From Bacteroidales bacterium (GTDB lineage Bacteria > Bacteroidota > Bacteroidia > Bacteroidales > UBA932): 36,684 nt of DNA. The notes below the pieces were generated by a model. That model was not told where the DNA came from and did not search any database. It worked only from the letters and a program-made list of their open reading frames with translations. The stretch is taken from contig JAFTGA010000026.1 of assembly GCA_017458145.1 (NCBI GenBank), positions 1 to 36,684 on the forward strand. Direction: 5' to 3'. How positions within the stretch are numbered: position 1 is the first letter of the stretch; each line of letters starts with the position of its first letter. A program made the translations under genes and the position numbers. Shown here piece by piece: positions 1-36,684 of this stretch.

Positions 1-116
1 AAGAAATCAGGCCTCTAATCTCAGAGTACATTGATCGACGCGTTGAGAATCGTAAATTACGAAATCTTCGCGATTCATTATTGCCAGAGCTTATGTTGGG
101 CAATTTAACCTGCTAA
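1..116 (+). CDS. hsdS: Type I restriction specificity subunit HsdS, C-terminal end only (cut by window edge)
   Basis: The frame starting at base 3 is open from the window edge to a TAA at 114-116. It ends LRDSLLPELMLGNLTC. This resembles the C-terminus of the next hsdS gene (IRDSLLPRLMSGELFMNC) and is typical of the last helix of HsdS, the subunit that selects the DNA target of a type I restriction-modification enzyme. The stop codon sits inside a 25-bp repeat that also contains the start codon of the next hsdS copy, 10 bases later. Only about 37 residues are visible, so it cannot be told whether the upstream part is a full gene or another cassette. The hsdM gene is presumably further upstream. 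Confidence 0.75.
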   Translation, partial: EIRPLISEYIDRRVENRKLRNLRDSLLPELMLGNLTC

Positions 117-135
117 ATTCTCATTTATGGAAGAG
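111..135 (+). repeat. Direct repeat A, copy 1 (25 bp) at an hsdS stop/start junction
   Basis: These 25 bases are identical to 1300-1324. In both copies they contain the TAA of the preceding hsdS, a 10-base spacer and the ATG GAA GAG start of the next hsdS. With repeat B they frame the first target-recognition segment of each hsdS copy, which makes them plausible sites for homologous exchange. Confidence 0.9.
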
Positions 136-1305
136 TGGAAAACATATAGATTAGGTGATGTGGTTAATGTCCTCGATTATATGCGGGTGCCCTTGTCTTC
201 AAAGCAAAGGGAATCCCGTAAAGGCCCTTATCCTTATTATGGCGCACAAGGAATTATAGATCATGTCGACAGTTTTCTCTTCGATGGTGAATACCTCCTC
301 ATAGCTGAGGACGGTGAGAATTTGAAGTCCAAGAAGCAAGATATTGCACAAATAGCTAGAGGACGGTATTGGGTTAATAATCATGCCCACATTGTCGAAA
401 GTAATGGTCGTTGTGATATCAGGTACATCTGCTACCTCCTCAATCAGATAGATTTGTCCGGCTATATTACAGGTTCAGCCCAGCCTAAACTTAACCAAGC
501 AAATCTTCTTGCAATTGAACTACGGCTACCTAGCGTAGAAGTACAGAAAAAAGTATCTGACGTTTTGTCAACATTTGATAACAAAATCGCCATTAACAAT
601 CGCATAAATCATAATTTAGAGGAGCAGGCACGGGCTCTGTATAAGTCTTGGTTTGTTGATTTTGAGCCGTTTAAGGGAGGAAATTTCATGGACTCATAAT
701 TGGGTTTGATTCCGAAAGGCTGGCGAGTTGGAACACTCTCAGAATTGGGTGATATTGTGGCTGGAGGGACCCCTTCTAAAAAAAAGCCAGAGTATTACAC
801 GAATAACGGAATATCTTGGTTGACTCCTAAGGATTTATCCGTCAAATGTAATAAGTTTACTGCCAGGGGCGAGATTGATATCACAGAGGACGGATACAAG
901 AATAGTAGCACCAAGTTAATGCCGCGAGGTTCGGTTCTGTTTAGTTCACGTGCCCCCATTGGCTATATCAGTATAGCGAAGGGAGATATTTGCACCAACC
1001 AGGGTTTTAAGTCAGTTGTTCCTACGTATGCAGGAACTGCCTATCTTTACTATTGGCTGTGTGAGAATACGGAAGCTATAGAAGCTCAGGCGTCTGGTTC
1101 TACATTCAAGGAGGCTTCTGGTTCCTTGATGAGGTCCTTCCCTGCTCTCGTTCCTGAAAAGAGTGTAATAGATTCCTTTGAGAAAGAACTTTCCCCTATT
1201 CTTAATGAACAAGAGATTTTAGAGGAGGAAATCAACCATGCAGAACAGATCCGTGACTCTCTATTGCCACGATTGATGTCTGGAGAGCTTTTTATGAATT
1301 GCTAA
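127..1305 (+). pseudogene. hsdS: Full-length HsdS specificity subunit split by an in-frame TAA at 697-699
   Basis: Positions 127-699 (190 residues) and 700-1305 (201 residues) are in the same frame and together form one HsdS with two target-recognition domains. TRD1 covers roughly residues 1-150 and is followed by a conserved helix (NNRINHNLEEQARALYKSWF). TRD2 begins with IPKGWRVGTLSELGDI and ends with EQIRDSLLPRLMSGEL. At the centre the sequence reads MDS-stop-LGLIPKGW, where related HsdS proteins have SELG. A single G-to-T change (GAA to TAA) would explain the stop. A gggagg sequence lies 8 bases before an ATG at 688 and 20 bases before a TTG at 700, so the second half might be made separately by reinitiation. 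Split HsdS halves can be functional in other systems, so pseudogene is the conservative label. HsdS would bind DNA together with HsdM and HsdR. Confidence 0.8.
595..618 (+). repeat. Direct repeat B, copy 1 (24 bp) in the hsdS central helix
   Basis: These 24 bases match 1763-1786 exactly and encode NNRINHNL, the start of the conserved spacer helix after TRD1. Beyond the repeat the two hsdS copies diverge completely. This makes it a natural right-hand crossover point for a TRD1 swap. Confidence 0.9.
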
Positions 1306-1324
1306 ATTCTCATTTATGGAAGAG
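1300..1324 (+). repeat. Direct repeat A, copy 2 (25 bp)
   Basis: Identical to 111-135. It spans the stop codon of the interrupted hsdS (TAA 1303-1305) and the start codon of the half-length hsdS cassette (ATG 1316), with the same 10-base spacer as copy 1. Confidence 0.9.
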
Positions 1325-1861
1325 ATGAAGAAATACATTCTTGGAGATGTTTGCTCTAGATTGAGCAGCGGAAAAGGCATCTCTTCGGAAGAGATTTTTG
1401 CTAGTGGACCGTTTCCGGTCATTGGCGGGAACGGTATTCGTGGCTATTCCTTGAAAAGTAATTTCTCTGGAGAATGTGGAGTGATCGGACGTCAGGGAGC
1501 ATATTGCGGTAATGTGCGTTTCTTCTCTGGCGCAGCATATATGACCGAACATGCGGTGGTTGTTGTCGGCAACGAAAAAGCCGATACAAGGTATCTTACA
1601 TACTTACTCTCGACTATGCATTTGGGCAATTTGTCTGCACAATCTGCCCAGCCTGGTCTTTCAGTTAAGACGCTTGCTAAGCAAAAAATAATGCTACCTT
1701 CTCTGGCAGAGCAGAGGAGAAGATCATCTATACTCGCAGTGTTAGAGGATAAAATTGCCCTCAACAATCGCATAAATCATAATTTACCCGTTAATTGGCG
1801 TAAAGCTGTTCTTTGTATTACGCTTAATATTAGTTACTTGAATAATCGCTTCACGGCATAA
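1316..1861 (+). CDS. Half-length HsdS with a single target-recognition domain (possible silent donor cassette)
   Basis: The 181-residue product starts MEEMKKYILGDV, aligning with MEEWKTYRLGDV of the preceding hsdS. It keeps the HsdS TRD layout, with a central SGPFPVIGGNGIRGY stretch, SAQPGLS, and LAVLEDKIALNNRINHNL at residues ~140-157. The variable middle differs from TRD1 of the neighbour, so it would read a different DNA half-site. After NHNL the sequence (PVNWRKAV to the stop) no longer resembles HsdS. In the -1 frame a degraded LA-stop-SCSLY can be read, which weakly resembles the expected helix (QARALYK). The gene is therefore probably a 3'-truncated copy, kept either as a donor or as a half-subunit. 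It is followed 13 bases later by the DUF262 gene. Confidence 0.7.
   Translation: MEEMKKYILGDVCSRLSSGKGISSEEIFASGPFPVIGGNGIRGYSLKSNFSGECGVIGRQGAYCGNVRFFSGAAYMTEHAVVVVGNEKADTRYLTYLLSTMHLGNLSAQSAQPGLSVKTLAKQKIMLPSLAEQRRRSSILAVLEDKIALNNRINHNLPVNWRKAVLCITLNISYLNNRFTA
1763..1786 (+). repeat. Direct repeat B, copy 2 (24 bp)
   Basis: Identical to 595-618 and encodes the same NNRINHNL. HsdS homology stops right after it, so the homologous cassette ends at this repeat. Confidence 0.9.
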
Positions 1862-1874
1862 TCAAATAGATACT

Positions 1875-3950
1875 ATGGAACCAGGAAAAGAAAGTATTTA
1901 TGACTTGTTGAATGGAAACACTCAGTACATTGTTCCCGTATATCAGCGCAAATATAGCTGGCTGAAAGATAAGCAGTGTGAACGGCTGTGGAATGATATC
2001 GTTTCCATGGAGAAAACCGGGAAGCGCCAGCATTTCGTTGGTTCTATCGTCAACATAGCGGAGACTCATACTCCGATGGGAATCCAGAAATACCTGGTCA
2101 TTGACGGCCAGCAGCGCATGACAACTCTCACCATTCTGATGATTGCTTTGCGTGATTATCTGATAGACCATCCGTCTGAGGATGTTGATCCAGACAATCT
2201 CACTTCAATGCTGCTGAAGAACGTGACGCAGAAGGGTGAGAATCGGTATAAAATGATTCTTACAGACACTGATAAGGATATCCTTATCAAACTGGTTGAG
2301 AGTGCGCCCATCCCCGAAGACGAGGATTCCACTATCTACATCAATTATCTGTACTTCCGTGAAAAGATAGAGAACGCTCCCATTACGCCTTACCAGATAT
2401 ATGAATCCATAGCCAAGCTGCAGATTGTAAGCATTACCCTCAAGCGCGAAGACGGCGATGATCCCCAACTGATATTCGAAAGCCTCAACTCTACGGGTAT
2501 GGATTTGTCGCAGTCAGACCTTATCCGTAACTTCCTTTTGATGGGCCTTTCTAATGATGAACAGGTTGATGTGTACAACAACTATTGGAAGCCGGTAGAG
2601 GAGTCTTTCCCGGCCGAGAAACGTAACGAGGCAATGGATACCTTCTTCCGTCATTACTTGATGATGAAGAGCATGCAATTTGTTAAGGAAGAGGATGTTT
2701 ATGAAGCTTACAAGAAGTATCAGAATAACTCCGAATTTAGCAATGCCAAGGAATTCGCGGAGGATATCTTTAATTTCGGAAAATGCTACACGGAGATGTT
2801 CTATGCATCTTCTCCATATTCGGAATTGAATGTCGTCTTCTCCGACATTTCTAAGCTGAAGATGGACGTTCAGTTCCCGTTCCTGATGTTTGTCTACAAT
2901 GACTTCAAGAATGGCAAGCTCTCGCAGGATGATTTCAAATGCATTCTCCGCATGACAGAGGCCTATATCGTCCGCCGTGCCATTTGTGAGATTCCTACCA
3001 ACTCCTTGAACAAGACCTTCATCACGATGAAGCGCTCAATCAACTATTCAGACTATCTGAATTCCTTGAAGATGGCCTTCATCAAGCTGGATTCCTATAA
3101 AGAATTCCCGGACGACGCTAAATTCAAGGCCGACTTCTTGGAGAAGAACGTGTACAAGATGCGTATAGCCAATTATCTCCTGGTCAAGCTGGAGAATCAT
3201 GATAACAAGGAACCTATTCCTTTCGAAGGGTTCACCATTGAGCATATCATGCCGCAGAACAAGGACTTAAATCCTGAATGGCGCGCAGCTTTGGGTGAGA
3301 ACTGGGAAGAAATTCATAATAGCTATCTCCATCGGATTGGTAATCTAACGCTCACGAAATACAATACCGAGATGAGCGACAAGCCCTTCTCTGAGAAGCT
3401 GAGCGTATTCCAGGAAAGCGCCACCCACATTCTCAACAAGAGCGTCATCAATCAGAGCACCTGGAACCAGCAGACAATGGATGACCGAGCTGAGATTCTG
3501 ATTGGATATGCGCTCAAAGTTTGGCAGTATCCTGAGGTTTCCGATGAGGTGCGCGCCAAATACAATGAGGAACCAGCGGAGGATTCCAAATCAAAATACT
3601 CGCTGGAATCTTACGAATTTTACAATAACGATGCTCTTACCCGTATGTTCTTTGATAAGCTTAATGAGGCTATCCTTGGACTGCACCCGGGCATCAAGAG
3701 AGAATTCAAGAAATTGTATGTCGCCTACAAGTTGAAGACCAATGTTGTCGATGTGATCTTGCAGCGCGCACGCTTACGCCTGACCGTCAATTTGGAATTC
3801 GACGAGGTTAATGACCCTTCAGGAATTTGCCGGGATGTGACCAATCTCGGCCGCTTGGGCAACGGCGACGTAGAGATTGGCTTTGATTCCCTCGGGAAAA
3901 TGGATGCCGCAATCGATATTATCAAGCAATCACTTGCAAAACAGCTATAA
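1875..3950 (+). CDS. GmrSD-like DUF262/DUF1524 nuclease (type IV restriction family)
   Basis: This 691-residue protein has the ParB-like DUF262 signature at its N-terminus: YIVPVYQRKYSW at residues 18-29, FVGSIV at 54-59 and DGQQR at 77-81. Near the C-terminus is a DUF1524 His-Me-finger nuclease motif: IEHIMPQ with His457, then HRIGNLTL starting at His486. The last ~110 residues (YNNDALTRMFFDKLNEAI onward) resemble a DUF5655-type tail, but this is less certain. Family knowledge: GmrSD/BrxU-type proteins use nucleotide hydrolysis by DUF262 and DUF1524 cleavage to attack modified phage DNA, whereas many homologues sit inside type I loci with unknown roles. The stop is followed after 2 bases by the hsdR start, so the two are almost certainly co-transcribed. 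Function as an accessory phage-restriction enzyme is inferred. Confidence 0.85.
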   Translation: MEPGKESIYDLLNGNTQYIVPVYQRKYSWLKDKQCERLWNDIVSMEKTGKRQHFVGSIVNIAETHTPMGIQKYLVIDGQQRMTTLTILMIALRDYLIDHPSEDVDPDNLTSMLLKNVTQKGENRYKMILTDTDKDILIKLVESAPIPEDEDSTIYINYLYFREKIENAPITPYQIYESIAKLQIVSITLKREDGDDPQLIFESLNSTGMDLSQSDLIRNFLLMGLSNDEQVDVYNNYWKPVEESFPAEKRNEAMDTFFRHYLMMKSMQFVKEEDVYEAYKKYQNNSEFSNAKEFAEDIFNFGKCYTEMFYASSPYSELNVVFSDISKLKMDVQFPFLMFVYNDFKNGKLSQDDFKCILRMTEAYIVRRAICEIPTNSLNKTFITMKRSINYSDYLNSLKMAFIKLDSYKEFPDDAKFKADFLEKNVYKMRIANYLLVKLENHDNKEPIPFEGFTIEHIMPQNKDLNPEWRAALGENWEEIHNSYLHRIGNLTLTKYNTEMSDKPFSEKLSVFQESATHILNKSVINQSTWNQQTMDDRAEILIGYALKVWQYPEVSDEVRAKYNEEPAEDSKSKYSLESYEFYNNDALTRMFFDKLNEAILGLHPGIKREFKKLYVAYKLKTNVVDVILQRARLRLTVNLEFDEVNDPSGICRDVTNLGRLGNGDVEIGFDSLGKMDAAIDIIKQSLAKQL

Positions 3951-3952
3951 TT

Positions 3953-6900
3953 ATGTTTGCTGAGTCTAACTACGAGAACGCACTCATTGAGTTGCTGGAC
4001 AATCTGGGCTATGACCACATATACGGCCCGGAAATAGAACGGGATTACCGTGTCCCTTTCTATGAGGCGCAGCTCGCTCATAGCCTGACTTTGGTCAATC
4101 CCGCAAAACCGACCGTTGCTATCAATGAGGCAATCCGCCGCGTCAAAGATATAGATACGGGAACGCTGGTACAGAAGAATGAAAAGTTCATGGACTTCCT
4201 TCAGAACGGCGTTGAGGTCTCCTATGATATCAAAGGTGAAACCGTCCATGATATCATCTACCTCATCGACTACGTTCATCCGGATCGTAATACTTTCCAG
4301 GCTATCAATCAGTGGACTTTCATAGAAAAGTCTGAGAAGCGGGCGGATATCATGATATTCGTGAATGGTTTGCCACTCGTTCTCATTGAACTCAAGTCGC
4401 CGGCTCGGGAAGAGACGGATGCCTCCGCTGCCTACCGTCAGATTCGCAACTACCTCCAGGAGATTCCGTCCCTTTTCATATATAACGTATTCTGCGTAAT
4501 GAGTGATATGACGCTCTCCAAAGCTGGCACCATCACTAGCAAGGAGGACCGCTTCATGGAGTGGAAGACGAAAGACGGGATGGTAGAGACAAAAGATTTC
4601 GTGGACTACGACACCTTTTTTGTCGGCATGTTCAAGCGGGACCGTCTTCTGGATCTCATTAAGAACTTCACCTGCTTCAGCGTCGATGAATCCGGTTCGG
4701 CAAAGATTCTTGCAGGCTATCATCAGTATTTTGCTGTAAAGAAAGCCATAGACCGCACTGTTCGAGCAACAGGAAGCGATGGCAAGATTGGTGTTTTCTG
4801 GCATACCCAGGGAAGCGGCAAGTCCCTCTCTATGGTATTCTATGCTCATCTGATTCAGACGGTCCTCAACAAGCCCACCATTGTGGTGATAACGGACCGC
4901 AATGACTTGGATGACCAACTCTATACACAGTTCTCCAAATGCGAACGTTTCTTGCGCCAGCAGCCTGTCCAGGCTTCCAGCCGTGAGAACCTTCGCGAGC
5001 TTTTGGTCGGACGCGAAGCCAACGGAATCATCTTCACCACTATGCAGAAGTTTGAGGAATCCAACGAGCCTCTTTCAGAACGTCGTAACATTGTGGTGAT
5101 GGCAGATGAAGCACACCGTGGCCATTATGGATTTGAGGAAAAGGTAGATGCCCGGGGCCGCATCAGTGTCGGTACGGCCCGCATTATCCACGATTCTTTG
5201 CCAAATGCTTCTTTCATAGGCTTTACCGGCACCCCCATTTCTCTGAAAGATCGCGACACCCAGGAGGTTTTCGGTGACTACATCGATATTTATGATATGA
5301 CGCAGTCAGTTAAGGATGGCGCCACCTGTCCGGTTTTTTATGAATCTCGCGTCGTTAACCTAAAACTGGATGAAGAAACCATCAAGAGAATTGACGCCGA
5401 ATACGAGAAACTCTCTGAAGAAGGCGCTACAGCTCAGCAAATTGAAGAGAGCATGCATGAGATGTCCCATCTCGAAGAGATCCTGGGCGCACCTGAAACC
5501 GTCGACTCTCTGGTAAAGGATATTCTTAAGCACTACGAAGAAAACCGCCAATTCGAACTCACTGGAAAGGCTATGATTGTTGCCTTCTCCCGACCCATTG
5601 CAATCCGAATCTACAGGCGCATTCTTGAATTGCGTCCCGACTGGACGGAAAAGGTCAAGGTTGTAGTTACGGGCTCCAACAACGATCCTGAAGAGTGGCA
5701 CGATATCATCGGCAACAAGCAGTACAAGAAAGAGTTGGCGAAAAAGTTCAAGGACGATAACGACCCGATGAAGATTGCCATTGTTGTGGATATGTGGCTC
5801 ACCGGCTTCGATGTCCCTTCACTGGCCACCATGTACGTGTACAAGCCCATGTCTGGCCACAACCTGATGCAGGCAATTGCCCGCGTGAACCGCGTGTTCT
5901 CCGGTAAGGCAGGCGGTCTGGTCGTGGACTATATCGGTATCGCCAAAGCCTTAAAAGAGGCTATGCGCGACTATACCAAGCAGGATCAGGAAAACTACGG
6001 CAATACCGATATTAAGGACACGGCACTCATTAAGTTCAAAGAGAAGTTGGAAATATGCCGGGATTGTTTCCATGGCTTTGATTACTCCAAGTTCAAGGAC
6101 GGCAGCGATTCTGATCGTGCTGCCATCATTCAGGGCGGGGTAAACTTTATGTTGGATCCATGGATGGAGGAAACAATGAATCGCTTCCTGAAAGAGGCTT
6201 TATTGCTTAAGAATGCTGTAAGCCTCTGCAGGAGCCTTCTTGATGAAGACCAGCGCTTTGAATCTGCTTTCATTGAGATTGTCCGCACTTCCATCAACAG
6301 AATCAAGAATGTTAAGGCAAAGGTTTCCAAGAAGGAGATCAATGAGCGGATTGGAGAACTCCTCAAACAGAGTATTAAGAGCGAAGGCGTTATCAATCTT
6401 TTCTCTAACGTCAAGGCCGAATTCTCTCTATTTGATCCCGCATTCCTGGAGGAAATCTCCAAGATGAAGGAGAAACACATTGCCATTGAGTTGCTTAAAA
6501 AGCTGCTCAAAGAGCGCGTTCACCTCTATGAGCGTACCAATCTGGTACAGGCGCAGAAGTTCTCAGACCTTATCAATATGGCTCTCTCCAACTATCTGAA
6601 AGGCCTTCTCACCAACGAGGAGGTCATCAAGGAATTGCTGGATCTGGCACACGAAATCGCCCAAAGCGAGCAGATGGCAGATAGTCTGGGCCTCAACTCC
6701 GAGGAAAAAGCCTTCTATGATGCTCTAACCAAGCCACAGGCGGTGAAGGACTTTTATTCAAATGAGGAACTGGTGAACCTCACCAAGGAGCTGACCGAGG
6801 AACTTCGGAAGAACCGTACTATCGACTGGCAAAAGAAAGAGTCTGCACGTGCAGGCATGCGTTCCAAGGTTAAACGTCTTTTGAAGAAATACCACTATCC

Positions 6901-6994
6901 GCCTGAAGAAGAGCAGTCTGCCCTTGAAACCGTCATCCGCCAGTGCGAGCAGTGGGCGGATGTCGACACCACGGATTACGCTCTTTATGAGTAG
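3953..6994 (+). CDS. hsdR: Type I restriction endonuclease subunit R (HsdR)
   Basis: This 1013-residue protein has the full HsdR layout. The N-terminal PD-(D/E)xK nuclease has Asp132 (ADIMIF) and Glu146-x-Lys148 (IELKS). The SF2 translocase has Walker A TQGSGKS with Lys290, DEAH at 385-388 (ADEAHRGHYG) and motif III GFTGTP from residue 423. The helicase C-lobe follows (VDMWLTGFDVPS, QAIARVNRVF). The helical C-terminus would contact HsdM/HsdS. The size is normal for the family, and all key residues are intact. With HsdM and HsdS it would translocate and cut unmodified DNA. Because its specificity gene is interrupted, its current activity depends on another hsdS copy or on split-subunit function. 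Confidence 0.95.
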   Translation: MFAESNYENALIELLDNLGYDHIYGPEIERDYRVPFYEAQLAHSLTLVNPAKPTVAINEAIRRVKDIDTGTLVQKNEKFMDFLQNGVEVSYDIKGETVHDIIYLIDYVHPDRNTFQAINQWTFIEKSEKRADIMIFVNGLPLVLIELKSPAREETDASAAYRQIRNYLQEIPSLFIYNVFCVMSDMTLSKAGTITSKEDRFMEWKTKDGMVETKDFVDYDTFFVGMFKRDRLLDLIKNFTCFSVDESGSAKILAGYHQYFAVKKAIDRTVRATGSDGKIGVFWHTQGSGKSLSMVFYAHLIQTVLNKPTIVVITDRNDLDDQLYTQFSKCERFLRQQPVQASSRENLRELLVGREANGIIFTTMQKFEESNEPLSERRNIVVMADEAHRGHYGFEEKVDARGRISVGTARIIHDSLPNASFIGFTGTPISLKDRDTQEVFGDYIDIYDMTQSVKDGATCPVFYESRVVNLKLDEETIKRIDAEYEKLSEEGATAQQIEESMHEMSHLEEILGAPETVDSLVKDILKHYEENRQFELTGKAMIVAFSRPIAIRIYRRILELRPDWTEKVKVVVTGSNNDPEEWHDIIGNKQYKKELAKKFKDDNDPMKIAIVVDMWLTGFDVPSLATMYVYKPMSGHNLMQAIARVNRVFSGKAGGLVVDYIGIAKALKEAMRDYTKQDQENYGNTDIKDTALIKFKEKLEICRDCFHGFDYSKFKDGSDSDRAAIIQGGVNFMLDPWMEETMNRFLKEALLLKNAVSLCRSLLDEDQRFESAFIEIVRTSINRIKNVKAKVSKKEINERIGELLKQSIKSEGVINLFSNVKAEFSLFDPAFLEEISKMKEKHIAIELLKKLLKERVHLYERTNLVQAQKFSDLINMALSNYLKGLLTNEEVIKELLDLAHEIAQSEQMADSLGLNSEEKAFYDALTKPQAVKDFYSNEELVNLTKELTEELRKNRTIDWQKKESARAGMRSKVKRLLKKYHYPPEEEQSALETVIRQCEQWADVDTTDYALYE

Positions 6995-7098
6995 TTCATA
7001 ATTTCTAAACGCGTATTTATAGCAATTTGATTTTGGAGATTCAAAGAAACATACAGGACCCCAACTTAAAATTTCATCCCCTAAAAAGCATGTAGCAT

Positions 7099-7293
7099 AT
7101 GGCACAGACATCCTACCCCTGCGAGAACTGTAAATTCCGCGCGCACTACGAGAAAAACCCGAAATCAGCCCTCGGCCGCTTCTGGCGCTGGCACATCAAT
7201 TTCTGCCCCGGCTGGAAGAACTACTTCACCCATCAGGATGAAGAGACCCGGGCGGCCCTTCGGGAGAAATATAATTTCAAAAAGTACCAGTAA
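7099..7293 (+). CDS. Small Cys-containing hypothetical protein
   Basis: This is a 64-residue basic protein with Cys8-x2-Cys11 near the N-terminus, followed by an aromatic segment RFWRWH (residues 27-32) and Cys36 in FCPGW. The Cys and His arrangement could bind a metal or form disulfides, but I do not recognise a named family. It has no signal peptide or membrane segment. Its TAA overlaps the ATG of the next gene by one base (TAATG), so the two are translationally coupled. This suggests a shared redox or metal-related role (inference only). Confidence 0.7.
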   Translation: MAQTSYPCENCKFRAHYEKNPKSALGRFWRWHINFCPGWKNYFTHQDEETRAALREKYNFKKYQ

Positions 7294-7673
7294 TGGAAAC
7301 CCGCAAAGACCTCGCAGCCGGAAAGAAGCGCTGCAACTCCCACAACTGCGCCCAGTCCGTGGTATGTACGTATTGCGACCTGGTGGGGCTGGATGAGCAG
7401 ACGGCCCTGGACATTGCCGGGGCCTACGGCACTGGCATGGGCAATATGGAAGGGACTTGCGGTGCCCTGGTGGGCGCCGGGATGATCGTCGGCCTGGCTA
7501 CGAAAGACCGGAACCTGTCCCGTGCCCGGATGAAGGAAATGATGGTCAAGTTCCAGCAGCGCAACGGCGCTACGCAGTGCAAACTGCTGAAAGGTGTCGG
7601 CACGGGCCAGCCGCTCCGTGATTGCCCGGATTGCGTGGCGGACGCCGCGGAATTCCTGGAAGAATACCTGTAG
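7293..7673 (+). CDS. C_GCAxxG_C_C-type redox protein
   Basis: The 126-residue protein has eight cysteines in a spacing typical of the C_GCAxxG_C_C family: Cys14, Cys19, Cys25, Cys28, Cys56 within GTCGALVGAG, Cys96, and Cys111-x2-Cys114 near the end. The family is described as putative redox-active, possibly binding an iron-sulfur or other metal centre. The exact reaction is not established. The central motif reads CGALVG rather than CGCAxxG, a small variation. No signal peptide is seen, so it is probably cytoplasmic. It overlaps the preceding small Cys protein by one base and is likely co-expressed with it. Confidence 0.8.
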   Translation: METRKDLAAGKKRCNSHNCAQSVVCTYCDLVGLDEQTALDIAGAYGTGMGNMEGTCGALVGAGMIVGLATKDRNLSRARMKEMMVKFQQRNGATQCKLLKGVGTGQPLRDCPDCVADAAEFLEEYL

Positions 7674-7896
7674 TTCTATGGAAAACCTGCCAAGTCCTCA
7701 TCTTATTCTTGCATATTTGCGGTTAATAATGTATTATGCTTCAAAGATCAGTTCCTTGAGGGCAGCATAGCTTTCCGTGCCGGTCTGGAGAAGACAGGCA
7801 GAAACAGGAATGGCCCTCCCTTTTGGTGGAGCGTATGCCAGAAGACATTGACATCGCTGACAGACCCGAAATGCTGGAAGAAAAAGAAAGGTTTTA

Positions 7897-7904
7897 TATT
7901 TTTG
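7897..7904 (+). promoter_or_regulatory. Candidate -7 element (TATTTTTG) before the kinase gene
   Basis: The 8 bases match the Bacteroidota -7 consensus TAnnTTTG exactly. They lie only 4 bases before the ATG at 7909, so a transcript starting here would be leaderless or nearly so. No good -33 TTTG is visible at the usual distance. The match may therefore be chance. Confidence 0.3.
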
Positions 7905-7908
7905 TGCT

Positions 7909-8760
7909 ATGAAAGAAATAGATATTTCCCAGTGGACCAAAGTAGGAGAGGGCGGAAATGGCTCCACATACGAGAATCCCTTGCAGCCGGATGTCATCCT
8001 GAAAGTGAACAAGCCCAGGATAAATACGCTTCCCGTCGTTGAGCGCGAATACAATGTGTCCAAAGCCGTGGAAAGCGTGGGCCTTCTCACGCCCAGGATG
8101 CTGGAAATCGTGAAAGTGGGGGAGTCTTACGGCACCGTCTCCGAGCGCATCAGGAACAAAAAATCCCTCTCCCGCCTTTGCCACGACGACCCTTCGTGCA
8201 TCGAGGAAATGGCCCGTGTGCTGTGCCGCGAAGGCAAGAAACTCTTTTCCACGCCCTGTCCCGGGGACCGTTTCCCAAGCCGCAGGGAACAGCTTATCGC
8301 TTTCATTGACAAAGTGAAGTTCTTGTCACGCAAAAACAAGGATCTGGTCCGTGCCTTTGCCGCCACCGTCAAGGAGAATGACAACTGCGTCCACGGAGAC
8401 TTCCAGATGGGAAATCTCATCACATCGGAAGGCAAATACTATTGGATCGACCTTGACCGGTTTGCTCATGGAGATCCCATGTTCGATATCGGCCACCTTT
8501 TCCATATATGCCGGATTAACTCTTCCATCAAGCAGGTCCAGGATATCTTTCACATGAATGAAGCGCAGCTCCACCGTTTTTGGGATGCTTTCGCAAAGGA
8601 ATATACCGGGAAGGAGGATCACGCCGGATTTGACGCCCTTGCGGGGAAATATGCCCTTCTGGACATAATTGTGCGTGAGAATTACAGCCGCCTTTCATTC
8701 GCGGAGAATCTGTTTTTCGTCATCATCGCACGCCGCATCATCAAACAGTACTACAAATGA
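7909..8760 (+). CDS. Aminoglycoside phosphotransferase-fold kinase, substrate unknown
   Basis: The 283-residue protein has a protein-kinase-like fold of the APH/choline kinase group. A glycine-rich loop is seen at the N-terminus (GEGGNGSTYE), followed by Lys in ILKVNK. The catalytic loop is HGDFQMGN with His162, Asp164 and Asn169. The metal-binding DLD is at 181-183 (WIDLDRF). The substrate cannot be read from sequence; family members phosphorylate antibiotics, sugars, choline or other small molecules, and a resistance role should not be assumed. The stop codon overlaps the start of the next gene (ATGA), so the two are coupled. There is no signal peptide, so it is cytoplasmic. Confidence 0.75.
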   Translation: MKEIDISQWTKVGEGGNGSTYENPLQPDVILKVNKPRINTLPVVEREYNVSKAVESVGLLTPRMLEIVKVGESYGTVSERIRNKKSLSRLCHDDPSCIEEMARVLCREGKKLFSTPCPGDRFPSRREQLIAFIDKVKFLSRKNKDLVRAFAATVKENDNCVHGDFQMGNLITSEGKYYWIDLDRFAHGDPMFDIGHLFHICRINSSIKQVQDIFHMNEAQLHRFWDAFAKEYTGKEDHAGFDALAGKYALLDIIVRENYSRLSFAENLFFVIIARRIIKQYYK

Positions 8761-9590
8761 TCAGACATAACATGGGTAAACGCATCGCTATTTCGCTTGT
8801 CACGCTTGTCTTCCTGACCCTGGCTTGTCCCGGCTGTCTTGTCTCATGCAGGAGGGCCGCCTCGAAATCACCCACCGTCGAGAAGATTCAGCGGCGGGGG
8901 ACCGTGCTTGTGGGGACCACGGGGGACTACCGCCCGCTCAGCTACAAGGAGCCGGAGACGGAAACGTATTGGGGATTTGACCTGGATGTAGCAGGAGAAA
9001 TTGCCAGGAGAATGAATGTCTCCGTCACGTATGTTCCCACTTCCTGGCCCACGCTGACGGCGGACGTGTCGGATCCTTCCCTGTTCGACTTCGCGATCGG
9101 CGGCATCACGATAACGGATACGCGTCTGGAGACGATGGACATGTCGGAAGGCTACCTGGGCAACGGGAAGACCATCCTCTGCCGAATCGAAGACGCGGGG
9201 AAGTTCACCTGCCAGGAAGACCTCAATCATCCCGAAGTCCGCGTGATGGTGAACCCGGGAGGCCTGAACGAAAAGTTCGCCAGGACCAACCTGCCCGACT
9301 GCACACTCATTATTTTCGACAAGAATGAAGCAATTCCCGGGCAGGTGGCCGAAGGACATGCCGACGTGATGATTACCGAGATCACGGAGGCCCCCTGGTA
9401 TGTCCGGAACGACGACCGCCTGGCCGCTCCGCTCCTGGACAAACCTTTCACGCACGGCGAGATCGCCGTACTCATGCGGAAAGGGCAGGAAGACCTCCTG
9501 AATGTGGTCAATGCCACCATCCGGGAGATGAAAGCTGACGGCTCCCTGAAGGCACTTCATGAAAAATACGGACTTGCGTATGTCTTTTAG
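8757..9590 (+). CDS. Exported cyclohexadienyl/arogenate dehydratase-like protein (PheC family)
   Basis: The 277-residue protein has a hydrophobic N-terminal signal (residues ~8-25, with cysteines in LACPGC and VSC), so it is probably exported and may be lipid-anchored. The mature part is a family-3 solute-binding-protein fold. Several stretches match what I know of periplasmic PheC: TTGDYRPLSYKEPE (residues ~54-67), GGITITDTRLE, NPGGLNEKFAR (166-176) and ADVMITEITEA. PheC converts prephenate or arogenate to phenylpyruvate or phenylalanine in the periplasm. The NPGG-NEKFAR match argues for PheC rather than an amino acid ABC transporter receptor, and no permease gene is adjacent. It starts within the stop of the kinase gene; a second possible start is ATG 8772. 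Confidence 0.7.
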   Translation: MIRHNMGKRIAISLVTLVFLTLACPGCLVSCRRAASKSPTVEKIQRRGTVLVGTTGDYRPLSYKEPETETYWGFDLDVAGEIARRMNVSVTYVPTSWPTLTADVSDPSLFDFAIGGITITDTRLETMDMSEGYLGNGKTILCRIEDAGKFTCQEDLNHPEVRVMVNPGGLNEKFARTNLPDCTLIIFDKNEAIPGQVAEGHADVMITEITEAPWYVRNDDRLAAPLLDKPFTHGEIAVLMRKGQEDLLNVVNATIREMKADGSLKALHEKYGLAYVF

Positions 9591-9660
9591 ATTTATTAAC
9601 TTTAAGGAAGTTGAAATTAAGTTTACAACCCGAGTATTGTTTTCAAAATATTGATAATCA

Positions 9661-10329
9661 ATGAAGAGATGGAGCATCGTCCTGGCGGCGGCCCTTGCCG
9701 TCGCCGGTTGCAAGTCGAACGAATCAACTACAAGCATTATGAACAATCAACCCTTGAAAGAAGTGGCGGGCCGCACGAATTTCGGCGCCAGCCACGCCCT
9801 GATGACAACGCCCCAGCCCTGCGTGATGATCGCCACCTGGGACAAGGACCACACGCCGGACGTGATGATGGCCGCCTGGGCCGGTCAGTATGACCACAAC
9901 CAGATCGTCGTCTCGCTCTCCAAGCACAAGACTACGGCCAATCTCGAGCTGACCGGCGCGTTCACGGTCTCCTTCGCCGACGTCCGCACCGTGGCGGAAT
10001 CCGACTATTTCGGCCTGGTGAGCGGTGACAAGGTGCCGGACAAGGTGGCCCGGGCCGGCTTCACGGTGACGCCCAGCCCCAACGTGGACGCCCCCATCAT
10101 CAACGAGTATCCGCTGACCCTCGAGTGCAAGGTGGTCAGCTGGGCGGACGGCATCCTCGTCGGCGAGGTGGTGAACCAGAGCGCCGACGCGAGCATCCTG
10201 ACGGACGGCAAGGTCGATCTCGCCAAGCTCCAGCCCATCGTCTTCGACGCTTCCGGCGTATGCTACCGGGCCCTCGGCGAAGTGGTCGGCGGCGCCTGGA
10301 ATGCCGGCAAGAAGTTTACGGCAGAATAG
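9661..10329 (+). CDS. Flavin reductase-like domain protein with lipoprotein signal
   Basis: The 222-residue protein begins MKRWSIVLAAALAVAGC, a lipoprotein signal with its lipobox Cys at 17. Residues ~40-220 look like the FMN-binding flavin reductase/flavoredoxin domain: PCVMIATWDKDHTPDVMMAA, VVSLSKHKTTAN, GAFTVSFAD, DYFGLVSGDKVPDK, PLTLECKV and LTDGKVDLAKLQPI. Family members bind FMN and use NAD(P)H. Most lack a signal peptide. If translation instead began at ATG 9739 (MNNQPLKEV), the protein would be an ordinary cytosolic member. The upstream 26 codons read as a clean signal peptide, so I favour 9661. Neither start has a clear Shine-Dalgarno site. Confidence 0.75.
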   Translation: MKRWSIVLAAALAVAGCKSNESTTSIMNNQPLKEVAGRTNFGASHALMTTPQPCVMIATWDKDHTPDVMMAAWAGQYDHNQIVVSLSKHKTTANLELTGAFTVSFADVRTVAESDYFGLVSGDKVPDKVARAGFTVTPSPNVDAPIINEYPLTLECKVVSWADGILVGEVVNQSADASILTDGKVDLAKLQPIVFDASGVCYRALGEVVGGAWNAGKKFTAE

Positions 10330-10351
10330 ATCCTCCCCGAATGATGCAGGA

Positions 10352-11557
10352 ATGACTCGTCCGCCGATGGAACAGGCCCCGGAAAAGAAGAGATACATCC
10401 TCCTGGACGCGCTGAGAGGCTTTGCTCTCCTGGGCATCGTCCTGGCCAATTACCCGGAGTTCTCGCTGTGGTCGTTCTCGGACCCGGCAGGCTGGTCCGG
10501 GGCTGACCGGGTGACCCGGGCCATCCAGACCTTCCTCATCGACGGGAAGTTCTATACCCTCTTCTCGCTCCTGTTCGGAATGGGCTTCAGCATCCAGCTG
10601 TCCCACGCAAACGGACGGCTCGGGACCTTCCTGCGGAGAATGGCGGTGCTCTTCGTGATCGGCCTGCTGCACCTGTGCCTGCTCTGGAGCGGGGACATCC
10701 TGATGCTCTATGCCCTCTGCGGGCTGCTGCTGCCGCTGTTCCGAAATCTGCCCACACGGGGCGTGCTCGCCGCGGCCGGAGGCCTGCTGCTGCTTCCGGT
10801 CCTGCTGGACGCCCTTTTCGGCACCCGCCCGGCCGACCCGCTGGAAGCGGAGCAGTGGCGCATCTGCGCCCGTTACGGCATCACGGAGGCCAATTTCGGG
10901 ACCTGGCTGTCGGACGCCCACAGTTACCGCGAAGTCCTGCGCTTCCTCCATCAGGGCGCAGTGGAGCGGATGTGGGAATTCGTCATCGGGCATCGCTTTT
11001 TCAAGGTGACGGGCCTGTTCCTCATCGGCTTCGCCGCGGGCCGGGAACGCATCTATGCCGACATCCCGGCATTACGGGGCCTGCTGAAGAAGGTGCTGGG
11101 GTGGGGGCTCGCCCTCGGAGTGCCGCTGAGCGTGCTCTATACCTGGAGCTCGATGGCCGGACATCCCTGGGGGCGGGTGGTCCACGACCTGACCTACCTG
11201 AGCGTCTACCTGATGGGATTTGCCTATGCGGCAGGATTCTGCCTGCTGTTTGACCGGCATTCCGAAGGGAAGGGCTGGTGGCTGCTTTCCTATCCCGGGC
11301 GGATGGCCTGCACGAACTACCTCGGCCAGTCGGTGATCGGCATCTTCCTGTTCTACGGGGTCGGCCTGGGGCTCGGCAATCAGGTGGGCCTGCCGGGCAC
11401 CGAACTGATCGCCCTGGGCGTGTACGGCTTCCAGCTTGCTTTCAGCGCCCTCTGGTTGAAGCATTTTCGGTACGGCCCGGTGGAATGGGGCTGGCGAATG
11501 CTGACTTATGGAAAAATACTCAGGGTCCGACTGACCGAAATGAATGGACGCGGGTAG
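10352..11557 (+). CDS. DUF418 family multi-pass membrane protein
   Basis: The start is placed at ATG 10352 (MTRPPMEQAP), just after the upstream stop, giving 401 residues; an open frame extends further upstream, but those codons overlap the previous gene. The N-terminus has LDALRGFALLGIVLAN, typical of the DUF418/YeiB group. Several hydrophobic helices follow. The C-terminal DUF418 signature is clear: GRMACTNYLGQSVIG, FYGVGLGLG and FRYGPVEWGWRMLTYG. The protein sits in the inner membrane. Its function in bacteria is not established; a transport role is often suggested. It faces asd tail to tail. Confidence 0.85.
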   Translation: MTRPPMEQAPEKKRYILLDALRGFALLGIVLANYPEFSLWSFSDPAGWSGADRVTRAIQTFLIDGKFYTLFSLLFGMGFSIQLSHANGRLGTFLRRMAVLFVIGLLHLCLLWSGDILMLYALCGLLLPLFRNLPTRGVLAAAGGLLLLPVLLDALFGTRPADPLEAEQWRICARYGITEANFGTWLSDAHSYREVLRFLHQGAVERMWEFVIGHRFFKVTGLFLIGFAAGRERIYADIPALRGLLKKVLGWGLALGVPLSVLYTWSSMAGHPWGRVVHDLTYLSVYLMGFAYAAGFCLLFDRHSEGKGWWLLSYPGRMACTNYLGQSVIGIFLFYGVGLGLGNQVGLPGTELIALGVYGFQLAFSALWLKHFRYGPVEWGWRMLTYGKILRVRLTEMNGRG

Positions 11558-11661
11558 GCGAGGACTACAACGTCCAGGCCTTCGTGTCGGAGCGCTATCC
11601 GGGGACGCATCTGTGAGCAGTTGGACGGACTGCGCTGAAATGTCTCAGGAGCAGCAGGATG

Positions 11662-11688
11662 CCTGGTCAGCTTTTCTGGCTGACCAGG
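11662..11688. terminator. Hairpin at the 3' end of asd, possible bidirectional terminator
   Basis: CCTGGTCAGC (11662-11671) and GCTGACCAGG (11679-11688) form a perfect 10-bp stem with a 7-base loop. It overlaps the asd stop codon and lies between convergent genes. There is no clear U-tract on either side, so the terminator role is tentative. Confidence 0.4.
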
Positions 11689-12671
11689 TATTCTGCAATC
11701 TGGACCGCGTTGAGTGCAGCGCCCTTCTTGATCTGGTCTCCGGAGAGCCAGAGGGTGATGCCGTTGTCGTTCGCGAGGTCCTTGCGCACACGGCCCACAT
11801 AGACGTCGTCCTTGCCTCCGGTGAAGAGCGGCATCGGGTAGGTCTGCGTGGCGGGGTCGTCCTGCAGGGTGACGCCCGGCGCGGCGGCCAGCGCGGCCTG
11901 CACCTGCTCCACGCTGAGCGGCTGCTCAGTCTCGATCCACACGGCCTCGGAGTGGGAGCGCAGCGAGGAGATGCGCACGCACATCGCGCTGCAGCGCACG
12001 TCGGAGTGGAGAATCTTGCGCGTCTCGTTGAACATCTTCATTTCCTCCTTGGTATAGCCGTTGTCCTGGAAGACGTCGATCTGCGGGATGACGTTGTAGG
12101 CCAGCTGGTAGGCGAACTTGTTGACCGTGACGGGCTTGCCCTCGACGATCTCCTGGTATTGCTGCTGCAGTTCGGCCATCGCCTGGGCGCCCGCGCCGGA
12201 GGCGGACTGGTAGCTCGCCACGTGGATGCGGGTGATGTGGGAGAGGGCCTCGATGGGCTTGAGCACCACGACCATCATGATGGTGGTGCAGTTGGGGTTG
12301 GCGATGATGCCGCGCGGGCGCACGAGGGCGTCGGCGGCATTGCACTCCGGTACCACGAGGGGCACGTCGGCGTCCATCCGGAAGGCGCTGGAGTTGTCGA
12401 TCATCACGGTGCCGTGCTTGGTGATGGTCCCGGCAAATTCCTTGGAAGTGCCGGCTCCGGCGGAGACAAAGGCGTAGTCCACGCCCTTGAAGTCGTCGTT
12501 GTGCTGGAGCAGCTTGACTTCATATTCCTTCCCGCGGAAGGTGTATTTGCTCCCGGCGCTGCGGCTGGAGCCGAAAAGCACCAGTTCATCCAGGGGGAAA
12601 TTCCGTTCGTCGAGGACCCGCAGGAACTCCTGTCCCACGGCTCCGCTGACACCTACGATTGCTACTTTCAT
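11667..12671 (-). CDS. asd: Aspartate-semialdehyde dehydrogenase
   Basis: This 334-residue enzyme reduces aspartyl phosphate to aspartate semialdehyde with NADPH, the branch compound for lysine, threonine and methionine. The start [14 protein letters not shown] carries the NADP-binding glycine motif, and the codons upstream of it in the open frame are not family-like. The catalytic Cys128 is in [15 protein letters not shown] follows, and the catalytic His240 is in LRSHSEAV. The length is normal. It is the last gene of the minus-strand set thrA, thrB, thrC, asd, separated from thrC by 61 bases that hold a palindromic element. Its stop overlaps a hairpin. Confidence 0.95.
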
Positions 12672-12689
12672 ATTCTGCTTTTTATTGAG

Positions 12690-12710
12690 ATTCCGGGGCA
12701 AGCCCGGAAT
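12690..12710. repeat. REP-like palindrome between thrC and asd
   Basis: ATTCCGGG (12690-12697) and CCCGGAAT (12703-12710) are a perfect 8-bp inverted repeat with loop GCAAG, followed by gacgg. This resembles the dispersed intergenic palindromes found in many genomes, whose spurious translation reads GQARNDG. There is only one copy in this window. Confidence 0.5.
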
Positions 12711-12732
12711 GACGGTTAAACTTGTGATATTG

Positions 12733-14037
12733 CTATAGTTGCGACAGATAATTCCGGAAGGAAGCGTAGTCGCGCCCCATCGGGACGCTTTGCTTGCTAC
12801 CCTGCAGGAAGGCGGCGAGCCGGGCGGGGATCTCGATGCCGACGCCGGCGGCGCTCTCGACCGTCTCCTGGAACTTGGCCGGGTGGGCCGTCTCGCAGAT
12901 CACGGCGGACTCGCTGGGGGCGAGGTGGTGGTACACGGCCCGGAAGGCACAGGCGCCGTGCGGGTCGAGCAGGTAGCCATAGCGGCGCAGGCAGTCCGAG
13001 ATGGTGGCGCGGATCTGCAGGTCGCTCACCGTGGCGCCGGAGATGTCGGCGCACAGGGCGGCATGGTCGCCGCCGTAGAGGTCCAGGATGCGGGCGAAGT
13101 TGCTCGGGGCGCCCACGTCCATCGCATTGGCGAGGGTGGGTATGCTCGCGCGGGGCTTGTACTGCCCGGTCTGCAGGTATTCATAGAAGACGTCGTTGGC
13201 GTTGTTGGCCGCGACGAAGCGCTTCACCGGCAGGCCCATCCGTTTCGCGATGAGGGCGGCGCACAGGTTGCCGAAATTGCCGCTGGGCACGCACACGACC
13301 AGCTGCTCCGCGAGCCCGAGCCGCTTCATCTGCGCATAGGCGTGGAAGTAATAGAACGACTGCGGCAGCAGGCGCGCGACGTTGATGCTGTTGGCGGAGG
13401 TGAGGCGCAGGCGCCCGGTCAGCTCCGCATCCATGAAGGCGTTCTTGACGAGGGCCTGGCAGTCGTCGAAGGTGCCGTCCACTTCAAGGGCGGTGATGTT
13501 CTGCCCGAGGGTGGTGACCTGCGCCTCCTGCGTGGGGCTGACCTTGCCGGAAGGGTAGAGGACGTGCACGCGGACGCCCTCCACGCCCAGGAAGCCGTTC
13601 GCCACGGCGCTGCCCGTGTCGCCGGAGGTGGCCACGAGCACGTGGATGGTGCGGCGGTCGGCGGAATTGCGGGTGAAATGGCCCAGCAGGCGCGCCATGA
13701 AGCGGGCGCCGACGTCTTTGAAGGCGAGGGTGGGGCCGTGGAAGAGTTCCAGCGCGCCGATGCTGCGCGTCACGCTGACCACGGGGCAGTCGAACGCGAG
13801 CGTCTCCTCCACGATGCGGTGCAGCTCCGGGGCGGGGATGTCCCCGCCGAAGAGGGCGTCCGCCACGGTGCAGGCGATCTCGGGGAACGTGAGCGTCTGG
13901 ATGTCGGCGAAGAAAGACTCCGGCAGCGCGGGGATGCGCTCCGGCATATAGAGCCCCCGGTCCTCGGCCAGTCCGCGGACCACGGCTTTTTCAAGACTGG
14001 CGCGGGGCGCCTGCCCGTTGGTGCTGTAGTATTCCAT
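12733..14037 (-). CDS. thrC: Threonine synthase
   Basis: The 434-residue PLP enzyme converts O-phosphohomoserine to threonine, the last step of the branch. It begins MEYYSTNG, as is typical of the family. The PLP-binding Lys107 is in [13 protein letters not shown], and the phosphate-binding loop region has ATSGDTGSA. The PLP-contacting segment VPSGNFGNL and HPAKFQE near the C-terminus are also present. The length is close to that of E. coli ThrC (428). It lies 3 bases downstream of thrB on the minus strand, so it is part of the same transcript. Confidence 0.95.
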
Positions 14038-14040
14038 GCG

Positions 14041-14967
14041 CTATGCGATAAGGCGGGCGCCCTTGTTGGACACCTTGACCACGTAGGTTTCGAATTGGAT
14101 GCCGTGCTGGCGGAAATGCCGTTCCATGACCGTGGCGGCCTTTTGGGCCAGGTCGGCGCGGCTGGCCAGGGCGAAGACCGACGGGCCGGAGCCGCTGATG
14201 TTCATCGCCAGCGCACCGGCGATATGGAGTTTCTCCCGCAGGTCGTCGAAGCCCGGGATGAACTGCTTGCGGTAGGGCTCCGCCACGGCGTCGCGCATCG
14301 CACGGCCCACCAGCTCGATGTTGCCGGTGCACAGGCCCGCGACGAGCCCGCCCACGTTGCCCCACTGGGTGATGGCGGTGTGCATCGGGATCTCCTTGGG
14401 GAGGATGCTGCGCGCCTCCTTGGTGGAGACCATCAGGTGCGGGTGGATGACGGGGCAGTAGAGGTTGCCCGGGACGGGGAGCTTGATGATGTCCAGCGGG
14501 TCGTAGCCGCGGATGAGCGTGATGCCGCCCATCACGGCGGGGGCCGCGTTGTCGGCGTGGTAGCCGCCGCTGGCCAGGTTCTCGCCTTCCATCGCGCAGA
14601 CGACTACGTCCTCCTCGCCGAGCGGGGCGCCGAAGAGTTCGTTGATGCCGAAGGCGGCCGCGGCGCTGGAAGCGGCGCTGGAGCCGATGCCCGAGCCGGG
14701 GTAGATCTTCTTCAGGACGCGCACTTCCACGCGTCCGTCGTGGCCGGTCATCGCGAAGAACTTGCGCAGGACCGGCGTGATGACGTTGTCCTCGATGTCC
14801 TCGGGCAGCGGGACCTCGGTCTCGTTGACGATGGTGATGCCGGAGCCCTGCTCGTCGAGAGTCATCTCCAGCACGTCCCCGACCTCGTCCAGGGCCATGC
14901 CCATGATGTCGAAGCCGCAGCCCAGGTTGGCGATGGACGCCGGAGCGAATACTTTGATCTTCTTCAT
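14041..14967 (-). CDS. thrB: Homoserine kinase
   Basis: The 308-residue GHMP-family kinase phosphorylates homoserine with ATP. The N-terminal APASIANLGCGFD and the ATP-binding loop YPGSGIGSSAASSA (89-102) are diagnostic, and the third GHMP motif is seen as NISGSGPSVFAL near the C-terminus. The length matches E. coli ThrB (310). It lies 4 bases downstream of thrA and 3 bases upstream of thrC, in the order thrABC. Confidence 0.95.
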   Translation of the reverse strand: MKKIKVFAPASIANLGCGFDIMGMALDEVGDVLEMTLDEQGSGITIVNETEVPLPEDIEDNVITPVLRKFFAMTGHDGRVEVRVLKKIYPGSGIGSSAASSAAAAFGINELFGAPLGEEDVVVCAMEGENLASGGYHADNAAPAVMGGITLIRGYDPLDIIKLPVPGNLYCPVIHPHLMVSTKEARSILPKEIPMHTAITQWGNVGGLVAGLCTGNIELVGRAMRDAVAEPYRKQFIPGFDDLREKLHIAGALAMNISGSGPSVFALASRADLAQKAATVMERHFRQHGIQFETYVVKVSNKGARLIA

Positions 14968-14971
14968 GGCG

Positions 14972-17413
14972 TTAGATGTTGGCGATGCTCATGATGTCTG
15001 CGAATACGCCTGCCGCCGTCACGTCGGCGCCGGCCCCGTAGCCCTGGATGAGCATCGGGTGGCGGTTGTAGCGCTCGGTGGTCAGCAGGATGATGTTGTT
15101 GGAGCCGTCCAGCACGTAGAAGGAGTGCTGGTTCTCCACGGGGCGCAGACCGACGGAATAGCGGCCTTCTTCCATTTTGGCGACGAAGCGCCAGCGCTTG
15201 CCCTCCTCGGCGAGCTGGCGGCGGCGCGCCTCGAAGTCGGCGTCGAGGGAGGGGAGTTTGGCCCAGAATTCCTCTTCGCTGCAGTCGAAGAACTCCTTGG
15301 GGATGAAGAGGTTGGCCTCCACGTCCTCCTGGTTCACTTCATATCCGGCCTCGCGGGAGAGGATGACCAGTTTGCGGATGACGTCCTTGCCGGAGAGGTC
15401 GATGCGCGGGTCGGGCTCGGAGAAGCCCTGCTCTTTGGCGAGGCGGACCGTCTCGCTGAAGGGGATGTCGGCGGAGAGGGTGTTGAAGATGAAGTTGAGC
15501 GTGCCGCTCAGCACGGCCTCCATCCTGAGGATGCGGTCGCCGGAGTTGCGCAGGTCGTTGATCGTGCCGATGATGGGCAGGCCGGCGCCCACGTTGGTCT
15601 CGAAGAGCCACTTGACGCCGCGCTTGCGGGCCAGGTCCTTGAGGCGGCGGTAGTCGGCGTAGTCGGAGGAGGCGGCGATCTTGTTGGCCGCCACCACGGA
15701 GATGCCGTGGTCGAAGAAGTCGCCGTACAGGGCGGCCACCTCCGGACTGGCCGTGCAGTCCACGAACACGGAGTTGAAGATGTTCATCCCGATGATCTCC
15801 TCCTTGAGGCGCTGCGGGTCGGTGGGGACGGACTGCGTGCGCAGGATCTCCTCCCAGCGCGAAAGGTCGATCCCGCCGCGGTCGAAAACGGAGCAGGTGC
15901 TGCGCGCGATGCCGACGATATTGATCTTGAGCCCGCGCGTGCGCATGAGCTGCTCGCGCTGCCGGGCGATCTGGGCGATCAGGCGGCCGCCGACGGTGCC
16001 GATGCCGCACAGGAAGAGGTTCAGCTCCTGGTACTCCGACAGGAAGAAGCTGTCGTGGATGACGTTGAGCGACTTGCGCAGCTGGCGGCGCTCCACGATG
16101 AAGGAGATGTTGGTCTCGGCGGCGCCCTGGGCGAGGGCGATCACGCTGATGCCGTTGCGGCCCAGGGTGGTGAAGAGCTTGCCGGCGATGCCGGCGTGCT
16201 GCTTCATGTTCTCGCCGATCACGGCCACGGCGGCGAGTTCGTCGCGGACTTCAATCGGGTTGATCGCGCCGCTCTCGATCTCGCGGGCGAAGGCTTCCTC
16301 GAGCACTTCCCGCGCGACGGGGGCGTCGGAGCGGCTCACGCCGATGGAGATGCCGGTCTCGGAGGCCGACTGGCTGACGAGGAAGGCGCTGATCTGCTCG
16401 TGTGCAAGCGCGGAGAAAATGCGGCTGTCCACGCCCACGATGCCGACCATCGAGGTGCCGGACAGGGTGATCAGCGCGATGTCGTCGATCGATGAGATAC
16501 CCTTGATGGAGGTGTGTCCGGGCGTGACATCTTTTTTGACAATCGTGCCTTTTGCTTTCAAATTGAAAGTATTCTTGATGAGAATCGGAATTCCCTTGGC
16601 GCAGACGGGGTAGAGGGTAGGGGGGTAGATGACCTTGGCGCCGAAGTTGCACAGCTCCATGGCTTCTTCGTAGGTCATCTCGTCGATGACGTAGGAGGTC
16701 TTGATGATGCGCGGGTCGGCGGTCATGAAGCCGTCCACGTCGGTCCAGATTTCGAGCATTTCGGCATCCAGCGCGGCTGCAAGCAGGCTGGCGGTGTAGT
16801 CGGAGCCACCCCGGCCGAGGGTGGTGAATTCGCCGGTCTGGACGTCGGAGGCGATGAATCCGGGCACCACGGCCGTGGCTCCGGCTGCGCTCCAGCCGCG
16901 GAAGGCCTCCTGGATCAGGCGCCGGGTGAGCTCCTGCTCCACGGTGTCCTCGTGGCCGTGGCGGCGCGTCTTGATGAAGGTGGAGGCATCGTAATGGACG
17001 GCGCCCGGGAGTACGGCCGTGACGATGAGCGAAGAGAGCCGCTCCCCGAAACTCATCACCTCATGGGCGGTCTTGGGCGGGAGGACCTGCAGCAGGTAGA
17101 TGCCCTCGCAGATGCGCTCCAGCTGGTCCAGCAGGGCGTCCTGCTCCTGCAGGAGGACGGTGCGGCGGGCGGCGTCCGGAATCACGCTTTCACAGACGGC
17201 GTGGTGCCGGGCGCGGAGCTCCGCGAGTTCTCCGCGGAACGCGGTATCTCCCTCCGCGGCCTTCCGGGAGGCACGGATCAGCTGGTCCGTGACGCCGCCC
17301 AGGGCGGATACGACGACGATGGCCGGTTCCGGCCGCGCACTTACAATCTCTTTGACTTTGAGCAGACTCTCGGGCGTGCCGACCGATGATCCGCCGAATT
17401 TGAGGATTTTCAT
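14972..17413 (-). CDS. thrA: Bifunctional aspartate kinase / homoserine dehydrogenase
   Basis: The 813-residue fusion resembles E. coli ThrA (820). The aspartokinase domain starts MKILKFGGSSVG and has GRGGSDYTASLLA and WTDVDGFMTADPR. The central regulatory ACT region (residues ~310-450) contains ALITLSGTSMVGIVGV and AVIGENMKQHAGIAGK. The homoserine dehydrogenase domain has its NAD(P)-binding GIGTVGG near residue 470, then VDCTAS, NKIAAS, GTLNFIFNTLS and SGKDVIRKLVIL. It catalyses the first and third steps from aspartate. Threonine feedback through the ACT region is expected from the family but is not shown here. It is the first gene of the minus-strand operon. A second, monofunctional aspartokinase lies at 31981-33294. 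Confidence 0.95.
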   Translation of the reverse strand: MKILKFGGSSVGTPESLLKVKEIVSARPEPAIVVVSALGGVTDQLIRASRKAAEGDTAFRGELAELRARHHAVCESVIPDAARRTVLLQEQDALLDQLERICEGIYLLQVLPPKTAHEVMSFGERLSSLIVTAVLPGAVHYDASTFIKTRRHGHEDTVEQELTRRLIQEAFRGWSAAGATAVVPGFIASDVQTGEFTTLGRGGSDYTASLLAAALDAEMLEIWTDVDGFMTADPRIIKTSYVIDEMTYEEAMELCNFGAKVIYPPTLYPVCAKGIPILIKNTFNLKAKGTIVKKDVTPGHTSIKGISSIDDIALITLSGTSMVGIVGVDSRIFSALAHEQISAFLVSQSASETGISIGVSRSDAPVAREVLEEAFAREIESGAINPIEVRDELAAVAVIGENMKQHAGIAGKLFTTLGRNGISVIALAQGAAETNISFIVERRQLRKSLNVIHDSFFLSEYQELNLFLCGIGTVGGRLIAQIARQREQLMRTRGLKINIVGIARSTCSVFDRGGIDLSRWEEILRTQSVPTDPQRLKEEIIGMNIFNSVFVDCTASPEVAALYGDFFDHGISVVAANKIAASSDYADYRRLKDLARKRGVKWLFETNVGAGLPIIGTINDLRNSGDRILRMEAVLSGTLNFIFNTLSADIPFSETVRLAKEQGFSEPDPRIDLSGKDVIRKLVILSREAGYEVNQEDVEANLFIPKEFFDCSEEEFWAKLPSLDADFEARRRQLAEEGKRWRFVAKMEEGRYSVGLRPVENQHSFYVLDGSNNIILLTTERYNRHPMLIQGYGAGADVTAAGVFADIMSIANI

Positions 17414-17574
17414 ACACTAACTAACATAGTAAAGCATCCCAAAGTAAAGCATTTTCCCGGACATTTTCAAGACTTTTTAAAAAAATTACAAAATATTTTG
17501 CACTCTACTTGCTTTTTTGACAAAAAATACCGAGATTCGTAACCGGCAAAGTCGACCTTTGCTGCAGTTGTGTT
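17414..17574. promoter_or_regulatory. Divergent control region between thrA and ilvD
   Basis: This 161-base AT-rich gap separates the starts of the two large biosynthetic operons and must hold promoters in both directions. An inverted repeat, GCAAAG (17546-17551) and CTTTGC (17557-17562) with a 5-base spacer, lies 12 bases before the ilvD start and could be an operator or a short hairpin. It overlaps GACCTTTG, a one-mismatch match to TAnnTTTG. On the minus strand only imperfect -7 matches are seen. No leader peptide or T-box-like structure is recognised. Confidence 0.5.
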
Positions 17575-19404
17575 ATGAATTATCGTAGTAGTGTTACCTT
17601 TGAAGGCCGCAGAATGGCCGGGGCCCGTGCGCTGTGGATTGCCAACGGCATGAAGCGTTCCCAGTTCGGCAAGCCCGTGATCGCCATCGCCAATTCCTTC
17701 ACCCAGTTCGTGCCCGGACACACCCACCTCCACGAGGCGGGCCAGATTGTCAAGGCCGAAATCGAGAAACTGGGCTGTTTCGCAGCCGAATTCAACACCA
17801 TCGCCGTGGACGACGGCATCGCCATGGGCCACGACGGGATGCTGTATTCGCTGCCGTCCCGCGACATCATCGCCGACAGCGTCGAGTATATGGTCAACGC
17901 CCACAAGGCGGATGCCCTGGTGTGCATCAGCAATTGCGACAAGATCACGCCCGGCATGATGCTCGCCGCGATGCGGCTCAACATCCCCACCATCTTCGTG
18001 TCCGGCGGCCCGATGGAGGCCGGTGTGCTGGGGGAGGACAAGCTGGACCTGATCGACGCGATGGTCAAGTCCGCCGACCCGTCGGTGAGCGACGCGCAGG
18101 TGGCGCAGATCGAAGCGCACGCCTGCCCGACCTGCGGCAGCTGCTCGGGGATGTTCACCGCCAATTCGATGAACTGCCTCGCCGAGGCGATCGGCCTCGC
18201 GCTGCCCGGCAACGGCACCATCCTCGCCACGCACGCGATGCGCGCGGAGCTCTTCCGCAAGGCGGCGCGCCAGATCGTGGAGAATACGTATAAATATTAT
18301 CATGACGGCGATACTTCCGTCCTGCCGCGCAGCATCGCCTCGCGCGGGGCCATGCTCAACGCCATGACGCTCGATATCGCGATGGGCGGCTCGACCAACA
18401 CGGTGCTGCATCTGCTGGCCGTCGCGGCCGAGGCCGGTACGGACTTCAGGATGGCCGACATCGACGTCCTGTCCCGCAAGGTCCCCTGCATCTGCAAGGT
18501 GGCCCCGAACACGCCGAAGTACCACATCCAGGACGTCGGCCGTGCGGGCGGGGTCGTCGCGATCCTCGCGGAGCTTGCCTCCGCCGGCCTGGTGGATACC
18601 TCGCTGCGGCGTGTGGACGGACTGACCCTCGCCGAGGAGATCGACCGCTGGTGCATCCTCTCTCCCCACTGCACGGAAGAGGCGCGCAAGACCTTCCGCG
18701 TGGCGCCCTGCGGCCGCTACAACATCGAGCTGGGTTCGCAGAAGATGTTCTACGACAGCTTCGATACCGACCGTGAGAACGGCTGCATCCGCGACGTGGC
18801 GCACGCTTACACGCGCGACGGCGGCCTCGCGGTGCTATTCGGCAACATCGCCCTCGACGGCTGCATCATCAAGACCGCCGGCGTGGACGAGAGCATCTTC
18901 CATTTCGAGGGCCCGGCCCGCGTGTTCGACTCCCAGGAGGCGGCCTGCGAGGGCATCCTCGGCGGCCGGGTGGCCAGCGGCGACGTGGTCGTGATCAACT
19001 ACGAAGGCCCCAAGGGTGGCCCGGGCATGCAGGAGATGCTCTATCCGACCTCGTATATCAAATCGATGCACCTGGGCAAGGAATGCGCCCTGCTGACGGA
19101 CGGCCGTTTCAGCGGCGGCACCTCCGGACTGAGCATCGGACATATTTCGCCGGAAGCGGCGGCCGGGGGCAACATCGCCCTGGTGCGCGACGGCGACATC
19201 ATCACCATCGACATCCCTTCGCGCAGCATCAGCGTGCACCTGTCCGACGAGCAGCTCGCCGCGCGCCGCCGTGAGGAGGAGGCCCGGGGCCGCAAGGCCT
19301 TCACGCCGCCGCATCGCCGGCGCATCGTCTCCAAGAGCCTCAAGGCCTACGCCGCGATGGTCAGCAGCGCGGACAAGGGAGCCGTCAGGATCATAGAAGA
19401 CTAG
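17575..19404 (+). CDS. ilvD: Dihydroxy-acid dehydratase
   Basis: The 609-residue iron-sulfur enzyme makes the 2-keto acid precursors of valine, leucine and isoleucine. It shows [13 protein letters not shown], the cluster ligand Cys121 in [11 protein letters not shown], and Cys184/Cys187/Cys190 in [16 protein letters not shown]. It also has LPGNGT, and [20 protein letters not shown] and [18 protein letters not shown] near the C-terminus. The length matches E. coli IlvD (616). It is the first gene of a 14-gene plus-strand unit. The ATG at 17575 follows the divergent control region directly. Confidence 0.97.
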
Positions 19405-19408
19405 GCGT

Positions 19409-21127
19409 ATGGGGCAGCGAATGACAGGCGCGGAGATTCTGCTGGAATCCCTACTGGCCGAAGGTGTGGATACGGTCTTCGGCTATCCGGGCGGTTCGAT
19501 CATCACCGTCTATGACAAGATGTACTCCTACGCCGACCGGCTCCGGCACATCCTTGTGCGCCACGAGCAGGGGGCGATCCACGCTGCGCAGGGCTATGCC
19601 CGGGCGACGGGCCGTCCCGGCGTGGTGATCGTGACTTCCGGTCCGGGCGCCACCAACGTGATCACCGGCGTGGCCGACGCGATGGTGGATTCGACCCCCG
19701 TGATCGTGATTGCGGGCCAGGTGGGCAACGCCCTGCTCGGCACGGACGCCTTCCAGGAGACCGACGTGGTCGGCATGACCGGTCCGATCGACAAGTGGAC
19801 CTTCCAGATCCGGCGGCCCGAAGATGTGGCCACGGCCGTGGCGAAGGCTTTCCATATCGCCTCCACGGGCCGCCCGGGCCCCGTGGTGCTGGACTTCACG
19901 CGTGACGCCCAGGTGGGCATCGCGGACTTCGACTACCAGCCCTGCCGGCACATCCGCAGCTACGCCCTCCCGGCCCCTGCGGACGAGGCGGCCATCGAGG
20001 CGGCCGCGCAGCTGATCGACGACGCGGAGCGCCCCTTCGTGGTCTTCGGCCAGGGCGTGCTGCTCTCGCACGCCGAGGATCAGCTCAAGGCCTTCCTCAA
20101 GAAGGGCGGCATCCCGGCGGCTTCTACGATGCTGGGCTTGAGCGCCCTGCCGTCCGACTTCCCGTACTATGTCGGCATGGCCGGCATGCACGGCAATATC
20201 GCCGCCAACCTGATGACGCAGAAGTGCGACGTGCTGATCGCCGTGGGCATGCGATTCGACGACCGCGTGACGGGCAATCCGTCCACCTACGCGCGCCAGG
20301 CCAAGGTGATCCACATCGACGTGGACCGCACGGAGATCGGCAAGATCATTCCGGCCGAGGTGGGTATCCTGGGCGATGCCGCCGAGGTGCTGGGCCGCCT
20401 GACGGAGCGGATCCGCTTCTCCTTCCACGACGAGTGGGCCGCCTCGGCGCGCCGCTACGAGTGCGTGGAGCAGGAAAAGGTCTGCGTCCCGGAGACGGCG
20501 CCCGCCGGGGGCCCCGTCAATATGGGCGAGGTGGTCGCGCGCGTGTCGGAATTGTCCGGACGGGATGCGATCATCGTGACCGACGTGGGTCAGAACCAGC
20601 TGATGGGAGCCCGCTATTCGCGTTTCGCGCGGACGCGCAGCTTCATCTCCTCCGGCGGACTCGGCACGATGGGATTCGGCCTGCCCGCCGCCATCGGCGC
20701 CAAGACGGGCGCCCCCGACCGCCAGGTTGTCCTGTTCGTGGGCGACGGCGGCATCCAGATGACCCTCCAGGAGTTCGGCACGATCATGCAGGAGGGCACG
20801 GCCGTCAAGGTGGTCCTGCTCAACAACAACTGGCTGGGCAACGTCCGCCAGTGGCAGGAGCTTTTCTACGGCGCGCGCTACTCGCAGACGCGCCTGCTCA
20901 ATCCCGATTTCTCGCTGATCGCGCAGGCCTTCGGCATCCGCTACCGCTGCGTGGAGGAGCGCGCGGAGCTGGAGGACGCCCTGCGCGAAATGCTGGACTC
21001 CCCGCAGGCGTACCTGCTCGACGTGCACGTGCGCGAGGAGGGGATGGTCTATCCGATGGTCCCCGGCGGACGCCGGATGGACGAGATCCTGTTGAACAAA
21101 GACGAATGGTATCGCGATGGAGAATAG
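19409..21127 (+). CDS. ilvB: Acetolactate synthase, large (catalytic) subunit
   Basis: The 572-residue TPP enzyme joins two pyruvates to acetolactate, or pyruvate with 2-oxobutyrate for isoleucine. It has VFGYPGGSI near the N-terminus and the cofactor-activating Glu53 in RHEQGAIHAAQG. The TPP/Mg motif runs from GDGG (445-448) to NNN (472-474). The FAD-binding middle domain is present. It starts 4 bases after ilvD; a second in-frame ATG lies at 19421. The 3' end overlaps ilvN by 11 bases, which suggests coupled synthesis of the two subunits. Confidence 0.96.
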   Translation: MGQRMTGAEILLESLLAEGVDTVFGYPGGSIITVYDKMYSYADRLRHILVRHEQGAIHAAQGYARATGRPGVVIVTSGPGATNVITGVADAMVDSTPVIVIAGQVGNALLGTDAFQETDVVGMTGPIDKWTFQIRRPEDVATAVAKAFHIASTGRPGPVVLDFTRDAQVGIADFDYQPCRHIRSYALPAPADEAAIEAAAQLIDDAERPFVVFGQGVLLSHAEDQLKAFLKKGGIPAASTMLGLSALPSDFPYYVGMAGMHGNIAANLMTQKCDVLIAVGMRFDDRVTGNPSTYARQAKVIHIDVDRTEIGKIIPAEVGILGDAAEVLGRLTERIRFSFHDEWAASARRYECVEQEKVCVPETAPAGGPVNMGEVVARVSELSGRDAIIVTDVGQNQLMGARYSRFARTRSFISSGGLGTMGFGLPAAIGAKTGAPDRQVVLFVGDGGIQMTLQEFGTIMQEGTAVKVVLLNNNWLGNVRQWQELFYGARYSQTRLLNPDFSLIAQAFGIRYRCVEERAELEDALREMLDSPQAYLLDVHVREEGMVYPMVPGGRRMDEILLNKDEWYRDGE

Positions 21128-21425
21128 CAGCATGTATATCATCTCGGTGTATTCCGAGAACCAGGTGGGCCTGTTGAGTTCGATCTCCAACATCTTCACC
21201 CGCCGCGGCATCAATATCGAGAGCCTGACGGTCTTCCCGTCGGAGTTCCCGGGCATCCACCACTTCACCTTCCGGGCCATCACCACCGAGCGCGCCGCGC
21301 AGCAGGTGGTGGGCTTCATCGAGAAGAAGGTGGAGGTGGTGCGCGCCTTTTGTTTCCCGGACAACGCGACCAGCGCCGCGGAGCACGGGATCCTGGCAGA
21401 CTATTTAAAAAACAGAAACCAATAA
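21117..21425 (+). CDS. ilvN: Acetolactate synthase, small (regulatory) subunit
   Basis: The 102-residue protein is essentially one ACT domain: YIISVYSENQVGLLSSISN, then FTRRGINIESLTVFP. It would bind to IlvB and confer valine-type feedback control, known from the family. It is short, like E. coli IlvN (96 residues), and lacks the second domain of longer IlvH-type subunits. The first ATG (21117) overlaps ilvB by 11 bases; ATG 21132 (MYIISVYS) would also give a complete ACT domain. Confidence 0.92.
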   Translation: MENSSMYIISVYSENQVGLLSSISNIFTRRGINIESLTVFPSEFPGIHHFTFRAITTERAAQQVVGFIEKKVEVVRAFCFPDNATSAAEHGILADYLKNRNQ

Positions 21426-21437
21426 AACAAAAAGAGT

Positions 21438-22481
21438 ATGGCAAAGATGAATTTCGGCGGCGTGGTCGAGAATGTCGTCACCCGCGATGAGTTTACGGTC
21501 GAAAAGGCACGCGAAGTCCTCAAGGACGAAGTGGTGGCCATCATCGGTTATGGTATCCAGGGGCCCGGACAGGCCCTCAACCTCAAGGACAACGGCATCA
21601 ATGTCATCGTCGGCCAGCGCGCCGGCAAGACCTTCGACAAGGCCGTCGCCGACGGCTGGGTGCCTGGCAAGACCCTCTTCAGCATCGAGGAGGCCTGCCA
21701 GAAGGCGACCGTGATCGAATACCTGCTCTCCGACGCCGCGCAGATCGAGCAGTGGCCCGTGGTGAAGAAGCACCTGACCGCCGGCAAGGCCCTGTATTTC
21801 TCGCACGGCTTCGGCATCACCTTCAACGACCGCACCGGCATCGTCCCGCCGAAGGACGTGGACGTGATCATGGTGGCCCCGAAGGGCTCCGGCACCTCCG
21901 TGCGCCGGCTCTTCCTGCAGGGCCGCGGCATCAACTCCTCCTTCGCCGTGTACCAGGACGCCACCGGCCGTGCGCTCGAGCGCACCCTCGCCCTCGGTAT
22001 CGCCATCGGCTCGGGCTATCTCTTCGAGACCGACTTCAAGCGGGAGGTCTATTCCGACCTGACCGGCGAGCGCGGCACCCTGATGGGCGCCATCCAGGGC
22101 CTCCTTTCCGCCCAGTACGAAGTGCTCCGCGAGCACGGCCACAGTCCGTCCGAGGCCTTCAACGAGACCGTCGAGGAACTGACCCAGTCCCTGATGCCGC
22201 TCTTTGCCGAGAAGGGGATGGACTGGATGTATGCCAACTGCTCCACCACGGCGCAGCGCGGCGCCCTCGACTGGATGGGCCCGTTCCACGATGCGACCAA
22301 GCCCGTGTTCGAGAAGCTCTACAACGAGGTGGCCTGCGGCAACGAAGCCCAGCGCTCGATCGACTCCAACTCCAAGCCGGACTACCGCGAGGGGCTGGAA
22401 AAGGAGCTGAAAGCCCTGCGTGAGAGCGAGCTGTGGCGCACCGGCGCCGCCGTGCGCGAACTGCGTCCCGAGAACAAATAA
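21438..22481 (+). CDS. ilvC: Ketol-acid reductoisomerase
   Basis: The 347-residue enzyme isomerises and reduces acetolactate with NADPH. The dinucleotide-binding motif is GYGIQGPGQ (37-45). SHGFGI contains His123. The magnesium site Asp207...Glu211 lies in [12 protein letters not shown]. The length is that of a short class I enzyme, slightly longer than the common ~330 residues. It lies 12 bases after ilvN. Confidence 0.97.
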
Positions 22482-22486
22482 ACCCT

Positions 22487-23986
22487 ATGGACAGCAACAG
22501 AATCTATATTTTCGACACCACCCTGCGTGACGGCGAGCAAGTCCCCGGGTGCCAGCTCAACACCGTGGAGAAAATCCAGGTGGCGAAGGCGCTCGAGGAG
22601 CTCGGCGTGGACGTGATCGAGGCCGGCTTCCCGGTCTCGAGTCCCGGCGACTTCAATTCGGTCGTGGAGATCTCCAAGGCCGTGACCTGGCCGACGGTCT
22701 GCGCCCTCACGCGGGCGGTGCAGAAGGATATCGACGTGGCCGTGGAAGCGCTCCGGTATGCCAAGCGGAGGCGCATCCACACCGGCATCGGCACGTCCGA
22801 TTCGCACATCCGCTACAAGTTCAACTCCACGCGCGAGGAGATCCTGGAGCGGGCCGTGCGGGCGGTCAAGTATGTCCGGCAGTTCGTCGAGGACGTGGAG
22901 TTCTATGCCGAAGACGCCGGCCGGACGGACAACGCCTACCTCGCGCAGGTGGTCGAGGCCGTGATCAAGGCCGGGGTGACGGTGGTCAACATCCCCGACA
23001 CGACGGGCTACTGCCTGCCGGAAGAGTATGCTGCCAAGATCCGTTACCTGATCGAACACGTGGACGGCATCGACAAGGCCATCCTCTCCACACACTGCCA
23101 CAACGACCTGGGCATGGCCACGGCCAATACCATCTCCGGCCTGCTCGCCGGGGCGCGCCAGTGCGAGGTCACGATCAACGGCGTGGGGGAGCGTGCGGGC
23201 AACACCGCCCTCGAGGAGATCGCGATGATCCTGAAGAGCCATTCCGACATTCCCCTGACGACCAACATCAACACCACGCGGATCTTCCCGGTCAGCCGGA
23301 TGGTCTCCAGCTTGATGAATATGCCCGTGCAGGCAAACAAGGCCATCGTGGGGCGCAACGCCTTCGCGCACTCGTCCGGCATCCACCAGGACGGCGTGCT
23401 CAAGGAAGTCAGCACCTACGAGATCATCAATCCCAAGGACATCGGCCTGGACGACAACAACATCGTCCTGACGGCCCGCAGCGGCCACGCGGCCCTGCGT
23501 TACCGGCTCGAAGTCCTGGGAATCAAGCTCTCGGACGAGAAACTGGACGCCTTCTACCAGGAGTTCCTCCAGCTGGCCGACAAGAAGAAACAGGTGACCG
23601 ACGACGACCTGCTGGTGCTGGCCGGCGCCGAGCGGGCGGCCGTAGCCCACATCAAGCTGGACTACCTCCAGGTGACGAGCGGCAAGGGGCTCAAGCCCGT
23701 GGCCAGCATCGGCCTGGACATCGCCGGGGAGAAGTTCGAGGCGGCGGCGCAGGGCAATGGCCCGGTGGATGCCGCGATCAACGCCCTGAAGAGCATCGTC
23801 AAGCGCCAGATGGTGATCAAGGAGTTCACGATCCAGAACATCACCAAGGGCTCCGACGACGTGGCGAAGGTCCACATGCAGGTGGAGCACGACGGCCGCG
23901 TCTATTACGGCTTCGGCGCCAACACGGACATCGTGACGGGCTCCGTGGAGGCCTATATTGACTGTATCAACAAATTCCAGCGCTGA
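22487..23986 (+). CDS. leuA: 2-isopropylmalate synthase
   Basis: The start is set at ATG 22487 ([18 protein letters not shown]), 5 bases after ilvC; the longer open frame upstream encodes an Arg-rich stretch that belongs to ilvC in another frame. The 499-residue protein condenses acetyl-CoA with 2-ketoisovalerate, the first step of leucine synthesis. It has DTTLRDGEQ (10-18), [12 protein letters not shown], the metal-binding His203 and His205 in [11 protein letters not shown], and NGVGERAGN. The C-terminal LeuA regulatory domain (residues ~390-499) is present, so leucine feedback is likely. Its stop overlaps the leuC start by one base. Confidence 0.96.
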
Positions 23987-25353
23987 TGAATACGCTTTTT
24001 GACAAGATCTGGGATGCCCACGTGGTCTCGCTCATCGAGGACGGTCCGACCCAGCTCTATATCGACCGGCTCTACTGCCACGAAGTCACGAGTCCGCAGG
24101 CCTTCGACGGCCTGCGCGCGCGCGGAATCCAGTGCCTGCGCCCGCAGCAGATTTTCTGCATGCCGGACCACAACACGCCCACCCACGACCAGGACAAGCC
24201 GATCCAGGATCCCGTGTCCAGGGCCCAGGTGGACGCGCTGGCGCGCAACGCCGCCGAGTTCGGCCTGACGCACTACGGAATGATGAGTCCGGACAACGGC
24301 ATCATCCACGTGGTCGGCCCGGAGAAGGGGCTCTCGCTGCCGGGAATGACCATCGTCTGCGGCGACTCCCATACCTCCACGCACGGGGCGATGGGCGCCG
24401 TGGCGTTCGGCATCGGCACGAGCGAAGTGGAGATGGTGCTGGCCTCCCAGTGCATCCTGCAGCAGAAACCCAAGTCGATGAGCATCCGCGTGGAGGGCGA
24501 GCTCGGGCCCGGCGTGACCGCCAAGGACGTCGCCTTGTACCTGATGAGCCGGCTCACCACCAGCGGCGCCACGGGCTATTTCGTGGAGTACCGCGGCAGC
24601 GCCGTGCGCGCGCTCTCGATGGAGGGCCGCCTGACGCTCTGCAACCTCTCCATCGAGATGGGGGCGCGCGGCGGCTTCGTGGCCCCGGACGAGACCACCT
24701 TCGCCTACCTCAAGGGGCGCGAGTACGCGCCGAAGGGGGCGGACTGGGACAAGGCCGTGGCCTATTGGAAGACGCTGCGCAGCGGCGAGGACGCCGTCTT
24801 CGACCGAGAACTGGTCTTCGACGCGGCGGACATCGCTCCGATGATCACCTATGGCACCAACCCCGGGATGGGGATGCCCGTGGACGGAAGCATCCCTTCA
24901 GATGCTACGAAGAAAGCGCTTGATTATATGGGATTCACGGCTGGTCAAAAACTGCTCGGACATCCGGTCGACTACGTGTTCCTCGGGGCCTGTACCAACG
25001 GCCGCATCGAGGACTTCCGCGCCTTTGCCTCGCTGGTGAAGGGCCGCCGCAAGGCCCCGGGCGTGACCGCCTGGCTGGTGCCCGGCTCCTGGGCCGTGAA
25101 GCGCCAGATCGAGGCCGAGGGGCTGGACCGGGTGCTCGCCGGGGCGGGCTTCGAGGTCCGGCAGCCTGGCTGCTCCGCCTGCCTGGCGATGAACGACGAC
25201 AAGATCCCGGCGGGGAAGTATGCCGTCAGCACCAGCAACCGCAATTTCGAGGGCCGTCAGGGCCCGGGTTCCCGCACGCTGCTGGCCAGCCCGCTCACTG
25301 CGGCGGCCGCCGCCGTCACGGGTGTAGTAACCGATCCCCGCACCATGTTATGA
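23986..25353 (+). CDS. leuC: 3-isopropylmalate dehydratase, large subunit
   Basis: The 455-residue aconitase-family protein starts [14 protein letters not shown], as is typical of LeuC. The 4Fe-4S cluster ligands are Cys336 in LGACTNGR and Cys396/Cys399 in [30 protein letters not shown] and [12 protein letters not shown] are also conserved. With LeuD it isomerises 2- to 3-isopropylmalate, and in many bacteria also citramalate. It overlaps leuA by one base and leuD by four. The codons around 24893-24960 are noticeably more AT-rich than the rest of the gene. Confidence 0.96.
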
Positions 25354-25946
25354 AACAGAAATTCGACATCATAGAGAGCACCTGCGTGCCCCTCCCGCTG
25401 GAGAACGTGGACACGGACCAGATCATTCCGGCCCGCTTTCTGAAAGCCACGACGCGCGACGAGAAGTTCTTCGGGGACAACCTGTTCCGCGACTGGCGCT
25501 ACAACGCCGACGGCAGCCCCAAGAGCGGCTTCGTGCTGAACGACCCGCGCTACGGCGGCTGTATCCTGGTGGCCGGCAAGAACTTCGGTTCCGGGTCGAG
25601 TCGCGAGCACGCCGCCTGGGCCATCGCGGGCTACGGCTTCCGCGTGGTGATCTCCAGTTTCTTCGCGGACATCCATAAGAACAACGAGCTGAACAATTTC
25701 GTGCTGCCGGTCGTGGTCTCGGAGGACTTCCTGGCCGAACTCTTCGCGGGCATCGCCGCCGACCCTTCGCTGAAGGTGCGCGTGGACGTGCCTGCGCAGA
25801 CGGTGACCAACCTCGCCACGGGCCGCAGCGAGCGTTTCGAGCTCAACGCGTATAAGAAATATTGTTTGACCAATGCTTTAGATGATATAGACTATCTTCT
25901 TGAGCAAAAGGATAAAATTGAGGCATACGAACGTGCAAGGAAATAG
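25350..25946 (+). CDS. leuD: 3-isopropylmalate dehydratase, small subunit
   Basis: The 198-residue protein is a standard LeuD with [13 protein letters not shown] near residue 20 and the swivel-domain motif [12 protein letters not shown] (79-90). It pairs with LeuC to form the isomerase. Its ATG overlaps the leuC stop (ATGA). The last ~30 codons ([19 protein letters not shown]) are AT-rich compared with the gene body. The following gene begins inside its 3' end. Confidence 0.96.
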
Positions 25947-27480
25947 CATCGAAATACTCGACACTACGCTCCGCGACGGCGAGCAGACCGCCGGTGTCTC
26001 GTTCAATGCGCACGAGAAGCTGGCGATTGCGCAGCTCCTGCTTGAGGAACTGCATGTGGACCGCGTGGAGGTCGCTTCGGCCCGGGTGTCCAAGGGGGAG
26101 AGCGAGGCGTTCCGCCGCATCTGCGCCTGGGCCGCCGGAGCCGGCTGCCTGGACCGCATCGAAGCCCTGGGATTCGTGGACGACGGCGTGTCCGTGGACT
26201 GGATCGCCGACGCCGGTGGCCGGGTGGTCAACATCCTGGCCAAAGGGTCCCTGCGCCATCTGGAGAAGCAGCTCAAGAAGACACCGGAGCAGCACGCCGC
26301 AGACATCTGCCGGGTGATCGGCCACGCCGGCGTGCGCGGCCTGTCGGTCAACCTCTACCTGGAAGACTGGTCGAACGGGATGGCGGATTCGCCGGACTAT
26401 GTCTTCGGCCTGCTGGAGGCGCTGCAGTTCCAGCCCGTGCACCGGGTGATGCTGCCCGATACCCTCGGGGTGCTGAATCCCTGGCTGGTCGAGGAGTACG
26501 TCGGCCGGATGCGCGCGCGTTTCCCGATGCTGCACTTCGACTTCCACGCCCACAACGACTACGGCCTCGCGGTGGCCAATACCCTCGCGGCCGCCCGCGC
26601 CGGCGTGCTGGGCGTGCACACGACCGTCAACGGGCTGGGCGAGCGCAGCGGCAATGCCCCCGTGGCGGGGGTCGTAGCGGCGCTCCGGGACCAGTTGGGC
26701 TGCACCGTGGGCGTGGATGAACGCAAACTCACGCACGTGTGCAAATACGTGGAGAGCATCTCCGGCATCCGCATCCCGGACAACGAGCCGGTGGTGGGGG
26801 AGAACGTCTTCACGCAGAGCAGCGGCGTACACGCCGACGGCGACAACAAGGCCAACCTCTACGCCAACCCGCTGCTGCCGCAGCGCTTCGGCCGCGAGCG
26901 CTCCTATGCGCTCGGCAAGATGAGCGGCAAGGCCAACATCGTCAAGAACCTGGACAAGCTGGGCATCCGCCTCACGCCCGAACAAGTCAAGCTCGTGACG
27001 CAGCGCGTCGTGGAGTTGGGCGACAAGAAGGAGGCGCTGGCGGCGGAGGACCTTCCGTTCATCGTCGCGGACGTGCTCAAGACGGCCGGCGGCGCCACGC
27101 AGGACAACATCCACATCGTCAACTACTCCCTGCAGCTGGCGCGCGGGATGCGTCCCGTGGCCATCGTCAAGGTCAGCATCCACGGCCAGGAATACGAGGC
27201 CTCGTCGCCCGGAGACGGCCAGTACGACGCCTTCATGAAGGCGCTCTGGATCATCTATGACAAGCTCGGCAAGACGCACCCCGTCCTGACGGACTACCAG
27301 GTTACCATCCCGCCGGGCGGCAAGACCGACGCCCTCGTGTCCGCGATCATCTCGTGGAAGGACGGCGACAACGAGTTCAAGACCCGCGGCATCGACTCCG
27401 ACCAGACGGAAGCCGCCATCAAGGCGACGGTCAAGATGCTCAACATCATCGAAAACATGGATTTAAATCAACTGAAATGA
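25933..27480 (+). CDS. LeuA/CimA-family synthase, probable (R)-citramalate synthase
   Basis: This second DRE-TIM metallolyase of the operon has ~515 residues. Motifs counted from the GTG start are DTTLRDGEQ (10-18), His205 and His207 in FHAHNDYG, and [11 protein letters not shown]-terminal LeuA-type dimer/regulatory region follows. It is clearly diverged from leuA at 22487, which is the better isopropylmalate synthase. A citramalate synthase (pyruvate plus acetyl-CoA) would use LeuCD and LeuB to make 2-oxobutyrate for isoleucine. That fits its position between leuD and leuB and the absence of ilvA here. Substrate specificity is inferred. No ATG fits: candidates are GTG 25933 (a GAGG lies 10 bases upstream), TTG 25918 and TTG 25900. 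It overlaps leuD by 14 bases or more. Confidence 0.75.
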
Positions 27481-28535
27481 ACCTGAAAATAGCCCTTTTG
27501 CCCGGGGACGGCATCGGCCCCGAGGTCATCGGCCAGGCGGTCAAGTCCGTGGACGCCGTCTGCCGGAAGTTCGGACACGAGGTGTCCTATCATTTCGCGT
27601 ATGCGGGCGCCTGCGCCATCGACCGCTTCGGCGACCCGTTCCCGGAGGACACCTACCGGACCTGCCTGGCGTGCGATGCGGTCCTGTTCGGCGCCGTGGG
27701 CGATCCCAAGTACGACAACGATCCGACGGCGAAGGTGCGTCCGGAGCAGGGCCTGCTGGCGATGCGAAAGCAACTCGGGCTGTTTGCCAACCTGCGTCCC
27801 GTAGAGACCTTCAAGCCGCTGGTCCACAAGTCCCCGCTCAAGGAAGAACTCGTGGACGGGGCCGACTTCCTCTGCATCCGGGAGCTCACCGGGGGGATGT
27901 ATTTCGGCGAGAAAGGGCGGCTCGACGGGGGAGACACCGCCTACGACACCAACATCTATCACCGCTACGAGATCGAGCGGATCCTCCGGCAGGCGTTTGA
28001 ATTCGCCCGCAGGCGCCGGCGGCACCTCACCGTGGTGGACAAGGCCAACGTGCTGGAGTCTTCCCGCCTGTGGCGCCAGGTCGCCCAGGAGATGGCGCCG
28101 CAATATCCGGACGTCACCACTGACTATATGTACGTGGACAACGCCGCGATGAAACTCATCACGGGACCGAAGTGGTTCGACGTGATCGTGACGGAAAACA
28201 CCTTCGGCGACATCCTCACCGACGAGGCGAGCGTGGTCTCCGGCTCGATGGGACTGCTGGCCTCCGCCTCCATCGGCGAGAAGACCGGCGTCTATGAGCC
28301 GATCCACGGATCCTACCCCCAGGCGGCCGGAAAAAACATCGCGAACCCCCTCGCGGCCATCCTTTCGGCCGCGATGATGTTCGAATATGCCTTCGGTCTG
28401 ATGGACGAAGGGGCTGCAATTCGTAAAGCGGTGTCAGCCAGCATAGAAAACAATATTGTCACCGAAGATTTGGCCCCTTCAGGACAGGCATTTCCGACCT
28501 CCGGAGTGGGTGATTGGGTAGCAGAACACATCTGA
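27477..28535 (+). CDS. leuB: 3-isopropylmalate dehydrogenase
   Basis: The 352-residue enzyme oxidises and decarboxylates 3-isopropylmalate with NAD+. It starts [17 protein letters not shown], with the substrate and cofactor loop GDGIGPEV at 10-17. It shows [15 protein letters not shown], the catalytic Lys in VVDKANVL, the metal site [14 protein letters not shown], and [18 protein letters not shown]. The ATG overlaps the stop of the previous gene by 4 bases (ATGA); codons before it in the open frame belong to that gene in another frame. The last ~35 codons are AT-rich relative to the body. Confidence 0.96.
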
Positions 28536-28560
28536 AAATAGGGTATTATAAGCAAAGATT

Positions 28561-29598
28561 ATGGCACAGATCAATTGGGATACTTTGGGCTTTGACGCCT
28601 ACCGCACCCGGACTGTTGTCCTGGCGCATTACCAGGACGGGGCTTGGTCCGGGATCAAGCTTGACGAGTCCTTCTCGTTCACGATCGATCCCTTCATGCA
28701 GGGCCTGCACTATGCGATTTCCTGCTTCGAGGGACTGAAAGCTTTCCGCCAGAAAGACGGCTCGATCGCCATCTTCCGGCCGGAGAAGAATGCGGCCCGG
28801 ATGGCCCGTTCAGCACGTTTCCTGGGCCTCCCGGAGCCCTCTGAGGAGATGTTTATCAAGATGTGCGAGCTCTGCGTGAAGAACAATCTGGAGTTCCTTC
28901 CGCCCTACGGCCACCAGGCGTCGCTGTACCTGCGCCCGCTGCTTTTCGCCCCGCATCCGCAGATGCAGCTGGTCCCTTATCCGGAGGTGATCTTCGCCGT
29001 GATGTGCGCTCCCGCGGGCTCCTACTACGGCGCCCACCTGCGCTCCGCGGCGGCCGTGATCCCCGGCGACTTCGACCGGGCCGCCCCCAAGGGAACGGGC
29101 AGCTACAAGCTCTCCGCCAACTACGCCGGCACCTTCGTGCCCTACAAAATCGCCCACGAACAGGGCTATGCGGAGCTGCTGTACCTCAATTCCGCGACCC
29201 GCGAGTTCGTGGATGAGTTCGGCTCTTCCAACTTCTTTGGAATCAAAGACGGAAACAAATATGTTACCCCTCTTTCGGACAGTGTTTTGCCCTCCATCAC
29301 GAACCTGACGCTGCAGGAATGCGCCGCAGATTTCGGGATGAGCGTGGAGAAGCGCCCGGTGCCGCTGGAAGAGCTTGCTGAGTTCAGCGAGGCGGGCGGC
29401 TGCGGCACGGCCGTGGTGATCACGCCGATGTCCCATATCGACATCAAGCCCGTGCTCGCGGAGCCGACGGTCTCCCGCAGCTTCCGCTATGAGCCGGACG
29501 GACAGGTGGGCCCCGTCTGCACGAAACTCTACAAGCAGATCACCGGAATCCAGTTCGGCGAACTGGAGGATGTCCACGGCTGGTGCCATAAGATTTAG
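28561..29598 (+). CDS. ilvE: Branched-chain amino acid aminotransferase
   Basis: The 345-residue fold-type IV PLP enzyme performs the final transamination for leucine, isoleucine and valine. The PLP Lys183 is in GTGSYKLSANYAG. Other class IV features are MQGLHYAISCFEGLKAFR, YLRPLLFA, and NFFGIKDG with TPLSDSVLPSITN. The length fits the type II bacterial enzymes. It starts 25 bases after leuB, the largest gap in the plus-strand unit, and is followed 6 bases later by another aminotransferase. Codons around 29222-29300 shift toward AT-ending forms. Confidence 0.94.
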   Translation: MAQINWDTLGFDAYRTRTVVLAHYQDGAWSGIKLDESFSFTIDPFMQGLHYAISCFEGLKAFRQKDGSIAIFRPEKNAARMARSARFLGLPEPSEEMFIKMCELCVKNNLEFLPPYGHQASLYLRPLLFAPHPQMQLVPYPEVIFAVMCAPAGSYYGAHLRSAAAVIPGDFDRAAPKGTGSYKLSANYAGTFVPYKIAHEQGYAELLYLNSATREFVDEFGSSNFFGIKDGNKYVTPLSDSVLPSITNLTLQECAADFGMSVEKRPVPLEELAEFSEAGGCGTAVVITPMSHIDIKPVLAEPTVSRSFRYEPDGQVGPVCTKLYKQITGIQFGELEDVHGWCHKI

Positions 29599-29604
29599 GG
29601 AGCG

Positions 29605-30921
29605 ATGAAGGTTTTCAGTGAGACGCTCATCGCCGAGGCCTGCCGCGAGAACAGCATTGCCGACCTGTCCACCGCCACGATCGGGGAGATCCTGCTGGCG
29701 GCGCAGTATCTCGAGCAGAAGACAGGAATCCCTTTCGTCCGGATGGACCAGGGCTCCCCGGGCCTGCCCGCGAACCGCTACGGGATCGAAGCCGAGAAGC
29801 GGGCGCTGGACCGGGGCGTGGGCGCGCATTATCCGCCTGCGGCGGGGGTGCCGGAGTTGAAGGAGGCGGCGTCGGAATTCATCCGCGCCTTCATCGACGT
29901 GGAGGTGAGTCCGCGCAGTTGCGTGCCGACCACGGGCAGCGTGGCGGCGTCGTTCGGCGCCTTCATCGCCTGCACGCAGCGCCTGCCGGGCAAGGACAAG
30001 GTCCTGTTCATCGATCCGGGTTTCCCGATCCAGAAGTCGCAGCTGCGCGTGCTGGGGATCGGCTGGCGGGAATTCGACATCTACGCCTGGCGCGGCGCCG
30101 CACGGCTTCGCGAGAAGCTGGAGGCGGAGCTTGCCGCGGGCGACATCGCCGCCATCATCTACTCCAATCCCAACAACCCGGCCTGGATCTGCCTGGAAGA
30201 GGAGGAACTGCAGGTAATCGGCGAGCTGGCCACGAAGTGGGATGCCGTCGTGCTGGAAGACCTGGCGTATTTCTGCATGGACTACCGGCGGGACCTCGGC
30301 CGTCCGTACGAGCCGCCGTTCCTGCCCACCGTGGCCCGTTATACGGACAATTACATCCTGATGCTGTCCTCGTCCAAGATCTTCAGCTATGCGGGCCAGC
30401 GGATGGCCCTCTGCTGCATCGGGGACCGGCTCTACGAGAAGCAGTATCCCGCGCTCGCGCAGCGCTACCAGGACGCCGGCGTGTTCGGCGTCACGCTCAC
30501 GGCCTCGATCCTGTATATGATCACGAGCGGCTGCACGGCCAGCACGCAGTACGGCTATGCCGAGATGCTGCGCCTGAGCTGCGAGGGGAAGATCGATTTT
30601 GTGGAGGACACGCGCGAGTATGCGCGGCGTGCGCAGCGTATGAAGGAGATCTTCTGCCGGCACGGCTTCACGGTGGTCTATGACCGCGACGTGACGCAGC
30701 CGGTCGGGGATGGATTCTTCTTCACCCTGGGCTATGAGGGCCTGAGCGGGGACGAGCTGGTGGTGGAACTGATGTACTATGGCGTCAGCTGCATCTCCCT
30801 GTCCACGACCGGGAGCCTGCGCCAGGGCGTGCGCGGATGCACGAGCCGGATGCGCGAGGAGCTCTACCCCGTGTTGGACGAGCGGATGGCGGAGTTTGCA
30901 CGGGATCACAAGAAGGAATAG
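29605..30921 (+). CDS. Class I/II PLP-dependent aminotransferase, substrate unassigned
   Basis: The 438-residue fold-type I protein has the PLP Lys258 in LSSSKIFSYAGQRMA, IYSNPNNPAWICLE around residues 189-202, LEDLAYF with the cofactor Asp, and an N-terminal MDQGSPGLPANRYG. I cannot assign it to a specific transaminase; it does not look like DapL or the standard AspC. It is embedded between ilvE and metX, so its substrate is probably a keto acid or amino acid of the branched-chain or aspartate families (for example aspartate, alanine/valine or a methionine precursor), but this is inference. It starts 6 bases after ilvE and ends 5 bases before metX. Confidence 0.8.
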   Translation: MKVFSETLIAEACRENSIADLSTATIGEILLAAQYLEQKTGIPFVRMDQGSPGLPANRYGIEAEKRALDRGVGAHYPPAAGVPELKEAASEFIRAFIDVEVSPRSCVPTTGSVAASFGAFIACTQRLPGKDKVLFIDPGFPIQKSQLRVLGIGWREFDIYAWRGAARLREKLEAELAAGDIAAIIYSNPNNPAWICLEEEELQVIGELATKWDAVVLEDLAYFCMDYRRDLGRPYEPPFLPTVARYTDNYILMLSSSKIFSYAGQRMALCCIGDRLYEKQYPALAQRYQDAGVFGVTLTASILYMITSGCTASTQYGYAEMLRLSCEGKIDFVEDTREYARRAQRMKEIFCRHGFTVVYDRDVTQPVGDGFFFTLGYEGLSGDELVVELMYYGVSCISLSTTGSLRQGVRGCTSRMREELYPVLDERMAEFARDHKKE

Positions 30922-30926
30922 TTTAG

Positions 30927-31976
30927 ATGCGATATAATAAACTTGTCATAGACAAACCGTTCGAGTTTGAAGGAGGTGGCCGGATCGACCACCTGGACCT
31001 GGTGTACTACACTTCGGACCGGGAATACCGGCCCGGCGATGTCGTCGTGTGGATCTGCCATGCGCTGACCGGCAATGCCAATCCCGAGGACTGGTGGCCG
31101 CAGCTGGTGGGACCGGGCAAACTCTTCGATCCCGACAAGTTCTTCATCGTGTGCGTGTCGATGCTCTGCTCTCCCTACGGCGAGACGGGCCCGGCCTCGG
31201 TCAACCCGGCGGCAGGACGGCCGTATTTCTTTGATTTTCCGCGCACGACCGTGCGCGACATCGTCGCCGCCGAGATCCTCGTGCGCAAGCACCTCGGCAT
31301 CGGACGGATCGACCTGATGCTCGGTCCGTCGATCGGCGGCTTCCAGGCCCTGGAGTGGGTGATCATGGAGCCGGAGGTGGTGCGGGAGGTGGTCTTCCTC
31401 GCCACCGCCACGCGCGTCACGCCCTTCATGACGGCGTTCAACGAGTCGCAGCGCCTGGCGCTCAAGGCCGACCCGACCTTCCTGGCGGCGGAGAGCCTCG
31501 AGGGCGGCCGCGCGGGCCTGGTCTGCGCCCGCTCCATCGCCCTGATCTCCTACCGCACCTTCGCGGGTTACAATTACACCCAGGCGGAGCCGGAGGAGGA
31601 CACGCTCTTCGCAGACCGTGCGGCGTCCTATCAGCGCTACCAGGGCGAGAAGCTTGTCCGGCGCAGTTTTGATGCCTACAGCTACTGGTATCTGACCTAT
31701 GCGCTGGACAGCATGAATGTGGGACGTGGCCGGGGCGGGGTGGAGGCGGCGCTCGCGCGTATCCAGGCTTCCTGCATGATGATCAGCATCGACAGCGACG
31801 TGCTTTTCCCGCCGAGCCACGGCCGCTCCACCGTGGCCGCGCTCAAATATGCTGCCTACCGGGAGATCACCTCTCCCTTCGGCCACGACGGCTTCCTGAT
31901 CGAGAACGATCAGCTGACCGCCATCCTGCAACCCCTGCTCGAAAGATTAACCGTTAGTAAAGATAAGTCCTTGTAA
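30927..31976 (+). CDS. metX: Homoserine O-acetyltransferase (MetX family)
   Basis: The 349-residue alpha/beta-hydrolase-fold enzyme activates homoserine for methionine synthesis. Signatures are WICHALTGNA, the nucleophile Ser135 in LGPSIGGFQALEW, the catalytic Asp291 in SDVLFPP and His320 in FGHDGFL. The nucleophile elbow reads GPSIGG where many homologues have GGSMGG. Acetyl versus succinyl donor cannot be proven from sequence, although the MetX family is mostly acetyl-specific. Homoserine comes from ThrA, encoded by the divergent operon. It lies 4 bases before lysC. Confidence 0.9.
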   Translation: MRYNKLVIDKPFEFEGGGRIDHLDLVYYTSDREYRPGDVVVWICHALTGNANPEDWWPQLVGPGKLFDPDKFFIVCVSMLCSPYGETGPASVNPAAGRPYFFDFPRTTVRDIVAAEILVRKHLGIGRIDLMLGPSIGGFQALEWVIMEPEVVREVVFLATATRVTPFMTAFNESQRLALKADPTFLAAESLEGGRAGLVCARSIALISYRTFAGYNYTQAEPEEDTLFADRAASYQRYQGEKLVRRSFDAYSYWYLTYALDSMNVGRGRGGVEAALARIQASCMMISIDSDVLFPPSHGRSTVAALKYAAYREITSPFGHDGFLIENDQLTAILQPLLERLTVSKDKSL

Positions 31977-31980
31977 GAAT

Positions 31981-33294
31981 ATGAAAGTGATGAAATTCGG
32001 CGGCACCTCCGTGGGGTCCGCCCAGCGCATCAAGAATGTGGCGGAACTCATCGGCCACGCCGGCCGCAACATCGTGGTCCTTTCCGCGATGTCCGGCACG
32101 ACCAACAGCCTGGTGGAGATCTCCGACTATCTCTTCAACCGCAACGTCGAAGGCGCGCGGGAGACGATCGACCGTCTCGCCGCGAAGTACCGCAGCGTCA
32201 TCGAGGAACTCTATGCCACCGCCGAGGCGCGCGACAAGGCACAGCAGTACGCCGACGGCGTGTTTTCCTATATCAAGACCTTCACCAAGAAACTCTTCAC
32301 CCAGGTGGAGTCCAAGATCATCATCGGCCAGGGCGAACTCCTGTCCACGCATATGATGGCCTTCTACCTGGAGGAGAAGGGGATTGAGGTGCAGCTGCTG
32401 CCGGCGCTCGATTTCATGAAGATCGACGCCCACGGCGAGCCGGACACGGACTACATCCGCGAGAAACTCTGCCCGTTGCTGGAGAAATATGCCAAGGCTC
32501 CGCTCTACATCACGCAGGGTTTCATCTGCCGCAATACCCACGACGAGATCGACAACCTGCAGCGCGGCGGGTCGGACTATACCGCTTCGCTGATCGGTGC
32601 GGCCGTGGGGGCCGACGAGATCCAGATCTGGACCGACATCGACGGGATGCACAACAACGACCCGCGCATCGTGGACCATACGGCCGCCGTGCGGCACCTC
32701 CACTTCGAGGAGGCCGCCGAACTGGGCTATTTCGGGGCCAAGATCCTGCATCCGACCTGCATCCAGCCGGCCAAGTTCGCAGGTATCCCGGTGCTGCTGC
32801 TCAATACGATGCAGCCAGACGCCCCGGGCACGCTGATCGACAACGTCCCCGAGTCCGGGACCATCAAGGCCATCGCCGCCAAGGACAACATCACCGCCAT
32901 CCGCATCAAGTCCTCGCGGATGCTGCTTGCGCACGGTTTCCTTCGGAAGGTCTTCGAGATCTTTGAGAGCTGGCAGACTTCGATCGATATGATCTGCACC
33001 TCGGAGGTGGGCGTGTCGATGAGCATTGACAACACCCGGCACCTGGGCGAGATCGTGCACGACCTCAAGAAATACGGCACCGTGGGCGTGGACCTGGATA
33101 TGTGCATCATCTGCGTGGTGGGCGACATGGACTGGGAGAACGTGGGCTTCGAGTCCCGCGCGATGGAGGCGATGAAGGACATCCCCGTGCGGATGATTTC
33201 CTACGGCGGCAGCAACTACAACATTTCCTTCCTGGTGAAGGGGGAGGACAAGGCGCGCGCTCTCCGCTCCTTGAGCAAATGCCTGTTTGAGTAA
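31981..33294 (+). CDS. lysC: Aspartate kinase, monofunctional
   Basis: The 437-residue protein starts MKVMKFGGTSVGS, with KFGGTS at 5-10. It contains GRG-type substrate motif RGGSDYTASLIG, WTDIDGMHNNDPR, and a tandem ACT region in the C-terminal third (AIRIKSSRMLLAHGFL; CIICVVGDMDWEN; SNYNISFLV). It phosphorylates aspartate. Because it overlaps lysA by one base, it is probably the isozyme dedicated to lysine, complementing ThrA; lysine feedback is expected from the pairing but not shown. Confidence 0.95.
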   Translation: MKVMKFGGTSVGSAQRIKNVAELIGHAGRNIVVLSAMSGTTNSLVEISDYLFNRNVEGARETIDRLAAKYRSVIEELYATAEARDKAQQYADGVFSYIKTFTKKLFTQVESKIIIGQGELLSTHMMAFYLEEKGIEVQLLPALDFMKIDAHGEPDTDYIREKLCPLLEKYAKAPLYITQGFICRNTHDEIDNLQRGGSDYTASLIGAAVGADEIQIWTDIDGMHNNDPRIVDHTAAVRHLHFEEAAELGYFGAKILHPTCIQPAKFAGIPVLLLNTMQPDAPGTLIDNVPESGTIKAIAAKDNITAIRIKSSRMLLAHGFLRKVFEIFESWQTSIDMICTSEVGVSMSIDNTRHLGEIVHDLKKYGTVGVDLDMCIICVVGDMDWENVGFESRAMEAMKDIPVRMISYGGSNYNISFLVKGEDKARALRSLSKCLFE

Positions 33295-34451
33295 TGCTGA
33301 AGGGCGATTTCCCGGTGGACCGCTTCCGAGGTCTGCGGACACCGTTCTATTACTATGACCTCCCGCTGCTGCGGCGCACGCTGGACGCCGTGCAGGAGCA
33401 GCTGGACCGGAATCCCGATTTTCGGATGCACTACGCGGTCAAGGCCAACTTCAACCCGCGTATCCTTGCGGAGATCGCTTCGCGGGGTTTCGGCGCCGAC
33501 TGTGTGAGCGGAGGCGAGGTGCAGGCGGCGCTGGACGCCGGCTTTGCGCCGGAGCGCATCGTCTATGCCGGGGTGGGCAAGAGCGACGAGGAAATCCTCC
33601 TGGCGCTGCGTGCGGGCATCGCGCGTTTCAACGTGGAGTCCGCGGCGGAACTGGAGGTGATCGACTCGCTGGCCGCTTCGATGGGCTGCGTGGCGCCGGT
33701 CAGCCTGCGCATCAATCCGGACATCGGCGCACATACGCACGCCGGGATCACCACCGGCCTGGCGGAGAACAAGTTCGGCATCAACTACGAGCAGCTGGAC
33801 GAGGTGATGGAGCTCGCACTCGGGCTGGAGCATATCCGTTATTGCGGACTGCATTTCCACATCGGGTCGCAGATCCTGGACATGATGGATTTCACGGCGC
33901 TGTGCAACCGCGTCAACGAGCTGGTCGTGCGCCTGCAGCGCGGCGGCCGCCCGGTGGGCGATATCAACGTGGGCGGTGGCCTGGGCATCAATTACCAGCA
34001 CCCCAACCATCTGCCGGTGGCGGATTTCGGGGCCTATTTCGATACCTTCCGCCGGCACCTGCGCCTGCCGCAGGGCACGCCGGTCCATTTCGAGCTCGGA
34101 CGCAGCATCGTGGCGCCCTGTGGTTCGCTGATCGCCCGCGTGCTCTATGTCAAGCAGGGGACGCACAAGCAGTTCGCCATCATCGACGGCAGTATGACCG
34201 AGCTGGTGCGTCCGGCGATGTACCGGGCCTATCACCGGGTGGAGAACCTGACTTCGGACGAGCCGGAGGAGGTCTATGACGTGGTGGGGCCGGTGTGCGA
34301 GAGTTCCGACGTGTTCATCAAGGAGTTTGCGATGGACCGGTGCCGCCGGGGTGATTTCGTGGCTGTCCGCTCCGCGGGCGCCTATGGCGAGTCGATGGCT
34401 TCCCGCTACAATTGTCACCCCCTGCCGGAAGCCTACTTCTTCGAAGGTTAG
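33294..34451 (+). CDS. lysA: Diaminopimelate decarboxylase
   Basis: The 385-residue fold-type III PLP enzyme makes lysine from meso-diaminopimelate. The PLP Lys50 is in MHYAVKANFNP, the phosphate-binding INVGGGLGINY lies near residue 225, LHFHIGSQI and ELGRSIVAPCG are conserved, and the second-subunit active-site Cys335 is in VCESSD. It is slightly shorter than E. coli LysA (420) and lacks a long N-terminal segment, but all key motifs are present. The start overlaps the lysC stop (TAATG). It is the last gene of the 14-gene unit. The other dap genes are not in the window. Confidence 0.95.
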   Translation: MLKGDFPVDRFRGLRTPFYYYDLPLLRRTLDAVQEQLDRNPDFRMHYAVKANFNPRILAEIASRGFGADCVSGGEVQAALDAGFAPERIVYAGVGKSDEEILLALRAGIARFNVESAAELEVIDSLAASMGCVAPVSLRINPDIGAHTHAGITTGLAENKFGINYEQLDEVMELALGLEHIRYCGLHFHIGSQILDMMDFTALCNRVNELVVRLQRGGRPVGDINVGGGLGINYQHPNHLPVADFGAYFDTFRRHLRLPQGTPVHFELGRSIVAPCGSLIARVLYVKQGTHKQFAIIDGSMTELVRPAMYRAYHRVENLTSDEPEEVYDVVGPVCESSDVFIKEFAMDRCRRGDFVAVRSAGAYGESMASRYNCHPLPEAYFFEG

Positions 34452-34479
34452 TCTTGGGCGGACGGATCCCCGCGGACGG

Positions 34480-34497
34480 CCGGAAATTGTTTTCCGG
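34480..34497. terminator. Hairpin after lysA
   Basis: CCGGAAA (34480-34486) and TTTCCGG (34491-34497) form a perfect 7-bp stem with loop TTGT, 28 bases after the lysA stop and before the next promoter. There is no U-run after it. It could end the long operon, but the call is tentative. Confidence 0.35.
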
Positions 34498-34531
34498 ACA
34501 GGTTGCCGGATACGGCGAAACGAATTTTTTC

Positions 34532-34539
34532 TATATTTG
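34532..34539 (+). promoter_or_regulatory. Bacteroidota-type -7 promoter element (TATATTTG)
   Basis: TATATTTG matches the TAnnTTTG consensus of the Bacteroidota primary sigma factor exactly and lies 29 bases before the lipoprotein start at 34569, a normal leader length. A clear -33 TTTG at the usual spacing is not seen. Confidence 0.6.
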
Positions 34540-34568
34540 CAAGAACAAATAGTAAAAATACCAGAGGT

Positions 34569-35048
34569 ATGAAAATTCTCAAACGTCTCGCAGCAGCGGT
34601 GGCATCCATCGCTCTGCTCTCCTCCTGCTCTATTCTTAAAAGTGTGGCTACCAGCGCTCTGACGTCCGGTTCCAATACCGGTGCCGCCATCTCCCAGCTG
34701 GCTACCGCGCTTGGCCAGGCCGGCAATATCGACCTGGGCAGCATCACGAACATCATCAATCTCGGACAGATCCTCCGGGGCGCCAAGTCCGTGACGGGTG
34801 CCAATGCTTCCTATCTGGATACGTTTATCAACGGTATGATCCAGGGCTCCGCCAACAAGATCAACACCTCCAACGTGAACAGCGTGATCAGCGGACTTCA
34901 GTCGCTGGCCGGAATGGACACCGCCGCACTGAAGAATGCCGCGACGAAGGCGGCGCTGACCGGTGCCGTGAGCGCTGTCAACCCTTCCGATCCGGGTGTG
35001 TCCCAGGCTCTTTCCCAGGTGACCAGCATCCTCGGGCTGCTCAAATAG
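34569..35048 (+). CDS. Small predicted lipoprotein of unknown function
   Basis: The start is placed at ATG 34569, since the promoter lies just upstream and the protein then begins with a clean lipoprotein signal MKILKRLAAAVASIALLSSC, lipid-anchored at Cys20. The mature part (to residue 159) is rich in Ala, Ser, Asn, Gly and Leu (for example ISQLATALGQAG and SVISGLQSLAGM) and has no charged catalytic motif that I recognise. It is probably helical. It has its own promoter and is not obviously part of the biosynthetic operon. Its 3' end overlaps the convergent thioesterase gene by 8 bases. Function unknown. Confidence 0.8.
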   Translation: MKILKRLAAAVASIALLSSCSILKSVATSALTSGSNTGAAISQLATALGQAGNIDLGSITNIINLGQILRGAKSVTGANASYLDTFINGMIQGSANKINTSNVNSVISGLQSLAGMDTAALKNAATKAALTGAVSAVNPSDPGVSQALSQVTSILGLLK

Positions 35049-35445
35049 TCTCCCGGATCAGGGCGTAGAGTTGCGGGAAACGGTCCCGCAGCACGACAGG
35101 ACGCCCTTCGTCGAGGAAGCAGTGGGTGCTCGAAGCAGAGCAGACCAGCTTGCCGGCGACCTTCATCACATACGCGAAACTGATCTTCAGTTCGCTCATT
35201 TCCGCCACCTTCACTTCGATCTCGATGAGGTCCTTGAAGGTGGTGGTTCTTTTGTAGTTGCAGCTCAGCGACACGACGGGGGAGACGATTCCCTCGGCCT
35301 CCATCCGCTCGAAGCCGTAGCCCAGCTGGTCCATCCAGTCGATGCGGGCCTCTTCCATGAAGCGGATGTAGTTGGAATGGTGCGTGACGCCCATCCGGTC
35401 GCATTCGTAGTATTTGACTTCGTGCAGGTAGGGCTTGACTTCCAT
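35041..35445 (-). CDS. YbgC-like acyl-CoA thioesterase (hotdog fold)
   Basis: The 134-residue protein has the 4-hydroxybenzoyl-CoA thioesterase signature: YYECDRMGVTHHSNYIRFMEEAR, with the likely catalytic Asp16 and His23. The following strands RTTTFKDLIEIEV and ISFAYVMKV suit a single hotdog domain. YbgC-type enzymes hydrolyse short-chain or phospholipid-linked acyl-CoA thioesters in the cytoplasm; the substrate here is unknown. It lies 4 bases downstream of nadE on the minus strand and converges with the lipoprotein gene. Confidence 0.88.
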   Translation of the reverse strand: MEVKPYLHEVKYYECDRMGVTHHSNYIRFMEEARIDWMDQLGYGFERMEAEGIVSPVVSLSCNYKRTTTFKDLIEIEVKVAEMSELKISFAYVMKVAGKLVCSASSTHCFLDEGRPVVLRDRFPQLYALIRETI

Positions 35446-35449
35446 AGGG

Positions 35450-36684
35450 CTAATCTGTCAGGTTCCAGACGGTCTCGAGGTCGGAGGGCATCCGCCAGTC
35501 GCCGCGCGGCGAGAGCGACACGGAGCCGACCTTGGGGCCGTCCGGCAGGCAGGAACGCTTGAACTGCTGGCGGAAGAAGCGCTTGAGGAAGGTCTCTAGC
35601 CATTTGCGGATCGTGGCGTCGTCATAGACGCCGGCGAAGGCCTTGCGGGCCAGGAACAACAGTTTGTCCGGGTCGGCGCCGGAACGGAAGAAGTGGTACA
35701 GGAAGAAATCGTGCAGTTCGTAAGGGCCGACGGTGTCTTCGGTCTTCTGGGCGATCTTGCCCTCCTTGTCGGCAGGAAGCAACTCCGGGCTGATGGGCGT
35801 GTCCACGATGTCGAGCAGGGTCTTGTGGATGTCGCCCGTGGTGTCGAACCGGTTGTCGGCGGCCCAGCGGACCAGCGTCCGAACGAGCGTCTTGGGAACG
35901 CTGCCGTTGACCCCGTACATGGACATGTGATCGCCGTTGTAGGTGCACCAGCCGAGGGCGAGCTCCGAAAGGTCACCGGTGCCGACGACGATGCCGCCTT
36001 CCTTGCCGGCGATATCCATGAGGAGTTGCGTGCGTTCGCGCGCCTGGCTGTTCTCGTAGGTTACATCATAGTTGTCTGCATCTATTCCTAAATCACTGAA
36101 ATGCTGCAAGCATGCTTCTGCTATGCTGATTTCGCGAATAGTGATCCCCAAGAATTTCATCAGGTTTGTAGCATTGGTATAGGTTCTTCCTGTCGTACCA
36201 AATCCAGGCATCGTTATGCCAACAATTCCTTTCCGGCTCAAGCCCAATGCATCAAATGTCCGTACACATACCAGAAGAGCCAATGTTGAATCCAATCCGC
36301 CGCTAATTCCCACTACAGCCGTTTCGGCATGCGTATGAAGCATACGCTTGGCCAAGCCCTCCATTTGGATATTGATAATTTCTTCACATCGTCTGTCAAG
36401 TGCATTTCCTTTTGGAACAAATGGATATGGATTCACTCGCCGTGACAATCTGAAATGGGCATAGTCTGCAAGAAATTCTGATTCCACCCGAACATATTCC
36501 CCTCGATGTTGATATGGCAAAGAACTGGTCATAAAGGTAGTATTCTGCCGCCTTTCGTTTCTCAGTCTATCTACGTCAACATCCGACACCACAAGCTGAG
36601 GTTCCAAGCTAAAGCGCTTCGCTTCAGCCAACAAACGCCCTGCCTCATAAATAAAGCCCCTTCCACTGAACACCACATCCTGCG
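35450..36684 (-). CDS. nadE: Glutamine-dependent NAD+ synthetase, N-terminus cut by window edge
   Basis: The frame stays open to the window edge, so the gene begins outside. The visible ~411 residues contain the end of the nitrilase-like glutaminase domain ([22 protein letters not shown]). The whole ATP-pyrophosphatase synthetase domain follows: PPi loop [11 protein letters not shown] (about 124-134 counted from GTG 36676), [37 protein letters not shown] and TPISPELLP. It amidates deamido-NAD+ using ammonia from glutamine. The GTG at 36676 is not the true start. The coding sequence between ~36060 and the edge is much more AT-rich than 35450-36060, an abrupt break inside one intact reading frame. 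Confidence 0.93.

Follow-up and report, generated by a model that had tools for sequence, protein, structure and literature searches.

A putative array of exchangeable hsdS cassettes with direct recombination sites in a type I restriction–modification locus of Bacteroidales

Shuffling of the specificity gene hsdS of type I restriction–modification systems has been described in several bacteria. In the tvr locus of Streptococcus pneumoniae (SpnIV) hsdS segments are excised and reintegrated by TvrR, as set out in the available part of the report (PMC6265443). The available parts of further papers place shufflon BB of Bacteroides fragilis on inverted repeats (PMC3090145), have PsrA acting on inverted repeats at the S. 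pneumoniae cod locus (PMC7096588), and present the hsdS rearrangement of Prevotella intermedia as an inversion (PMC5608340); inversion is likewise mentioned in PMC11868660 and PMC5903667, as far as these sources could be accessed. According to its accessible text, a REBASE survey of type I systems able to switch looked for inverted repeats (PMC7394358) and would thus pass over arrays with direct sites. In a literature search covering titles and the beginnings of abstracts, we recognised no published direct-site hsdS array in Bacteroidales.

For the locus described here we suggest, with a probability of roughly 0.8, an hsdS array of swappable cassettes with direct sites, in which a recombinase excises units and reinserts them in a new order. 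The type I restriction–modification operon would comprise hsdM and a tyrosine recombinase gene on the left, the cassette array, and hsdR on the right. The array would read site2-TRD2-site1-TRD1-site2-TRD2-site1-TRD1-site2, beginning with a headless TRD2 half and closing with a tailless TRD1 half. Most likely the recombinase pairs sites of the same kind, either two copies of site 1 or two of site 2; units would then be excised as circles and be inserted again at a further copy of the site. The outcome would be new in-frame pairs of TRD1 and TRD2 or no intact hsdS at all, and the bacterium would thereby alter which DNA gets marked and cut.

The window, that is the whole stretch of 36,684 nucleotides analysed here, contains a 25-nt repeat at 111–135 and 1300–1324 and a 24-nt repeat at 595–618 and 1763–1786, both exact and direct as first described in a sequence-only reading of this DNA. 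Within positions 1–1900 the longest exact direct repeat is this one of 25 nt, and the maximum was 16 nt among 200 order-1 Markov sequences. All features of positions 1–6994 named in the following lie on the plus strand. By sequence reading, positions 1–116 are the 3′ end of another, upstream hsdS truncated by the contig end; they correspond to the last part of a TRD2 cassette. The first copy of site 1 (111–135) has its core AAATTCTCATTT at 115–126; the TAA at 114–116 closes the upstream hsdS and the ATG at 127–129 opens the next one. The latter gene, hsdS B (127–1305), had been taken as the main hsdS. It is present with both repeats and yet not intact, as an in-frame TAA at 697–699 interrupts it and leaves two frames, of 190 and 201 aa. 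Its TRD1 half (127–699), closed by this stop codon, and the frame remaining past it, with TRD2 (700–1305), match Methylase_S. Site 2 lies mid-gene (595–618, core AAATCATAATTT at 606–617) and starts the TRD2 cassette of hsdS B (606–1315), which over 710/710 bp is 82.1% identical to the headless TRD2 cassette of locus L056 (7954–8663). The second copy of site 1 (1300–1324) has its core at 1304–1315, flanked by TAA (1303–1305) and ATG (1316–1318). It is followed by the tailless hsdS half with TRD1 (1316–1861), which is the right end of the array by its Pfam match and by its equal position in relatives, and which contains the terminal site 2 (1763–1786, core 1774–1785). Both TRD1 stretches match Methylase_S in Pfam. 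We confirm the spare TRD1 cassette between the same two repeats, which corresponds to the tailless half of our proposal. We also confirm that homology to HsdS does not extend past the second repeat of the half gene, ending at 1786; the right flank of the terminal site is unrelated to HsdS.

To the right follow a GmrSD-type (DUF262) gene with a DUF5655 end (1875–3950, Pfam) and hsdR of the type I system (3953–6994, profile match to TIGR00348). In this genome and in L056 the GmrSD-type gene adjoins the array on its right; between array and hsdR, 14 other loci carry an Abi_C-like gene, a grouping made by eye with one of these genes scanned against Pfam. Beside the restriction island, at 11667–34451, lies a long run of genes whose translations suggest, on inspection by eye, enzymes for the biosynthesis of amino acids: two aspartate kinases, threonine synthase, ilvD, ilvB, ilvC, leuA/leuCD/leuB-like genes, ilvE, and diaminopimelate decarboxylase.

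The window is the complete contig C33 of its assembly and its left end cuts through the locus; whether a recombinase gene lies upstream of base 1 could therefore not be judged from the window, in which the sequence-only reading had seen none. Of the four Methylase_S matches of this genome, contig C4 has one and the window has the other three. On the minus strand, C4 carries hsdM (4635–3130, PF02384/PF12161), an open frame of 338 aa for a tyrosine recombinase (3114–2098, PF00589 and PF13495), a headless hsdS half with TRD2 running to 1385 (PF01420, Methylase_S), a RhuM-family cargo gene (1317–265, Pfam), a copy of repeat 1 found by sequence match (256–226), and, read from the sequence after this copy, the start of a further hsdS that runs off the contig. 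One copy of site 1, located before the RhuM gene, is decayed. With these genes and the repeat copy on C4, the view that no recombinase is present fails, and a pure RecA route, which had been proposed in its place, becomes unlikely. Thus hsdM, hsdS, and hsdR of one type I restriction–modification system are all present in one assembly, hsdM and hsdR being on two contigs. As the same order is found in relatives, C4 probably precedes C33 in the genome; the joining piece was not found. In the recombinase R196, K223, H286, R289, H312, and Y321, which we take to be the catalytic residues, are invariant among 9 homologs. Its nearest solved chains are XerA and XerC-like proteins. Plain XerC/D identity was rejected, as the protein scores under the XerC and XerD cut-offs; it is above the cut-off of NF040815 (243.9 vs 220).

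Both repeats hold a palindromic core, TAAAT-N4-ATTTA, with the spacers TCTC at site 1 and CATA at site 2 of the window. In the window and 20 kb of C4 the strict core occurs five times, every time at an hsdS junction. One hsdS ends with its stop codon in site 1 and the next usually starts there, whereas site 2 is found mid-gene. In the 43 loci described below together with the window and C4, a T precedes the core and makes TAA in 60/60 strict copies of site 1, and ATG follows directly in 53 of the 60. Site 2 has a single codon phase in all 83 strict copies that lie inside detected hsdS frames of the 43 loci (four further copies are outside frames). Exchange between like sites would thus keep the frame, as had been expected for an exchange of TRD1. 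The strict spacers were chosen from the observed sites, and other AAAT-N4-ATTT matches in TRD and cargo genes were treated as chance. Counted in this way, the arrays of the 43 loci, the window, and C4 contain 150 direct and no inverted strict sites; one reversed match is located outside any array. Of the tyrosine recombinase and the inverted cassettes that the sequence-only reading had suggested looking for, the former is found on C4, and no strict site in an array is inverted.

Could the repeats simply be conserved coding sequence of tandem paralogous hsdS genes? Site 2 does fall into the middle part of HsdS, which is conserved. Site 1 is coding only in part, spanning a stop and a start codon, and in the half genes the homology ends exactly at site 2; in addition, the units swapped between species and the array-less and end-site data presented below contradict plain paralogy, which we regard as very improbable.

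The spacers are constant inside a locus and vary among loci, being TCTC or TCCC at site 1 and CATA, GATA, GGCA, or CGCA at site 2. Both site types are seen in 28/40 Bacteroidia loci (30 entries including the window and C4), many loci being cut by contig ends. In most Bacteroidia loci the reversed site 1, ATAAATGAGAATTTAG, and site 2, ATAAAT(C/G)ATAATTTAG, share their arms and differ in the spacer. It is the reversed and not the direct site 1 that aligns with site 2, and the spacers of both sites are compatible in 0/30 entries. Tyrosine recombinases require a matching overlap sequence. Thus, judged from the spacers, inversion between site 1 and site 2 should be off in Bacteroidia and exchange of like with like should be on.

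For the comparison with relatives we searched genome sets with one genome per species. At E ≤ 1e-40 the recombinase is found in 5/101 genomes of a genus sample, one hit having only 39% identity, and at E ≤ 1e-120 in 8/393 genomes of an order sample, both counts including this genome. A recombinase scan of named genomes gave the 43 loci, of which 40 are from Bacteroidia by record title and three from Clostridia. The recombinase gene follows hsdM in 40/40 Bacteroidia loci, all of which were found through the recombinase. As far as the contigs reach, the order in Bacteroidia is hsdM, recombinase, headless half, full genes, tailless half, and hsdR; this full order is seen on single contigs of relatives, for example, L044, L045, and L046, and in named records. 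HsdS was detected in 33/40 Bacteroidia loci and is co-oriented in all of them; no reversed HsdS was detected across the 40 loci. In five of the remaining seven the contig ends first, and two (L084, L086) are array-less, their genomes holding other Methylase_S matches (one with L084, three with L086). There are exceptions to the common order: L056 has an array without a full gene, L059 has a DUF3644 gene in place of the left site 2 and the headless half, L064 has no strict site up to its contig end, and L074 has imperfect end sites. In L090 of Bacteroides cellulosilyticus there is one strict site and an HsdS frame of 837 aa; this array (11009–14592) is possibly fused or decayed.

The site-1 pattern was found in 16/400 genomes, and a backwards control pattern matched once. 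Twelve of the genomes with the site-1 pattern were looked at, with an array in eight and none seen in four (L048–L051). One genome, G286, has a second array end with hsdR (L053, contig C47, 22–3722) with 73% identity to L044 over 2865 bp; it either contains two such loci or is a mixed assembly. Among viral contigs there is one distant recombinase (29%), and the site-2 pattern occurs in 10 stretches and the site-1 pattern in one, L112. This sequence, filed as viral (IMGVR_UViG_2836880742_000002), shows at 1–1939 a portion of such an array, with a TRD2 end, a DUF1016-like gene, site 1, and a TRD1 start. A plasmid of the archaeon Methanosphaera (L115) codes at 6845–7843 for a recombinase with 66% identity to the present enzyme; the annotation lists no hsdS up to 7 kb away from it. 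A related recombinase is also found in Fusobacterium (L117), in a record that carries no annotation.

Is the array in this genome a fossil that was formerly shuffled and is now fixed? The in-frame stop codon in hsdS B and the decayed copy of site 1 before the RhuM gene would fit such a history. Nevertheless, the recombinase frame is open over its 338 aa, the cores are perfect in 4/4 copies of the window and in one copy on C4, and the assembly breaks inside the array in this genome as it does in relatives. We therefore consider a fixed array quite improbable and suggest that shuffling may still take place in this genome. Of 17 array-side contig ends four without a preceding strict site were dropped, and 9 of the remaining 13 lie 0–140 bp past a core, compared with 16.2% of the array positions (binomial P 2.9e-5). 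Contig ends near cores could be a sign of mixed junctions, but the test is suggestive only, as the limit of 0–140 bp was set after the distances had been seen.

Traces of exchange come from the comparison of related genomes, which the sequence-only reading had recommended. The array of Phocaeicola faecium Sa1YUN3 (L085) is composed as A2-B1-C2-D1 and that of Bacteroides sp. ET71 (L089) as C2-D1-A2-E1, where the numerals 2 and 1 mark the alternating TRD2 and TRD1 cassettes. One whole unit, C2 with its Fic cargo and D1, is shared over 2370 bp with 99.6% identity, and most of another, A2 with its BRO-Fic cargo, over 2008 bp with 99.1%. Both blocks stand in swapped order with the junction at the site-2 cores, and the flanks are 93.7 and 89.2% identical. 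The intact hsdS consists of B1 and C2 in L085 and of D1 and A2 in L089. At third codon positions the shared unit pieces agree to 96.6–100%, compared with 93.7% for HsdM, 88.9% for the recombinase, 80.5% for the Abi_C gene, and 72.3% for HsdR; the units thus appear to have been shared more recently than their flanks. Related cassettes of full length are also found at differing positions in L073/L074 (94.7%), L056/L059 (89.4%), L061/L065 (85.2%), and, as described above, L056 and the window. Most of a TRD1 is common to L057 and L060 and to L080 and L082, at different places. In L079 and L081 (the latter from Bacteroides acidifaciens DSM 15896) the flanks are 97.4–98.0% identical, yet the single cassette match is a cargo gene and not a TRD.

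Two Prevotella loci lack the array. In L084 (Prevotella micans) the left flank resembles those of relatives and is followed by a site-2 core, behind which the right flank agrees with that of L082 in 59/60 bp; this is what a crossover of the left with the right end site would be expected to leave. In L086 (P. ihumii) the left flank is identical over 60 bp to L076, L082, and L087 and is followed by the core and by hsdR. Both sites could represent loss of the array or the ancestral state.

A rival proposal is that the repeats recombine by RecA-type homologous exchange or gene conversion, as the sole or as a second route. In 19 arrays passing a completeness filter, the left and right end sites share only 12–19 contiguous bp. 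This is too short for ordinary RecA exchange, and loss of the array by end-to-end exchange would have just this stretch available. At internal copies of site 2 the homology is longer than the core itself, with cross-matches of 78 and 171 bp (90% identity) between L085 and L089, and thus internal exchanges could also go via RecA. Moreover, the TRD1 segments B1 and E1 (L085 13067–13612, L089 15420–15958) are unrelated genes behind the same BRO-Fic cargo. They have only their last 77 bp in common, and the break is right behind the stop codon of the cargo gene where there is no strict site, which points to another exchange route or to an unrecognised site. Similar breaks at the cargo edge are found in L082/L087, which share cargo and not a TRD1, and in L080/L082. 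Some exchange may thus occur by means other than the recombinase; in the pneumococcus, too, shuffling partly persists without the recombinase, according to the available part of PMC6265443. On the other side stand a dedicated recombinase gene next to hsdM throughout the Bacteroidia loci, even if these were found by it, and spacers that co-vary inside the loci. RecA as the route is accordingly doubtful, and we rate it as quite unlikely.

We return to exchange of cassettes by the recombinase. Against it speak the stop codon in hsdS B, the decayed site 1 on C4, the missing piece between C4 and C33, the breaks at cargo edges, the limited share of loci (28/40) with both site types, and L090. The same enzyme might also act by unequal exchange at the sites between sister chromosomes or with incoming DNA, without free circles. 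The end products would equal those of the circle route, and the third-codon agreement between L085 and L089 points to exchange between genomes. However, excised circles were demonstrated in the closest studied system, as stated in the available part of PMC6265443. We regard unequal exchange without circles as unlikely and suggest that the units probably move as circles.

Some units carry genes that separate site 1 from TRD2 or from TRD1. By eye, these are a Fic-type gene of ∼355 aa in eight loci, a BRO-Fic gene of 297 aa that starts at the site-1 ATG in eight loci, YhcG/DUF1016 in four, and others singly; 10 cargo or neighbouring proteins were run against Pfam. The cargo in this genome is RhuM, and Fic/DOC-type cargo is found only in relatives. 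Taken together, these features might be explained by a wider scheme, which we put forward tentatively and at somewhat worse than even odds. Bacteroidales would have a two-address hsdS system in which both sites derive from one inverted pair and the spacers have diverged, so that inversion is shut off and only like recombines with like. The units would be mobile between species and acquire, next to site 1, genes of the Fic, BRO-Fic, YhcG-type nuclease, or RhuM kinds; the array in its entirety would be gained and lost at a single empty site located between recombinase and hsdR, like a specificity-swapping integron.

Related loci of Firmicutes, on Lactococcus pJM2A, Enterococcus faecium pW142, and in Lachnospiraceae GAM79 and Ligilactobacillus salivarius, have recombinases 59–67% identical to this one and AAAT-N4-ATTT cores mid-gene and at the gene end. 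In contrast to the 0/30 Bacteroidia entries, mid-gene and gene-end spacers are reverse complements in 4/4 of these loci (L113, L114, L116, L095; CATC/GATG, ACTA/TAGT, GATT/AATC) and could thus pair as inverted sites. Two Clostridia loci (L093 8071–9488, L094 10917–12496) contain reversed hsdS pieces and inverted AAAT-GATT-ATTT sites along with a recombinase of 60% identity; hence the recombinase family may also serve inversion. If our reading is true, Bacteroidales of gut and rumen gain a second route, besides inversion, to alter DNA methylation and phage defence, and the spacer pattern would offer a test of how a single family of recombinases could act in inversion or in the exchange of cassettes, four bases apart. 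That units of two species are nearly identical and their flanks more diverged suggests that the recognition domains themselves travel between genomes.

How does the proposed mechanism compare with known ones? With the inverting hsdS shufflons BB and cod, as far as the available parts of their descriptions go, the locus has in common the switching of HsdS specificity and a tyrosine recombinase gene in the locus; it differs in that 0/150 strict array sites are inverted within their type. Like an integron, it consists of successive units, some of them with cargo genes, that would be moved by a tyrosine recombinase. However, in a test for an IntI-type integrase this recombinase scores only 65.1 bits with TIGR02249, far below the integron integrase cut-off of 265. 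The closest match in mechanism appears to be the pneumococcal tvr locus. By the available part of the tvr report (PMC6265443), both are type I loci with TRD half-gene segments between hsdM and hsdR (here across two contigs), with two kinds of direct repeats, mid-gene and tail-end, that share a core (here its arms), with a tyrosine recombinase in the locus, with N- and C-terminal TRDs that hold their places, and with spare half genes. At tvr, however, the recombinase and a phd-doc-like pair (tvrAT) lie among the segments and are carried on the circle, and all cores face one way, as described in the same source. In the 40 Bacteroidia loci the recombinase gene always follows hsdM and lies outside the array, to the left of its first site, this genome has the RhuM gene instead of a tvrAT pair, and site 1 resembles an inverted site 2 with a spacer misfit. 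It is speculation, by analogy, that the Doc-type genes of tvr and the Fic cargo found here might share a role in retaining circles.
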